Below, in pieces: positions 1 through 64,000 of a stretch of 64,000 bases of DNA. Positions within the stretch are counted from its first letter, which is position 1, and every line of letters begins with the position of its first letter. The DNA is taken from positions 1 through 64,000 of the forward strand of contig NZ_PYGJ01000006.1 of assembly GCF_003014475.1 (NCBI RefSeq). Direction: 5' to 3'. Below the pieces are notes generated by a model that was given only the letters and a program-made list of their open reading frames with translations, searched no databases and was not told the DNA's origin. Origin of the DNA: Shimia abyssi (GTDB lineage: Bacteria > Pseudomonadota > Alphaproteobacteria > Rhodobacterales > Rhodobacteraceae). The translations under genes were made by a program, and so were the position numbers.

Positions 1-200
1 TCTGTCGGCTGAAATGCCGATCTCACGCCAAAACGGGCAAAAACGCAGGTAAAGACAGACGGGCATCGCAATCAGCCGAGTTTCCACACAGCCTCTCCGC
101 AACTCGGTCATAGCCGTGTTTTTCGCCAGTGTCTGGTCTGAGTCAAAGCAGCTGTTGACGCCGGGACCCGTTTATAGGTCCAGAGCCTAGGGATCATTTC

Positions 201-1799
201 TTGAAAAAGAGGGAGGATCTTTTTGGCGAGTTTGTTTTCTTTCTCGAGATTGAGTTGCTCGATGGCTCGTTTCTGACCACACGTCGAGCAGCGGCAAACC
301 CTTCAAAGGTGAGCTTCTTTATTTCGTCCGAAACTCAGCCTGACTTGACCAGTCTTGAGGAAGATGATTGGTCCCACTACGAGCTTCCGTTCGCCAAGGC
401 AAAGTCGCTTTTGGATGGATATCTCGACCTACGCGATATTGATCCTTGGAAATTCCGAAACGTCATTGGTTATTTCCTTCGGATGCAAGGTGATTATGAC
501 AACGTGTTCAAGCTCCAACGGCACGCCGGTGGAGACAAAGACTGGAAACCAATACTCGCGCGCATACTTGGACTGGACGATGCGATTTTCACCGAACGAT
601 ATGAGTTAAAGGCTGATATCGAAATGAAAGCAGCCCTTCTAGCGGCTGCCGAAAGAGACGCTCAAGACAGCGAAGAAGATCCTGAAAAGATCGGCGCTCT
701 GATCCAACTCCGCGAGTTGGAAGTTCGGCGTATGCAAGACGAACTTAACAGTTTTGATTTTGAGGGTTTCGACGCCGACAAAACATCGGCAATCGTCGAT
801 CGAATTGATGCCCGTATCGCAGAGTTGAATCAAACGCGATACACGCTTTCACATACAGTTTCAGAACTGGAACGCGGTTTGAAAGTGGATAGCATTAGCT
901 TTGATCCACAAAAGGCAGAAACTCTATTTGAGGAAGCTGGCGTCAGTTTTCCGGAACAGGTCAAAGTCGACTTCGATCAGTTGATCGCGTTCAATCGAGC
1001 CATCACGGAAGAGCGAAGTTCTTATATCCGAGAGGAACTGACCTCCACAAAGAAAGAGATCGCAGACATTGTCGAAGAGTTGAGACATCTTAACGCGCAG
1101 CGAAAAGAGAACCTCCAATATCTGCGCAGCGAAGATGTTTTTGAGAAGTACCGTACCCTGTCGGCCGAAGTTGCTAAGACAGCGGCGGAAGTAGATTTGC
1201 TCCATCGCCAGCACAACACGTTGTCCAACATCCAAAATAAGCGACGAGAGCTTCGTGAGGCCAAAGCACATTATGCCGAGCTACAAGGAAAAGCAGAAGA
1301 GGCACTACGAGAAGCCGGTCAAGACCGCTCAAGCCTGCTATTCAAAACGCGGGAGTATTTCAGCGGCCAGATAAAAGACATTCTGCGTCGGGATGCCATT
1401 CTGTCGGTTACCCTGAATGGCGAAGGCAACTTGGAGTTTCGAACTGATTTCGTCGATGGCAATGAACTGTCAACCAGTGAAGCAGACGGGACATCCTTCA
1501 AAAAACTACTCTGCGTCGCATTTGACCTTGCCATTGCGCGGGCGCACCTCGACGGAGCGTTTCCAAGGTTTGTTTTCCACGATGGGGTTTTCGAACTTTT
1601 GGATCCGCGACCCAAGCAGAACCTTTTGAATTCAATCCGCGGCTACACGCAACTTGGCATCCAGTCGATCATCACTGTGATGGATTTCGATTTGCCAAAA
1701 AGCGACAGTTCTGAACCGACCGTGTTGGACTCTGAGATAGTTCTACGGCTCCACGATGACGGGGAAAAAGGGCGTCTATTCCACTTCCAAAGCTGGTAA
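201..1799 (+). pseudogene. DUF2326-type ABC-like ATPase, N-terminus missing
   Basis: The 532-residue frame matches the long coiled-coil middle (about residues 130-380) and the C-terminal DUF2326 ATPase half of RecN/SMC-like proteins. A signature-like segment (TSEADGTSFKKLL, near 427) is followed by a hydrophobic Walker B-like strand (FVFHDG, near 462). The family normally begins with a P-loop domain of about 60-70 residues, and no GxxGxGKS/T motif is present here. The same frame is closed by a TGA at 156-158, and bases 1-200 encode nothing like a P-loop domain in any frame. Similarity appears to begin at FLKKRED, so the TTG at 201 is probably an arbitrary internal start. I read this as a 5'-truncated gene at the end of an integrated element. 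DUF2326 ATPases are found, as I recall, in ABC-three-component conflict systems; the partner genes are not visible here. Confidence 0.6.
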
Positions 1800-2062
1800 A
1801 GGCTCAATCAAAACATTTCCACAAGACAACCAGTGTAAGGCTGGTAAGGAGTTGAGCTTTAACTCTGACGACCATTGGTTTCAGACTGAAACCGGGAACG
1901 CCAACTCGGACCGCCGCTATACGAAATGGTCGGCCCTCGCCAATTCACTGCATCGGACGCAACGTTACATCTGTCCATTTCCGTCCGGCAGGATCTTTGG
2001 AGAAAACATGGAGAAACTCAAGGCATTTCCCATAAAAATAGGGATATCAATCCCTCTTTGAG
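1800..2062. other. Non-coding end of the integrated element
   Basis: Between the truncated ATPase gene and the tRNA scar I see no frame with a ribosome binding site or recognisable product. A small imperfect hairpin (GGGAT-ATCA-ATCCC, 2041-2054) sits next to the attachment site; its meaning is unknown. Confidence 0.4.
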
Positions 2063-2109
2063 AGCTTCCCAAGCTTAAGTTACGGGTTCGATTCCCGTTA
2101 CCCGCTCCA
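2063..2109 (+). repeat. tRNA-Gly(CCC) 3' fragment, attachment-site scar
   Basis: The stretch reads as the 3' half of a tRNA. It has an anticodon loop TTCCCAA (anticodon CCC), a T-arm ACGGG-TTCGATT-CCCGT, and a 3' acceptor strand TACCCGC-T-CCA. The matching 5' half (a GCGGGTA acceptor strand and D-arm) is absent from the 40 bases upstream, so this is not a functional tRNA. Integrases that use tRNA genes rebuild an intact tRNA at one end and leave such a 3' duplicate at the other. The orientation places the element to the left, with the intact tRNA beyond the window start. Confidence 0.75.
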
Positions 2110-2175
2110 GCGAACAAGCCTTCAACACATGTGCGCCACGAAAGGTGCCGCCATCGATGCCGTGGGTGTTGTTTT

Positions 2176-2436
2176 CTAGCGATGGGCGACGACGTTATCG
2201 CTTCCGCCGTAGCTGATATTTGGATCATTTGGTTTGCCTGGTTCTGGGTCCGGGCGTTTGGGAACAACTTCGAAAGAAGAGATGTCGCTGACGCGGACAC
2301 AGAACGAATAATCTGTCACCACGGCAGGGCAACAGTACCATTTTCCGGATCCAGACACCGCTGAGCTCACATCGTCAAATGTGCCTGTGTTGCAGGTGAA
2401 GCATCGTCCACTCGTCATGCAAATTCGAACAGCCAT
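2176..2436 (-). CDS. Small cysteine-rich protein, unknown function
   Basis: An 86-residue protein with a textbook AAGGAG eight bases before its ATG, which is the main reason to accept it. It has six cysteines: a CxxxxxCxxC cluster at residues 6-15, an adjacent CC pair at 35-36 after a Trp-Tyr, and one at 46. A proline-rich tail (residues 59-69) follows. There is no signal peptide or membrane segment. The cysteine spacing could suit metal binding or disulfides, but I do not recognise a family. It stands alone, 66 bases to the chromosomal side of the tRNA scar. Confidence 0.6.
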   Translation of the reverse strand: MAVRICMTSGRCFTCNTGTFDDVSSAVSGSGKWYCCPAVVTDYSFCVRVSDISSFEVVPKRPDPEPGKPNDPNISYGGSDNVVAHR

Positions 2437-2810
2437 AATTGTATTCTCCTTGAAATGAATGCAGGGAGTATATCACATTTTCCCGGTTTGCGGGTAATTG
2501 CCGAATGCAGGCTATCGTATAGCGGGTTTATTGCGGCGCAGTGACAGCGCCGCGTACGTCATGCGCGGGAGGTTTTCTGGCCAGTTGGCCGATAGCGATC
2601 ATGTGTTCAGCGCGCTTGACGTTAGTCGGGCGCGGTGCGCTCGCAAATTGAGAACGGTAACAGTGGTTGGAGTGCTCAGAACGTTTCTGGCAATGATACC
2701 GGTGCCTTGTGTTGCGGTATCACCGTACCTGCGCCGCGCAGAGAAGTTGGGTCAACGGCTGAATGTGAAGCGGACTCACGAGGTTTGATCCCCGTGAGTA
2801 TTTGATTCGT
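2437..2810. other. Intergenic region with two hairpins, no convincing gene
   Basis: It contains the ribosome binding site and presumably the promoter of the Cys-rich gene on the minus strand. There is a GC-rich hairpin (GCGGCGC-AGTGACA-GCGCCGC, 2533-2553) and a second one near 2774-2799. A 96-codon open frame on the plus strand (2498-2788) has no ribosome binding site and no recognisable composition, so I do not call it. Confidence 0.5.
2774..2799 (-). terminator. Hairpin after the RACo-like gene
   Basis: ACTCACGAGG-TTTGAT-CCCCGTGAGT forms a ten-pair stem (one wobble in the minus-strand RNA) about 12 bases beyond the stop of the gene at 2811. No U-run follows, so it may stabilise the 3' end rather than act as a classical terminator. 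Confidence 0.4.
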
Positions 2811-4853
2811 TTAGGCGCTGCGACGGCGGCGGCGGCGGCCTCCACCTGAGGCGTCTCCGCCACCTGTGTTGAAGCTGGGTTCGGGCAGGTCGACCACCGA
2901 GCGTAGGATCGGGAACGGATCGGATGAATTTGGCAGGGCCGAGGCGTTGACGAAGTGTTCTTGAAAGCTGGGTTCGACGGCTGTTTCGATTTTCTCGATC
3001 TGGCGCACGAGGGTTTCGATCTGGCTGCGGGACTCGCGATTGAGCAGGGCGATACGCGCGCCGGTGCCTGCGGCGTTGCCGGCGGATGTGACCTTGTCCA
3101 GTGGGCAGTCCGGGATCATGCCCAGCACCATGGCGTGTTTGGCCGAGATATGCGCGCCAAACGCACCGGCCAGCACCACGCGATCCACCTGATCCACGCC
3201 GCGCTTGTCCATCAACAGGCGTGCGCCAGAATAAAGCGCGGCCTTGGCCATCTGGATCGCGCGGATGTCGCCATTGGTGACGGTAATGGGGCCTTGGTCA
3301 GCATCGCCATCCCAGACGCGATAGGAATTGGTGCGCCCCTCCAGAAAACAGCGGGATGTGCCGGTTTGCTCGGCTGACCCGATGAGACCAGACGTGTCAA
3401 CAAGCCCCGCCATACGCATTTCAGCGATGATTTCGATAATGCCAGAACCACAGATACCGGTGACGCCGGTGGTGGCGATAGCGGCTTCAAATCCCTCGTC
3501 GTCGGACCACAGTTCGCTGCCGATGACGCGGAAGCGTGGCTCTTTGGTGATGGGATCAATCTCGACACGCTCGATGGCACCGGGCGCGGCGCGCTGTCCG
3601 GCGCTGATTTGCGCGCCCTCAAAAGCGGGGCCGGTGGGCGAAGAACAGGCGAGCACGCCATTGGTGTCGCCCAGCAGGATTTCGGCGTTGGTGCCAACGT
3701 CGACGATCAGAGCGAGGTCATTAGACTTGTCCGGTGCTTCGGAGAGGGCCACGCCCGCTGCGTCCGCGCCAACGTGACCTGCGATGCAGGGCAAAAGATA
3801 AGCGCGCGTGCCGGGCGCGATGTCGAGGCCGATCTCGCTGGCCATCAGATCGAGCGCATCGGAGGTAGCCAGCGCAAAGGGTGCCTGACCCAGCTCGAAC
3901 GGATCAATGCCCATAAAGAGGTGGTGCATGACCGGGTTCATCACAAAGACTGCATCGAGGATCTGGGCCGGTTCCACGCCTGCCTCAGTTGAGATGTCCT
4001 TGACCAGTTGATTCAGCCCCTCGCGCACGGCGGCGGTCATTTCCAGATCGCCGCCTTTGTTCATCATCGCATAAGAAACGCGGCTCATCAGGTCTTCGCC
4101 AAAGCGGATCTGCGGGTTCATCAGGCCGGACGAGGCGACAACCTCGCCGGTGGAAAGATTGCAGAGGTGTCCGGCGATGGTGGTAGAGCCGAGATCAACT
4201 GCAAGACCAAATAGGGGGCCTTCGAAATAGCCGGGCCAGAGGGCGGTAATGCGCGGTGCGCGCCCGTCGCGGCCCTGATGGATGGCAGCTGTGACAGTCC
4301 AGTCGCCTTTGCGCAGGATCGGCTGCAAGGGGCGCAGCAGATGCGTGTCGATCTCGATATAGTCATGTCCCGTCGCGGCTTTGAGCGCGGTCATGAGCCG
4401 TTCTAGATCGCCGGAGGGTTTGTGCATGTCGGGCTGTTCAACCTCGACATAGGACAGGGACATTGTTGAATTGAGCGTGATCTCGCGCACTTCGGCCCGT
4501 TTACGCACGACCTGTTTGTGGACTTGGCTTTCGGGCGGGACATCAATGACGATGTCGCCCTGAACGGTGGCCTGACAGCCCAGACGGCGGCCTTTGGCCA
4601 GGCCGCGTTTCTGGTCGTAGCGCTCTTCGACCTTGTTCCAGTCTGAGAGCGCGTTCTCGGCCACGGTCACGCCGTGTTTGGGGAATTCGCCGTAAGACGG
4701 GGTGATCTGGCATTTCGAGCAGATGCCGCGCCCGCCGCAGACCGAGTCGAGGTCAACACCAAGCTGGCGCGCAGCCGTCAGGATGGGCGTACCAACGGGG
4801 AAATTGCCGCGCTTGCCGGAGGGGGTGAAGATCACTAGGGGGTCGCTGCTCAT
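2811..4853 (-). CDS. RACo-like ferredoxin/ASKHA corrinoid-protein activator
   Basis: A 680-residue protein. An N-terminal [2Fe-2S] ferredoxin domain carries Cys39-x5-Cys45-x2-Cys48 and Cys93. After a linker, an ASKHA-fold (DUF4445-type) domain begins near residue 212 with VDLGSTT and ends with LAGAFGAHISAKHA. In known members the ferredoxin passes electrons and the ATPase drives reductive reactivation of Co(II) corrinoid proteins in methyl transfer. I chose the ATG at 4853 (GAGG upstream) because the frame beyond it, up to 5060, is unlike a ferredoxin start. The C-terminus is a glycine linker with six arginines in a row. No corrinoid protein or methyltransferase gene lies next to it, so its substrate is unknown. 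Confidence 0.85.
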   Translation of the reverse strand: MSSDPLVIFTPSGKRGNFPVGTPILTAARQLGVDLDSVCGGRGICSKCQITPSYGEFPKHGVTVAENALSDWNKVEERYDQKRGLAKGRRLGCQATVQGDIVIDVPPESQVHKQVVRKRAEVREITLNSTMSLSYVEVEQPDMHKPSGDLERLMTALKAATGHDYIEIDTHLLRPLQPILRKGDWTVTAAIHQGRDGRAPRITALWPGYFEGPLFGLAVDLGSTTIAGHLCNLSTGEVVASSGLMNPQIRFGEDLMSRVSYAMMNKGGDLEMTAAVREGLNQLVKDISTEAGVEPAQILDAVFVMNPVMHHLFMGIDPFELGQAPFALATSDALDLMASEIGLDIAPGTRAYLLPCIAGHVGADAAGVALSEAPDKSNDLALIVDVGTNAEILLGDTNGVLACSSPTGPAFEGAQISAGQRAAPGAIERVEIDPITKEPRFRVIGSELWSDDEGFEAAIATTGVTGICGSGIIEIIAEMRMAGLVDTSGLIGSAEQTGTSRCFLEGRTNSYRVWDGDADQGPITVTNGDIRAIQMAKAALYSGARLLMDKRGVDQVDRVVLAGAFGAHISAKHAMVLGMIPDCPLDKVTSAGNAAGTGARIALLNRESRSQIETLVRQIEKIETAVEPSFQEHFVNASALPNSSDPFPILRSVVDLPEPSFNTGGGDASGGGRRRRRRSA

Positions 4854-4969
4854 GGCTGCCTCAAAACTGTTCGCGTGCTGGCACCATAACTGGCGTGTGG
4901 CGCAACGAGATGCAAGGAGCGGCATGAACTGTCCCAGAGGCGGCATGGCGCGCGTTTGTGGCCGGGTAG

Positions 4970-4989
4970 GTCGGACAAATTTGTCCGAC
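4970..4989. promoter_or_regulatory. Perfect 20-bp palindrome in the divergent promoter region
   Basis: GTCGGACAAATTTGTCCGAC is an uninterrupted 10+10 inverted repeat. It lies 116 bases before the RACo-like start and 110 bases before guaB, which are divergently transcribed. Its length and symmetry suggest an operator for a dimeric regulator. No regulator gene is adjacent, and the bound protein is unknown. Confidence 0.6.
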
Positions 4990-5063
4990 TTACGAGATCG
5001 CGGCGCAAGTTCGACGGGCGCATACCGATTAGGGGTTTCGCGAACGTCGCTGTCGTGCAATAG

Positions 5064-6547
<1,484 letters not shown>

Positions 6548-6548
<1 letters not shown>

Positions 6549-7696
6549 TGACACCTGCTGCACGTGTGCAAACCGCAATTGAAGTGCTGGATGAGATTTT
6601 GTCAGGCACCCCTGCCGAAAAGGCTTTGACGGGATGGGCACGGCGCAGTCGGTTTGCCGGTTCCAAGGATCGCGCGGCAGTACGAGATCACGTGTATGAC
6701 GGCCTGAGGCGGCGCAATTCAGCCTCGTTTCTGGGGGGCGATCTGAGCGGGCGCGGCATTATGTTGGGCATACTGCGTCAGGATGGCGCGGATTTGGACG
6801 CACTGTTTTCTGGTCAGGGATACGGACCAGCCGCTTTGAGTGTCGCTGAACAGATTGTCCCGTCGGGGGACGTGCCCTTGGATATCCCGGAGTGGCTGGT
6901 GCCACGGCTTCGCGATAGTATGGGCGGCGATTTTGAAACCGGCATTGCGGCAATGAGCGCGCGAGCTCCGGTTGCCTTGCGGGTTAATCTTCAAAAAACC
7001 GATCGTGACAGCGCACGTCGTGCATTGCTTGAGGACGGGATTGAAACCTATTCGCCTACACAAGCCAGTACCGCATTGATTGCCACCACCGGCGCGCGCA
7101 AAGTTGCGCAGTCCAAGACTTACCAGACTGGATTGGTGGAATTGCAGGATGTCTCAAGCCAAATGGCAATTGAGGCAATACCACTGCGTAGTGATATGAA
7201 AGTGCTGGACTATTGCGCAGGTGGCGGCGGCAAGGTGCTTGGCATGGCCGGCCGGGCGACAGCGCAATATTTTGCGTGTGACGCGATTGAAGCGCGGCTG
7301 CGGGATCTGCCCAATCGCGCCGAGCGCGCCGGTGCTGATATTCAGGTGATTACCGATCCGGCGCAACATGCGCCCTATGATCTGGTGTTTTGTGACGTGC
7401 CTTGTTCGGGCAGTGGCACATGGCGGAGAACGCCAGACGCAAAGTGGCGGTTCACCAAAGCTGATCTTGATGAGCTGACTCAGGTGCAGGCTGGTATTCT
7501 GTTTGATGCGGCGCAGTTGGTGGCACCGGGGGGGGTGTTGGTTTATGCGACATGCTCACTTCTTGATGACGAAAATATCCTTCAAATTCAAAAATTTATG
7601 GATGTAAGTTCAGGTGTGAAATTGGTGTCGACAGAGCAAATCCCCTTGGGTCAGGAAACCGATGGGTTTTGTTTTGCCGTCCTTGAGGTGGCGTGA
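6548..7696 (+). CDS. RsmB/NOP-type RNA 5-methylcytosine methyltransferase
   Basis: A 382-residue SAM-dependent RNA methyltransferase. The SAM motif VLDYCAGGGG is near residue 220. The two catalytic cysteines of this family are present: Cys286 in DVPCSGSG and Cys336 in ATCSLL. The N-terminal 130 residues resemble the NusB-like/RNA-binding region of RsmB. In E. coli RsmB modifies 16S rRNA C967, and that target is likely but unproven here. It is translationally coupled to guaB. Confidence 0.9.
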
Positions 7697-7734
7697 AAGT
7701 CGATTGTGATATTCAACCTATTGGAGAAGTTCAT

Positions 7735-7749
7735 TTAAGACTGTATTAA
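7735..7749 (+). promoter_or_regulatory. CtrA-type binding site upstream of cckA
   Basis: TTAAGACTGTATTAA fits the alphaproteobacterial CtrA consensus TTAA-N7-TTAA exactly. It is 48 bases before the preferred cckA start. CckA phosphorylates CtrA through ChpT, so a site here would be feedback control. The match is seen directly; binding is inferred. Confidence 0.55.
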
Positions 7750-7797
7750 TAGTTTCCATGTACTTTGGCTGTATCGGCCTGTTCAGGGGAACCACAC

Positions 7798-10050
7798 GTG
7801 TCGTCTTTGGATTCTGAGCTTGAAACTGCATCACTGCCCTTGAGCCGTGGGCGCAGCGGCGCGCGCCATTGGGCAACCCTGGTCGGATTGTTTGTGGTTT
7901 CTGGTTTGTCGGTTTACGTTGTTTCGCACTCTGGAAATCTGGGCTTTTTGTTCTTGGTATTGCTTGCTACGGCGGGATGGGTTGGAGCGGCTCTGGGTGT
8001 GCGGTATCTGCCTGCACTGTTTACATCCGCAAGCGCGCGTAAGGTATTGATTCCATTTCTGGAAGATCGAGATCAAACGCTATTCCTAACACGGCGCGAC
8101 GGGACGTTGGTTCACTTCAGTAAAGGCGCGCAGGACAGTTTTCCAAGCGCGGTCGCTGAGCAATCTTTGTCGCTGGCGCTGGGTTATACTTATGCAAGTG
8201 CTGAAGAACTTGTGTCCGAAGTTTCGTCTGATTTGCGGACACAACCTCGGATAAGGCGGGATATTCCGCTGTTGGCTGGAAATTTGAATTTGACTGTGTC
8301 CCGTGTTGGGGGGCGATACCTGCTTTGGGAGTTTGAGACTCAGATATTGGCCCAAGCATCTGAGCAACCAGGTGAGAAAACGCGTATTCCAATGATGACA
8401 GCGCAGGAAGACGGTCAAATTCTATTCATGAACAGCGCTGCGCGGGGTCTATTAGGTGAAAGTCGGACCCACTTGAGCGATGTGATTGCGGTGCCGGGAA
8501 CAAATGCAGGCGATGCAGTTACCGTGACGGCACGCGAAGGTGAATGCCAATGCTTGGTTGCCGAATACGAAACCGACTCTGGCATGCGCGAGATTTACCT
8601 CCTGCAAACTGAAGTGCCGACAGTACGCGACGGGGCTGTGCAGTTTGATGAGCTGCCAGTTGCATTACTGAAAATACGAGTGGATGGCAGCGTTGAATTG
8701 GCCAACAATGCGGCGCGTATATTGTTGAATTGCAAAGACGTTTCGAACGTCGTGGTGAGCGATTTGATGGAAGGGTTGGGCCGGTCGATCCGGGACTGGA
8801 TGAGCGAAGCGGCCACGGGTTTGGGCGTGAATCAGACCGAATTTTTGCGCCTAAAACGCGAAGACAAGGAAGTTTATGTTCAAGTGAGCCTGAACCGGGT
8901 TGTCGAAGGGGGCGCGCCGTCTTTGATTGCCGTGCTGAGCGATGCAACGGAGTTAAAAACTCTTGAGGCGCAGTTTGTCCAAAGCCAGAAAATGCAGGCG
9001 ATTGGCCAACTTGCGGGCGGTGTGGCGCATGACTTTAACAATCTGCTTACGGCCATTTCGGGGCATTGTGACTTGTTACTTTTGCGGCATGATCAGGGCG
9101 ATCCTGATTTCGGTGACTTGGTACAGATCAACCAAAATGCCAACCGCGCCGCGGCATTGGTTGGGCAGTTACTGGCCTTCTCGCGTAAGCAGAACTTGCG
9201 CCCGGAAGTGCTCGATTTGCGTAATACTCTAGCAGACCTGACACACTTGTTGAACCGGCTGGTGGGCGAGAGAGTGTCACTGGTGCTGAACAATGATCCG
9301 GTTCTTCCTTCGATTCGTGCGGACAAGCGGCAGTTAGAGCAGGTGCTGATGAATCTGGTGGTCAATGCGCGTGATGCCATGCCCGATGGCGGAGAGATTC
9401 GCATCCAGACTGAAGATATAGAACTGACCGAGCCGCTGGAGCGAGATCGTGTTGTTGTCGCGACCGGGCGTTATGTATCGGTTCGAGTTTCTGATGACGG
9501 CATCGGCATTCCATCCGACAAACTACAAAAAGTGTTTGAGCCGTTTTTTACGACCAAGCGTACAGGCGAAGGAACCGGCTTGGGTCTATCGACGGCATAT
9601 GGGATCGTTAAGCAAACTGGTGGATATATTTTTGTGGACAGCACTCTGGGTGTGGGCACTGTTTTCACATTGATGTTTCCTGTGCATGAGCAGACCATTC
9701 TCGTGACCGACGATTCTGTAGTAGAACACCCGAAGGTGCCCGCGGTTGATGATCAGGATGGCGTAATTCTGTTGGTTGAAGATGAAGCGCCGGTCAGGTC
9801 ATTCGCATCGCGCGCGTTGCGGCTCAAGGGATTAACCGTGCTCGAAGCGGCCTCGGGAGAGGAAGCGCTGGAGATCCTGGCTGGCGAGGATGCGCCTCAT
9901 ATCGACCTATTTTTGACTGACGTGATTATGCCGAATCTGGATGGACCAAGTTGGGTTCGCGTCGCGCGCGAAACATATCCAACAATCCCGGTGATCTTTG
10001 TATCCGGCTATGCCAAGGACAGTTTCGCAGACGATCAGGCGCGAATTTAG
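7798..10050 (+). CDS. cckA: Hybrid histidine kinase CckA, truncated by an in-frame stop
   Basis: The frame encodes two N-terminal membrane segments (about residues 22-70), PAS-like regions, a DHp domain with GGVAHDFNN (phosphorylated His411), a HATPase domain ([22 protein letters not shown]) and a receiver with phospho-acceptor Asp708. The GTG at 7798 follows AGGGGA by seven bases and is preferred to the TTG at 7765. Codon 751 (10048-10050) is TAG. Beyond it the same frame continues as HSSFLPKPFSLSDL, the normal CckA C-terminus containing the conserved receiver Lys, to a TAG at 10126-10128. The stop removes strand 5's LPKPF and helix 5. CckA controls the ChpT-CtrA phosphorelay (motility, gene-transfer agents, cell cycle), so the truncation may cripple phosphotransfer. 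A sequencing error is possible. Confidence 0.9.
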
Positions 10051-10128
10051 CACTCCAGTTTTCTACCCAAACCGTTTTCGCTGTCTGATTTGACTGACGC
10101 TGTTCAAATCAATCTGGCAGCGCGATAG
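10051..10128 (+). pseudogene. cckA: Detached C-terminal end of the cckA receiver domain
   Basis: 25 codons in frame with the upstream kinase, separated from it by one amber codon. They contain FLPKPFSLSDL, the conserved Lys-Pro turn and last helix of the response receiver. There is no start codon or ribosome binding site of its own. Its good conservation suggests that the stop is recent, is read through, or is a base error. Confidence 0.7.
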
Positions 10129-10147
10129 GTTTTCGAGCAGGATCTTA

Positions 10148-10744
10148 TCAAGAAATACTGTTGTAAAGGTCGAATTCTGCGCTGAATTTGCGCTGGTATT
10201 TTTTCAGCGTTTCAGGCGAAAGGTCTAGTTGCGTTCGCGGAGAAGCATTGCGACGTTCCAGGCTGACTTTTTGTTTGATCCGATCTTGCAGAAAGTTGAG
10301 CAAACGAGATTGATCTTCGTAGCGAAAAAGATGGTTAATCCGAGTTCCGTTTGGGCGCGGTTCCAGAAATTTTGCTTGGCTGCCGACATTGGCAAATGCA
10401 GGTTTGTCGCCGCGCATGTAGGCATTCACAAACTCATCAAAACTCACATTGTGAGTGGAGTTGGGATGACCTTGCATAAAATTTCGTTGTCGATATCGAT
10501 ACCAGCTCGCCAGCCAACTGATTGGTTCGCGCATGACCGCAAGTGTTTCCATGTCTTCGACTTTGCAGGCGCGTTCAAACATTGGGCGAAAAAAGCGATT
10601 ATACCGATAGAGTGGCGCGTGTTTCAGCTCTGGTGGATGTGAAATGACCATGTCCGCATGTGGCGCAAATGCCCCTTCTATGGCGGTGGTTCCGGTCTTG
10701 GGAACGGAGAGAAAGACAAGTCGCGCATTCCAAAAAACCAGCAT
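10148..10744 (-). CDS. Sulfotransferase family protein
   Basis: A 198-residue protein with the PAPS-binding signature near its start (SVPKTGTTAIEGAF, the 5'-phosphosulfate loop) and a second motif (REPISWLASWYRYR) matching the 3'-phosphate-binding region. It would transfer sulfate from PAPS to an unknown acceptor. The ATG at 10744 is six bases after AAGGAG; the TTG two codons earlier sits directly on it. It is single, with its start facing the recA promoter region. The 198 residues are short for the family but include both key motifs. Confidence 0.8.
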   Translation of the reverse strand: MLVFWNARLVFLSVPKTGTTAIEGAFAPHADMVISHPPELKHAPLYRYNRFFRPMFERACKVEDMETLAVMREPISWLASWYRYRQRNFMQGHPNSTHNVSFDEFVNAYMRGDKPAFANVGSQAKFLEPRPNGTRINHLFRYEDQSRLLNFLQDRIKQKVSLERRNASPRTQLDLSPETLKKYQRKFSAEFDLYNSIS

Positions 10745-10872
10745 CTTCAACTCCTTGCAAGGCCCAGGGCAGGGTGTATTGAATTTGTAAACTAGTCCTT
10801 AACCTTCAGGTGAAAAAGTAGTTTCGTAAAATTCTTGTTGAAATGTTCTCCTTTTGATCTCATATAGTTTTA

Positions 10873-10887
10873 GAACAAGAGGTGAAC
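10873..10887 (+). promoter_or_regulatory. LexA box (SOS operator) of recA
   Basis: GAACAAGAGGTGAAC is an exact GAAC-N7-GAAC, the LexA operator known from alphaproteobacteria, 53 bases before the recA ATG. A weaker relative (GTTC-N7-GATC) lies at 10845-10859. Confidence 0.8.
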
Positions 10888-10939
10888 ACAGGCAGTGATT
10901 GCCGCCCCGACGTGGGTGTGGAATAAGGAAGCAAGCGAA

Positions 10940-12019
10940 ATGGCAACGGCAGATCTTTTGACGATGAGCAGCAAATCTACACCCGATAAACAAAAGGCGC
11001 TCGACAGCGCTCTGGCCCAGATCGAACGGCAGTTCGGCAAGGGGTCAATTATGAAACTTGGCGCAGACAATCCGGCGCAAGAGATAGAGTCGACGTCGAC
11101 CGGGTCGTTGAGCCTGGATATTGCGTTGGGGATTGGCGGATTGCCAAAAGGTCGGATTATTGAGATTTACGGCCCCGAAAGCTCTGGCAAGACAACTCTG
11201 ACGCTGCACTGCATTGCGGAAGAGCAGAAAAAGGGCGGCGTATGTGCGTTTGTTGACGCGGAACACGCACTGGACCCTCAGTATGCCAAGAAACTGGGCG
11301 TGGATTTGGATGAGTTGCTGATTTCGCAGCCCGATACTGGCGAGCAGGCGCTGGAGATTACCGATACGCTGGTGCGGTCCGGTGCGGTTAACATGGTGGT
11401 TGTCGATTCGGTTGCAGCGCTGACGCCAAAATCCGAACTTGAAGGCGACATGGGTGACAGCAGCGTTGGTGTGCAGGCCCGCCTGATGAGCCAGGCGATG
11501 CGTAAACTGACCGGTTCAATCGCGCGCAGCAACTGTATGGTTATCTTTATCAACCAGATCAGGATGAAGATTGGCGTGATGTTTGGCAGCCCGGAGACGA
11601 CAACCGGTGGTAACGCGTTGAAATTCTACAGCTCAGTCCGGTTGGATATCCGCCGCATTGGCGCGGTCAAGGATCGTGACGAAATTGTGGGCAACGCGAC
11701 CCGTGTAAAAGTTGTAAAGAATAAGGTGGCGCCGCCCTTTAAGCAGGTGGAATTTGACATCATGTATGGCGAGGGCATCTCAAAAACCGGCGAATTGCTG
11801 GACCTTGGGGTCAAGGCCGGTGTGGTGGCGAAATCTGGCTCTTGGTTCAGCTATGGTGATGAGCGGATTGGGCAGGGGCGTGAAAACGCCAAGACGTTTT
11901 TGACCGAGAACAAACGCATTGCGTTGGAGATTGAGGATAAGATCCGGGCAGCGCACGGGCTTGATTTCGATATGCCGCCACCTGATGCGGATGATGACGA
12001 CGCGCTAGTCGAAGGATGA
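10940..12019 (+). CDS. recA: Recombinase RecA
   Basis: A 359-residue DNA strand-exchange ATPase that also triggers LexA self-cleavage. The Walker [10 protein letters not shown] is at residues 78-86, VVVDSVAAL serves as Walker B, and the L2-region [10 protein letters not shown] and acidic C-terminal tail are typical. The ATG at 10940 is eight bases after AAGGAAG; longer in-frame starts lack support. The LexA box upstream implies SOS induction. The next gene follows by six bases. Confidence 0.98.
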
Positions 12020-12025
12020 CGTGGC

Positions 12026-12586
12026 TTGCCGGTTTCTGAAACGGAACTGAACGAGGCACTACCCCATGTGATGGCCGCCCCAAAGGATGAGGCGGCCATT
12101 GATATGCTATGTCTTCGCCCAGAACGGAATACTCGCAAATTCGTCGACGAGATTTCCCTGACCTGCGATCAAGGGATTCCGGGGGAGCGGTGGCTAGAAC
12201 AACCGTGGTTGCGCACCGAAAACGGCGCGCCACATCCGGGTATTCAGGTGTCGATCCTGCCACGACGCGTGTTGGATCTGGTGTGGCTGGACCGCGATAA
12301 CACAGTTCATCCTGGCGATACTTTTGTCGCGGATATGGATATGTCCTTAGTCAATCTGCCAACCGGGCAATATCTGGAAGTGGGCGGCGCAATATTGAAG
12401 GTGTCGGACGTTTTTAATGACGGCTGCGTCAAGTGGAAAGCCCGATACGGTACGGCGGCCAAGGATTGGATCACCGCGCCAGGGCATCCCGAACTGCGAT
12501 TGCGCGGCATTTTGTGCAGCATTGAGCGGGATGGAGAGATCCGGAAGGGCGATGTTTTGCGAAAAGTGGACGGTTTTTCTGGCTGA
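12026..12586 (+). CDS. MOSC domain protein
   Basis: A 186-residue protein with the MOSC beta-barrel found at the C-terminus of Moco sulfurases and in YiiM/YuaD-type proteins. The conserved cysteine lies in DVFNDGCVKWKARYG, and GERWLEQP and LRGILC fit the family. MOSC proteins handle sulfur or the molybdenum cofactor, but the exact substrate is not predictable here. The start is a TTG nine bases after AAGGA, which overlaps the end of recA, so it is probably co-transcribed with recA. Confidence 0.8.
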   Translation: MPVSETELNEALPHVMAAPKDEAAIDMLCLRPERNTRKFVDEISLTCDQGIPGERWLEQPWLRTENGAPHPGIQVSILPRRVLDLVWLDRDNTVHPGDTFVADMDMSLVNLPTGQYLEVGGAILKVSDVFNDGCVKWKARYGTAAKDWITAPGHPELRLRGILCSIERDGEIRKGDVLRKVDGFSG

Positions 12587-12679
12587 GGCGGCATCCGGTG
12601 TTTTGACATGTGGACAGGCGCGGGCAGGGGTATTAAACCCGTGCGGAACCTGAAAAAACTTGCCGCGAGAGTGCCGCAC

Positions 12680-15352
12680 ATGCCCAGTCTGAATGACATC
12701 CGGTCGACTTTTTTGAACTATTTCGCCAAGCAGGGGCACGAGGTTGTTGCCTCGAGCCCGCTGGTGCCGCGCAACGACCCGACGCTGATGTTTGCCAATT
12801 CGGGCATGGTGCAATTTAAGAACCTGTTCACAGGTGTTGAACAGCGCGACTACCAGCGTGCGACGACGTCGCAGAAATGCGTTCGCGCCGGTGGTAAACA
12901 CAACGATCTGGACAATGTCGGTTATACCGCGCGCCACCACACTTTCTTTGAGATGCTTGGGAACTTTTCCTTTGGCGATTACTTCAAGGAAGAAGCGATC
13001 CCGTTTGCCTGGGAGCTGATCACCAAGGAATTTGGGATCGATAAGAACCGCCTTTATGTGACGGTTTACCATACCGACGATGAGGCGTTTGAGATCTGGA
13101 AAAAGATTGGTGTTCCGGAAGAGCGGATCATTCGCATCGCGACCAGCGACAATTTCTGGCAGATGGGCCCAACTGGACCTTGTGGCCCTTGCACCGAGAT
13201 TTTCTATGATCACGGCGATCACATCTGGGGTGGCCCTCCCGGTTCGCCGGAAGAAGATGGTGATCGGTTTATCGAAATCTGGAACATCGTTTTCATGCAG
13301 AACGAGCAGTTCGAAGATGGCTCGATGCGGGCATTGGACATGCAATCGATTGACACCGGCATGGGGCTGGAGCGGATTGGTGCGCTGTTGCAGGGGTCAC
13401 ATGACAACTATGATACCGACTTGTTCAAGTCATTGATCGAGGCATCCGCCGATGTGACATCGAGTGAGCCATTTGGTGACAAAAACGTGCATCATCGCGT
13501 GATTGCGGACCATCTGCGCTCGACCTCATTCCTGATTGCGGACGGCGTGATGCCATCGAATGATGGGCGTGGATATGTGTTGCGTCGGATCATGCGCCGC
13601 GCGATGCGTCATGCGCATTTGCTGGGAGCAAAAGACCCGGTCATGCACCAACTGGTGCCGTCGCTGGTCAGCCAGATGGGGGCTGCGTACCCGGAATTGG
13701 GACAGGCGCAGGCGTTGATCGAAGAAACATTGAAGCTGGAAGAAACCCGGTTCAAGCAGACGCTAGATCGCGGCTTGAAGCTGTTGGATGACGAGTTGGA
13801 TGGGTTGTCTGAGGATGCGCCGCTGTCAGGTGAGGCTGCGTTCAAGCTTTATGACACGTATGGGTTCCCGCTCGATCTGACGCAGGATGCCTTGCGTGAG
13901 AAGGGCCGCGAGGTAGATACCGACGGGTTTGACGCGGCGATGGCCGAGCAAAAGGCCAAGGCGCGCGCGGCGTGGGCTGGCACCGGCGAGGCAGCTGATG
14001 TGGCGATCTGGTTTGACATCGCTGATGCGGCCGGATCGACAGATTTCCTGGGTTATGACACTGAAAAGGCCGAGGGCCAGGTTGTTGCGCTGATCGTGGA
14101 TGGCAAGCAGGTGGATGCGATTGAAGCCGGGTCTGAGGGCTGGATCGTGGTTAACCAGACGCCGTTTTATGCGGAGTCCGGCGGTCAGGTCGGTGACACG
14201 GGCGTGGTGCGTCGGTTGGATAATCGCGATGACGTGTCGATTGTTGAGGACACGCGCAAGTTTGCGGATGGCAAGGTATTTGCCCACAAGGTGACAGTTG
14301 AGAGCGGTACAGTGAGCAAGGGTGATCCGGTTGAGCTTGAGGTGAACCATGCGCGCCGAACGGCAATCCGGGCCAATCACTCGGCTACGCACCTGTTGCA
14401 CGAGGCGCTGCGCGAGGCGTTGGGCGATCATGTGGCACAGCGTGGATCGCTGAATGCAGAGGATCGTCTGCGGTTCGATTTTAGCCACGCCAAAGCGCTG
14501 AGCGCCGAAGAGTTGCAAAAGGTGGGCAGTGATGTGAACGCCTATATTCGTCAGAATGCGCCAGTTGAAACTCGGATCATGACGCCAGATGATGCACGTG
14601 GCATTGGCGCGCAGGCGCTGTTTGGCGAGAAATATGGCGACGAAGTGCGCGTTGTGTCGATGGGCCGTGCCGATACCGGCAAGGGCATGGATGGCAACAC
14701 CTATTCGCTGGAGCTGTGTGGCGGGACGCATGTGAAACAGACCGGCGATATCGGGGTTTGTGTCATTCTGGGTGACTCGGCCTCCAGCGCGGGTGTGCGC
14801 CGGATCGAGGCGTTGACGGGCGCGGCGGCGTTTGAGCATCTAGAGCGCGAGGCGCGGCGGATGAGCGACGTGGCGGTCGCGCTTAAGGCACAGCCCGACG
14901 ACGTGATGGATCGCCTGAAAGCGATGATGGATGAGCGCAAAGCGCTGCAAAACGAAGTGGCGCAGCTGCGCCGCGAGCTGGCGATGGCCGGTGGTGCGGG
15001 TCAAGGTGGCGCGACGGAGGCCAAGGAGGTCGCGGGCGTCAAATTCTTTGCGCAAGTACTGCAAGGCGTTTCGGGGCGGGATCTGCCTGCGCTGATTGAT
15101 GAACACAAGTCGCGGCTGGCAAGCGGCGCGGTGTTGTTGATTGCGGACACGGGCGACAAAGTGGCCGTGGCCGCAGGTGTGACCGAGGACCGAAAGGGAG
15201 ACATTTCGGCGGTTGACCTTGTGCGCGCGGCGGTAGAGGCTCTGGGCGGAAAAGGCGGCGGTGGCCGCCCGGATATGGCGCAAGGTGGCGCCAAGGATGC
15301 CAGCAATGCCGAGGCCGCGATTGCCGCCGCCGAAGCCGTTATCGGAGGATAA
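12680..15352 (+). CDS. alaS: Alanyl-tRNA synthetase
   Basis: An 890-residue enzyme that charges tRNA-Ala and edits mischarged Ser/Gly. It opens with the class II catalytic core ([16 protein letters not shown], then a [16 protein letters not shown] stretch). The editing domain has the zinc ligands HSATHLLH and CGGTH, and a C-Ala/DHHA1 domain ends the protein. The ATG at 12680 gives the normal N-terminus; the 24 codons before it in frame do not match the family. A four-base gap leads to the next gene. Confidence 0.97.
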
Positions 15353-15355
15353 GAG

Positions 15356-15643
15356 ATGGGTGCTCTCTGGATTGCACATGTGACGGTGACTGACGCGGAT
15401 GCATATGGAAAATATGCTGAACTGGCTGGACCGGCGATTGCCAAACACGGGGGCGAGTTTATCGCCCGCGGCGGGCGTTTCGTTCAGCTTGAAGGCAAAG
15501 AGCGCCCCCGCAATGTGGTTGCCAAGTTTCCGGATGTTGATGCGGCGGTGGCCTGCTATCACAGCCCAGAATACCAGGAGGCGCTGAGCCATGCGCGCGG
15601 CGCGTCGGAACGTGAATTGATGGTAGTTGAAACCAGTGAGTAG
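15356..15643 (+). CDS. DUF1330 family protein
   Basis: A 95-residue protein of the dimeric alpha/beta-barrel DUF1330 family: WIAHVTVTDADAYGKYAELAGPA at the start and the family's FARGG-like and FPDVDAAVACYHSPEY segments. Function is unknown; relatives are probably small ligand-binding or enzyme-like dimers. A GGAGG just before the ATG overlaps the end of alaS. Confidence 0.85.
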   Translation: MGALWIAHVTVTDADAYGKYAELAGPAIAKHGGEFIARGGRFVQLEGKERPRNVVAKFPDVDAAVACYHSPEYQEALSHARGASERELMVVETSE

Positions 15644-15670
15644 TTTTACCTAAGACAGGAGTCTGGCCAA

Positions 15671-16450
15671 ATGTGTCGTTGGGCCGCCTATATCGGGCAC
15701 CCCGTTTATCTCGAAGATGTCGTCACCCGGCCAGATCATTCGCTGATCCAGCAAAGTATCCAAGCGACCGAATGCAAAACCACAACCAACGCCGACGGCT
15801 TTGGTGTTGCTTGGTACGGGTCACGCCCCGAACCGGGCCTTTATCGCGATACCTATCCAGCGTGGTCGGATCCCAACCTCAAGTCTTTGACTGCGCAGGT
15901 AAAATCCGGACTGTTTCTGGCGCATGTGCGCGCCTCGACCGGGACAGCGACCAGTCGCAATAATTGCCATCCCTTTGCGGTGGGGCGGTGGTCTTTCATG
16001 CATAATGGTCAGATCGGCGGGTTTGATGCGTTTCGCCGCCGGGCGGATATGTTGATCCCGGATCGGCTCTATCATGAGCGCAAGGGTGCGACAGATAGCG
16101 AAATCCTGTTTCTATTGGCGTTGGTTGAGGGACTCGATGAGACCCCGAAAGAGGCGATGGAATTGGCCGTGGGCATCCTCTACCGGTTAAGCCGGGAATG
16201 GGGTACGGCGCCACATGTGCGCATTGGCGCGGCGTTTGCGGATGGCGAAACACTTTATGCTATTCGCTATGCGTCGGACCATCTGGCACCGACCGTGTAT
16301 TATCGGTGGAGCGAGAGCAGGGGAGGTTATGCCGTGGTGAGCGAGCCGCTGGCGCATGACGAAGAGGATTGGGTTGCCGTTCCGCCCGGTTCGTTCTGTG
16401 CGTTTCGTGGGCGTGAGGTGCAAGTCGAGCGGTTTGCACCGCCCATGTGA
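15671..16450 (+). CDS. Class II glutamine amidotransferase (EgtC/YafJ-like)
   Basis: A 259-residue N-terminal-nucleophile hydrolase. Cys2 (MCRWAAY) is the catalytic residue exposed after Met removal. NADGFGVAWYG, HVRASTGT and NCHPF form the Ntn active-site pocket, and FMHNGQIGG is the glutamine-site loop. Members hydrolyse gamma-glutamyl amides (for example EgtC in ergothioneine synthesis), but no ergothioneine genes lie nearby, so the substrate is unassigned. AGGAG precedes the ATG. Confidence 0.85.
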   Translation: MCRWAAYIGHPVYLEDVVTRPDHSLIQQSIQATECKTTTNADGFGVAWYGSRPEPGLYRDTYPAWSDPNLKSLTAQVKSGLFLAHVRASTGTATSRNNCHPFAVGRWSFMHNGQIGGFDAFRRRADMLIPDRLYHERKGATDSEILFLLALVEGLDETPKEAMELAVGILYRLSREWGTAPHVRIGAAFADGETLYAIRYASDHLAPTVYYRWSESRGGYAVVSEPLAHDEEDWVAVPPGSFCAFRGREVQVERFAPPM

Positions 16451-16454
16451 TCCG

Positions 16455-17510
16455 TCAGATCAGGAAAAAACGTACGGCCCAGAACAGGAATCCGGCATAC
16501 ATGATCGGGTAGACCCAGATCACCAGATATCGGTCGATTTTGCGGGCAAGCGCTTCTTTTTCAACGATTTTCAAGCGTCGCAGGCCGATATTCACCAGCA
16601 CCATAGACCCGGTGATGATGAACATGCCCACAAAAAGGCTGTCGAGGAATGTGAGGTAACCCAGTTTTGGAAGGGTGGTAGAGATCGCAAAGTTAAAGGC
16701 GACAAAGACCAAAAGGTTGGCGTTCGCCATGTCGATGCGACGGCGGTATTCCTCGAGGAAGAACGTTGCCCAAGAGGCGAAGAGGATGATCAACAGGGGA
16801 AGAAGGATCCGCAGCATGTAATACTGCATGTGGCGGTGCGCCTCAAACGCGAGCACCACTTGGGAGGATGGCAGGCCGGTCATGCCTTCGATGTCATGGG
16901 ACAGCATGCGCGGGTTGTTGAGGATCCACTCTTCTTCGCCCAAGAGTTCACCTAGGCCCGAAAGGTTATCCAACGGGTGAAATTCCACGTGGCTTGACGG
17001 AAATACGGATGTAACTTCCATAAAAAAACGTTGCGTATCAAATGGGTACTTCCGAAAGTTAAAGTATGGCGCCTGAAGCGTGGCGGTGAAGCGTTCAAGG
17101 AACGTTACTTCTCCGGTAGCGCGCAAAATGATCTGGGCCTGTTGTGTAAAGCGGCGGCCCTGTTGGTTTTGCAGTACAAAAAACGGCACGATTACTGAGC
17201 GATCACGGGAATATTTTCGATATTCGTCCACCGTTAGGCTGAGAATGCTGCCACCATGTTCGGCCTCGTCAAAGGCGAGGTCCGGATGGGTGAAACGCAT
17301 GACAAAATTGCCAACAGCGCCATAGTTTTCCGATTGCTGATCGACAAAGGTGATTTGGTCGATCTTGATGCCGACGCCAACCTTGATTGGTTCGCTGACG
17401 TCGGATTTGATGGCCATAAAACCCTGATCGCCAAACCCTTCGGCAGAGGCAACGGCGCCCCAAAGGGCGACGCACAGGGCGGCAATGAAGTGGAAAATGG
17501 GCAATCGCAT
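16455..17510 (-). CDS. Bacterial pentameric ligand-gated ion channel homologue
   Basis: A 351-residue protein with a signal peptide (cleavage near residue 23), a beta-sandwich extracellular domain, and four membrane helices. The FRKYPFDTQ motif near residue 155 is the Pro-loop of this superfamily (GLIC carries a near-identical stretch). M1 (YYMLRILLPLLIILFASW), an M2 containing AFNFAISTTLPKLGYLTFLD, M3, and a short intracellular loop before M4 follow in the Cys-loop receptor order. As in other bacterial members, no disulfide Cys loop is present. It should form a cation or anion pore gated by an unknown ligand or protons. It converges with the amidotransferase gene, four bases apart. Confidence 0.85.
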   Translation of the reverse strand: MRLPIFHFIAALCVALWGAVASAEGFGDQGFMAIKSDVSEPIKVGVGIKIDQITFVDQQSENYGAVGNFVMRFTHPDLAFDEAEHGGSILSLTVDEYRKYSRDRSVIVPFFVLQNQQGRRFTQQAQIILRATGEVTFLERFTATLQAPYFNFRKYPFDTQRFFMEVTSVFPSSHVEFHPLDNLSGLGELLGEEEWILNNPRMLSHDIEGMTGLPSSQVVLAFEAHRHMQYYMLRILLPLLIILFASWATFFLEEYRRRIDMANANLLVFVAFNFAISTTLPKLGYLTFLDSLFVGMFIITGSMVLVNIGLRRLKIVEKEALARKIDRYLVIWVYPIMYAGFLFWAVRFFLI

Positions 17511-17591
17511 AAGGTTTAAAATCTATTTTGGCTGGCTTTGGACCGAGCTTTCAACAGAAAACGTTAGCAAACAACCCCGTTGATACGAAAA

Positions 17592-17612
17592 GGGCCGCCA
17601 AATTGGCGACCC
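17592..17612 (-). terminator. Rho-independent terminator of typA
   Basis: On the minus strand GGGTCGCCA-ATT-TGGCGGCCC folds as a nine-pair stem (one U-G) followed by TTTTC, 17 bases after the typA stop. Confidence 0.8.
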
Positions 17613-17628
17613 TCTTGAGTTTTTTGAT

Positions 17629-19449
17629 CTATTGCGCAGCGCGCGCCATGCGTTTGCGTTCATGCGGGTCAAGGAAACGTTTGCGCAGGCGGATCGCGTT
17701 TGGCGTGACTTCGACCAATTCGTCATCGTTGATATAGGCGATGGCCTCTTCAAGGCTGAGCGTGATCGGCGTGGTCAGGCGGACAGCTTCGTCGGTGCCG
17801 CTGGCGCGCACGTTGGTCAGTTTCTTGCCCTTGAGTGGGTTCACTTCGAGGTCGTTTTCACGGCTGTGTTCACCGATAATCATACCGGTATATACCTTGG
17901 CCTGAGCCCCGAGGAACATGCGGCCACGATCTTCGAGGTTCCAGAGCGCATAGGCCACGGCCTCGCCGTTTTCCATGGAGATCAGAACGCCGGCGCGGCG
18001 GCCGGGGATCGAGCCTTTGTAGGCGGTCCAGCCGTGGAAGACACGGTTCAGAACACCCGTGCCGCGCGTGTCGGTGAGGAACTCGCCGTGATAACCGATC
18101 AGTCCGCGTGACGGGACGTGCGCAATGATGCGCGTTTTGCCAGCACCGGCGGGGCGCATTTCGGCCAATTCGCCTTTGCGTGCACCGGTGATTTTTTCGA
18201 TCACGGCACCGGAATATTCGTCATCCACGTCGATGGTGACTTCTTCGACGGGCTCCATGCGCTGGCCGTCTTCTTCGCGCATGATCACCTGCGGGCGAGA
18301 GATCGACAGCTCGAACCCTTCGCGACGCATGTTTTCGATCAGAACACCCATCTGGAGTTCGCCGCGACCTGACACTTCGAACGCTTCACCGCCGGGGGTG
18401 TCTGCGATCTTGATGGCTACGTTGGATTCAGCTTCCTTCATCAGCCGGTCACGGATGACGCGCGACTGAACCTTTTTGCCGTCGCGGCCCGCAAGAGGGC
18501 TGTCGTTGATGCCGAATGTCACGGTGATGGTGGGGGGATCGATGGGCTGTGCTTCGAGCGGTTCGTCAACAGCGAGGGCACAGATCGTATCGGCCACGGT
18601 GGCCTTTGACATACCTGCAATGGACACGATGTCGCCTGCGGCGGCTTCTTCGATGTCTTGCTGCGCCAAACCACGGAATGCCTGAATACGGGTGATACGG
18701 AACTGTTCGATTTTCTGGCCAATGCGCGAGATCGCCTGAACCGTTGCGCCCACCTTGAGGCGACCGGATTCAACGCGGCCTGTAAGCAGGCGGCCAACAA
18801 ACGGGTCAGAGCCCAGCGTGGTCGCCAGCATGCGGAAATCATTGTCTTGCTGGGCAATCTGCTTGGGCGCGGGCACGTGGTTGACGATCAGGTTAAAGAG
18901 CGCGTGCAGATCCTTGCGCGGGCCGTCAAGCTCGGAATCTGCCCAGCCGTTGCGGCCAGAGGCATACATGTGCGGGAAGTCGAGCTGATCGTCGTCAGCG
19001 TCCAGCGAGGCAAACAGGTCAAAGCATTCGTCCAGCGCGCGATCAGGTTCGGCATCGGGTTTATCAACTTTGTTCAGAACCACGATGGGACGCAGGCCAA
19101 GGGCGAGGGCCTTGGAGGTCACAAATTTGGTTTGCGGCATTGGGCCTTCGGCAGCGTCCACCAGCAAGACAACGCCATCCACCATCGACAGGATACGCTC
19201 AACCTCGCCGCCGAAATCAGCGTGGCCAGGGGTGTCAACGATGTTGATGCGGGTGCCTTTCCACTCGACCGAGGTGGGCTTGGCAAAGATGGTGATGCCG
19301 CGCTCGCGCTCAAGGTCGTTGGAGTCCATGGCGCGCTCCGCCACTTCCTGGTTCTCGCGGAATGCGCCGGACTGTTTCAGCAGCTCGTCCACAAGAGTGG
19401 TCTTGCCGTGGTCAACGTGCGCAATGATCGCAATATTACGAAGATCCAT
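17629..19449 (-). CDS. typA: Ribosome-associated GTPase TypA/BipA
   Basis: A 606-residue translational GTPase of the EF-G/LepA class, acting on the ribosome in stress adaptation and large-subunit assembly. G1 AHVDHGKTT (10-18), G3 DTPGHADF and G4 NKVDKPDA are intact. Domain III ([18 protein letters not shown]) and the TypA-specific C-terminus ([20 protein letters not shown] region) are present. The length is normal. The ATG at 19449 has only a weak ribosome binding site but gives the exact family start. Confidence 0.97.
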
Positions 19450-19520
19450 TGGGATATGCCTTTTTGTGTTCGCGCCCGCCCTATAATGCGCACGCAGAAA
19501 AGGCCAGCCCCTTATTTGGT

Positions 19521-19856
19521 TCAGTGCGCGGCTGTGTTGGAAAACAAGTGTATCACAAGAATACCAGCAAGGATCATCCCCATGCCAAGCATTGCCGGAA
19601 GATCAAGGCGCTGACCAAACACGACATAGCCAATGATCGCAATCAGGACGATGCCAAGGCCGGACCATATGGCATAAGTGATACCAACTGGCAGCACCTT
19701 GAGCGTGAGGGCCATAAAGTAGAACGCGGCCGCATAGCCGATAACTACGATAACCGAAGGAACCAGTCGGGTGAATTGCTGGCTGGCTTGCAACGCGGTG
19801 GTGCCGACGGTTTCAAACATCACGGCGATCAATAGGAGAATGTACGTGCGCAGCAT
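19521..19856 (-). CDS. Small multidrug resistance (SMR) transporter
   Basis: A 111-residue protein with four membrane helices. The essential membrane glutamate lies in helix 1 (AVMFETVGTTAL, Glu15), and helix 3 has the typical GITYAIWSGLG motif. SMR proteins act as dual-topology dimers exporting quaternary cations or guanidinium in exchange for protons. AAGGAA lies six bases before the ATG. It lies nine bases after the YitT gene and is probably in the same transcript. Drug versus guanidinium specificity cannot be told here. Confidence 0.9.
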   Translation of the reverse strand: MLRTYILLLIAVMFETVGTTALQASQQFTRLVPSVIVVIGYAAAFYFMALTLKVLPVGITYAIWSGLGIVLIAIIGYVVFGQRLDLPAMLGMGMILAGILVIHLFSNTAAH

Positions 19857-19865
19857 GGCAGTTCC

Positions 19866-20486
19866 TTAGCGGGCGATATAGCGGTCTCGGCGGTGGTTGG
19901 TTGCGATCATGATATTGGTTATAGCAGCCCCGGCGAGCGAATAGGCGACAGTGGCCGCGTCGAAAAGCGACGCGGCAAGGGCAAAAACACAAAGGTCAAA
20001 GCCAAGCTGAACCCAGCCTGCCTTGATGCCCTTGCTGTCCTGAAGCCACATCGCGACAATGCCCACTCCGCCAAGTGTGGCGCCATGGCGAAAGAGCACG
20101 ATCAATCCGGCCCCGGCGGTGATCCCGGCCAGCACTGCGCCAGCGAGCGGATGCAATGTTTCAATGCGCATGACGCTTGGCAGCAGGTAGGTCCATAGCG
20201 ACATAAGGCCCACGGCTGCAAATGTTTTGAGCGTGAATCTGTACCCCATGCGGATCAGAGCGATGACATAGAACGGCAGGTTTAGCACAAAGAACACAGC
20301 CGCAAAGCCTATCCCGCTTGCGTAGGACAAGGTTAGAGATAGTCCCGCGATCTGGCCGGTGATCAAGCCGCTCGCTTGCAAGAATTGAACGCAGAGCGCC
20401 ATGAGAACCGTGCCTACGACGATGCCTTGAAAATCTTCGAATGCGCTGTGACGTTCCGCGTGGGGCGGTTCAAGAAAGCTAACCAT
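19866..20486 (-). CDS. YitT family membrane protein
   Basis: A 206-residue protein with about five to six hydrophobic helices. The YitT (DUF161) features are visible: GLITGQIAGLSLTLSYASG near residue 40, FFVLNLPFY in the next helix, and FRHGATLGGVGIVAMWLQ near residue 135. Transport function is assumed for the family, but the substrate is unknown. It is the first gene of the pair with the SMR transporter. Confidence 0.8.
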   Translation of the reverse strand: MVSFLEPPHAERHSAFEDFQGIVVGTVLMALCVQFLQASGLITGQIAGLSLTLSYASGIGFAAVFFVLNLPFYVIALIRMGYRFTLKTFAAVGLMSLWTYLLPSVMRIETLHPLAGAVLAGITAGAGLIVLFRHGATLGGVGIVAMWLQDSKGIKAGWVQLGFDLCVFALAASLFDAATVAYSLAGAAITNIMIATNHRRDRYIAR

Positions 20487-20616
20487 GGTTTGTGCATTTC
20501 ACTCTGTGTCAGTTTTGTCCAGCCCAGTCGTTATGCGGAGTGATTGGCGGGAGATATGGGTCGATCTGGGACGGCAAACACCGTAGGGTCGGAGCCATTG
20601 AAGGGGAGTATTTGAC

Positions 20617-22452
20617 GTGTCGGCAATCATTTCAGATGTGAGGGCAGCTTTTGCAAATGCATGGCGGTTGAGGCGGCCGGTTTTGGCTGCACACCTTGTG
20701 TTCAGCCTGGTGTTGGGCACGGTCTTGGTGCCGGTGATGGCATTGGCGGTGCGATTGGCGCTCAAGCTGTCTGGGCAGCCTGCGTTGGCAGATTTTGATA
20801 TCGCGGTTTTCCTGCTGTCGCCGGTGGGGTTTGTGGCATTCCTGTTTCTCGCCGGGTTTGCGTTGTTCCTCTTCGTGCTGGATGTGTCCTTTATGATGGC
20901 GATCGTCCTGCGCGAGCGGCACAGCGGCGAGACGCGGGTGTTGGAGACGATCATGCTGATCGTGCCCAGAATGCGGGTGATTGTTGAGCTGGGAATGCGG
21001 CTGACCCTGCGGGTGTTGGCGATTTGCCTGCCGTTTCTGGCAGTGGCAGGAGCGGCTTACTTTGCCTGGATGACAGAATTCGACATCAACTATTATCTCT
21101 CTAATAAACCGCAGGAATTCACACGGACATTGATTGTGGCGGGTGCGGTTCTGGCTGTGATGGCGATTGTGTTGTTGCGATCGCTGATCCGTTGGACCTT
21201 GACCCTGCCGCTTGTTGTTTTTGGCGGAGTGGCGCCAAAACAGAGTTTTGCCCAGAGTGCTGAAGAAATGCGTGGCCAGGAAATTGGGTTTGGGTCACGT
21301 ATTTTGGTGTGGATCGCTGTTGGCTTTGTTGTAAATGCCGGTGCTGTTGCCGTGCTTGGCGTGGTGACAAATCTGTCGATTGCCAGCTTTGCCGGTGGCT
21401 TGCAGTCGTTGGTTTTGTTTCTGTTGTTGTTTGCCGGGCTGGGTGCAGTGGTGAACTTTTCTATCGCAGCTATGACAACCGGGGCGTTGGCGACGTTGAT
21501 TGTGGCACGTGCCGGGTGGCCTGGCAAAGATGCGCCGAGCGTGCCGCCCATTCCGAGTTGGGCCAAGCCCGCGATCGCGGGCGTTGCGGTGGCGGCGGTC
21601 GTTTTGACCGGCATTGCTTTGACGCAGCTGGCACGGGTTGAGGCGAACCCAGAGGTTCAAGTGATCGCCCATCGCGGCGCAGCTGGGGCAGCACCGGAAA
21701 ACACCATGGCGTCGATTCTGCGCGCCATTGAGGATGAGGCTGACTGGATTGAGATTGACGTTCAGGAGACGGCTGATGGCAAGGTGGTGGTTGTCCATGA
21801 CAGCGACTTCATGAAAATTGCTGGCGTCAACCTCAGGGTTTGGGACGCGACCATGCCCGATCTGGCCGAGATCGACATTGGCAGTTGGTTTGACCCTGCA
21901 TTCAGTGACGAGCGGACACCGCTTTTGTCAGAGGTTCTGGACCTGGCCAAAGGCCGTGCGGGAGTGGTGATTGAGCTGAAATATTACGGGCATGACGAGA
22001 TGCTGGAGCAGCGTGTGGCTGATCTTGTCGAGGCGGCCGATATGGTCGAGCATGTGCGTATCATGTCGCTAAAATACTCGGCAGTTCAAAAGATGCGCGC
22101 GCTGCGGCCTGATTGGAATATCGGGCTTTTGGCGTCGGCATCGCTCGGGCGGATGTGGGAGCTGGACGCGGATTTTCTGGCGGTGAACGGTGCGACCACG
22201 TCTCATCGATTGGTTCGAGAGACGCGGGCAGCGGGCAAGGAGACCTTTGTCTGGACGATCAATGACGCGCTGTCGATGTCGCAGATGATCTCTAAAGGGG
22301 TGGATGGTTTGATCACGGACGAACCCGCATTGGCCCGCAAAACCATTGCAGAGCATCGCGAACTGAACCTGATCGAGCGCATGGTTCTGGGGCTTGCGGG
22401 TTCTATTGGTTTGGACCTGAAGACGGAGAGCTATCGTGACGACTCTCCGTAA
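20617..22452 (+). CDS. Membrane-anchored glycerophosphodiester phosphodiesterase
   Basis: A 611-residue protein. Residues 1-340 form a multi-helix membrane domain of the type fused to some GDPDs. Residues from about 350 are the catalytic GDPD barrel, with AHRGAAGAAPENT (His352 and Glu), EIDVQETADG and VVHDSDF holding metal and catalytic residues, and the closing FVWTIND and GVDGLITDEPA. It would cleave glycerophosphodiesters from deacylated phospholipids to glycerol-3-phosphate and an alcohol at the membrane. The start is GTG at 20617 after AAGGGGAG. Its last 17 bases overlap the next gene. Confidence 0.9.
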   Translation: MSAIISDVRAAFANAWRLRRPVLAAHLVFSLVLGTVLVPVMALAVRLALKLSGQPALADFDIAVFLLSPVGFVAFLFLAGFALFLFVLDVSFMMAIVLRERHSGETRVLETIMLIVPRMRVIVELGMRLTLRVLAICLPFLAVAGAAYFAWMTEFDINYYLSNKPQEFTRTLIVAGAVLAVMAIVLLRSLIRWTLTLPLVVFGGVAPKQSFAQSAEEMRGQEIGFGSRILVWIAVGFVVNAGAVAVLGVVTNLSIASFAGGLQSLVLFLLLFAGLGAVVNFSIAAMTTGALATLIVARAGWPGKDAPSVPPIPSWAKPAIAGVAVAAVVLTGIALTQLARVEANPEVQVIAHRGAAGAAPENTMASILRAIEDEADWIEIDVQETADGKVVVVHDSDFMKIAGVNLRVWDATMPDLAEIDIGSWFDPAFSDERTPLLSEVLDLAKGRAGVVIELKYYGHDEMLEQRVADLVEAADMVEHVRIMSLKYSAVQKMRALRPDWNIGLLASASLGRMWELDADFLAVNGATTSHRLVRETRAAGKETFVWTINDALSMSQMISKGVDGLITDEPALARKTIAEHRELNLIERMVLGLAGSIGLDLKTESYRDDSP

Positions 22453-22978
22453 GATTCTGGTACTGGCATCGGTTTTGGCGCCGCAAACTGTGTTGGCGCA
22501 GGAATATGGGCCTACGGCCCGCCTTGAGATGTGGCGCCACGAGCGGTTGCAAAAGACGGTCGACGACGCGAAGCTGTCACCGTTTACCACTGATGGCTGT
22601 TCGGGCGGCATGTCAGCGGCGTGGAAAACGGTGGCCAGCTTGTTTCCAGACTTTGAGGATGTGCATGATCGGACGCCACCTTGGGAAGGTTGCTGTGTGA
22701 CCCATGATCAAGCATATCACGCAGGTGGTGCGGAGCCCTCGTCAGAGGCGGGTTTCTTGGCGCGACTCAAAGCCGATGAGGCGCTGCGGGTGTGCGTGGC
22801 CGGGAGCGTATCCGGGAAAAGCGAGGAGTTGCAGGCAGAATATAACCTTACGGATCAACAGGTTATATGGGGTTTTGAAACCGTAGCGGATGCCATGTTT
22901 GACGCGGTTCGCATTGGTGGTGCGCCGTGCAGCGGCCTGCCATGGCGCTGGGGCTATGGCAGGCCGCAATGTTGGTAG
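22436..22978 (+). CDS. Secreted phospholipase A2-like protein
   Basis: A 180-residue protein with a signal peptide (cleavage near Ala21). DGCSGG at 53-58 and WEGCCVTHDQAYHAGG at 83-98 resemble the calcium loop and the CCxxHDxCY catalytic helix of phospholipase A2, with candidate His90-Asp91 and Tyr94. The six cysteines (55, 86, 87, 120, 165, 179) could form three disulfides, in keeping with export. It overlaps the GDPD gene by 17 bases, so the two are translationally linked and fit consecutive steps of phospholipid breakdown. The assignment rests on motifs only. Confidence 0.65.
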   Translation: MTTLRKILVLASVLAPQTVLAQEYGPTARLEMWRHERLQKTVDDAKLSPFTTDGCSGGMSAAWKTVASLFPDFEDVHDRTPPWEGCCVTHDQAYHAGGAEPSSEAGFLARLKADEALRVCVAGSVSGKSEELQAEYNLTDQQVIWGFETVADAMFDAVRIGGAPCSGLPWRWGYGRPQCW

Positions 22979-22979
22979 A

Positions 22980-23564
22980 TTAGCCCGCGTTGCGCGCGAA
23001 CCACGTGGCGAGCTTGGGGCGGAGCCATGACCAGATACCGGGCGTACCAGTGTTGATCGGAGTGCCGACACGCGCGTCAATTTGGTCGAGGGTCACGTTG
23101 TAATCCACCCAAGACCCGCCGCCGATTTCCAGATTGGTGATCGGTGTGGGAATGCGGTCAATGGATTTTGCAAAGCGCGACTCGGCGCTTTCCCCTGCTT
23201 CAAAGTCGCGCCATAAATCTTTGAATTCATGCGATAAATCATCCGGCAAAAGGCCGAACAGGCGCTCAGCGGCAGCTTCTTCTTCAGCGGCTTTGGCGGC
23301 ATAGTCGACATTGCCGTGAATGGGCGCATCACCGGCATCGATTTCGACAATGTCGTGCAACAGCAACATCTTGAGAACGCGATTGATATCGACTGTTGGC
23401 TCCGCCTGATCTGCGAGGACCAGAGCGTAGAGCATCACGTGCCACGAATGTTCGGCAGAGTTTTCAAAGCGGCTGTCATCAATCAGGCGAGAGGCGCGCA
23501 GAACGGATTTGAGGTGATCAGCCTCTTTCAGAAAGGCGAACTGTGCCTCAAGACGGTCGGTCAT
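22980..23564 (-). CDS. HD domain phosphohydrolase (YfbR/HDDC2-like)
   Basis: A 194-residue HD-superfamily protein. His39 (SAEHSWH), His70-Asp71 (LLLHDIVEIDAGD), Glu74 and a later Asp (SIDRIPTP) match the metal and catalytic residues of YfbR/HDDC2 5'-deoxynucleotidases. These dephosphorylate dNMPs in salvage pathways. Its ATG overlaps the stop of the small gene upstream (ATGA), making a three-gene unit with the hydrolase. Substrate is inferred from the family. Confidence 0.85.
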   Translation of the reverse strand: MTDRLEAQFAFLKEADHLKSVLRASRLIDDSRFENSAEHSWHVMLYALVLADQAEPTVDINRVLKMLLLHDIVEIDAGDAPIHGNVDYAAKAAEEEAAAERLFGLLPDDLSHEFKDLWRDFEAGESAESRFAKSIDRIPTPITNLEIGGGSWVDYNVTLDQIDARVGTPINTGTPGIWSWLRPKLATWFARNAG

Positions 23565-23791
23565 TCAGGTTTTTCCGCACGTGATTGTTTTACTTTGTTG
23601 ACCAGAAAGGCGCGCGCCTTTTCTTCGGCAAGGCGCACGCGGATTTCTGTCAGATAGGCCTCTTCCAAGGATTGTGAGGCTGCGGCCAAAACAGTGCCTA
23701 CCTCGACAAACAAACGATCATCCCCGGTGATACGCTGTGCTTTCAGTGTATCTTCGGCGAGCTTTGCCGCCAGGGTGTCGATCGTTCCCAT
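23561..23791 (-). CDS. Small helical protein, unknown function
   Basis: 76 residues, mostly amphipathic helix and rich in Ala, Glu and Lys, without a membrane segment or signal peptide. It overlaps both neighbours by four bases (ATGA at each side), which is the strongest evidence that it is real. I do not recognise the family. A helper role for the hydrolase or the HD protein is possible but unsupported. Confidence 0.7.
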   Translation of the reverse strand: MGTIDTLAAKLAEDTLKAQRITGDDRLFVEVGTVLAAASQSLEEAYLTEIRVRLAEEKARAFLVNKVKQSRAEKPE

Positions 23792-24447
23792 CAGCGAGAT
23801 GTTTCGGTTAGGCGGCGTTTCACATAGTCGCTGACGTTACCTACCATTGTGTCCATATATTCGTCGGTTTCAAAGAAATGGCCCGCACCGTCGATTTCGG
23901 TGTGTGTGATTGTGATGCCTTTTTGCTCGTGCAACTTGTTCACCAGCGAATGCGTATCCGCAGGCGGGGCGACGCGATCATTGGTGCCGTTGATCACCAA
24001 ACCAGAGCTTGGGCAGGGGGCAAGGAACGAAAAGTCATACATGTTCGCGGGGGGCGCAACCGAGATAAACCCGGTGATTTCCGGGCGGCGCATCAAAAGC
24101 TGCATACCGATCCACGCCCCAAACGAGAAACCGGCAACCCAGCAATGTTTGGAGTTGTTGTTCATCGACTGGAGGTAATCGAGCGCCGATGCCGCATCCG
24201 AAAGTTCGCCAACGCCCTGATCGTATTCGCCCTGAGAGCGACCCACGCCACGGAAGTTAAAGCGCAACACGGTAAAGCCCATGTTGAAGAATGCGTAATG
24301 CAGGTTGTAGACAACCTTGTTGTTCATAGTTCCGCCAAATTGCGGATGCGGATGCAACACGATGGCGATTGGCGCGTCGCGTTCTTTTTGAGGGTGGTAG
24401 CGGCCTTCGAGGCGGCCTTCTGGTCCTGGAAAAATCACCTCGGGCAT
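23791..24447 (-). CDS. Alpha/beta hydrolase
   Basis: A 218-residue serine hydrolase of the short YsgA/DUF-type family (dienelactone hydrolase-like). HPHPQFGGTM near residue 32 forms the oxyanion region, the nucleophile elbow is AGFSFG (Ser108), Asp lies in INGTNDRVAPP and His in DGAGHFF. The ATG at 24447 is preferred over a GTG 20 codons earlier that has no ribosome binding site, although its GGAG is about 12 bases away. Esterase or thioesterase activity is likely; the substrate is unknown. It diverges from the Fe-S operon. Confidence 0.85.
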   Translation of the reverse strand: MPEVIFPGPEGRLEGRYHPQKERDAPIAIVLHPHPQFGGTMNNKVVYNLHYAFFNMGFTVLRFNFRGVGRSQGEYDQGVGELSDAASALDYLQSMNNNSKHCWVAGFSFGAWIGMQLLMRRPEITGFISVAPPANMYDFSFLAPCPSSGLVINGTNDRVAPPADTHSLVNKLHEQKGITITHTEIDGAGHFFETDEYMDTMVGNVSDYVKRRLTETSR

Positions 24448-24507
24448 GATGTCTCGCTCGTCTCCTGATAAGGGCGAAAGCAATTCTTGACGAATTTGCT
24501 CTGGCAC

Positions 24508-24524
24508 TTTAGAACAATTCTAAA
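24508..24524. promoter_or_regulatory. Candidate Irr box (iron control element)
   Basis: TTTAGAACAATTCTAAA is a perfect 7-3-7 palindrome and fits, as I recall it, the ICE motif bound by the haem/iron regulator Irr in alphaproteobacteria. It is 85 bases before the first gene of the Fe-S operon and 61 before the divergent hydrolase. Irr control of suf genes is known in the class; binding here is inferred. Confidence 0.6.
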
Positions 24525-24551
24525 TCCGGTCACGTCAGGCGACCGTATAGG

Positions 24552-24588
24552 GCTTAAGCGACTTAAGCGTGTTGAGCGCTCAGGTCAA
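24552..24588. promoter_or_regulatory. Repeats and dyads before iscR, possible IscR operator
   Basis: Two copies of CTTAAGCG (24553-24560, 24562-24569) separated by one base are followed by a perfect palindrome TGAGCGCTCA (24573-24582) inside a TTGA...TCAA dyad. The position, 20-60 bases before iscR, suits an autoregulatory operator. The regulator is not proven. Confidence 0.4.
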
Positions 24589-24608
24589 TCTATTCGCAAG
24601 GGGTGGTC

Positions 24609-25088
24609 ATGAAACTGTCAACGAAAGGGCGTTACGCGCTGGTTGCTTTGGCTGATATTGCGTTGCAACCCGCTGATAGTCTGGTGAGCCTGAGCGAAAT
24701 CTCTAAACGACAGGATATTTCTCTGCCATATCTGGAGCAGTTGTTTGTGAAATTGCGCCGCGCCGGGCTTGTTGATTCGGTCCGCGGACCTGGCGGTGGC
24801 TATCGTCTGGCCAAGTCCAGTTCTGACATTCGCGTAGTTGATATTCTGAGTGCAGTAGATGAAACGGTTTCCGCGCTGCATACGGGTGCCGGAGCGAGTG
24901 GCGGATCGAGCGGCTCGCGGGCACAATCCATGGCAAACCGTTTGTGGGAAGGGCTGTCGGCACATGTCTATGTCTTTCTGCATCAGACACGGCTTTCAGA
25001 TGTTGTGAAAAACGATCTTGCACCATGTCCAGCGGTTCCGACAATTTTCTCAGTTGTCGACGAAGAAACGCCGAGTGTTGATGCCTGA
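24609..25088 (+). CDS. iscR: Rrf2-family Fe-S regulator IscR, atypical
   Basis: 159 residues. The winged helix-turn-helix (KLSTKGRYALVALADIA, ISLPYLEQLFVKLRRAGLV, VRGPGGGYRLA) is standard. The loop at about 90-108, which in E. coli carries three cluster cysteines, is here Gly/Ser-rich with none; the only cysteine is Cys140 near the C-terminus. Rhodobacter sphaeroides IscR is known to be of such an atypical type. It should sense Fe-S status and regulate this operon. The ATG at 24609 follows AAGGGG; the GTG two codons earlier is less likely. Its stop overlaps the next start. Confidence 0.9.
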   Translation: MKLSTKGRYALVALADIALQPADSLVSLSEISKRQDISLPYLEQLFVKLRRAGLVDSVRGPGGGYRLAKSSSDIRVVDILSAVDETVSALHTGAGASGGSSGSRAQSMANRLWEGLSAHVYVFLHQTRLSDVVKNDLAPCPAVPTIFSVVDEETPSVDA

Positions 25089-26140
25089 TGCGCGTTTATC
25101 TCGACCATAATGCAACGGCCCCCCTGCGGTCCGAAGCACGCGAAGCGATGATTGCGGCCATGGAAGTGGTCGGCAACCCGTCCAGCGTGCATGGAGAAGG
25201 GCGCAAAGCCAAAGCGCTGATCGAAAAGTCCCGCGCGGCGATTGCCAGCGCCTTGGGTGCGGACGGAGCGGATGTGATTTTCACCTCGGGTGCGACCGAA
25301 GCCGCCGCTTTGGCGTTGCGTGGGCGAAAGTTGGTTGCAGGTGACATCGAACATGACGCCGTGGCAGCGTGGATTAGCGCAGATCTGACGGTAGATGCGC
25401 AGGGACGTGTCGCGGTATCTGATCCGGCACAGACCGTTTTGCAACTGGCCAATTCCGAGACGGGAATTGTGCAGGATTTGCCACAAGGGCTCGCCGTGAG
25501 CGATATGACCCAAGCCTTTGGCAAGCTGCCGCTGGCGTTTAACTGGAGCGGCGCGGAGATGGCGCTGGTCTCGGCGCATAAACTGGGTGGTCCCAAGGGG
25601 ATCGGCGCGCTTGTGGTTAAGAGGGGCACGGATATTGCCGCACAATTGCTGGGTGGCGGCCAAGAAATGGGCCGCCGCGCGGGCACCGAGAATGTGATTG
25701 GCGCAGCAGGGTTTGCAGCAGCAGCCACGGCGGCAGTGCAGGACGTGGCGGATGGCGAATGGGATCGCGTTGAAAAACTACGTGATTTGCTTGAAGACAC
25801 CCTTGCCGCAGAGGAAAAAGATACCATTTTTGTCGGGAAGGGTGCCAAGCGCCTTCCTAACACCAGTTGCATCGCCACACCGGGGTGGAAGGGCGAAACG
25901 CAAGTAATGCAGATGGACCTTGCAGGATACGCGATTTCTGCCGGGTCGGCCTGTTCATCGGGCAAAGTACGCGCCAGTCGCGTTCTGAGCGCAATGGGCT
26001 TTGACGAGGCAACAGCTGCAAGTGCGATCCGGGTCAGTTTGGGGCCGGAGACAACAGAACAGGATATTCTGGGTTTTGCCAAAAGCTGGCTGGCCCGGAA
26101 AAGGAAACACCATGCACGCACCCTTGCCGGTGCGGCGTGA
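25088..26140 (+). CDS. Cysteine desulfurase, IscS/NifS type
   Basis: A 350-residue PLP-dependent class V aminotransferase fold enzyme that takes sulfur from cysteine to alanine plus an enzyme persulfide. It has [10 protein letters not shown] at the N-terminus, PLP Lys165 in [10 protein letters not shown], and the group I flexible loop with catalytic Cys289 ([12 protein letters not shown]). It is somewhat shorter than E. coli IscS (404). A second, SufS-type desulfurase closes the same operon, so sulfur supply is duplicated. Confidence 0.92.
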
Positions 26141-26163
26141 CAGCGGACGAACAGGAGAACAGG

Positions 26164-27699
26164 ATGGCGATTTTGGAACAAACCGCGGATACAACGAACG
26201 TCAAGGAAGGCGTCGATCAGGAAACCGTGGACGCCGTTCGCGAAGTTGGTGGCAAGTACAAGTACGGCTGGGAAACCGAGATCGAGATGGAGTACGCCCC
26301 TAAGGGGCTAACGCCTGACATCGTTCGCCTGATCTCGGAAAAGAACGAAGAGCCGGAATGGATGACCGAATGGCGCCTTGAAGCGTATAAGCGCTGGTTG
26401 ACCAAAGACGAACCCGATTGGGCGATGCTGGATTACCCCGAGGTCGATTTTCAGGATCAGTACTACTATGCCCGCCCTAAGAGCATGGAAGAAAAGCCAA
26501 AGTCGCTGGACGAGGTCGATCCAAAGCTGCTGGCGACCTATGAAAAGCTTGGTATTCCGCTGCGTGAGCAGATGATCCTGGCCGGTGTCGAAGGCGCGGA
26601 AAATGCTCCGGCTGAGGGGCGCAAGGTGGCTGTGGATGCGGTATTTGACTCTGTTTCAGTGGGCACGACGTTCCAGAAGGAACTCAAGGAAGCGGGCGTA
26701 ATCTTCTGCTCTATCTCTGAGGCGATCCGCGAGCATCCTGAACTGGTCAAAAAATACCTCGGCTCGGTCGTGCCGGTGTCGGACAACTTTTATGCGACGC
26801 TGAACTCGGCCGTGTTCTCGGATGGCTCGTTTGTTTATGTGCCGCCCGGTGTGCGTTGCCCGATGGAGCTGTCGACCTATTTCCGGATCAACGCGGAAAA
26901 CACTGGGCAGTTTGAACGCACGCTGATCATTGCCGACAAGGGGTCGTATGTTTCGTACCTTGAGGGATGTACCGCGCCGCAACGCGACACCAGCCAGCTG
27001 CACGCGGCGGTCGTTGAGATCATCATTGAGGAAGACGCCGAGGTGAAATATTCCACGGTACAGAACTGGTATCCGGGTGATGAGAACGGCAAGGGCGGCA
27101 TTTATAACTTTGTGACCAAACGCGCCGATTGCCGGGGCGATCGCTCAAAGGTGATGTGGACGCAGGTTGAGACAGGTTCGGCTGTGACGTGGAAATACCC
27201 GTCCTGCATTCTGCGCGGGGATGACAGCCAGGGCGAATTCTATTCGATTGCCATCACCAACCACCATCAGCAGGCCGATACCGGCACCAAGATGATCCAT
27301 CTGGGCAAGAACTCGAAATCGCGGATTGTCTCCAAGGGCATCAGCGCCGGGTTCGCGCAGAACACCTATCGCGGACTGGTGTCGATGCACCCCAAGGCCA
27401 AGAACAGCCGTAATTACACCCAGTGTGACAGTTTGCTGATTGGCGATAAATGCGGGGCGCACACGGTGCCCTATATTGAGGTCAAGAACAACTCGTCCCG
27501 CGTAGAGCACGAGGCCACGACGTCCAAGGTGGATGACGAGCAGATGTTCTATTGCCGCCAGCGCGGTATGGACGAGGAAGAAGCCGTAGCGCTGATCGTG
27601 AATGGTTTTGCCAAGGAAGTGCTTCAGGCGCTGCCGATGGAATTTGCCATGGAAGCGCAACAGCTTGTGGCGATTTCGTTGGAAGGCTCAGTGGGCTAA
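26164..27699 (+). CDS. sufB: Fe-S cluster scaffold subunit SufB
   Basis: 511 residues, the central scaffold of the SufBCD complex. Characteristic stretches include [47 protein letters not shown] and the C-terminal [16 protein letters not shown]. The ATG at 26164 has AGGAG six bases upstream; the GTG at 26137 is an unlikely longer start. It follows the desulfurase gene by 23 bases. Confidence 0.97.
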
Positions 27700-27702
27700 T
27701 CC

Positions 27703-27906
27703 ATGGAAACGATCCATGAATTGATGCAGCAATCTGCCGGTGTCGGGGCGGGCGTCGCGCTTGGCTCGGCGGTCGGTTTTTACATGCGCAAGCGGTCTGG
27801 CAACACGCAGGGCCTGTTGGCGGACTCGGTGTTTGTGACCTCGGCTGTGGTCGGGATTGTGGGCATGATGGCTTATTCGTTGGTGCTTTGGCTGGGGATT
27901 TTCTGA
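27703..27906 (+). CDS. Small membrane protein within the suf operon
   Basis: 67 residues with two hydrophobic helices (about 13-27 and 43-65) separated by a basic stretch (MRKRSGN). The family is unknown. It sits three bases after sufB and one base before the YbjQ-like gene, so it is almost certainly translated with the operon despite a weak ribosome binding site. A role in Fe-S assembly is not demonstrated by sequence. Confidence 0.65.
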
Positions 27907-27907
27907 G

Positions 27908-28222
27908 ATGATCATCACAACCACCTCTAGCATCGAGACGCATACGATCACTGGCTACAAAGGCGTGGTTGTGGGCGAGGCGATCATGGGCGCAAATGTG
28001 ATGCGCGATATCTTTGCCTCGATCACCGATATCGTCGGCGGACGCTCGGGTGCCTATGAAACCAAGTTGCAGGACGCCCGCGAGACGGCAATGCAAGAGC
28101 TTGAGGCGCGCGCAGCCGCGCTTGGGGCGGATGCGGTTGTAGGCGTTGATCTGGATTACGAAGTTGTGGGGGACTCGATGCTGATGGTTTCGGCCAGCGG
28201 CACGGCAGTGACCCTGAAATAA
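27908..28222 (+). CDS. YbjQ/UPF0145 family protein
   Basis: 104 residues with the YbjQ (DUF74) pattern: [22 protein letters not shown], then [29 protein letters not shown] and a closing VSASGTAV. Members form pentamers and are often described as possible metal binders, without proven function. It lies between sufB and sufC, so iron or metal handling is a reasonable guess. Confidence 0.85.
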
Positions 28223-28277
28223 TGAGATAACTGGCGGTGCGCGAACCGCCTTGTGAATATACATGAAGGGATGAATC

Positions 28278-29033
28278 ATGTTGGAAATCAAAGGCCTGAA
28301 GGTCAAACTTGAAGAAGAAGACAAGCAGATCCTCAAGGGTGTGGACCTGAAAGTTGAAGCGGGCAAAGTCCACGCGATCATGGGGCCGAACGGCTCGGGT
28401 AAATCAACGTTGTCTTATGTTTTGTCCGGCAAAGACGGATATGAAGTGACCGGCGGCGAGGCATCGCTTGAGGGTGAAGACCTGCTGGAGATGGAACCCG
28501 AAGAGCGCGCCGCGGCGGGCATGTTCCTGGCGTTTCAGTACCCTGTTGAGATCCCCGGCGTGGGCAACATGACGTTTCTACGTACGGCTGTTAATGCACA
28601 GCGCAAAGCACGTGGCGAAGAAGAAATGTCAGCAGCAGAGTTCCTTAAGGAAGTGCGCGCGAAGGCAAAATCGCTCAAGATCGACGCGGATATGCTTAAG
28701 CGTCCGGTAAATGTTGGTTTCTCCGGTGGCGAGAAAAAACGTAATGAAATTCTACAGATGGCGCTGCTGGAGCCCAAGATGTGCATTCTGGACGAGACGG
28801 ACTCGGGCCTTGATGTGGACGCGATGAAGCTGGTGTCTGAGGGTGTGAACGCGCTGCGCGATGCGGGGCGTGGGTTCCTTGTGATCACACACTATCAGCG
28901 TCTGCTTGATCATATTAAACCCGATGTTGTGCACATTATGGCGGATGGCCGCATTGTGAAAACCGGTGGCCCCGAGCTGGCGCTGGAAGTGGAACAGAAC
29001 GGTTACGCCGACATTCTGGCGGAGGTGGCGTAA
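28278..29033 (+). CDS. sufC: Fe-S assembly ATPase SufC
   Basis: A 251-residue ABC-type ATPase that powers SufBCD. Walker A GPNGSGKST at 36-44, the Suf-specific signature FSGGEKKRNEI, Walker B CILDETDSGLD and the switch region ITHYQRLL are all intact. GAAGGG precedes the ATG. The stop overlaps the sufD start. Confidence 0.97.
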   Translation: MLEIKGLKVKLEEEDKQILKGVDLKVEAGKVHAIMGPNGSGKSTLSYVLSGKDGYEVTGGEASLEGEDLLEMEPEERAAAGMFLAFQYPVEIPGVGNMTFLRTAVNAQRKARGEEEMSAAEFLKEVRAKAKSLKIDADMLKRPVNVGFSGGEKKRNEILQMALLEPKMCILDETDSGLDVDAMKLVSEGVNALRDAGRGFLVITHYQRLLDHIKPDVVHIMADGRIVKTGGPELALEVEQNGYADILAEVA

Positions 29034-30319
29034 TGGCCGTCGCACAACGCAAACAGGAGGCCACCGAGGCGCGGTTGAGCGCCATGGCCGTGCCCGAAGG
29101 GGGCGCATGGATCACCGAGGCGCGCGGCGCGGCGCTTGCGCGATTGCGCGAAATGGGGCTGCCCGAACGGCGCGATGAATACTGGCGCTTTACCCGGCCC
29201 GATACGCTGAATCAGCATGAAGCGCCTGTTGCCGACACGCTGGATACACAAGAAGCGCCGCTTTTTGATGGGTTTGAGCGGATCAAGGTTGTTTTTGTGG
29301 ATGGTGTTTTTGATGCCGATCTTTCGGATGACCTGAGCGGTGAAGGGCTGAGCATTGAGCGTCTGGCCGAGGCCGCTCAGAGTGATATCCATTGGGCGCG
29401 TGATGTTTACGGTATGCTAGAAGCGGCGGGTCAGGATCCGGTTCAGCGCCCGTTTGCGGCGATGAACTCTGCCTTCGCCACCGATGGCGTGGTGATCCGG
29501 GTCACTGGCAAAGTGGAACGCCCTGTCAGCCTGATCTATAAACATGCCTCTGACGTTTCAGACGCGATCCTGCACCACGTGATCCGCGTGGAAGAAGGGG
29601 CCGAGCTGACCCTGCTGGAAAACGGACCGGCAGCGGCGCGGTTCAACAAGCTGATGGAAATCGATGTTGCAGACACGGGCGCGTTCCACCATGTGCGCGC
29701 GCAAGGGCGCGACCACGAGCGCCGCGCTGTGACGCATATGTTTGCGCGGTTGGGCACGGAAAGCGTATTCAAATCCTTTACCACCACTGTAAATGGCGTG
29801 TTGACGCGTAATGAATGCGTGATCGAGCTGACTGGGGACGACGCGATTGCGCATGTCGCCGGTGCGGCTCTGGGCGACGGTGATTTCCACCATGACGACA
29901 CGGTATTCATCACCCATGACGCGGTAAATTGCGAGAGCCGCCAGGTGTTTAAAAAGGTGTTGCGCAACGGTGCAACCGGCGTGTTTCAGGGCAAGATCCT
30001 TGTCAAACCCGGCGCGCAAAAGACGGATGGCTATCAGATTAGCCAATCGCTCTTGTTGGATGATGACAGCCAGTTCCTCGCCAAGCCTGAGTTGGAAATC
30101 TATGCTGATGACGTGGCCTGTTCGCACGGTTCGACCAGTGGCGCGATTGACGAAGATGCGCTGTTTTATCTGCGCGCGCGAGGTATTCCCAAGGATATTG
30201 CAACAGATTTGCTCACGCTTTCATTCCTTGCGGAAGCGGTGGAAGAGATTGAACGCGAAGACCTGCGCGACGAGATCATCGGACGTCTTGAAGGCTGGTT
30301 GGAGCGTCGGCGCGGCTGA
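29033..30319 (+). CDS. sufD: Fe-S assembly subunit SufD
   Basis: 428 residues, partner of SufB in the scaffold complex. The parallel beta-helix core and the C-terminal motif GAIDEDALFYLRARGIP, with CSHG shortly before it (HGSTSG), are family hallmarks. The N-terminal helical region is divergent, as usual. It overlaps sufC and the following membrane gene by one base each. Confidence 0.95.
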   Translation: MAVAQRKQEATEARLSAMAVPEGGAWITEARGAALARLREMGLPERRDEYWRFTRPDTLNQHEAPVADTLDTQEAPLFDGFERIKVVFVDGVFDADLSDDLSGEGLSIERLAEAAQSDIHWARDVYGMLEAAGQDPVQRPFAAMNSAFATDGVVIRVTGKVERPVSLIYKHASDVSDAILHHVIRVEEGAELTLLENGPAAARFNKLMEIDVADTGAFHHVRAQGRDHERRAVTHMFARLGTESVFKSFTTTVNGVLTRNECVIELTGDDAIAHVAGAALGDGDFHHDDTVFITHDAVNCESRQVFKKVLRNGATGVFQGKILVKPGAQKTDGYQISQSLLLDDDSQFLAKPELEIYADDVACSHGSTSGAIDEDALFYLRARGIPKDIATDLLTLSFLAEAVEEIEREDLRDEIIGRLEGWLERRRG

Positions 30320-30804
30320 TGTCTGTGACACGCGACATGGTGGCCACCTATCGGGGGCCTCACCGCGTTGTGGCGCGGTTACTGAGTATGGGCCAGCGCG
30401 AAGATCGCGCGCTGGTCTACTTAATGGCGGGCTGTGGGGTGGTGTTCATCGCACAGTGGCCGCGTCTGGCGCGTGAGGCGCATCTGACGGGCCAAGAGCT
30501 GAACGCGTTGCTGGGCGGTACATTGCTGGCGTGGTTGTTCATCGCGCCACTTTTGCTCTACATCCTGTCGTTCATGTCGCATCTGATCCTGCGGGCAGTA
30601 GGACGTCGACAGACGTCATATGGCGCGCGGGTGGCGTTGTTTTGGGCCTTGCTGGCGGCGTCGCCACTGATGCTGTTGCATGGGTTAATTGCCGGTTTCA
30701 TCGGGCCCGGTGCGGGACTAAGCGCGGTCGGTCTGATCTGGTTGATATTGTTCTTGTGGTTCTGGATTTCAGGGCTGTTGCAAGCAGGTAAGGTCGACGC
30801 ATGA
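30319..30804 (+). CDS. YIP1-like membrane protein 1
   Basis: 161 residues with about four hydrophobic helices, YIP1-domain-like in arrangement. Its start overlaps the sufD stop (TGATG) and its end overlaps the next membrane gene (ATGA). Function in bacteria is unknown. Two such genes between sufD and sufS point to a conserved operon role that the sequence alone does not reveal. Confidence 0.7.
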   Translation: MSVTRDMVATYRGPHRVVARLLSMGQREDRALVYLMAGCGVVFIAQWPRLAREAHLTGQELNALLGGTLLAWLFIAPLLLYILSFMSHLILRAVGRRQTSYGARVALFWALLAASPLMLLHGLIAGFIGPGAGLSAVGLIWLILFLWFWISGLLQAGKVDA

Positions 30805-31382
30805 GCGCATTTCTGAAACAGCTCTTTGTGATGACCCTGCAACGCCCGTCTGAAGCGGCGCAGGTTCTGATTGCGCAACGCATTGAGCGAAATGTCGCGT
30901 GGCTATTGCTGGCCTTGGCCGTAGTTCTGAACACGCTGGCCTATTTTGTGTCGATCACGCTATTCCCGCCGCCCGGAGAGTTGACGTTATCATTTCTGAT
31001 GTCGCCCGTAAGTGTTGCAACAATGCTGGGCGCGGTGGTGCTGGCGTTTATTTTCGGCTTTCATTCGATTGGCCGGATCATGGGCGGCACAGCTGAGTTT
31101 GACCAAATCCTGCTATTGATGGGATGGCTGCAATACTTGCGACTATTGGTTCAAGCCGGGTCGATTGTGCTGATGCTGTTCCTGCCCGGATTGGCGTCGT
31201 TTTTTGTTATGGCGGCAGGGCTTTATGGTGCGTGGATAGTGCTGAATTTCATGAACGTTGCCCATGGGTTCAATTCTATGGGTAAAGCTGTGGTTTTGCT
31301 TATTTTCACCCTGATCGCGCTCTCTGTCGTAATCTCTGTACTCTTGTCTTTCTTGGGCGTTGTCCCTGTGGGAATCCAATAA
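30801..31382 (+). CDS. YIP1 family membrane protein 2
   Basis: 193 residues with an N-terminal cytosolic stretch (FVMTLQRPSEAAQVLIAQR) that is typical of bacterial YIP1 proteins, then about five membrane helices. It overlaps the preceding gene and ends directly before sufS. No catalytic motif is seen. Confidence 0.75.
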   Translation: MSAFLKQLFVMTLQRPSEAAQVLIAQRIERNVAWLLLALAVVLNTLAYFVSITLFPPPGELTLSFLMSPVSVATMLGAVVLAFIFGFHSIGRIMGGTAEFDQILLLMGWLQYLRLLVQAGSIVLMLFLPGLASFFVMAAGLYGAWIVLNFMNVAHGFNSMGKAVVLLIFTLIALSVVISVLLSFLGVVPVGIQ

Positions 31383-32603
31383 ATGTATGATGTCGCAAAA
31401 ATTCGTTCTGACTTTCCCATCCTGTCGCGCGAAGTGAACAACAAGCCGCTGGTGTATCTGGATAACGGGGCATCGGCGCAGAAACCGCAGGTGGTGATTG
31501 ACGCGATCACGCGGTCTTACTCTCATGAATATGCGAATGTTCACAGAGGCTTGCATTACCTTTCTAACCTAGCAACGGATCAGTATGAGGCCGTGCGTGG
31601 TAAGATCGCCAAGTTTCTCGGCGCGGCCAGCGAAGACGAGATCGTGCTGAATTCGGGCACGACCGAGGGCATCAACATGGTCGCATATGGCTGGGCTATG
31701 CCGCGCTTTGAGGCGGGCGACGAGATTGTGCTGTCCGTGATGGAACACCACGCCAATATCGTGCCGTGGCACTTTTTGCGGGAACGTCAGGGCGTGGTGC
31801 TGAAGTGGGTCGATGTGGACGCCAGCGGCGCGCTGGACCCGCAAGCGGTAATCGACGCGATTGGACCCAAGACCAAGCTGGTCGCTGTGACACAGTGTTC
31901 CAATGTTCTGGGCACGGTGGTGGATGTCAAAGCCATCACCCAAGGGGCCCATGCCAAAGGTGTGCCAGTATTGGTTGATGGCTCGCAAGGGGCGGTACAC
32001 ATGCCGGTGAACGTGGCTGACATTGGCTGCGACTTCTATGCGATTACCGGACACAAGCTTTATGGTCCATCCGGGTCTGGCGCGATTTATGTAAAATCGG
32101 AGCGCATGGCCGAGATGCAGCCGTTTCTGGGCGGTGGTGACATGATCAAGGACGTGTCCAAAAACGCGGTTACCTATAATGACCCGCCGATGAAGTTTGA
32201 GGCGGGGACGCCCGGCATCGTGCAGACAATTGGCTTTGGTGTGGCGCTGGATTACCTGATGGAGCTGGGTATGGATAATGTCGCGGCTCATGAGGCGGCA
32301 TTGCGAGACTATACCATCGGCAAGCTGGGCGGCCTGAATTGGCTACAGGTGCAGGGCTCAACGCCGGACAAAGCCGCCATATTTAGCTTTACGTTGGACG
32401 GGGCAGGGCACGCGCATGACATTTCGACGATACTGGACAAGAAGGGCATCGCCGTGCGTGCGGGCCACCATTGCGCCGGGCCGCTAATGGAGCATTTGGG
32501 CGTCACAGCCACGACGCGTGCATCCTTTGGGTTATATAATACAACGGATGAGGTGGACGCTTTGGTGGACGCCCTAGAGCTTGCCCACGATCTGTTTGGC
32601 TAA
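31383..32603 (+). CDS. sufS: Cysteine desulfurase SufS
   Basis: A 406-residue group II desulfurase. [25 protein letters not shown] is the usual start, PLP Lys225 lies in GHKLYGPSG, and the short loop carries Cys364 in [11 protein letters not shown]. It donates sulfur to SufBCD, normally through SufE or SufU; neither is encoded in this window. It is the last gene of the suf operon. Confidence 0.95.
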
Positions 32604-32620
32604 TCGGAATTTTTCCGATT
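32602..32620 (+). terminator. Weak hairpin at the end of the suf operon
   Basis: AATCGGAA-TTT-TTCCGATT forms an eight-pair stem starting within the sufS stop codon. No U-run follows, so termination here is uncertain. Confidence 0.35.
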
Positions 32621-32656
32621 GCGGCGGATCGCGGGGCTGGCTATACCCCGCATCAG

Positions 32657-32733
<77 letters not shown>

Positions 32734-32765
32734 TTTCTCTCTATTTTGAAGTAACGCGGCCAAGG

Positions 32766-34190
32766 TTAATTTGGTGGTATCCATCCAGCGCCTGTCATAC
32801 CGTCAGAAAGGTACTGACCGTGCACAGCGTCTTGGAACAGGCGCATCAGGAGCAGGTCGATCCGGTTTTGAGGCCAGTGCTGATTAAAGAGCCGAACCAA
32901 CTCTGCGGCGCGAACGTCTTGGCCCAAATAGTGATATGACGCCATTAGATAGGCGACACTGACCGGACCAAGCGGTCCGCCAGTTGCAATGGATGTTTCA
33001 AAAGCTTGCGCCGCAGCCTCATGGTTTTTCAGGTGAAAAAGGGCCGAGCCGCGTGCATTGTGGAATACAAATCCCTGTTTTGGGTTTGCAGAGATCACGT
33101 CGGTGCCGGTGCGCTGCAAAACGTCGTCAAAGGCACCACTATATAGCAGCACAAGCGCGGCAAACTCTAGAATATGTGGGTCGTCAGGTGCCCGGTCCAG
33201 CGCTTTGTCTGTCCAGAATCGAGCGGCGGCATAGTCTTTGGTGGCCAGCGCGCTCCAGGATTTGGCGGACATGGACCAAGCTGCGCTTGGGGCCAGTTCG
33301 AGCGCCTTATCAGAGAGGGCATTCGCTTTGCCGGCAAGGGGTTCCGCTGTCACCGTATCGGGAGACAAAAGGGAAAACATGGCAAGCACCTGGGACAGGC
33401 CCGCATGCCCGCCGGCGTAAGTGTCGTCTAATTTCAGGACAGCATTGAACACAGCGGCGGCGGCCTCTAGCTGTTCTTGGCTGGTCGCCGGGAAAATCAA
33501 ATCGCGCCCCTCTTGGGCAAGCCTCATCGCCTGAAGGCGGTGAGGGGCGGTATCGTATAAGGCAAGGCGCAACGCGGTTTCGTCCTGAATGTTGCGGGCG
33601 GTGTTTTGTGGGGTTCGCTCCGCGAGGAAGACCGAAGCGAGTACGACCACTATGCAGGCGGTTGCCAATCCAATCCCCCACGGCCATTTTTTGCGTGGTG
33701 GTGTTTCTACATGCGTCTGAACGCTGTCGGGGCGCTGGCTAAATGTTGGGACATACCCACCTTTGGGCAGTTCGATCCGAACGGCAGCGTCTTTGCCCTC
33801 ATTGGTGTGATAATCGTACAATTTGCGGCGCACGCGTCCGGCATCGACACGCACAACACTTTCGCGCTGTTCCACCTCATCCGGGCGATAGCCGTAAACG
33901 TCCAGCGCAATAGATTTTGCGCGGATCATCTCTTTGCGACCCTCAAGAGTTTCATCGATGACGTATTGCAGGAATTTGCAGAGCCGATCCGCGTTTGCAA
34001 AGCGTTCTGACGCTAGCAGATCGGCCAGTGCTGCCTGTATCTGAGACGGTGATACCGCGTTATCAGATTGGTTTTCCGTGTTTAGCAATGTCGAGAAAAT
34101 CCCTGAAAAATCAACGCCAAAGGTAGCAGATGCTACGGTAGCATGCGCAAAGATACCTTCCAAGGTCTGAAATTTTGGTGATGCTTTCAC
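32766..34190 (-). CDS. Membrane wHTH-TPR transcriptional regulator
   Basis: 474 residues. An N-terminal domain (about 50-150) has FLQYVIDETLEGR, KSIALDVYGY and RVDAGRVRRKLYDYH, a pattern found before TM-TPR or adenylate-cyclase modules and probably winged-helix DNA binding. One membrane helix (about 171-189) and a C-terminal TPR-like array (about 210-450) follow. The first 34 residues do not look like the family. The start may instead be the TTG at 34088, leaving room for a promoter, since the GTG at 34190 is one base from the divergent frame. It could sense something outside the membrane and act on the sulfatase genes next to it. Confidence 0.75.
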   Translation of the reverse strand: MKASPKFQTLEGIFAHATVASATFGVDFSGIFSTLLNTENQSDNAVSPSQIQAALADLLASERFANADRLCKFLQYVIDETLEGRKEMIRAKSIALDVYGYRPDEVEQRESVVRVDAGRVRRKLYDYHTNEGKDAAVRIELPKGGYVPTFSQRPDSVQTHVETPPRKKWPWGIGLATACIVVVLASVFLAERTPQNTARNIQDETALRLALYDTAPHRLQAMRLAQEGRDLIFPATSQEQLEAAAAVFNAVLKLDDTYAGGHAGLSQVLAMFSLLSPDTVTAEPLAGKANALSDKALELAPSAAWSMSAKSWSALATKDYAAARFWTDKALDRAPDDPHILEFAALVLLYSGAFDDVLQRTGTDVISANPKQGFVFHNARGSALFHLKNHEAAAQAFETSIATGGPLGPVSVAYLMASYHYLGQDVRAAELVRLFNQHWPQNRIDLLLMRLFQDAVHGQYLSDGMTGAGWIPPN

Positions 34191-34215
34191 AATGTTGTCA
34201 CCCGAAAATGACCCA

Positions 34216-34434
34216 ATGCGTTTTTACGAAGCTATCGCCGAAGAGGCGCGTTCGTGCGCGCCAGTTTCAACGCAATTGAATGAACTGCTTGCAGATTTCA
34301 GGACACTACTTGTCGCTTGGAACGACATAAAAGGCGCTCAGGGTGCAGGTGACGCTAGTTACTGTGCAGATATCCGTGCGAGCATGGCTGGGTTGGAACA
34401 GGAAATTCTCGCATTGTTGGCGGCAAAGAAATGA
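34216..34434 (+). CDS. Small helical protein before the arylsulfatase
   Basis: 72 residues from the ATG at 34216 (80 if a TTG at 34192 is used). It is helical, with no membrane segment or signal peptide, and its ribosome binding site is poor. It lies 28 bases before the sulfatase gene and diverges from the regulator. I do not recognise it; it may be a leader gene of the sulfatase transcript. Confidence 0.45.
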   Translation: MRFYEAIAEEARSCAPVSTQLNELLADFRTLLVAWNDIKGAQGAGDASYCADIRASMAGLEQEILALLAAKK

Positions 34435-34462
34435 CAAATGACCATCCGGGAAAGGATAAATC

Positions 34463-36112
34463 ATGAGACAAACTAGTTGGGTCGCGGCAGTCGGCGCGGC
34501 GGTGACACTGATGGGCGCGTCGGCATATGCCGAAGACAAACCAATCATTCACGACGGGGAATACAACTATCTGCGCGCACAGTTTGGCGAACAGTGGGAT
34601 GCGCAGGACCTTGAGATTGACGGTCGCCTTGCCGAAATTTACGAGGCAAACGGCGGCACGCCGCCCAACATCCTCTACGTACTGATCGACGATGTCAGCT
34701 TTGGCCAGATGGGCAACCGGGCGATGAATTACGTCACGGGTATCGACACACCGAACATCAACGATTTTGCCACCCAAGGCATGTCGCTGATGCGGATGTA
34801 CACAGAACCGTCCTGTACCCCGACGCGCACCGCTTTTTTGACCGGACGTCAGCCCTATCGTGCAGGTGTTGAGGAAGTGAAAGTCGCGTTGGTAGGCGAA
34901 GGGCTGGCCGCCGAGGAAGTGACAATTGCCGAAATCCTGAAAAAAGTCGGGTATAACACTGCCCATGTTGGCAAATGGCACCAAGGCGACATCGAACAGG
35001 CATACGCCCACAATCAGGGCTTCGATTGGGCGGCATTTCCGCTGCATCAGCAGGTCCAGCTAAGCTTGATGACGCGCGAGGCGATGCAGGCCAACAATAT
35101 GTTGGGACTTCATAGTAGCGGCCAGTCAAACCAGTTTGCGCTGGACCAGCGGTTCAAACCGTATGGGCTGGTGACAGGTATCGAAGGCGAAGCTGGCGGC
35201 ATGGCACGCGAGGTTGATCTGGCGCCGGGCGAGGAATGGACGCAGGCACATTATGTAGAGATGAATGAGCGCTACCAACGTCAGACACTGGAGCAGCTGG
35301 AGCGGCTGGCCGGAGAAGACGCGCCGTTTTTCATGCAATACTGGCCGCTTTACCCTTTGAACTTTGTTTATCCTGACCAGTCGACTTCACGAAATGGCGG
35401 CTTTATGGCCGACAAACTTGAAGTGATTGACGACTGGTTTGGCGAGGTTCTGGCCAAGCTTGACGAGGTTGGCGCAGCGGACAATACGATTGTTGTGTTC
35501 ATGGCCGACAATGGCCTGATGTATCATTACGAAGGCACATCGGGGCTAAGCCAATTGATCTATCGCGGAGGCAAGACGCAGCACCTAGAGGGTGGCGTGC
35601 GCACCGATGCCTTTGTGCGCTGGCCCGGTGTGGTTGAGCCGGGAAGTGCCGCCGGTGATATCATTCACGTTTCGGACTTGTTCACCACCTTTGCCCGCAT
35701 CGCTGGGGCCACCGATCATATCCCGCGTGACCGGGTTATCGACGGTATCGACCAGACGGCTTTGTTGTTGGAAGGCGAGGGCAACTCACGGCGCGATTAT
35801 GTTTATAACTACGAAGGTCTGACAATGCGGTCAGTCGTCAAGCAGGAGTTCAAGATGCATGTGGCCGCTCCGGGTGTGCCGGGGGCCGCTGCGCCGGTGT
35901 TCAATGTGTATCGTGATCCGCGCGAAGAGAACCCGCTGGTTGGGTACTCTTTGTGGTCCGGTGCGTCTTTTCAGGACATGATCAAACGTCACCACAAGAT
36001 GATCGCAAAATACCCTCACCTGCCGCTGGGAAAGGGCACACCCTATGAGGGGATCGAAAACCTGCGCCCTGAGAGCCTTGAAACACGCGAAGTATTCATG
36101 AGCTGGCAGTGA
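34463..36112 (+). CDS. Arylsulfatase, exported
   Basis: 549 residues with a signal peptide (cleavage after ASAYA, about residue 23). The sulfatase signature SCTPTRTAFLTGR gives Cys118, to be oxidised to formylglycine by a separate enzyme not present here. LIDDVSFGQMG supplies metal-binding aspartates, HVGKWH the conserved Lys and His, and VFMADNG further metal ligands. It hydrolyses sulfate esters in the periplasm, but the substrate is not predictable. GGAAAGGA precedes the ATG. Confidence 0.92.
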   Translation: MRQTSWVAAVGAAVTLMGASAYAEDKPIIHDGEYNYLRAQFGEQWDAQDLEIDGRLAEIYEANGGTPPNILYVLIDDVSFGQMGNRAMNYVTGIDTPNINDFATQGMSLMRMYTEPSCTPTRTAFLTGRQPYRAGVEEVKVALVGEGLAAEEVTIAEILKKVGYNTAHVGKWHQGDIEQAYAHNQGFDWAAFPLHQQVQLSLMTREAMQANNMLGLHSSGQSNQFALDQRFKPYGLVTGIEGEAGGMAREVDLAPGEEWTQAHYVEMNERYQRQTLEQLERLAGEDAPFFMQYWPLYPLNFVYPDQSTSRNGGFMADKLEVIDDWFGEVLAKLDEVGAADNTIVVFMADNGLMYHYEGTSGLSQLIYRGGKTQHLEGGVRTDAFVRWPGVVEPGSAAGDIIHVSDLFTTFARIAGATDHIPRDRVIDGIDQTALLLEGEGNSRRDYVYNYEGLTMRSVVKQEFKMHVAAPGVPGAAAPVFNVYRDPREENPLVGYSLWSGASFQDMIKRHHKMIAKYPHLPLGKGTPYEGIENLRPESLETREVFMSWQ

Positions 36113-36118
36113 ACGATT

Positions 36119-36147
36119 GGGGATCACGGTACATTGCCGTGATCCCC
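36119..36147 (+). terminator. Perfect hairpin after the arylsulfatase
   Basis: GGGGATCACGG and CCGTGATCCCC form an 11-pair stem with a seven-base loop, six bases after the sulfatase stop. No U-run follows, so it could be a weak or factor-assisted terminator or an mRNA-stabilising end. Confidence 0.55.
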
Positions 36148-36222
36148 TGACACCTTGCGCGAGGGGCCGCGACCTGATTTCAGTTGTGCCAGTGGATTTT
36201 GATGGCGCGGGGGCGATGGCGC

Positions 36223-37167
36223 ATGTTGCATTTTTATAAACAGATTTGGTTGCATACAGGTCGCTCTCAGATCCTGTTAATCATATTGTCGCTGATCGTT
36301 GCCGCGTTGGCTGCCGCTCCTTTGCAGTTTCAAAAGGACATTATCAACAGCCTTGGCCCTGACCTTGTGGTCGAGCAACTTTTGATGCTGTGCCTCGGTT
36401 ATCTTGGTGTGATCACCCTGTCTAACATCTTTAAATTTATGTTGAATTACCGCAGTTCCCTGTTGGGAGAAGCGACAATCCGCATGATCCGCACGCGCAT
36501 CTATCAGAGCCGATATGACCCGGAGGCGCGGATTAAACGCGACACAGGTACCCTGTCCACCATCATCGCCGCCGAGGCCGAGGAAGTTGGGCGTTTTGTA
36601 GGCGCGGCAATTGCCAACCCGCTGTTGCAGGTGGGCACGTTGGTGTCTGTCATCAGTTACGTGATGGCGACACAGCCCTATCTGGGCGTGTTCCTGATGC
36701 TAATCGTGTTGCCGCAATTGGTGATTGTGCTGTTCCTGCAAGAGCGGGTCAATCGACGGGTCAAGGAACGCACCCTGACGTTGCGCGGTGCGACGTCTGA
36801 AATTTCCAAGGAGGATGTGGAGCAGCTAAAGGCGGCGCAACAGGGGATTTTGGATGATTTTGACGAGATCTACCTGACCCGGCGCGGGATTTTCCGGCTA
36901 AAATTGTCGATGAAATTCGCAATGAACCTGTTAAACGGCTTTGGCCTTGTTGGGATTTTGTTCATTGGTGGACTCTTGATGATGGACGGGCGCAGCGATG
37001 TTGGCACCGTGGTGACGGCGATTGCCGCGCAAGATAAAATCCGCGATCCGTGGCGGCAGTTATTGAATTTCTACAAAGAATTGAGCTCGGTCCGGGTCAA
37101 GTTTGACCTGATTGTCGGGGCAGGACCCGTGGTGCCGGTTCGTGTCGGTACAAAATCAGGCGCCTGA
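36223..37167 (+). CDS. ABC exporter transmembrane domain without an ATPase
   Basis: 314 residues that correspond to a complete six-helix type I exporter membrane domain, including the second-helix DIINSLG region and the DTGTLSTIIAAEAEEVGRF stretch. The protein ends where the nucleotide-binding domain would start (FDLIVGAG), and no Walker motifs follow in any frame before the next gene. The ATG at 36223 is the most plausible of several starts. It is either a natural stand-alone half with an ATPase elsewhere, or a truncated transporter. Confidence 0.7.
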   Translation: MLHFYKQIWLHTGRSQILLIILSLIVAALAAAPLQFQKDIINSLGPDLVVEQLLMLCLGYLGVITLSNIFKFMLNYRSSLLGEATIRMIRTRIYQSRYDPEARIKRDTGTLSTIIAAEAEEVGRFVGAAIANPLLQVGTLVSVISYVMATQPYLGVFLMLIVLPQLVIVLFLQERVNRRVKERTLTLRGATSEISKEDVEQLKAAQQGILDDFDEIYLTRRGIFRLKLSMKFAMNLLNGFGLVGILFIGGLLMMDGRSDVGTVVTAIAAQDKIRDPWRQLLNFYKELSSVRVKFDLIVGAGPVVPVRVGTKSGA

Positions 37168-37180
37168 GGGAGCTTGCTTG

Positions 37181-37663
37181 TTGGTACATAAAATTGAATT
37201 TGGGCGGCTGGCTGACATCGATCCGGCTGAGATACTGGCACATATGTCTGACCCGCGGGTGGCGGAGCACATGCCGCTTTTGACAGGGCGATGGGACGCG
37301 GCGACTGTTGAGAGCTTTGTCGCGCAAAAGGAAGCGTGCTGGGCTGAGGATGGGCTTGGGCATTGGGCGATTTTGAACAATGGTCAATATGTCGGTTGGG
37401 GTGGGTTTCAGAAAGAGGGGGACGAATGGGATTTTGGGCTGGTTCTGAGACCCGATGCCTTTGGGCTGGGCGTGCGTATCGCGCGGCGGGCAATCAAATT
37501 CGCAATCGCAGATGAGCGCATCCCATATGTAACGTTTCTGCTACCGCCATCGCGAACACACCTTGGGGCATTGGCGCGGCTATGGGCGCGGCGCGTTGGC
37601 GAGGTTGCCTTTGACGGGGTAACTTTTCTAAAGTTCCGATGTGAGACGACGCTCTCCGCATAG
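37181..37663 (+). CDS. GNAT family acetyltransferase
   Basis: About 160 residues. The RimJ/RimL-like fold is suggested by HMSDPRVAEHMPLLTGRW, HWAILNNGQYVGWGGFQ and the acetyl-CoA region FGLGVRIARRAIKFA. The TTG at 37181 (or 37178) follows GAGGGAG, which lies at the end of the preceding gene, so the pair is likely coupled. A longer frame from 37112 overlaps the transporter. The substrate is unknown. Confidence 0.7.
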   Translation: MVHKIEFGRLADIDPAEILAHMSDPRVAEHMPLLTGRWDAATVESFVAQKEACWAEDGLGHWAILNNGQYVGWGGFQKEGDEWDFGLVLRPDAFGLGVRIARRAIKFAIADERIPYVTFLLPPSRTHLGALARLWARRVGEVAFDGVTFLKFRCETTLSA

Positions 37664-37691
37664 CAAATAATTATTGGTGTATAATAGCAAA

Positions 37692-37717
37692 AGCGCCCAA
37701 GGATTGCTTTGGGCGCT
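37692..37717 (-). terminator. Terminator of the DUF882 gene
   Basis: On the minus strand AGCGCCCAA-AGCAATCC-TTGGGCGCT forms a nine-pair stem followed by TTTTGC, 42 bases beyond the stop at 37759. Confidence 0.75.
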
Positions 37718-37758
37718 ACTACGTGGAACCGTTCGTTTTGCGTTAGAATGGCGGCTTT

Positions 37759-38328
37759 TCAGCGCCCCCAGGTGCGGACTGGACCGCAATCCATATGCAC
37801 AAAATTTGAACCTGAATAGCGGCCAACACCACCTGCGCGACAGGAAGCAGCAGCGCGAGCGATCTGGCCTACCGAGCGAGACGAGACGCGCAAATCGGCC
37901 GCCTGGCCCTTCATGTGCAGAGAATTTTTTGCGACCCCACGCGAGCGCGAGCGCAACATGGCGTTGGTCGCCGGGCTGCGATAGCCGGACAACAACATAT
38001 AGGGCTCGTTCACATCCATCAGGTTATGCGCGGCGGCCATAATGTCGATTGTTCGGGTGTCGATCGAAATAGCGTCGTTCGTGCGCCAATCGCGCATAAA
38101 TGCGTTGATTTCCTTGACCGCGTCCTTGATGTATTTTCCCTCAACCCAATAAATCGTGTCGAGGCGTTCGCCTGTGCGGCCCGAATACATGCGAATGCGG
38201 CGGATATCACCACCACCGCGAAGGAACCCTGCTGCATTGGAGAAGGTTGGTGCGGCTGCAACTGTGGTTGCTGCAAATGCGGCCAATAGGCCGCGCCGTG
38301 TCATGCTCAAAGAGCTGTCATGCGTCAT
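37759..38328 (-). CDS. DUF882/YcbK-like peptidase M15 family protein, Tat-exported
   Basis: 189 residues. The N-terminus MTRRGLLAAFAATTVAAAP is Tat-type with a twin arginine. The metal-binding pattern of the M15/YcbK fold is visible in SGYRSPATNAML, SLHMKGQAADLRV (His and Asp) and the closing FVHMDCGPVRTWG. E. coli ycbK lies next to the L,D-transpeptidase gene ycbB, and the same association is seen here, but divergent. It probably acts on peptidoglycan peptides in the periplasm. The ATG at 38328 gives the signal-peptide start. Confidence 0.88.
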   Translation of the reverse strand: MTHDSSLSMTRRGLLAAFAATTVAAAPTFSNAAGFLRGGGDIRRIRMYSGRTGERLDTIYWVEGKYIKDAVKEINAFMRDWRTNDAISIDTRTIDIMAAAHNLMDVNEPYMLLSGYRSPATNAMLRSRSRGVAKNSLHMKGQAADLRVSSRSVGQIARAAASCRAGGVGRYSGSNFVHMDCGPVRTWGR

Positions 38329-38683
38329 AGTTTCAGCGCCTGTCCCGTCGCTACCTGCCACCACGATGTTACGTGGATGTTACGTGGTTGTGTCAACATC
38401 CCCAGATGTGGGCATTTTATTGCATACATAGATTCGTCAACCAAGCTCTGTTTTTGTACTTGCAAAGCATTTCAACCCATTTAGGCAAATATTTGCTTAA
38501 TGTGAGAAGATTGACGACATAGTTCCGCCGACAGCAGGTGCCGCTGGGTCAACTTTGTTCTTGCGCGGTCCCTGTGCAACAGTGGCCAACCGAGTTATTC
38601 GATAGAGAATTTGTGATTGGACAGCCTTTGCCATGGCTTTGAAAATACGGGCTACCGGTTCGTCCTTGTTTAGGAAAATTCAT
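38329..38683. other. Divergent promoter region, no gene seen
   Basis: About 355 bases between the DUF882 and L,D-transpeptidase genes. It contains an imperfect tandem repeat around TTACGTGGATGTTACGTGG (38369-38387) and a central AT-rich part (38430-38510). No open frame with a ribosome binding site is present. Confidence 0.45.
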
Positions 38684-40291
38684 ATGTATCATCCGTTTCG
38701 TTACAACGCGCGCCTCATGATGTCTGTGGTGCTTGCTGTTGTGCTGACTTTATCGTCTGGCACTGCCCATGCATTTACGGCGTTCAAGCAGGCCGTTGCC
38801 GAATCCGCAGCGCGGGATGCGGATGTGGCGGCGTTCTATCGCGAAAACGGGTATGAACCGGTGTGGACCGGTCCCGGTGACATGGACCGCGCACGACGCA
38901 AGGCGCTGACTGAGGCGCTGGCGCGGGTGGATGACCATGCGCTCCCAGCTGCACGTTATGATGCCGATGGGCTTGTGTCGATGATGGCGAATGCGCGCTC
39001 GGCGCGTGATTTGGGCAAAGTCGAAGTGGCGCTGACCAAAGCGTTTTTGGAATACGGACGCGATGTATCAAGCGGGATGCTGATCCCCAAGACAATCGAC
39101 AGTGATATTGTGCGGGAAATTCCCCGCAAAGATCGCAAGATCATGATGCAGGAATTCACGGCAAGTGCCGATCCGCGTGGATATGTGCGCAGCTTGCCCC
39201 CCATGACCATCGAATATGTCCGTCTGATGAAGGAAAAACTGCGGCTTGAGCGGCTGATTGCGAGCGGAGGTTGGGGCGAAAAGGTGCCTGCGGGCAAGTT
39301 GGAACCCGGCGATCGTGGCCAACGGGTCGTGGCGATGCGCAACCGCCTGATCAGCATGGGTTTCATGCAGCGCAGCGCGACGGCCACCTATGACCGGGCA
39401 CTGGAACAAGCGGTAGAGGCGTTTCAGAGAACCAACGGCCTGGAGGTTGATGGCGTTGCGGGCAAGGGAACCGTGCAGGAAATCAATCGGACGCCAGAGC
39501 ACCGGCTTAAGTCGATCATGGTGGCAATGGAGCGGGAACGCTGGTTGGATCGCAGCCTTGAAGGGCGCGAGATCCTTGTGAACCTGACCGATTTTTCGGC
39601 CAAGATTTACGACGATGGCAAGATGACATTCCGCACTCGGTCTGTTGTTGGCAAGGACCAGAGTGATCGCCGCAGCCCCGAGTTTTCGGACGTAATGGAA
39701 CATATGGTCATCAATCCAACGTGGAACGTACCACGTTCGATTGCGACAAAAGAATACTTGCCGCAGCTCAAGCGCAACCCCAATGCGGTCAGCTATCTGC
39801 GGCTGGTGGATTCCCGCGGACGCACGGTCAACCGGGCCAATGTGAATTTTGCGCAATACAGTGCGCGCACCTTTCCATTTGATATGAAACAGTCGCCCGG
39901 CAACCGTAATGCGCTGGGGTTGGTGAAGTTCATGTTCCCCAATCGCCATAATATCTATCTGCATGATACACCGCAAAAGGCGCTGTTTTCGCGCGAAGTG
40001 CGCGCGTATAGCCACGGCTGTATTCGCCTGCAACAGCCGTTTGAGTTTGCCTATGAGCTGTTGGCCAAACAGGTCGACAACCCAAAAGATTATTTTCATT
40101 CCCGCCTGAAAACGGGGCGTGAGACCAAGGTTGATCTGGAAGTGAACATTCCGGTTCACATTACGTACCGCACCGCCTTTACCGAAGCCAAAGGCCCGGT
40201 TCAGTACCGTCGCGATGTCTATGGGCGCGACGCCAAGATCTGGGATGCGATGGCCAATGAAGGGGTGGTGCTGCGCGCCTATCAGGGCTAA
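38684..40291 (+). CDS. L,D-transpeptidase, YcbB-like
   Basis: 535 residues with a signal peptide (LMMSVVLAVVLTLSSGTAHA), a scaffold region, a peptidoglycan-binding helix bundle (about 210-270; AVEAFQRTNGLEVDGVAGKGT) and a YkuD catalytic domain with SHGCIRL (nucleophile Cys446). It makes 3-3 crosslinks in peptidoglycan or attaches proteins to it. The ATG at 38684 is eight bases after AGGA and starts the signal peptide; a longer frame from 38633 has no ribosome binding site. Confidence 0.92.
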   Translation: MYHPFRYNARLMMSVVLAVVLTLSSGTAHAFTAFKQAVAESAARDADVAAFYRENGYEPVWTGPGDMDRARRKALTEALARVDDHALPAARYDADGLVSMMANARSARDLGKVEVALTKAFLEYGRDVSSGMLIPKTIDSDIVREIPRKDRKIMMQEFTASADPRGYVRSLPPMTIEYVRLMKEKLRLERLIASGGWGEKVPAGKLEPGDRGQRVVAMRNRLISMGFMQRSATATYDRALEQAVEAFQRTNGLEVDGVAGKGTVQEINRTPEHRLKSIMVAMERERWLDRSLEGREILVNLTDFSAKIYDDGKMTFRTRSVVGKDQSDRRSPEFSDVMEHMVINPTWNVPRSIATKEYLPQLKRNPNAVSYLRLVDSRGRTVNRANVNFAQYSARTFPFDMKQSPGNRNALGLVKFMFPNRHNIYLHDTPQKALFSREVRAYSHGCIRLQQPFEFAYELLAKQVDNPKDYFHSRLKTGRETKVDLEVNIPVHITYRTAFTEAKGPVQYRRDVYGRDAKIWDAMANEGVVLRAYQG

Positions 40292-40321
40292 ACACGCCCC
40301 GAAACAACATTCGGGAAGCGC

Positions 40322-41413
40322 ATGGCACATACTGTTGGGCAGATCGCGGCGGCTTTGAATGCCGAGGCTTTAGGCGACACTGAATTGTTGATCGAAAAAG
40401 TGGCCGAGCCAGCCTCGGCCACCGAAGATGATCTGGCGCTTTTGACCAATCCCAAATTTGCCGACGGCCTTGCAAAAGGGTCTGCGCGCGTCGCGCTTTT
40501 GTGGCCCGGGGCCGATTGGCAAACACTTGGCCTAAAGGCAGCGATTATTGCGCCGCGCGGGCGTTATGCCATGGCTGCGCTGACCAGGATGATGGACCCG
40601 GGGCAGGGGTTTGCGCAGGGTATTCACCCAACCGCAATCATAGACGACACCGCCGAACTGGGTGAAAACGTTGCACTTGGTCCGTTTGTGGTTGTTGGTC
40701 CACGCGCGCGCGTTGGAGCCAATAGCGTGATTGGCCCATATTGTCATATCGGCATGGAAGCCAGTGTCGGACCGGACGCGTTTCTGAGGGATCACGTGTC
40801 CATTGGGGCGCGTGTCACCATTGGCGCGCGGTTCATTTCACAACCCGGCGCGCGAATTGGGGCGGACGGTATGTCTTTTGTCACGCCCGAGGCGTCTGGC
40901 GTGGAAAAGGCGCGGGAATCGCTTGGCGATCAAGGCGAGCTTGTTTCACAAAGTTGGACCCGCATTCATTCACTGGGTGCGGTCACAATCGGCGACGATG
41001 TCGAGATTGGCGCCAACACCTGTATCGACTATGGCACCATCCGCGATACGGTAGTGGGCAGTGGAACCAAGATCGACAACCAATGCCATGTTGCCCACAA
41101 CGTGACCATAGGCACAGATTGTCTGTTTGCGGGAATGGTCGGCATAGCCGGATCAACCAAGATCGGGAATAACGTGGTAATGGGCGGGCAGGTTGGCGTG
41201 ACGGACAACACGACGATCGGAGATAATGTCATCGCCGGGGGCGGCGCAAAAATTCTGAGCAAAGTTCCTGCTGGGCAGGTCGTATTAGGATACCCGGCGG
41301 TCAAGATGGACACCCATCTGGATATGTACAAAGCGCTGCGCAGATTGCCTCGAACGTTAGCACAGCTTAAAAACCGTCAAAAATCTGTTTCCAAAGACGG
41401 ATCCAATGACTAA
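40322..41413 (+). CDS. lpxD: UDP-3-O-acylglucosamine N-acyltransferase LpxD
   Basis: 363 residues with the LpxD N-terminal uridine-binding domain and a left-handed beta-helix of hexapeptide repeats. The catalytic His259 lies in VAHNVTIGTD. It adds the amide-linked acyl chain to UDP-acylglucosamine in lipid A synthesis. It is followed by its own ACP and ketosynthase genes rather than the usual fabZ-lpxA-lpxB set. Confidence 0.95.
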   Translation: MAHTVGQIAAALNAEALGDTELLIEKVAEPASATEDDLALLTNPKFADGLAKGSARVALLWPGADWQTLGLKAAIIAPRGRYAMAALTRMMDPGQGFAQGIHPTAIIDDTAELGENVALGPFVVVGPRARVGANSVIGPYCHIGMEASVGPDAFLRDHVSIGARVTIGARFISQPGARIGADGMSFVTPEASGVEKARESLGDQGELVSQSWTRIHSLGAVTIGDDVEIGANTCIDYGTIRDTVVGSGTKIDNQCHVAHNVTIGTDCLFAGMVGIAGSTKIGNNVVMGGQVGVTDNTTIGDNVIAGGGAKILSKVPAGQVVLGYPAVKMDTHLDMYKALRRLPRTLAQLKNRQKSVSKDGSND

Positions 41414-41446
41414 ATCAAGCCACGGATCACGGGAAAGGACGATCAC

Positions 41447-41704
41447 ATGAGCGTCAAAGACAAGGTTATTGAGATCATCGCGGAACAAGCCGTGCTGGAG
41501 CCTTCTGACGTCACACTGGATAGCACTTTGGAAGAGTTGGGCATCGACAGCCTTGGGTTGGTCGAGAGTATCTTTGCCATAGAAGAAGCCTTTGACATCT
41601 CGGTGCCTTTCAACGCCAATGAACCCACTCAGAGCGATTTTGACATTTCATCCGTTGCGACCATTATCGCCGGGATCGAAAAGCTGATCGCCGAGCAAGC
41701 CTGA
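41447..41704 (+). CDS. Acyl carrier protein, specialised
   Basis: 85 residues with the phosphopantetheine attachment Ser35 in LGIDSLGL. It differs from housekeeping AcpP in the third and fourth helix regions (FNANEPTQSDFDISS). AGGA precedes the ATG. Its place between lpxD and a ketosynthase gene suggests that it carries a special acyl chain for lipid A or a related lipid. Confidence 0.9.
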   Translation: MSVKDKVIEIIAEQAVLEPSDVTLDSTLEELGIDSLGLVESIFAIEEAFDISVPFNANEPTQSDFDISSVATIIAGIEKLIAEQA

Positions 41705-41718
41705 ACGGACATGAATTC

Positions 41719-42927
41719 ATGAAACGGGTCGTCATTACCGGGGCGGGAACCATCAACGCGCTGGGGCAGAACGTGCCCGACACGCTGGCCGCCATGCGTG
41801 AGGGGCGTTGTGGTATCGGAGAACTGGATCTGCGCGATGTGGATCGGCTTGCCGTCAAGATTGGCGCGCAGGTAAAGAACTTTGAGGCTGAAGCGCTGTT
41901 TAATCGCCAGCAGATGGCGTTGTTCGATCGCTTTACGCAATTCACGCTGGTTGCCGCGCGCGAGGCGATGGCGCAGGCGGGGCTGGAGTTTTCGGGCGAA
42001 CTGGCGGCAAAATCCGGTGTCGTGCTGGGCAATTCCGGCGGCGGCATGCAGACGCTGGATGAGAATTATCGCACGGTTTATGAGGACGGCAAGAACCGGG
42101 TTCACCCGTTTGTTGTGCCCAAGTTGATGAACAATGCTGCTGCCAGCCATGTCAGCATGGAGTTTAACCTTAAGGGGCCAAGCTTTACTGTGGCGTCGGC
42201 CTGCGCCAGCTCTAATCACGCGATGGCGCAAGCGTTCCAGATGGTGCGCACGGGCATGGCGACGGCAATGGTCACGGGTGGCACGGAATCCATGTTGTGC
42301 TTTGGCGGTGTCAAAGCATGGGAGGGACTGCGTGTGATGTCCAAGGACGCCTGTCGCCCGTTTTCCGCCAATCGCAATGGCATGGTGCAGGGCGAAGGCG
42401 CGGGTGTGTTTGTGTTCGAAGAGATGGAACACGCCAAGGCACGCGGTGCCGAGATTTTGGCGGAAATCTCTGGGTTCGCGATGAGCTCGGACGCAGCGGA
42501 TATCGTGATGCCCTCCAAACAGGGCGCGGCGCGGGCCATAGCCGGGGCGTTGGCCGATGCGCGTCTGAACCGAGAAGACGTGGGCTATATCAACGCACAC
42601 GGCACCGGCACGGCCGCCAATGACAAGACCGAGTGCAGCGCCGTTGCGGATGTTTTTGGGCCGCATGCCGACAGTCTGATGATGTCTTCGACCAAATCAA
42701 TGCATGGGCATTTGATTGGCGGCACCGGTGCGGTAGAGCTGTTGGCCTGCATTATGGCGGTACGCGACGGTGTGATAGCGCCTACAATCGGCTATGAGGA
42801 ACCAGACCCGGAATGCGCGTTAGACGTCGTACCTAACGAAGCGCGCGAGGCCGATGTCGAAGTGGCACTTTCCAACGCATTTGCTTTTGGTGGCCTGAAC
42901 GCAGTCCTGGCGCTGCGACGTGTGTGA
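41719..42927 (+). CDS. Beta-ketoacyl-ACP synthase, KAS II type
   Basis: 402 residues with the full KAS triad: Cys162 in ACASSNHA, His294 in NAHGTGT and His331 in KSMHGHLIG. The length and sequence fit FabF-like enzymes. It condenses malonyl-ACP with an acyl group to give 3-oxoacyl-ACP. It starts 14 bases after the ACP gene, which is its likely partner. Confidence 0.92.
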   Translation: MKRVVITGAGTINALGQNVPDTLAAMREGRCGIGELDLRDVDRLAVKIGAQVKNFEAEALFNRQQMALFDRFTQFTLVAAREAMAQAGLEFSGELAAKSGVVLGNSGGGMQTLDENYRTVYEDGKNRVHPFVVPKLMNNAAASHVSMEFNLKGPSFTVASACASSNHAMAQAFQMVRTGMATAMVTGGTESMLCFGGVKAWEGLRVMSKDACRPFSANRNGMVQGEGAGVFVFEEMEHAKARGAEILAEISGFAMSSDAADIVMPSKQGAARAIAGALADARLNREDVGYINAHGTGTAANDKTECSAVADVFGPHADSLMMSSTKSMHGHLIGGTGAVELLACIMAVRDGVIAPTIGYEEPDPECALDVVPNEAREADVEVALSNAFAFGGLNAVLALRRV

Positions 42928-43004
42928 TCGCAAAATTGGGAAGCAGCAGGGCGAGTTTAGCAGGGATTTGGCCTTTTGAACTGAAATCAAAGCGCGTTTC
43001 TCAG

Positions 43005-43694
43005 TTAGTTCGGTAAATCCAGTTCCGGTAAGTCCGCAATACGCCAGAGCCCCATCGACTTATCCGTGTTGCGCGTTCCCTCTGCTGTTAGCTTCTCATC
43101 TATGACCTTGTCAGGGGCCGGAAAATTGAATGGTGGTTTGCACATATCAAGCCGACGCCATTGACCCGTTAGAATGTCATCATTGTTCGGTACTTCGGGA
43201 AAGGTCGTCGTCAACAGCCACGTTGAGCCACTCGCTTTGATATTTTTAATCGCAGCGGCGATGTCAGAAAAACAAAGGTGTACCAAACAATCGCGGCAGA
43301 AAATTAAATCAACTTTAGGCAGTTGCGTTTCCATCAGGTTCATCACGCGGAACTCTCGCCCTTTTGTGCCAAAACGCTCGTTGTTTGCCTTGACTAGGTC
43401 AGGCACGATATCACCACCAATGTAGGTGATTTGGCCAAGGTCAAGCTTTGACATCCAAAAGAAATCGCCACATGGCGCATCTAGCAGCGTTGTTACACCG
43501 AGTTCTTCGAGAAATCCTGGCAGTTCTTGACGTAGCGTGGCAGTTTGCTCCAAGTTGGATCCTTTGCCAGATGCGCTGTCTTTGTCGCCCCATTTGTTGC
43601 GTTTGTAGTACCTTGTGAACGTCTGTTCGGCGTCTTCCTGAGACAGCCGTTTAATGCTTCTTTTCTTTTGTATTTGTTTTATGTATTTCAGCAT
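43005..43694 (-). CDS. Class I SAM-dependent methyltransferase
   Basis: 229 residues. The SAM motif LLDAPCGDFFW is near residue 70, followed by YIGGDIVPDLV (acidic residue for ribose) and LIFCRDCLVHLCFSDI. It resembles stand-alone methyltransferases of surface-glycan loci. The N-terminus is very basic (KQIQKKRSIKR). The frame could extend to 43769, but the ATG at 43694 is more plausible. Base composition is lower in GC than its left neighbours. Confidence 0.75.
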   Translation of the reverse strand: MLKYIKQIQKKRSIKRLSQEDAEQTFTRYYKRNKWGDKDSASGKGSNLEQTATLRQELPGFLEELGVTTLLDAPCGDFFWMSKLDLGQITYIGGDIVPDLVKANNERFGTKGREFRVMNLMETQLPKVDLIFCRDCLVHLCFSDIAAAIKNIKASGSTWLLTTTFPEVPNNDDILTGQWRRLDMCKPPFNFPAPDKVIDEKLTAEGTRNTDKSMGLWRIADLPELDLPN

Positions 43695-43866
43695 CTTAAC
43701 GTCTCTGGTTTTTGCCAAACTGGGTATTAATATGGGTGCGTTGGCTGCTTGATTACAGCCCTTCGACACTACCGTATCTCACATTAGTTCTCAAGCAGTG
43801 CCGGTGGCTGTAGACACGGGAGGGCGGTATAACTAAAACCGCGCACAAACACAAAGGAAGAGTGCA

Positions 43867-44649
43867 ATGAAATGCGAGCCGCTGGTTGTTCTGTGCATGA
43901 AGTGGGGGTCACTCTATCCTGCAAGTTACGTGAACGTGCTGCATTCGGCGTGCCGCGCAAACTTGCAACAAGATTTCAGGTTTGTATGTTTGGCAAATGA
44001 CACGGAAGGTTACGAAGAAGGGATCGAAGTCTTCCCAATTCCGGATCTTGGTTATCAAGCGGAACACTGGGCTTCAGGAGCCTGGCCTAAGCTGTCTGTG
44101 TTCGTAGACGATCTGTACGGATTGAGGGGGCGCGCGCTTTTTATTGATTTGGACTCGGTTGTCCTGGATGATTTGGCACCCTTTTTTGAGGTTCCAGGTG
44201 ATTTTGTTTCGATTGGGGGGGGGGTGGACTGGCGCCGTGGCAATCCGAACCCCAACCCAACCTTGGCCAGCGGTGTGTTTAGCTTTACTCTCGGGTCTCA
44301 ACCGCAAATTGCTGCGAATTTTCGAGAAGACCCTATGGGGGCGTTCCATGAGTTCAAGCTCGAGCAGCGCTTTATAGAGGCACATGTATCAAGCTGGAAA
44401 CCCTGGGCGGCTGAATGGGTAATCAGTTTCAAGCGCCATCTTCGCAGACCAGTCTTAGTCGATCGGATTTTGCCTCCACGTCTTCCCGATGATGGCACCA
44501 AGATCGTAGCGTTCCACGGAGATCCGCGCCCGATTGACGTGGTCCGTTCAGACAGGTCAAGCTGGGCACGATTTCCCCGGTACGGTAGGGGCGCCATATC
44601 GTGGGTTCGGAAGTATTGGCTGGATAACGGATATCGTGATCCAATTTAG
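43867..44649 (+). CDS. Glycosyltransferase-like protein
   Basis: 260 residues. The layout of a GT-A type sugar transferase is suggested by VVLCMKWGSLYP at the start, a conserved FIDLDSVVLDDL (DxD, nucleotide-sugar/metal site, near residue 94), and GVFSF followed by HGDPRP near the end. AAGGAAG lies before the ATG. The final bases overlap the stop of the convergent sulfotransferase gene. The donor and acceptor are unknown. Confidence 0.65.
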   Translation: MKCEPLVVLCMKWGSLYPASYVNVLHSACRANLQQDFRFVCLANDTEGYEEGIEVFPIPDLGYQAEHWASGAWPKLSVFVDDLYGLRGRALFIDLDSVVLDDLAPFFEVPGDFVSIGGGVDWRRGNPNPNPTLASGVFSFTLGSQPQIAANFREDPMGAFHEFKLEQRFIEAHVSSWKPWAAEWVISFKRHLRRPVLVDRILPPRLPDDGTKIVAFHGDPRPIDVVRSDRSSWARFPRYGRGAISWVRKYWLDNGYRDPI

Positions 44650-45320
44650 AGGCTTTCAGGAAGATTTTCAGAGTAACCGATTAGGTCAAAGTCCCGGCGA
44701 TAAATCTGACGCACCAAATTATAGGCTTGTTCGTCGTAATAACTGTCGAGAGATTTCTTTTGCGACTTTGTCTTATTGACGTGCTGGAGTTTGAATTCAG
44801 GAAGTTTAAGACTCTGGCTTAGTTGTTCTAACTCAGAGTTAAGCGATTCAAACTTTATCAGATGATCAACAGCCACCGCACCAGTGTCATCAGTCAGAAA
44901 ATACGTCTGATCAGGCAGTCTCGAAAAGATCGTCTGGTTCCAAAAGGGCTGCTTTGTTCTGTTTTCTAAGTACTCCACAAAGGACATCTGACCCACTTTT
45001 TTTGCAGTGGACGCAATTCTGAACTGCTTCATGTACTCGTAGTGCGAGACAGCGTGCAAGAATGGATTGCGAACCACCGAAAAACTGCAGAAAGAGTCAA
45101 AAACTGGTCTACCAAGTTTTGCTATCATTTTCGAGGCTGTTTCATGTTCTCGGAAATGTGCCTGCGCAGGTTTTTCTCTGAATGGTAAACGTCGAGACAA
45201 GGACCTCAAGACGCTGCGGTTTTTGGGACGGCCATATTTTCCAAAAGCGTCTGTTACAGACAATCCTGCGGTCTTGGGGATATGCACAAAGATAAAGCCG
45301 TACTCTTCAGATATTATCAT
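44646..45320 (-). CDS. Sulfotransferase family 2-like protein
   Basis: 224 residues with the PAPS loop HIPKTAGLSVTDAFGKYG at the start and VVRNPFLHAVSHYEYM as the 3'-phosphate motif. These place it with carbohydrate sulfotransferases. It probably sulfates a surface glycan made by its neighbours. The gene is AT-richer than the core genes around it, which hints at transfer. Confidence 0.8.
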   Translation of the reverse strand: MIISEEYGFIFVHIPKTAGLSVTDAFGKYGRPKNRSVLRSLSRRLPFREKPAQAHFREHETASKMIAKLGRPVFDSFCSFSVVRNPFLHAVSHYEYMKQFRIASTAKKVGQMSFVEYLENRTKQPFWNQTIFSRLPDQTYFLTDDTGAVAVDHLIKFESLNSELEQLSQSLKLPEFKLQHVNKTKSQKKSLDSYYDEQAYNLVRQIYRRDFDLIGYSENLPESL

Positions 45321-45361
45321 GTCGATGTCTCATTTATATCTGTGGACGAAATGACGTAGTG

Positions 45362-46408
45362 TTAACCCGCCAGATCCGACCACTTGAGTTGTTGGTTCCG
45401 GGTCACCGCGGTTTTCAGCGTCTTTCCGACCACGGTGTCAAACTCATACCCCGGAATTTCGCCCGAACCGGGGCGGCGGGCCCAGATGTCGGCTTCGGTG
45501 ATTACGTGGCCGGCGGGCAGGTCCGCATCGGCCACCACAGAGGCGCGGGCAAAGGCATAGACCGGCTCTTCGGCCTCGGTGCGTTGTTTGGGGTTGTTGG
45601 CGGCGATCCAGATTTCACGAGACCGTTCGATCAGGTGGCGCAGTTCAGACGGGTCCATCGAGTTGATGATATCCGGCCCCTTGCGATAACGCGTGTCGGT
45701 ATAGTGGCGTTCCAGAATGCAGGCCCCAAGCGCCACCGAGGCCAGTGCCATTTCCGGGCCAATCGAGTGGTCGGAAAAACCGACAAAGGCGTTTGGAAAG
45801 GCCTCTTTCAGGTCCGTGACACCGCGCAACGAGACAATCTCGGGTGGTGAGGGGTAGAGGTTGGTGCATTCCAGTAGCGCATAATCCACACCAGCCTCAT
45901 CCAGAATGGCGACCGAACGGCGCATGGTGTCGATGGTCTGCATACCGGTCGACATGATCACCGGCTTGCCCATGCGCGCGATATGGCGGATCAGGGGCAG
46001 GTTGTCGGCCTCGCCAGAGCCGATCTTGAACGCGGGCACATCTGCCTCGTTCAGGAAATCCGCCGCTTTGCGCGAAAACGGTGTGGAGATGAAGATCATG
46101 CCCAACTCTTCGGTATAACGCTTGAGCTCCAGCTCATCCTCTGCTGAGAGCGCGCATTGCGCCATCACGTCCCAGATCGATACGTCCGCATTGGGCGGAA
46201 AGATCTGCTTGGCCTCGTCTGTCATCTCGTCTTCGACAAAATGCGTCTGGTGTTTGATCATCTCACACCCGGACCCGGCGGCACGGCGCACCATTTCCTT
46301 GGCCACCTCCAGATCACCGCCGTGGTTTATGCCGATCTCGGCAATGACAAGCGGCGGATGATCGGGGCCAATTTTGCGGCCAGCGATGGTCATGGAGCGG
46401 TTGGACAT
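45362..46408 (-). CDS. N-acetylneuraminate/pseudaminate synthase family protein
   Basis: 348 residues. The NeuB TIM barrel (IAEIGINHGGDLEVAKEMV, IKHQTHF, FKIGSGEADNLPLI, FSDHSIG) is followed by a C-terminal SAF/antifreeze-like domain (about 290-348). It condenses phosphoenolpyruvate with an amino sugar to a nonulosonic acid. Sialic, legionaminic or pseudaminic product cannot be told apart here. AAGGAGA precedes the ATG. CMP-transfer genes are not in the window. Confidence 0.9.
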   Translation of the reverse strand: MSNRSMTIAGRKIGPDHPPLVIAEIGINHGGDLEVAKEMVRRAAGSGCEMIKHQTHFVEDEMTDEAKQIFPPNADVSIWDVMAQCALSAEDELELKRYTEELGMIFISTPFSRKAADFLNEADVPAFKIGSGEADNLPLIRHIARMGKPVIMSTGMQTIDTMRRSVAILDEAGVDYALLECTNLYPSPPEIVSLRGVTDLKEAFPNAFVGFSDHSIGPEMALASVALGACILERHYTDTRYRKGPDIINSMDPSELRHLIERSREIWIAANNPKQRTEAEEPVYAFARASVVADADLPAGHVITEADIWARRPGSGEIPGYEFDTVVGKTLKTAVTRNQQLKWSDLAG

Positions 46409-46473
46409 GAAAGGCGTCTCCTTTGGATATTGTAGGAGAGTGCTAAAGGCTATGGCGGAGTGTGTAAAGTTGC

Positions 46474-46977
46474 CTAAGCGGTTTCCGGCGGTACGTGGCG
46501 CTTTACCATGAAACCTTCTTGGGGGGTTGGTGGGGCAAAGTATTTGTTTACCTGATGAAACTCTGCTTCGGTCACAGTGAAAGGGTGTTCACCAGATGAA
46601 TTGCGGGCGTGCATTCGCGCGATACAGACACCATCAGGCGTGTCGAGATAATGCAGGATGTGATCGGCATTGGTCTGGTTTAGCAGATCACGCATCCACG
46701 TGCGCGCCTGTACCGTGTTTGCTTGAAAGTCGAGCACCACCGAAAGACCTCGGGTTAACAAAGACACCACGTGTGGGCCCATAATCCCGCGAAGTTTGGC
46801 GGCATATAGAACGTAGTCACGTAAGGTTTTCATTTGGTCACCATAAAGAGCGCTGAGCCAAGCGTCTTCGCTGATGACAATCGTTTCCGGCGCTTGCCCA
46901 AGCTGCTTGGTTAGCGTGGATTTGCCCGCTGCTATCTTGCCACAAACGAGATGAAGGGTAGGAGTATTTGAAGACAT
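46474..46977 (-). CDS. P-loop kinase-like ATP-binding protein
   Basis: 167 residues with Walker A GKIAAGKST (residues 13-21) and VVLDFQANTVQ as the Walker B-like strand. The fold is that of small kinases of the zeta-toxin/AAA_33 type. It is likely to phosphorylate a small molecule, but there is no clear partner. No antitoxin-like gene is adjacent, so a toxin role is not supported. Confidence 0.75.
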   Translation of the reverse strand: MSSNTPTLHLVCGKIAAGKSTLTKQLGQAPETIVISEDAWLSALYGDQMKTLRDYVLYAAKLRGIMGPHVVSLLTRGLSVVLDFQANTVQARTWMRDLLNQTNADHILHYLDTPDGVCIARMHARNSSGEHPFTVTEAEFHQVNKYFAPPTPQEGFMVKRHVPPETA

Positions 46978-47067
46978 GATGTTCTCATTGCCGCAGTGAG
47001 TTGCCCGTCAAATGCCACGGGTCAATGTGTCATTAAAGAAAAAACAGCGCTCTATCCGTCAGGGAAA

Positions 47068-48348
47068 TCACTCTTTGATCAGATGCACATCCCTCTGTGG
47101 GAATGGGATCGAGATACCCTCGGCGTCGAAGGTTTCTTTGACCACGCCGGTGATGCCCCAATAGACGTCCCAGTAATCCTCGGTTGCGGCCCATGGGCGG
47201 CAGAACACGTTTACAGAGCTATCACCCAACTCTCCGACAAAAATCTCGGGTGGTGGATCTTGGAGGCAACGGGGATCGGCGGCGACCACCTTTTTGAGCA
47301 CCTCGATGGCTTGGGGTGCGCTGTCGGAATAGGCGATGCCGAACACCATATCGACGCGTCGCGTGTCGGCGGCTGAGACATTGGTGATCACGTCGCCCCA
47401 GATTTTTGAGTTGGGCACAACGATGATCTGATTGTCGAATGTCCGGATCTGAGTCGAGACAACGGACATGCTATCGACGACACCACCGGTTCCGGCGATT
47501 TCAATGTAGTCGCCTGTATCAAACGGTTTGAGCACCATGATCATCAACCCGCTTGCCAGATTGCCCAGCGTGTCCTGTAGCGCGAAACCCAGGATAAAAC
47601 TCAGCCCGCCAAAGACAGCAAACAAAGGTGTGACATTCACACCGGCGATGCCCAGGGCAATCATCAGGCCCAGTACGATGGTAATCCAATAGACCACGGT
47701 CAGGATGAAACCGCGCAGCAGTTTTGAGACCGACGGCAATTTAAGTAGGCCCCGCTCCGCCATGCGGCGCACAAAGCGGGCCAGCGCGATCAGGACCAAC
47801 AGCGCCACAAAAAAGACTGCGATCTGTATCAGCAGCCCCAATCCACCATCACGCGAGAAAACCCAATCCATTGCGATGGACACCAGGGTTTGGGTGTCGG
47901 AGGATTTCAGCGCCGCAACCGACAGCGCATTGATATAATCCTGATGTTTGGCAATATCTTCGGCAACGCCCCCTTTGGCGGCCCATGCCCGCAAAACCGC
48001 CTGATAATTATCGCGGATGGCCACACCGCGTTCGGCATTTTGAGCGATCTGGTTACGCACCGCATCTGCCGCTGCCCCGGAGAGCGTTCGCAGCTTAAGG
48101 TTTTCGGTCACATAGAGTTCCATTGCTGACGCCTGATGCCCCTGCCAGATGTCAGCAAGTGACGTGAGCTCTTCGACAGTCAAAGGCACGACCATAACCT
48201 CGATATCTGCAAGTGGCACATTGACGTCTGAGGCACTGGCCATCAATGCGTCAGAGGCCAATGCATTGGTGACCAATGAGGCCACCAATGTGAGGGTCAG
48301 AAAAAAGATGCGCACGAAGTGGACGGGCGTGTAAATGACTGACTGCAA
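47068..48348 (-). CDS. MscS-family mechanosensitive channel
   Basis: 426 residues with a signal peptide, a periplasmic domain (about 32-150), three or more membrane helices, and an MscS core whose pore helix and beta domain include GLSFILGFALQDTLGNLASGL and FDTGDYIEIAG. It opens on membrane tension to release solutes. The start is TTG at 48348, seven bases after a clear AGGAG. It ends within a few residues after the core, without a large cytosolic tail. Confidence 0.93.
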   Translation of the reverse strand: MQSVIYTPVHFVRIFFLTLTLVASLVTNALASDALMASASDVNVPLADIEVMVVPLTVEELTSLADIWQGHQASAMELYVTENLKLRTLSGAAADAVRNQIAQNAERGVAIRDNYQAVLRAWAAKGGVAEDIAKHQDYINALSVAALKSSDTQTLVSIAMDWVFSRDGGLGLLIQIAVFFVALLVLIALARFVRRMAERGLLKLPSVSKLLRGFILTVVYWITIVLGLMIALGIAGVNVTPLFAVFGGLSFILGFALQDTLGNLASGLMIMVLKPFDTGDYIEIAGTGGVVDSMSVVSTQIRTFDNQIIVVPNSKIWGDVITNVSAADTRRVDMVFGIAYSDSAPQAIEVLKKVVAADPRCLQDPPPEIFVGELGDSSVNVFCRPWAATEDYWDVYWGITGVVKETFDAEGISIPFPQRDVHLIKE

Positions 48349-48429
48349 TGGGAAACTCCTACTGGTGTTTCACCCAGCCTAAGCGCAGAGGATTGGTGGA
48401 GGCAAGGGGTGTTGCGGTTGCAATAAAAA

Positions 48430-48450
48430 ACTCCGGCACAAGGCCGGAGT
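48430..48450 (-). terminator. Bidirectional-looking terminator after the sugar ABC operon
   Basis: ACTCCGGC-CTTGT-GCCGGAGT on the minus strand is followed by a run of T (TTTTTATTG). It lies 53 bases after the ATPase gene stop at 48504. Confidence 0.85.
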
Positions 48451-48503
48451 TTCTTTTGGGTCCACTTGGCGTTACACAAGGCACCCTTGCACGCACCATT
48501 TGA

Positions 48504-49619
48504 TTAGTCCGGGCGGATACGGTCTTCGGTTTGCGGATCAAAGGCGACCGCTTTTTCCATATTAATTGCAAATTCGAACATCTGCCCGGCGGCAGCATCT
48601 GCGTCTGCACGCATTCGCCCGATCACATCACGCCCGCCCAATGTCATGGTGACAAACGTGTCAGACCCTGCTGGTTCCGTTACTGTTATGCGGTTGTCGA
48701 GACGTTCCAGATGGGTCGATTTGCGATCTGCACCGTCCGGGTCGGTAATTGCCTCTGGGCGAATACCCAACAGGATCTCGCGGCCATCCCAAGCTGCCAG
48801 ATTAGACTGAACCGTGCGCAGCAGTTTGGGTTGCCCCTCAGCGTCGGTCAGTTCGGCAAAGACCACGCCATTGTCGACCTTGATCTTGGCCGGAACGATG
48901 TTCATCGCAGGCGAGCCCATGAATGTCGCCACAAAAATATTGGCGGGCGTGTCATAGATTTCACGCGGCGTGCCCAACTGTTGAATATAGCCGCCATTCA
49001 TCACGGCGATCCGGGTTGAAAGCGTCAGCGCCTCGATCTGGTCGTGGGTCACATAGACCACAGTGGTTTTAAGCTGCTCATGCAGTTTCTTGATCTCGGT
49101 GCGCATGTCGACGCGCAGTTTGGCGTCGAGGTTTGAGAGTGGTTCGTCAAACAGGAACACGTCTGGGTCCCGCACAAGCGCGCGGCCCATGGCAACCCGC
49201 TGGCGCTGACCACCCGAAAGCTGGCCGGGTTTACGATCCAAGAGCTGTTCGATCTGCAACAGCTTGGACACATCTGCTAGCGCCTTTTCCCGTTCGGGTT
49301 TTGGAACACCGTGCATTTCCAGACCAAAGGTCATGTTCTGGCCCACGGTCATGTTGGGGTAGAGCGCGTAGGACTGGAACACCATGGCGATGTTACGCTT
49401 GGACGGGTGCACGCCGCTGACGACGCGCCCATTGATCGAAATATCGCCCGAGGTGATGTCCTCCAGCCCTGCAATCATATTGAGCAGGGTGGATTTGCCA
49501 CAGCCCGACGGGCCAACAAGCACAAGGAACTCACCCTCCTGAACTTCGACGTCCACTTTGTGCAGAACTTCGACATTGCCGTAGGATTTGGTAACGTTGG
49601 TGATATCGAGAAAGCCCAT
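48504..49619 (-). CDS. Sugar ABC transporter ATPase (UgpC/MalK-type)
   Basis: 371 residues. Walker A GPSGCGKST (36-44), signature LSGGQRQRVAMGRAL, Walker B VFLFDEPLSNLD and switch VTHDQ are complete. A C-terminal TOBE/regulatory domain follows from about 240. It drives the importer formed with the next two permeases. AGGA lies eight bases before the ATG, and the gene starts five bases after the permease stop. Confidence 0.95.
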   Translation of the reverse strand: MGFLDITNVTKSYGNVEVLHKVDVEVQEGEFLVLVGPSGCGKSTLLNMIAGLEDITSGDISINGRVVSGVHPSKRNIAMVFQSYALYPNMTVGQNMTFGLEMHGVPKPEREKALADVSKLLQIEQLLDRKPGQLSGGQRQRVAMGRALVRDPDVFLFDEPLSNLDAKLRVDMRTEIKKLHEQLKTTVVYVTHDQIEALTLSTRIAVMNGGYIQQLGTPREIYDTPANIFVATFMGSPAMNIVPAKIKVDNGVVFAELTDAEGQPKLLRTVQSNLAAWDGREILLGIRPEAITDPDGADRKSTHLERLDNRITVTEPAGSDTFVTMTLGGRDVIGRMRADADAAAGQMFEFAINMEKAVAFDPQTEDRIRPD

Positions 49620-49624
49620 GGGGG

Positions 49625-50503
49625 TTATCCTTTCACAGAGCCGGCCATCAGCCCGCGCACGAAGTAGCGGCCAGCGACGATGTAGACGATAAGGGTGGGA
49701 AGGGCGGCCAGAATGGCGCCTGCAAAGTGGACGTTGTATTCTTTGACCCCGGTCGAGGATTGCACAAGGTTGTTGAGCGCAACTGTCATCGGTTGGGACG
49801 TGCCGCCAAAGGACGCGCCAAAGAGAAAGTCATTCCACACATTGGTGAATTGCCAGATGACCGACACAACAGTGATGGGGCCAGAGAGCGGCAACAGGAT
49901 GCGCCAGAAGATGCGGAAGAACCCAGCACCATCAATCATCGCAGCGCGCACCAGCTCGGACGGTACAGCGGCGTAGTAGTTGCGATAATAAAGCGTGGTA
50001 AAGCCGACACCGTATACGACGTGCACAAGGATCAGCCCCGGAATGGATCCGGCGAGGCCGATTTTACCCAGCACGGTGGCCATTGGGATCAGCACGATCT
50101 GGAACGGGATAAAGCACGAGAACAGCATCAAACCAAAGAGGATGTTGTCCCCCTTGAAACGCCATTTCGTCAGGATATAGCCGTTGATCGCCCCGAGGAT
50201 GGTTGAGATTGCCACGGCAGGAACAACCATCAGGATCGAATTGATGAAATAAGGGCGCAGGCCTGTCGGCTCGACACCGATCTGCGCGGTCGACCATGCA
50301 GCGAGCCAAGGCTCGATTGTCCAAGTCTGGGGCAGGGCGAGCATATTGCCGCCCGTGATTTCATCCAGCGGTTTCAGAGAGTTGGCCACCATCACGAACA
50401 GCGGCAGCAGGTAGAACAGCGCAAACAGCAGCAGCACGAGATAGATCAGCGCGCGGGTGATTTTGCCGGTGGAAATGGCGGTGTCTTGCGTTGCAACGGA
50501 CAT
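49625..50503 (-). CDS. Sugar ABC transporter permease (MalG-type)
   Basis: 292 residues with six membrane helices and the EAA loop (ELVRAAMIDGAGFFRIFWRILLPLS) of binding-protein-dependent carbohydrate permeases. The ATG overlaps the stop of the other permease (ATGA), typical of a heterodimer pair. Confidence 0.93.
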   Translation of the reverse strand: MSVATQDTAISTGKITRALIYLVLLLFALFYLLPLFVMVANSLKPLDEITGGNMLALPQTWTIEPWLAAWSTAQIGVEPTGLRPYFINSILMVVPAVAISTILGAINGYILTKWRFKGDNILFGLMLFSCFIPFQIVLIPMATVLGKIGLAGSIPGLILVHVVYGVGFTTLYYRNYYAAVPSELVRAAMIDGAGFFRIFWRILLPLSGPITVVSVIWQFTNVWNDFLFGASFGGTSQPMTVALNNLVQSSTGVKEYNVHFAGAILAALPTLIVYIVAGRYFVRGLMAGSVKG

Positions 50504-51399
50504 CAGCGCTTCTCCTTCAGTTCGGCGTAGAGATAGGGAATCATGATGGCGGCAATTGTCGTCAGCATGATCACGGCACTGGCAGCACCGGTGCCCATCT
50601 GGTTGCGGGTGAATGTGTAGGAATACATAAAGGTTGCGGGCAGTTCCGTGGCGCGCCCCGGACCGCCGCCCGTCAGCGCGATGACAAGGTCATAAGATTT
50701 GATCGCGAGGTGAGACAGGATCACAAATGCCGACAGGAACGCGGGCCGCAAAAGCGGAATCACGATCCGGCGGTATAGGCTCCAGTTGGATGCCCCGTCG
50801 ATCTGGGCCGCCTTGAGGATCTCGTTGTCGATGCCGCGCAAACCGGCGAGGAACATGGCCATTACGAAACCGCTGGTCTGCCACACGGCAGCAAGGACAA
50901 CCGTGTAGATCGCGTAATCCCGATCCTTGATCCAGTTGAACTTAAAGCTTTCCCAGCCCCAGAGATGCATGGTGTTTTCCAGTCCAATGCCCGGATCGAG
51001 GAACCATTTCCATGCGGTGCCGGTTACAATGAAGCTAAGCGCCATTGGATAGAGGTAAATCGGGCGCAAACCACCTTCGCCGCGGATTTTCTGGTCGAGC
51101 AGGATCGCAAGCGTCAGACCAATGATGGTGCAGATGACGATATAAAGGCTGGCAAAGACAAACAGGTTGTCAATTGCTGTCCACCACGCTCGCAGGCCCC
51201 AAAGCCGGTCATAGTTGGCAAAGCCGACCATTTCATAGCTGGGCAACATCCGCGAGTCGGTAAAGCTGAGGTAAACTGTGAAGATGATAAAGCCGTATAC
51301 GAACACAAGCACCATCGCCACGGATGGGGACAGGACCAGTTTGGGTATCCAGTCTTGCAGCTTGGTTTTGAAGTCGACTTCGGTTGAGTGATGCGCCAT
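50503..51399 (-). CDS. Sugar ABC transporter permease (MalF-type)
   Basis: 298 residues, six membrane helices, EAA loop EILKAAQIDGASNWSLYRRIVIPLL. It pairs with the MalG-type permease. It follows a terminator-like hairpin downstream of the binding-protein gene, so it is probably made in smaller amount. Confidence 0.93.
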   Translation of the reverse strand: MAHHSTEVDFKTKLQDWIPKLVLSPSVAMVLVFVYGFIIFTVYLSFTDSRMLPSYEMVGFANYDRLWGLRAWWTAIDNLFVFASLYIVICTIIGLTLAILLDQKIRGEGGLRPIYLYPMALSFIVTGTAWKWFLDPGIGLENTMHLWGWESFKFNWIKDRDYAIYTVVLAAVWQTSGFVMAMFLAGLRGIDNEILKAAQIDGASNWSLYRRIVIPLLRPAFLSAFVILSHLAIKSYDLVIALTGGGPGRATELPATFMYSYTFTRNQMGTGAASAVIMLTTIAAIMIPYLYAELKEKR

Positions 51400-51517
51400 T
51401 AGAGAGCCCCTCGGCCATTGGATCAGTCACCCCGAAAGGACGGGTGTGTGATGCACATACGCATCCCGATCTCGCAGGCCGTTCATGCAGGCGAGGTGGG
51501 ACAGCGTGGTGCTAGTT

Positions 51518-51551
51518 AAAAAGGGAGACAGGCGGCGGACGCCCATCTCCC
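51518..51551 (-). terminator. Attenuator-like hairpin between binding protein and permeases
   Basis: On the minus strand GGGAGA-TG-GGCG-TCCGC-CGCC-TG-TCTCCC forms an outer six-pair and an inner four-pair stem, followed directly by TTTTT. It starts 13 bases after the binding-protein stop, a position where partial termination would make more binding protein than permease. Confidence 0.7.
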
Positions 51552-51563
51552 CGGGAGGATGGT

Positions 51564-52802
51564 TTACATCGCTGATTCTACAGCGTTCACCATTTCTTCA
51601 GCGGCGGTCGCAGAGTCGAACTCGCCATTGAAGTGCGCCGTCACAACGTCGTAGATCGCGTTTTTGACAGCGGCCGGGTTTGCGTGGCCATGGGCCGCCG
51701 AACCGTGCAGACGGCCATTGGCGTTGGCGTCTGCAAGATCAGCCATGCCTTTTTTGCCGCATGCATCAAACGCGTCGTTTGGTACGTCTGTGCGCGCAGG
51801 TACTGAGCCTTTGACAACGTTAAAGGCAGACTGGAAGCTTGGGTTCATAACCGAAGCCGCCATCGCCTGCTGAGCAGGGGAGTCGCCACCAGTGTCAAAC
51901 ATTGCAAACTGGTCCGAGTTAAACGTTACGGAACCCTGTGTGCCTGGGAAACGGATGCAGACAAAATCTTCGCCGGGCACCTGATCTGCGCGCAGGAATT
52001 CACCCTTGGCCCAGTCACCCATCATTTGCATGCCAGCTTCGCCGTTGATCACCATGGCCGAGGCCAGGTTCCAGTCACGACCGGAGAAGTTGTCATCCAC
52101 ATAGGAGCGCAGCTTGGCCATGCGATCAAACGCTTCGACCATCTGAGCACCACCAAGAGCGTCTGGGTTCAGGTCGATGAAGGCCGATTTATAGAAATCG
52201 TCGCCCAGCGACAGCACAACCGCATCAAAGATGGTTGCGTCCTGCCATGCCTGACCACCGTGGCCCAACGCGGTGATGCCATTGGCCTGCATTGCGTCCA
52301 GCACTGCGACCAGCTCTTCCCATGTGGTGGGTTCGCCCAGTCCGGTTGCATCCAACGCCGCTTTGTTCATCCAGACCCAGTTGGTCGAGTGTACGTTTAC
52401 AGGCGCGGCGATCCAGTTGCCGTCGTGCTTGGAGAAGTTCTGAAGCGCAGTTGGTACCACAGCGTCCCAGCCTTCTGCTTCAGCAACGGCATTCAAGTTA
52501 CCCAGCGCGCCCTCGGCGGCCCAATCTTTGATGTCGAAGCCCAGCATCTGAACAGCAGTTGGTGCGTCACCGGCTGTTACACGAGCGCGCAGAGTGGTCA
52601 TTGCGGCCTCACCGCCACCACCGGCAACGGGCATATCCACCCAACCGATACCCTGACCTGCAAGGTCATCTTTGAGAACGTTCAGCGCAGCAGCTTCGCC
52701 ACCGGATGTCCACCAGTGCAGCACCTCAACATCTTCGGCGTAAGCAGCGCCGGAAATCATGGCGGCGACGGCGGCGCCTCCCAAAAGTTTTCTGATTGTC
52801 AT
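51564..52802 (-). CDS. Sugar ABC transporter substrate-binding protein
   Basis: 412 residues with a signal peptide (cleavage after GAAYA, about residue 22). The start of the mature protein, [17 protein letters not shown], and the length fit the glucose/mannose-type extracellular solute-binding proteins (cluster 1). It delivers its sugar to the two permeases. GGAGGAG lies before the ATG at 52802; the longer frame from 52832 is less likely. The adjacent AGE isomerase suggests mannose, glucose or a related hexose. Confidence 0.9.
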
Positions 52803-52835
52803 AGTTTCTCCTCCCTTGAGATAAACCTGCATAAT

Positions 52836-52849
52836 TTATAACGTTTTAA
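52836..52849. promoter_or_regulatory. LacI-type operator candidate
   Basis: TTATAACGTTTTAA is a near-perfect palindrome (12 of 14) around the central CG typical of LacI-family operators, 34 bases before the binding-protein start. An AT-rich stretch (52850-52990) follows up to the divergent LacI gene. Confidence 0.5.
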
Positions 52850-53025
52850 GTAGTGGGTGTGTCAACTGGTTTTTTCAGAAATATTAAACCTCATAAGAAC
52901 ATGAAATTAAACAAAAAAGATAAAAAATGGTAGAATTTACAGCACCTCAAACACAAAAACTTGCAGGTTAAATCGAAAAAAGTTACGGTGATCGACAATG
53001 CTCACCATTGCTGAGATTCGAACCC

Positions 53026-54048
53026 GTGCGACAGCCAAAGAATAAACGACCAACGCAACGCACCATCGCCGAAAAGGCGGGGGTCAGCGTCGGTGCTGTG
53101 TCACGGGCGCTGGCCAATGATCCGATGATGGCAGAGGAAACCCGACGCCTTGTACACCGCATTGCCCAAGATCTAGGTTATGTACCGGATCGCGCGGCCC
53201 AACGACTGCGCACAGGGCGGACCAATGTCATCGGACTGATCCTGCCGCCGCATGACGAAATATTGGAATTTGGTACTTCCATTGTGCGCGGTATCAGCGA
53301 AGCGCTGCTGGATTCCCCGTATCATTTGGTGGTTATGCCGGATTTTTCGGGCGACGGCGCAGACGACACAATTCGCCGTGTTGTGCGCAATCAACTGGCG
53401 GACGGAGTGATCCTGTCTCGGACACAGCCACAGGATGCGCGGATTAAGTACTTGCTCGAGGCGGAGTTTCCCTTTGTCACGCATGGGCGCTCTGAATTGG
53501 CGACGCCGCATTCCTATGTCGATTACGACAATGCGCAATTTGCCTGTCATGCGGCCCGCATGTTGATCAATAGCGGCGCGCGCAAGCTGGCGCTATTGTT
53601 GCCCGTGCGCAAATTTACCTTTGCGTCGCATCTGCAACAAGGTTTCATGACTGCGGTGCGCGAAAGCGGAGTGGCCCACGCCGTTATTAACGGGGTCAAT
53701 ATCGACAGTGACGCCAAGCTTCTGGAATCTGAACTCAGAACATTGCTCACGCAGGAAGACGCACCAGATGGGCTTGTCTTGCCGGGAGAAACCTCAGGAA
53801 TTGCTGCATTGGCAGCGATTCAGGATCTAGGTCTGGTGCCTGGAAAAGACGTACGGATTGTTGTCAAACAAACTGCTGGCATCTTTGATTCCATACGTCC
53901 GCGCACACCCAGTATTGGTGAAAATCTGCTTGAAGCCGGGCAATTGATGGCACAACTTCTTTTGCGCCAGATCGCTGGTGAACCTGCGGCTGATCTACAG
54001 TATGTTCAACCCGCGATCATAGATGAGCGTTACATTGTAAATCCATGA
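53026..54048 (+). CDS. LacI-family transcriptional regulator
   Basis: About 340 residues: N-terminal helix-turn-helix (RTIAEKAGVSVGAVSRALAND), hinge helix region (AAQRLRTGRTNVIGL) and a periplasmic-binding-protein-like effector domain. The likely start is GTG at 53026, giving MRQPKNKRPTQ; a TTG at 53008 is also open. It probably represses the divergent sugar ABC operon and the AGE gene that follows it by 17 bases. Confidence 0.92.
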   Translation: MRQPKNKRPTQRTIAEKAGVSVGAVSRALANDPMMAEETRRLVHRIAQDLGYVPDRAAQRLRTGRTNVIGLILPPHDEILEFGTSIVRGISEALLDSPYHLVVMPDFSGDGADDTIRRVVRNQLADGVILSRTQPQDARIKYLLEAEFPFVTHGRSELATPHSYVDYDNAQFACHAARMLINSGARKLALLLPVRKFTFASHLQQGFMTAVRESGVAHAVINGVNIDSDAKLLESELRTLLTQEDAPDGLVLPGETSGIAALAAIQDLGLVPGKDVRIVVKQTAGIFDSIRPRTPSIGENLLEAGQLMAQLLLRQIAGEPAADLQYVQPAIIDERYIVNP

Positions 54049-54065
54049 TATCCTTGGAGAAACCC

Positions 54066-55298
54066 ATGAAAAACTCCTCGCATTCAGCGCCCGTCGGGCT
54101 GTTGGCTGAGGCCGAGCATCGCGACATGTTGAAGCAAAATGCACGCGACAATCTTGCTTTTTTTCGCCCGAGCCTGCGCAGTGGGAGTGGGTTTCATGTT
54201 CTGGGTTGGGATGGCGCGCCGTTGGCGGACACCGTGCAAGAGCTGCACACGACAACCCGCCTTGTGCATTCCTACGCTTTGGGCAAGCTGGCAAATGTCG
54301 ACGGGTGCGACGCGATCATTGATCAGGGCATGCGCTATCTGCAGAGCCACCACCACGACAAAGCCCACGGTGGTTTTGTTTGGGCGTTGGATGGCGAAAC
54401 GGTGCATGACGGGCGCAAGCTGGCTTATGGGCATGTGTTTGTGCTGTTGGCAGGGGCAAGTGCGCGGATGGTCGGGCACCCCGACGCGGATGCTTTGATT
54501 GATCAGGTGACAGCCGAGCTGGACACACATTTTTGGGACGAAGATCGCGGCCTGTTGGCGGATGAATTCAATCGAGATTGGACGCCGTTTTCCAACTATC
54601 GTGGCATGAATGCTAACATGCACGGGGTTGAAGCGCATCTCACGGCTTTCGAGGCCACCGGGCGCGACATTTATCTGAGCCGCGCGGGGCGCATTTTGGA
54701 CTTCTTCATGGGGCAGATTGCGCCTGAGCATGGGTGGCGGTTGCCAGAACACTATGATTCCGACTGGCAGGTGACGCCGGACTATGCCGAAAACCCTATG
54801 TTCCGCCCACGCGGCACCACCCCCGGCCATTCGTTTGAACTCGCCCGGTTGTTGCTGCAACATTGGGATTTGGCAGGTCGCAACGGGCGGGAGGCTCCCG
54901 AAATTGCCCGCCGTGTGGCCTATCGCGCTCTGGAAGACGCATGGGACGAAGTGCGGGGTGGGTTTTTCTATACGCTCGACTTCGACGGCACCCCAGATAT
55001 CCGCGACAGGTACTGGTGGCCGGTGACTGAAGCCATCGGAGTATTGGCCGCGCTGATCAAACATGCACCGCGCCCCGAAGACGAAAAATGGTATGCCCGT
55101 GTCTGGGCCTTTGCCGAGGCGCATTTTATTGATCACGACGCGGGCGGCTGGTTCCCCGAGATTGACAATGCGGGCAAACCCACGGGCGCGCAATTTATGG
55201 GCAAGCCGGATATTTACCATGCCTTGCAGGCAACATTATTCCCGCTGGCACCAGGAATTTCGCGGATGGCGGAGGAGCTTCCAGATCTGAGTACCTAA
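54066..55298 (+). CDS. AGE-family sugar isomerase/epimerase
   Basis: 410 residues forming the (alpha/alpha)6 barrel of N-acylglucosamine 2-epimerase and mannose isomerase/YihS enzymes. Likely catalytic histidines lie in ANMHGVEAHLT, PRGTTPGHSFE and the later KPDIYHALQA. It would interconvert an imported aldose with its ketose, for example mannose and fructose. GGAG lies eight bases before the ATG at 54066. No sulfoquinovose genes are nearby to support that substrate. Confidence 0.88.
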   Translation: MKNSSHSAPVGLLAEAEHRDMLKQNARDNLAFFRPSLRSGSGFHVLGWDGAPLADTVQELHTTTRLVHSYALGKLANVDGCDAIIDQGMRYLQSHHHDKAHGGFVWALDGETVHDGRKLAYGHVFVLLAGASARMVGHPDADALIDQVTAELDTHFWDEDRGLLADEFNRDWTPFSNYRGMNANMHGVEAHLTAFEATGRDIYLSRAGRILDFFMGQIAPEHGWRLPEHYDSDWQVTPDYAENPMFRPRGTTPGHSFELARLLLQHWDLAGRNGREAPEIARRVAYRALEDAWDEVRGGFFYTLDFDGTPDIRDRYWWPVTEAIGVLAALIKHAPRPEDEKWYARVWAFAEAHFIDHDAGGWFPEIDNAGKPTGAQFMGKPDIYHALQATLFPLAPGISRMAEELPDLST

Positions 55299-55333
55299 GC
55301 GCCAAGTGGTATGACACCAGACGCGGGCGGATC

Positions 55334-55627
55334 TCAGTTTGGCAAAGGCAGACATCCGGGCAACCCCGCCGGAAGAACCAATCGCGCGCCGCTTTGATAA
55401 AGGCTGAGCGCGAAATTTTCCGTTTCAGAAGCCAGCGTGATCGTCGAAGGTGCGCTGCCAAGCACGGCAACATTCGCGGGCAGGTCCGCAAGGAACGCGT
55501 TGCTTGGAAACAGCACCACGAGCGCCGGGGCGGCGTCGCTGAGAACTGCGACGGACAAAAGCACACTAACCCAGCCCAGAAACAACAGGGGCAGGGCGAG
55601 GAGCAGCGCCCTAATAGTCATGGACAT
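55334..55627 (-). CDS. Small exported or membrane protein, unknown
   Basis: 97 residues with one long hydrophobic N-terminal helix (about 5-33) that may be a signal anchor. The rest is Ala/Leu-rich, without recognised motifs. Its start overlaps the end of the preceding gene by about 17 bases. It is the last gene of a four-gene overlapping set. Confidence 0.6.
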   Translation of the reverse strand: MSMTIRALLLALPLLFLGWVSVLLSVAVLSDAAPALVVLFPSNAFLADLPANVAVLGSAPSTITLASETENFALSLYQSGARLVLPAGLPGCLPLPN

Positions 55628-56651
55628 GTTCCAGCGTCAGGCCGCTGGCGTCCAAATTTCGCAGTTGATCGGCAAGGTCGGTGACCTTGATCATGATGAG
55701 ATGGCGATAATCGCCAAACCCCTGCCGCGGCAGGGACAATAGCGCCTGTTCGACCGTTGGCTGACCTGAAAGGGCCGTGAAAAGGATGTCGTCATTGCCG
55801 GCGATTTCTACAAAATCGACATCGTCCATTGCCATGCCCACCATGAGATGGGTCAATGTGCGATATCGCGGTGTCTCGATCTCGGTCACTGACGGGGTTT
55901 GACGCATAATGCGCGTCTCTGGCAAGGGCGCGTCCAGTCCGGTTACAATCATGCGCAGCGTGAGTTCATCTGGCCCGACTTGCGCCACAGCCTGGGCAAT
56001 GGCGCGGGCATAAGCGGCCTTGGCGCTGTATTCCAATCCCAGAGCAATGGCGCGTTCGCGATCACGCAGGCTGCCCGTGTTGTTTGATTTCAAGTCAGTG
56101 GCATCGGTTTCGAAGGGCCATTGGTACCAAGGCGTTTGTTGTAAGAAACGGGCGTATTTTGCCGCCTGATCAGCCGACAGGTCGTCCAATGGGGCACGCG
56201 GTGCGCCACGCAGCGCGGCAGCGATACGACCCAGTGTTTCCTCATATGCTGCCTTCATCAACAGCTCAGCTGTGAAACTTACCCCGATAACATGCACCAT
56301 CTGTTTGGTCCCGCCATCGACCGGACCCAGATCAGCGGACGCCTTGGACAAAACACACAAAGAGGACCAGAACCCGCCAATAGCGCGCAGATACCCGAAT
56401 TCGTGGGGATCGCCGGTTTCAATGACTTTGGCGTAATCCTCGTACGCATGAACAATATGCCATTCCGGATAGGTCATCAGTGTGCGCGCCTCGGGGCGGT
56501 GATGTTCGGCGGCGAGTTGCGGCGCATATAGGGTAACATCCCCATCACCCCGGCACATGGTTTCGACATAGATCACCGGTGACGCCAGCCCGATTACCGC
56601 TACCAGCAGCACCAGAACCAGCCGCCGTACCCAGCGCCACAGCGTTTTCAT
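55611..56651 (-). CDS. Membrane-anchored protein of unknown family
   Basis: 346 residues with an N-terminal membrane anchor (RRLVLVLLVAVIGLASPVIY). The stretch LMTYPEWHIVHAYEDYAKVI near residue 60 and PHEFGYLRAIGGFWSSLC look like strongly constrained motifs, with several His, Glu and Trp that could form a binding site. I do not recognise the family. It overlaps both neighbours, so its role should be tied to the FAD enzyme at the head of the set. Confidence 0.7.
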   Translation of the reverse strand: MKTLWRWVRRLVLVLLVAVIGLASPVIYVETMCRGDGDVTLYAPQLAAEHHRPEARTLMTYPEWHIVHAYEDYAKVIETGDPHEFGYLRAIGGFWSSLCVLSKASADLGPVDGGTKQMVHVIGVSFTAELLMKAAYEETLGRIAAALRGAPRAPLDDLSADQAAKYARFLQQTPWYQWPFETDATDLKSNNTGSLRDRERAIALGLEYSAKAAYARAIAQAVAQVGPDELTLRMIVTGLDAPLPETRIMRQTPSVTEIETPRYRTLTHLMVGMAMDDVDFVEIAGNDDILFTALSGQPTVEQALLSLPRQGFGDYRHLIMIKVTDLADQLRNLDASGLTLEHVHDY

Positions 56652-57043
56652 TTGCGAAACCCGGTCCAGACGGCAAACCCACCCAGCGCCAGATGTGGCA
56701 GGTTGGCAAGAAATCGGGGTAGAGAGATATCGATGCCCGCCGAAGCATTGGTAAAGATGCCAAGGTCAAGATAGCCATAGCCGGTGAAGAACCCGAACAC
56801 GCCATCACCCAGATAGGCCAATCCAAACAGGATCAGAAACGTGCGCGCGGCGCGGTGCGAGATGATCCCGGCAATCAGCGCCCAAAGGGCCGAGGCGACA
56901 TGCAGCGCGTCGTCAAATATGTCGAGCGCAAAGATGCCAAAGGCCAGCCCGTTTTCGTCTGTATGACCCGGAATGTAATTCAGCGACGCGGCAATCATCA
57001 GTGCCACGAAATAGCCCATGCAGATTTTTTGCAAAGTTGTCAT
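56648..57043 (-). CDS. Small integral membrane protein, unknown
   Basis: 131 residues with four hydrophobic helices. It carries short acidic or His-containing loops (DIFDDALHVASALWAL, YIPGHTDENG). The ATG at 57043 overlaps the FAD gene stop (ATGA). Its end overlaps the next gene by four bases. It could be a membrane partner or electron acceptor module, but no haem or quinone motif is clear. Confidence 0.65.
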   Translation of the reverse strand: MTTLQKICMGYFVALMIAASLNYIPGHTDENGLAFGIFALDIFDDALHVASALWALIAGIISHRAARTFLILFGLAYLGDGVFGFFTGYGYLDLGIFTNASAGIDISLPRFLANLPHLALGGFAVWTGFRK

Positions 57044-58527
57044 AGGCGCTCCAGATAACTGTCCCAAAGGTTATTGCGCAACACCAGATCAGGGTCCAAC
57101 GCGCGTTTGGCCTGTGTAAACTTAACTGCACGCGGATAGGCCGCGGTCAGTTGGTCCAGTGTCGCGTGTGGCCGATAGGGCAGATAATACGCCCCCCCAA
57201 TCGCCACAATCCGTTCGATCAGCGCATGGGTCATGCGCGCCATGTCAGCCTCGCCACGTTGTGTCATTTCCTGACTGAATGACATAACGGCGGCTATACG
57301 CGGCTGAGGAGCAAAGGCAAGCGTGCTTTGAGTGTCCTGCGCCACATAGCGCAGTGTGACATTGAGAAATTCTTGATATGAGGCGGGGATCACCTCGCGA
57401 CAAGCGATCAGGAAATCGTCAAACGCATCAAAACCAATGAAGTATTCATGTAGAATATCGGTGCGGGCGGGGTCGCGGTCATCCAGCGTCCGAACGGGTT
57501 CGTTGATCAGCGCGTTGCGTGTGGCCTCACCCGAACCAAGCGCCGGGCCAAGCCGGGTTTCGTTCCACCAGCGGAACGATTTCATCGCCTCATTCCCCAA
57601 CTGCGCGCGATAAATACGGCTGGCTGCATGGGCCATCCACCCTGATCCGGCGGCGGCAGGCAAATCAGTTTGATCTGCGGTTTCGCGATAGGTGACAAGC
57701 AGCGCCTTTTCAAAGAACTGCGCGCGCTCGACGTTGAGGCGGCCGTAGGCCATGCTGACATCCGGGTCGTCGACTGCGGCGCGAAACCGGGTGGCAAAGG
57801 CGCTGGCGTCGAGCACGTCAAATGTTGGCACGAGGCGGGTGTTGGGCACCATTTCGACCTCAAGATCAACAATAACCCCGATCAGCCCATATCCACCCAT
57901 CGCATGGTTAAACAAGTCGGCATTCTGGGTTGGTGAACAGGTGACAAGCTCGCCCGATGGCAGGATCATGCGCAGCGAGCGCACTGTTGAGCCCATAGGG
58001 CCAAAAGGCACTGGCCAGCCATGTGCATTGACAGAATATGTCGCCGCCACGCCAAAATCATTGTTGGATTGCATCACTTTGGGAGAAAACCCTGCCGGAT
58101 CAAGTGCGGCGATCACCTCGGACCATCGGGCACCAGCATGCACACGATAGGTCTGCGTTGTGCTGTCGATTTCAACACCACCGTTGGCAAATGTCAGAGC
58201 GGTGCCATCTCGCGGAATGGCCTGTCCCCCCATCGAATGACGGGCGGCGCCCACGTTGAGCGCACGCCTTTCTGCGCGCGCCTCGGCCAGTTCGCGCCGG
58301 ATTGCCGCAATCAACGTTTCATCGGCGGACGCAGTCAATGTCAGGTGCTTGTGAACCGGGGTTGACGATAGACCGCTGGCGTCATTCAGGGTGGTCCCGG
58401 TTTGAATGGCATCGGGCGCGCGCGTACCATCATAAACCGGCAGACCCGGCCCCAACCAGCGCGACAAATGCCAGCCGCCAAATGCCCCAGCCGCCAATAG
58501 GGCTGCTCTTCTGCTAAGTGTTTTCAT
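57040..58527 (-). CDS. FAD-binding oxidoreductase, VAO/PCMH type, Tat-like signal
   Basis: 495 residues. The N-terminus SRRAALLAAGAFGGWHLSRW has a twin arginine and a hydrophobic stretch, so export or anchoring is likely. The PCMH FAD-binding domain shows GAARHSMGGQAIPRDG and ATYSVNAHGWPVPFGPMGS. The C-terminal part (FTQAKRALDPDLVLRNNLW) resembles aldonolactone/alditol oxidases. It should oxidise a carbohydrate- or lactone-like substrate in the periplasm, but the substrate is unknown. It heads the overlapping four-gene set. Confidence 0.82.
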   Translation of the reverse strand: MKTLSRRAALLAAGAFGGWHLSRWLGPGLPVYDGTRAPDAIQTGTTLNDASGLSSTPVHKHLTLTASADETLIAAIRRELAEARAERRALNVGAARHSMGGQAIPRDGTALTFANGGVEIDSTTQTYRVHAGARWSEVIAALDPAGFSPKVMQSNNDFGVAATYSVNAHGWPVPFGPMGSTVRSLRMILPSGELVTCSPTQNADLFNHAMGGYGLIGVIVDLEVEMVPNTRLVPTFDVLDASAFATRFRAAVDDPDVSMAYGRLNVERAQFFEKALLVTYRETADQTDLPAAAGSGWMAHAASRIYRAQLGNEAMKSFRWWNETRLGPALGSGEATRNALINEPVRTLDDRDPARTDILHEYFIGFDAFDDFLIACREVIPASYQEFLNVTLRYVAQDTQSTLAFAPQPRIAAVMSFSQEMTQRGEADMARMTHALIERIVAIGGAYYLPYRPHATLDQLTAAYPRAVKFTQAKRALDPDLVLRNNLWDSYLERL

Positions 58528-58689
58528 GGGGGCAATCTATCTCAAAAGCGCGGAAATGTCTTTTGTCTTCATGGCATTGTCCTTCGCTGTGTGTGTCTTG
58601 TCCTTCCATATAACTGTGAGTCTGGTCCAAGTTTTGCAAGTCAGGGTTGTCGGAGCATTGGCCATTCGAGCAACCCTGCCTGAACCACT

Positions 58690-59343
58690 TTAGAAGATCG
58701 ACTGACCCGTATCTTTCCAATCTTTCAAGAACTGAGCGACCCCCGAATTGGTCAACGGATGGTGTGACAGCGTGCGAATGACACCGGGCGGAATGGTCGC
58801 GATGTCAGACCCGGCAAGCGCGGCCTCGCTCACGTGATTTGCTGATCTGATCGATGCGGCAATAATCTCGGTTTCTAGGCCAAAATTGTCATAGATCGTA
58901 CGGATGTCGCGGATCAGCGCGCCACCATCAAGGTTGATGTCATCCAGCCGCCCAATGAAAGGCGACACATAGGTCGCGCCGGATTTCGCCGCCAAGAGCG
59001 CCTGATTTACGGAGAAACAAAGCGTGACATTGGTGTGGATTCCGACGCGTTTAAAATGGGCACAGGCGCGAAGGCCGTCCATCGTTAGTGGAAGCTTGAC
59101 CACCACGTTGCTGGCGATACTCGCGAGGTGCTCGCCCTCGGCAATCATACCATTTGTATCAAGTGCCGCGACCTCGGCAGAGACGGGATTGTCAGTCAGC
59201 GCGCAAATCTCGGCAATAACCTCCTTAAAGTCGCGTCCCGATTTGGCAATCAGGCTAGGGTTGGTCGTGACCCCATCCAGCAAACCTGTGTCCAACAGAT
59301 CGCGGATTTCTTCTACCTCGGCGGTGTCTACAAAAAACTTCAT
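58690..59343 (-). CDS. Fructose-6-phosphate aldolase/transaldolase-like protein
   Basis: A 217-residue short transaldolase of the FSA/MipB type. Schiff-base Lys83 lies in [21 protein letters not shown] and FIGRLDDI are family motifs. It either cleaves fructose-6-phosphate or acts as transaldolase. AAAGGA is seven bases before the ATG. It follows the fructose-uptake genes in the same direction after a 179-base gap. Confidence 0.9.
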
Positions 59344-59522
59344 TGTCGTATCCTTTTCTCGATTTCAAACATACGTTTGGCAGGCGCGCACAGACGCGTC
59401 ACGCAACCGGCCCAAGCCTTGCAGGCACGGGAAAAGTTGCATTTTCAATTCAGATTTTGGTCGGGTGTTTTGGGTGCCCCGAAACCCACTTGCGCCTACT
59501 TACGCGCCAACTTTGGGGCTTA

Positions 59523-60191
59523 TCAGGCGAAGCGCGCGCCAATATGGTTGTCGTCCTGGTCAATTAAAATGTCCGCATCATCACTGCCGCGCACGATCAA
59601 TTCGGCGTTTGGCAGGTCATTTCGCAGGGCCTTTGTCAGCGCGGCGTCGGTGTCTAATCCGTGCCGGATCCAACGTTGAAGAAGCCGATTTCGCAGCGCG
59701 TCCATTGGCGGGCATACAAAAACCGTAGCGGCAAAAACATCGCGCATTGCGGACCATGGCGCGGTCTTCAGCAAAAGGTAATTGCCTTCGACCACAACAA
59801 CGGGTGTGTCTGGATGGATCGCGATGGCATTTGCAATCGACAGATCCATTTGGCGGTCAAACTTCGGGTGAAATGTCTCTCGTTTGGTGGTCGTCAGACG
59901 CCGCACCGCCTCGCAAAACCCCGCTGCATTGAATGTTTCGGGAGCACCTTTGCGCGTCAAAAGACCACGCGATTCAAGGAGCCGGTTGTCAAGGTGATAC
60001 CCATCCATCGGCAACAGGGCAGAGTAGGGCGCGCGCAATTGGTTTTGCGTGTTTAAAGTATGAACAACGGATTCGGCCAAAGTTGATTTACCTGATGCTG
60101 GTGGGCCCGCAATCGCAATGATTGTGCGCGTGCCCACCCGCTGTCGATCCTTGATCAGGTCGCAGACCCGTTTGGTATCTTCTTCGATCAC
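59523..60191 (-). CDS. frcK: Sugar kinase of the PRK/uridine kinase fold, FrcK-like
   Basis: 222 residues with Walker A GPPASGKST (29-37), LLPMDGYHLD and VVVEGNYLLL as in nucleoside/phosphoribulokinase-like proteins that accompany frc transporters. Fructose kinase activity is inferred from that context. The start is GTG, overlapping the frcA stop (GTGA). Confidence 0.82.
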   Translation of the reverse strand: MIEEDTKRVCDLIKDRQRVGTRTIIAIAGPPASGKSTLAESVVHTLNTQNQLRAPYSALLPMDGYHLDNRLLESRGLLTRKGAPETFNAAGFCEAVRRLTTTKRETFHPKFDRQMDLSIANAIAIHPDTPVVVVEGNYLLLKTAPWSAMRDVFAATVFVCPPMDALRNRLLQRWIRHGLDTDAALTKALRNDLPNAELIVRGSDDADILIDQDDNHIGARFA

Positions 60192-60970
60192 GCCGTGCCC
60201 TCTTTTGGAGGTTCCTTGGCACCTGTCATAAAGGCCACCGCGTCAGACATGGTGTAATCTTTGGGATCAATGGTGCACAGCCGTTTACCCAACCTGTGGA
60301 CGTGAATACGATCTGCCACCTCGAACACATGCGGCATGTTGTGGCTGATCAGGATAATGGGGATACCACGTGCACGCACGTCCTGGATCAGCTCCAGAAC
60401 CTTGCGGCTTTCCTTAACTCCCAGCGCGGCGGTGGGTTCGTCCATAATGATGAACTTGGACGCAAACGCCGCCGCGCGGGCCACGGCGACACCTTGCCGC
60501 TGACCACCAGAGAGCGTTTCGACGGCTTGATTGATCGATTGAACCGTCATCAGCCCAAGCTCGGTCAACTTATCACGCGCGAATTTCTCCATTGCGGGGC
60601 GATCCAGCTGTCGCATGTATTTGCCCATAAACCCAGACCGGCGAATTTCGCGGCCCATGAACATATTGTCTGCAATCGACAGGGCAGGTGACATGGCGAG
60701 CTGCTGATACACAATCTCGATCCCCATATTGCGCGCATCAATTGGAGAGGTGAAGTTGACCTTTTTGCCTTCGATCAGGATTTCGCCTTCGTCGGGGATG
60801 GTAGCCCCGCAGATCGCCTTGACGATTGACGATTTGCCAGCACCATTATCTCCGATGACGGCCAGGATCTCGCCCTGACGCAGCTCAAAGTCTGAATGAT
60901 CGATTGCGGTAACGTGGCCATAGCGTTTTACGATTCCGCGCCCTTGCACGACTGGAGTATTGTCCGACAT
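60188..60970 (-). CDS. frcA: Fructose ABC transporter ATPase
   Basis: 260 residues, one ATPase domain of the ribose/fructose (CUT2) class. Walker A GDNGAGKSS, signature LSGGQRQGVAVARA and Walker B FIIMDEPTAALG are present. CUT2 ATPases often have two domains, but FrcA-type proteins have one, as here. The ATG at 60970 overlaps the permease stop; an upstream extension to 61048 is not needed. Confidence 0.9.
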   Translation of the reverse strand: MSDNTPVVQGRGIVKRYGHVTAIDHSDFELRQGEILAVIGDNGAGKSSIVKAICGATIPDEGEILIEGKKVNFTSPIDARNMGIEIVYQQLAMSPALSIADNMFMGREIRRSGFMGKYMRQLDRPAMEKFARDKLTELGLMTVQSINQAVETLSGGQRQGVAVARAAAFASKFIIMDEPTAALGVKESRKVLELIQDVRARGIPIILISHNMPHVFEVADRIHVHRLGKRLCTIDPKDYTMSDAVAFMTGAKEPPKEGTA

Positions 60971-62040
60971 CAGCCCGATACCTTTCTGATCCACTGGTCC
61001 ACCGCGACGGCGGTAATGATGAGAAGTCCGATAAGCAGGAACGTCCATTGTGCGTCAGCGCCAAGCAACCTGAGACCCAGAGTGAACACTCCGACGATGA
61101 GAGCGCCAAACAGCGACCCCATAATCGAACCACGCCCGCCAAAGAGCGAAATGCCCCCTATCACCACAGCGGTGATGCTCTCGATATTGGCCAGCTGACC
61201 GGAGGTTGGCGATACGGACCCGATGCGACCGATCAAAGCCCAGCCCGCAAAAGCACAGATAAGACCAGAGAGCATGTAAACCGACATCAGCGTCTTGTGC
61301 ACGTTGACACCAGACAGCTCAGCCGCCTCTGGATCGTCGCCCACGGCATAGACGTGCCGCCCCCATGCCGTGTGGCGCAGCACATATGACAACACCGCGA
61401 TCAGGACGAGCATAAAGACCACACCAATGGTAAAAGATGCGCCGCCAATGCTGAACTTTGTGCCAAAGAATTGCAGGAATGGCGCGTTTGCCTCGATATC
61501 CTGACTGCGGATGGTTTCATTGGCCGAATAAAGGAAATTGGTCGCCAGTACGATCTGCCACATCCCAAGTGTCACGATAAACGGCGGCAGCTTTACGCGG
61601 CTGACAAGCCAGCCGTTCACGGCGCCAATCGCCGCCCCAACGCCAAGGCCGCAAACGACCGACACCGGCGCGGGAATGCCATAGCGAAATGTGAATTGCC
61701 CCATGATCACAGAGGAAAACACCATGATTGCGCCAACGCTGAGGTCAATTCCTGCGGTCAGAATGACAAGGCTTTGGGCGGCAGCCACAATGCCGACAAT
61801 CTGTACCTGTTGCAGGATCAGTGTCATCGCAAAGGGTGACAAGAATTTTGACCCCAATAGCAGGACAAAAATGAGCATCGCTCCAAGCAGAACGATCAGC
61901 GGAACAAAAGAAGGATTCACGTGCAGAATATGTTGCAGGCCACCTACGAAGCCACGCCGGCTACTTTCAAATTCAGCGACCTTTTCGGTGCGATTGACCG
62001 CTGTTTCGAACTCTTGCGAAGTTGGATTTGGTTCAGACAT
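60970..62040 (-). CDS. frcC: Fructose ABC transporter permease
   Basis: 356 residues with about eight to ten membrane helices and the CUT2 permease motifs LTAGIDLSVGAIM and VVIGGISLFGGRGSIMGSLFGA. It forms the channel with FrcA. It is separated from frcB by a 120-base spacer containing a stable hairpin. Confidence 0.92.
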   Translation of the reverse strand: MSEPNPTSQEFETAVNRTEKVAEFESSRRGFVGGLQHILHVNPSFVPLIVLLGAMLIFVLLLGSKFLSPFAMTLILQQVQIVGIVAAAQSLVILTAGIDLSVGAIMVFSSVIMGQFTFRYGIPAPVSVVCGLGVGAAIGAVNGWLVSRVKLPPFIVTLGMWQIVLATNFLYSANETIRSQDIEANAPFLQFFGTKFSIGGASFTIGVVFMLVLIAVLSYVLRHTAWGRHVYAVGDDPEAAELSGVNVHKTLMSVYMLSGLICAFAGWALIGRIGSVSPTSGQLANIESITAVVIGGISLFGGRGSIMGSLFGALIVGVFTLGLRLLGADAQWTFLLIGLLIITAVAVDQWIRKVSG

Positions 62041-62123
62041 TTCTCCCCCTTTTCGCGGTGGATACCGCCCGGTCCGCGTTATTAGTCTACAAGAAGATTG
62101 TTTTTTTCCGAGGTGAGATTGGT

Positions 62124-62143
62124 GGGGCGCCCGAAGGCACCCC
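62124..62143 (-). terminator. cUUCGg hairpin between frcB and frcC
   Basis: On the minus strand GGGGTGCC-TTCG-GGCGCCCC makes an eight-pair stem closed by the very stable C(UUCG)G tetraloop, 17 bases after the frcB stop. No U-run follows directly, so protection of the frcB mRNA 3' end is more likely than full termination. Confidence 0.6.
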
Positions 62144-62160
62144 TGTGATGGAGGTGTTTA

Positions 62161-63180
62161 TCATCCCCAGCAGAGTTTCAGACCTTCGGCAACCGAGATC
62201 GAGTCAACACCATCTGCGGGCTGATCCGTTATCAGGGCAACTCCCGTATCAAAAAAGTCTTTGCCTGGTGTATTGGCGGGTTTCTCACCGCTCTCAGCCC
62301 ATGCTTTGACCGCCTCGACACCCAAAGACGCCATCAGCAGTGGGTATTGCTGGCTGGTTGCGCCAATGACGCCTGCTTCGACATTTTGAACACCGGGACA
62401 ACCGCCATCGACCGAAACAATCAGCACGTCGTTTTCACGGCCAATAGATTTCAGCGCTTCGTAAGCGCCTGCTGCAGCTGGTTCGTTAATGGTGTGCACG
62501 ACGTTGATTGTTGAGTCCTTGGCCAGCAGGTTCTCCATGGCGCGTCGACCGCCTTCTTCGTTGCCATCCGTCACGTCGCTACCAACCAGACGGGCGTCTG
62601 TTTCGTCGCCAATCACATTCGGATCGGCAAGGTCAACACCAAACCCTTCAAGAAAGCCCTGATTGCGCAGCACGTCCACGGTCGGTTGGCTGACGTTCAG
62701 GTCGAGTGTGGCAATGCGCGCATCGGCGGCGGCATCACCCATTTTTGCCTTGGCCCATTGACCAATCAGCAATCCGGCCTTGTAATTATCCGTCGCGAAA
62801 GTGGCGTCTGCAGAGTCAATCGGGCTAAGGGGTGTGTCGAGCGCGATAACCAAAAGCCCCGCATCGCGGGCCTGTTGCACTGCTGGTACAATCGAACTTG
62901 TATCAGACGCGGTCAGCAAGATGCCCTTTGCCCCATCGAGAATACAAGTTTCGATTGCCTGAACCTGAGTTTCATGGTCGCCGTCAATCTTACCGGCAAA
63001 CGCCTTGAGCGTCATGCCAAGCTCTTCCGCCTTGGCTGTGGCGCCTTCCTTCATCTTCACAAAGAAGGGGTTGGTGTCGGTCTTGGTGATAAGGCAAACG
63101 GTTTCACCCGCCGCCATCGCCGAATTTGCACCAGCTGTCAGTGCAGCTACCGAGACGGCAATAGTAAGAAGTTTCTTCAT
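62161..63180 (-). CDS. frcB: Fructose-binding periplasmic protein
   Basis: 339 residues with a signal peptide (cleavage after NSAMA, about residue 23). The mature part starts [21 protein letters not shown], as in the CUT2 sugar-binding family, with [12 protein letters not shown] and ALDTPLSP at the ligand cleft. Fructose is inferred from the full frc gene set and FrcK. The operon is divergent from a ROK regulator. Confidence 0.9.
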
Positions 63181-63295
63181 TGGTTCCTCCCAAAATGACT
63201 TTTAGCAGCCGGTCAGTCCGGCCATGGCCCACAACAATCCTCCACTGCGGGTCTGTCCTAAGCATTTGTGATTCTGGTTCGCCTGTCAATAAATA

Positions 63296-63312
63296 AATAA
63301 ACTTGATTTATT
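63296..63312. promoter_or_regulatory. Inverted repeat in the frcB/ROK promoter region
   Basis: AATAAA-CTTGA-TTTATT is an inverted repeat with a five-base centre in an AT-rich stretch (63288-63317), between the divergent frcB and ROK genes. AT-rich dyads of this kind are typical ROK (NagC/Mlc/XylR) operators. Binding is inferred. Confidence 0.5.
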
Positions 63313-63352
63313 AATTAGAGATGCCATCTTTCCAAAGGGATAGGAGGTGTCT

Positions 63353-64000
63353 ATGGTCAGATCCATGGATAAAGAGACGTTGGTACAATTCACCGGTGGC
63401 GTGAACCAGAGTGGTGTTCGTGACCACAATGAGCGCCTGATTTTAACGGTATTACAACGACATGGACCAACACCGGGCGCAGATGTTGCGCGTCTTACCG
63501 GACTGTCTCCGCAAACGGTATCCATCATCCTGCGCAAGCTGGAGAAAGACGAGATTCTTCGTCGCGGTACGCCCATTCGCGGGAAAGTTGGTAAACCCTC
63601 GATCCCGATGGAGCTAAATCCTGACGGGGTTTTGTCCATCGGAATGAAGGTTGGTCGACGCAGCGCGGACCTGTTGTTGATCGATTTCACCGGCAAACCG
63701 CGCCGGCAGCTTTCCATTGCCTACGATTATCCGTTTCCCGACACGGTGTTCGGTTTCCTTGAAAATGGGATCGAACAACTGCTTGCGGGTGAGCCTGAAA
63801 AGCTGCGCTCGCGCGTTTGTGGCATTGGCATCGGCACACCGTTTGAGTTGTGGAAATGGCATGACCTGACCGGGGTCGCCGCGGAGAAATTCCGGTCCTG
63901 GAAGGACGTGAACTTTATGGCCGAGGTCGCCAAATTTAGCGATCTTCCGGTCTTTGTGGTGAACGATGCAACAGCCGCGTGTCATGCGGAACACCTTTAT
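63353..64000 (+). CDS. ROK-family transcriptional regulator, 3' end outside the window
   Basis: 216 codons are visible; the frame is open at the window end. A winged helix (RHGPTPGADVARLTGLSPQTVSIILRKLEKDEILRR) is followed by the ROK sugar-kinase-like domain (LSIGMKVGRRSADLLLIDFTGK, GIGIGTPFE, VVNDATAACHAEH). It should control the divergent frc genes in response to fructose or a phosphate of it. AGGAGG precedes the ATG. Confidence 0.9.
   Translation, partial: MVRSMDKETLVQFTGGVNQSGVRDHNERLILTVLQRHGPTPGADVARLTGLSPQTVSIILRKLEKDEILRRGTPIRGKVGKPSIPMELNPDGVLSIGMKVGRRSADLLLIDFTGKPRRQLSIAYDYPFPDTVFGFLENGIEQLLAGEPEKLRSRVCGIGIGTPFELWKWHDLTGVAAEKFRSWKDVNFMAEVAKFSDLPVFVVNDATAACHAEHLY

Follow-up and report, generated by a model that had tools for sequence, protein, structure and literature searches.

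An amber codon within the cckA receiver of Shimia abyssi and the probable decay of its CckA–ChpT–CtrA and gene transfer agent module

In the CckA–ChpT–CtrA relay, phosphate passes from the histidine of CckA through the aspartate of its receiver to ChpT (excerpts of PMC9981736). In the Rhodobacterales the core of what CtrA targets consists of flagellar and c-di-GMP genes, and the gene transfer agent (GTA) cluster is termed a conserved CtrA target in the sections of PMC12363192 drawn upon here. The corresponding portion of a report on Ruegeria KLH11 describes cckA null mutants with wild-type-like growth and no flagella (PMC3692519). Pseudogenised GTA clusters have in turn been proposed, in passages of a further study, to mark recent non-producer lineages (PMC10883770).

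The window considered here is the whole stretch of 64,000 nucleotides that was analysed (G000:C6:1-64000), from a genome of 4.73 Mb in 48 contigs with a listed completeness of 100 and contamination of 0.05. Its plus strand carries cckA as a truncated open frame at 7765–10050, of 761 codons if counted from TTG 7765, the start more likely being GTG 7798. Pfam recognises the HisKA and HATPase_c domains and the initial portion of the receiver, and a PAS match falls below its cut-off. The frame closes at a TAG (10048–10050, +) that lies inside the receiver domain, ahead of the last strand. Past this codon the same frame holds 25 further sense codons (10051–10125, +), reading HSSFLPKPFSLSDLTDAVQINLAAR, before a second TAG at 10126–10128 (+), close to the normal end of the family. 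This remnant comprises the last receiver strand, with the conserved lysine encoded at 10069–10071, and the last helix; the names of strands and helices are those of the known receiver fold. Such a continuation of the conserved frame beyond the first TAG, as far as roughly the usual terminus of the family, is not a matter of chance, and the interruption of cckA is confirmed in the assembled sequence. Upstream lies an open frame for an RsmB/F-type 16S rRNA methyltransferase (6548–7696, +; Pfam), and downstream a convergent gene of 200 amino acids (10148–10750, −), which has no Pfam family at E 0.001, is followed by an open recA (10895–12019, +; Pfam). By eye, a similar end to that of the convergent gene seems to follow cckA in several relatives.

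There is good reason to regard the interrupted gene as cckA itself. Its HisKA and HATPase_c core and CckA-type sequence place it among the CckA kinases, and two CckA models are its best matches in NCBIfam, both under their full-length cut-offs. A match at this level is single in the genome, the locus matching itself at 100 per cent and the next sequence reaching 37 per cent identity over 264 residues. What the truncated product lacks is a complete C-terminal receiver, with the last strand, the conserved lysine and the last helix lying behind the TAG, and its match to the Pfam Response_reg profile covers only positions 1–85 of 111. When the TAG is read through as an unspecified residue (X), the C-terminal end of the protein aligns to residues 1–118 of a solved receiver of 120 residues (6tne), and the portion behind the TAG corresponds to the FLPKP strand, with its Lys-Pro pair, and the last helix. 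The initial annotation had claimed that an amber codon cuts CckA before the receiver lysine and takes with it the last strand and last helix of the domain, and on both points the coordinates, the profile match and the structural alignment bear it out.

The stop appears to be private to this genome. In all 24 genus relatives found by search cckA is open, and the column of the TAG, located by counting from the KPFSL motif, holds a sense codon in each (Glu in 13, Ala in four, Thr in three, Asp in two, and Ser and Pro in one apiece), so that the possibility of the same stop being shared by close relatives is ruled out for those compared. Across a wider set of 105 CckA loci, made up of this one, the 24 genus relatives and 80 named records, some of which are from the same genomes as the unnamed ones (99 of the 105 are distinct over their last 500 residues), a sense codon stands at the column in 104 and a stop in this locus alone. 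It had also been stated that the frame resumes after the TAG and ends exactly where homologues end; the frame does run on to a second TAG, and the proteins of genus relatives end, by eye, from one residue before to about 25 residues after its place. The best-scoring relative, G007 (65 per cent identity in CckA), differs at two of 21 residues before the stop and at none of 11 after it, and the tail then diverges more. A lysine after the SGYA motif near the stop seemed at first unique to this sequence and was set aside when it proved to be present in two of the 105.

Both of the outputs most closely associated with the relay are affected in the same genome. FliF and FlhA, the only two flagellar genes sought, have no match. 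Each of the two is found in 21 of 25 genomes, the set being identical, and the four without them are this genome, G002, G003 and G023. The GTA head–tail cluster lies on G000:C3 and is co-linear with those of G018 and G021. Its genes carry g-numbers that we assigned ourselves on the presumed RcGTA gene order, only the TIM domain being matched to a family and the other names following from order. Three of these genes contain internal stops, namely g3 at codon 16 (L200:7286, TAA), g14 (L200:15337, TGA) and g15 within the TIM domain (L200:17655, TAA), and at each site the five relatives that were compared have sense codons. The TIM part of g15 is detected in 23 of 25 genomes and bears an internal stop only in this one, where the gene has also lost its normal stop and its frame runs past the usual end. 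Of the features of a functional RcGTA-type element, the ordered head–tail cluster is present, and not all of the structural genes are open. In G007 a second GTA TIM-domain copy is found at G007:C7:35316-36689, as two matches within a frame of 1484 codons, in addition to a full copy at G007:C11.

Further down the relay, chpT has no internal stop and shares 54 per cent identity with its G018 counterpart, and the HPTransfase domain of ChpT (PF10090) is present at E 2.7e-26. CtrA has its Trans_reg_C domain and the CtrA signature motifs, the latter being those we presume to be diagnostic, and its body is 92 per cent identical to that of G018. The stop of ctrA has been lost, adding 35 residues past the C-terminal alanine, whereas in 24 of 24 relatives a stop directly follows that alanine. 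With this change the lesions are spread over three contigs (C3, C6 and C18). Alteration or removal of the last CtrA residues stabilises the protein in Caulobacter, and in Sinorhizobium their perturbation raises CtrA, as described in parts of PMC4433202.

The background of nonsense codons was counted as well. Two early attempts were discarded: a first count put internal stops in 28 of 349 aligned genes, and in 35 of 346 when run the other way round, figures inflated by antisense frames and misplaced starts, and a second filter still left 19 and 53 stops. In the survey that was retained, 780 kb of one relative (G018:C8) was compared with 884 kb of this genome, about 19 per cent of it, and a third-position filter gave 335 non-overlapping genes (119,864 codons) with 32 stop-bearing rows. 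These were sorted by hand, and four were accepted as internal nonsense codons, those of cckA, g3, g14 and g15. The four all fall among 13 surveyed genes of the module (10 GTA cluster genes with cckA, chpT and ctrA) and none among the other 322, giving a hypergeometric P of ~1.4e-6 for a module that was picked after the first lesions had been seen, though it was known from the literature. In the rows set aside, the stop preceded a recognisable or probable start, fell in an N-terminal part with gaps or poor alignment, or lay a few codons from the end, or else the alignment itself was short or of low identity; the alignments were inspected for most of them, and four (G018C8 genes 129974, 571807, 709362 and 732051) were judged by position alone. 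For g14 the identity over the 15 residues before the stop is 0.07, and this lesion was accepted through the six-genome alignment. The reverse direction (321 genes) gave more stop rows, partly from antisense frames, and no claim is made from it on G018.

Frames with stops also occur outside the surveyed ~19 per cent, at G000:C12:88970 and in two kinase matches; matches of this sort elsewhere in the genome (three kinase, one regulator) were viewed roughly, and their alignments may overrun gene ends. The first of these frames, at G000:C12:88970-89185, is a Trans_reg_C fragment interrupted by an in-frame TAG; a longer TPR-like frame lies close by, and the locus may hold a broken CadC-like regulator. 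A C-terminal extension of more than 12 codons relative to G018 was found in only three of 326 genes, those of a repeat protein, g15 and ctrA. The longest, of 147 codons (G000:C1:33839-34300), was rejected as a lesion and belongs to the repeat protein, which is of variable length. That locus (G000:C1:33300-34400) is a frame of 309 codons composed mostly of repeats around MFTSGL, and the copy in G018 has 154 residues and fewer repeats.

Substitution rates bear on the age of these lesions. Among 25 genomes only G024 (1.53) has a longer CckA terminal branch than this one (0.73), with G018 (0.71) and G001 (0.70) close behind, and its GuaB branch is ordinary (0.035) in the tree of the same 25, giving a CckA/GuaB ratio of about 21 here as against 24 in G001, 14 in G018 and 7 in G007. 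Pairwise NG86 counts were made in six genomes for cckA, guaB and seven genes of the GTA, and in five for rsmB. The ratios of cckA and of the GTA genes lie mostly inside the range of pairs that do not include this genome, with single pairs in g2, g12 and g13 slightly over it. There is no clear elevation indicative of relaxed selection in the CckA/GuaB trees or the NG86 counts, which with dS often saturated are a weak test. Odd residues in CckA were likewise considered as a sign of old decay and dismissed, the protein deviating at 1, 1 and 3 near-invariant columns under three thresholds and thereby ranking 6, 16 and 8 of 99, with ties, which is no outlier. Because no clear relaxation of rate is seen, the lesions look recent and decay, if any, only begun; they are probably recent relative to the split from the compared relatives, a bound that is loose given that synonymous sites are often saturated.

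Taken together, these results probably mean that cckA broke recently, in a lineage that appears to have no flagellum and in which the CckA–ChpT–CtrA and GTA module is decaying. A CckA that lacks a complete receiver should be unable to move phosphate from its histidine to the receiver aspartate and on to ChpT, and CtrA would then escape relay control. If, as it appears, there is no flagellum left to control and the GTA probably cannot be assembled, few of the relay's known tasks remain, and its loss may have been cheap; an end to lysis driven by the GTA could even have been advantageous. The flagellum may have been lost first and the relay and GTA later, an order suggested by the complete absence of FliF and FlhA as against single-codon lesions in the relay and GTA genes. 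The initial annotation had argued that loss of the relay would be tolerable in Rhodobacterales, where it serves motility and GTA, and the absence of FliF and FlhA, the stops in g3, g14 and g15 and the loss of the ctrA stop are all in keeping with this. What emerges looks like a known regulatory module that has recently collapsed in nature, with no new kind of system needed. Counting against decay, chpT is open and the CtrA body is well conserved, so that two parts of the relay still look selected.

A simple rule of 'no output, no kinase' does not follow. G003 is without matches to FliF and FlhA, G002 lacks FliF, FlhA and the capsid and has only a partial TIM match, and in both cckA is open and CtrA ends in Ala. 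G023 is without matches to FliF, FlhA, the GTA capsid and TIM, and keeps an open cckA, a ChpT domain and a CtrA that ends in Ala. Since these three genomes keep an open cckA and an Ala-ended CtrA, loss of output alone does not remove CckA, and in these species other work must fall to CtrA, a point that leaves room for a CtrA here that has become relay-independent instead of useless.

Within a decaying module, the driving force may have been selection against GTA production, whose producers lyse. Selection of this kind, as opposed to mere disuse, is possible but doubtful. Three genes of the GTA cluster and the relay are affected together with no accepted lesion outside the module among the surveyed genes, and such an origin has been proposed for pseudogenised GTA clusters in the consulted part of PMC10883770. 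However, selection and relaxed constraint are indistinguishable on the basis of a single genome, a lone lesion in the GTA would have sufficed, and the flagellar loss is left unexplained.

A second alternative is that the relay has been rewired instead of plainly decaying, CtrA being stable, independent of the relay and still serving targets beyond the flagellum and GTA. Without the CckA receiver, CtrA would take no relay phosphate, and the loss of its stop would bury the C-terminal turnover signal. This would explain how the CtrA body could stay at 92 per cent identity with its G018 counterpart when stops have entered the kinase and the GTA genes; it is nonetheless judged unlikely.

It might also be supposed that the TAG is a sequencing or assembly error and that cckA is intact in the organism, and indeed the genome is a draft in 48 contigs in which one wrong base would suffice. 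Yet errors that strike a single pathway on three contigs, and leave the other 322 surveyed genes without an accepted lesion, would form an odd pattern, and the listed completeness of 100 and contamination of 0.05 also speak against this explanation, which we regard as very unlikely. Equally hard to credit is a truncated CckA that is still usefully active and maintained in shortened form. It would retain HisKA, HATPase_c and receiver positions 1–85 of 111, and the few changes at near-invariant columns (1, 1 and 3; ranks 6, 16 and 8 of 99, ties included) would be in keeping with a gene under maintenance, but a receiver that lacks its last strand, lysine and helix would, judging from the 6tne alignment, be unlikely to fold, and none of the 104 other loci ends at this point.

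Readthrough of the TAG, by a suppressor tRNA or a leaky context, would yield a full-length CckA and is highly improbable. Conservation is good in the codons that follow the stop, as readthrough would have it, but it would be no different after a recent stop. No CTA anticodon occurs among the 39 tRNAs found, in a list that is incomplete and from which expected members such as tRNA-Tyr are missing; of 15 suppressor-like pattern matches ARAGORN calls a tRNA in one, and that is Arg(tct). Moreover, cckA has a TAG at its normal end too, and the GTA lesions (TAA, TGA and TAA) are beyond the reach of one TAG suppressor. Genome-wide recoding of TAG is unlikely given that same terminal TAG and the TAA and TGA codons of the GTA genes.

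Pseudogenised GTA clusters were known already and have been read as possible non-producer lineages (in excerpts of PMC10883770); here the regulators above the cluster are also damaged, before any clear change in substitution rates. Open-access PMC text, a weak guide to what is published, yielded no account of a naturally truncated cckA coupled to GTA decay. Sister strains could thus reveal in what order and for what reason the GTA and the relay were lost, distinguishing relaxed constraint after loss of motility from selection against lysis, and the strain would show which roles of CtrA remain without its kinase.

The locus may finally be set against the systems it most resembles. With the Rhodobacterales phosphorelay of Ruegeria KLH11, Phaeobacter inhibens and Dinoroseobacter shibae it shares a single-copy cckA, the kinase core, ChpT and CtrA, and it differs in a receiver that is cut, a CtrA that is extended, the unmatched FliF and FlhA and the stops in the GTA genes. 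The relay defect predicted here is that of laboratory cckA null mutants, as these are presented in portions of PMC3692519 and PMC12363192; in contrast to such mutants, it occurs here in a genome as sequenced and is combined with lesions in the outputs. Like the stabilised alleles ctrADD and ctrA-delta-3 (excerpts of PMC4433202), this ctrA encodes a protein whose C-terminal residues, which CtrA turnover requires in Caulobacter, no longer form its end, but by way of a natural extension of 35 residues and not by substitution or deletion, and a comparable effect on stability may follow. The head–tail cluster, with its nonsense codons, resembles the pseudogenised RcGTA-type clusters treated in part of PMC10883770, and is set apart from them by a genome in which cckA and ctrA are affected as well.
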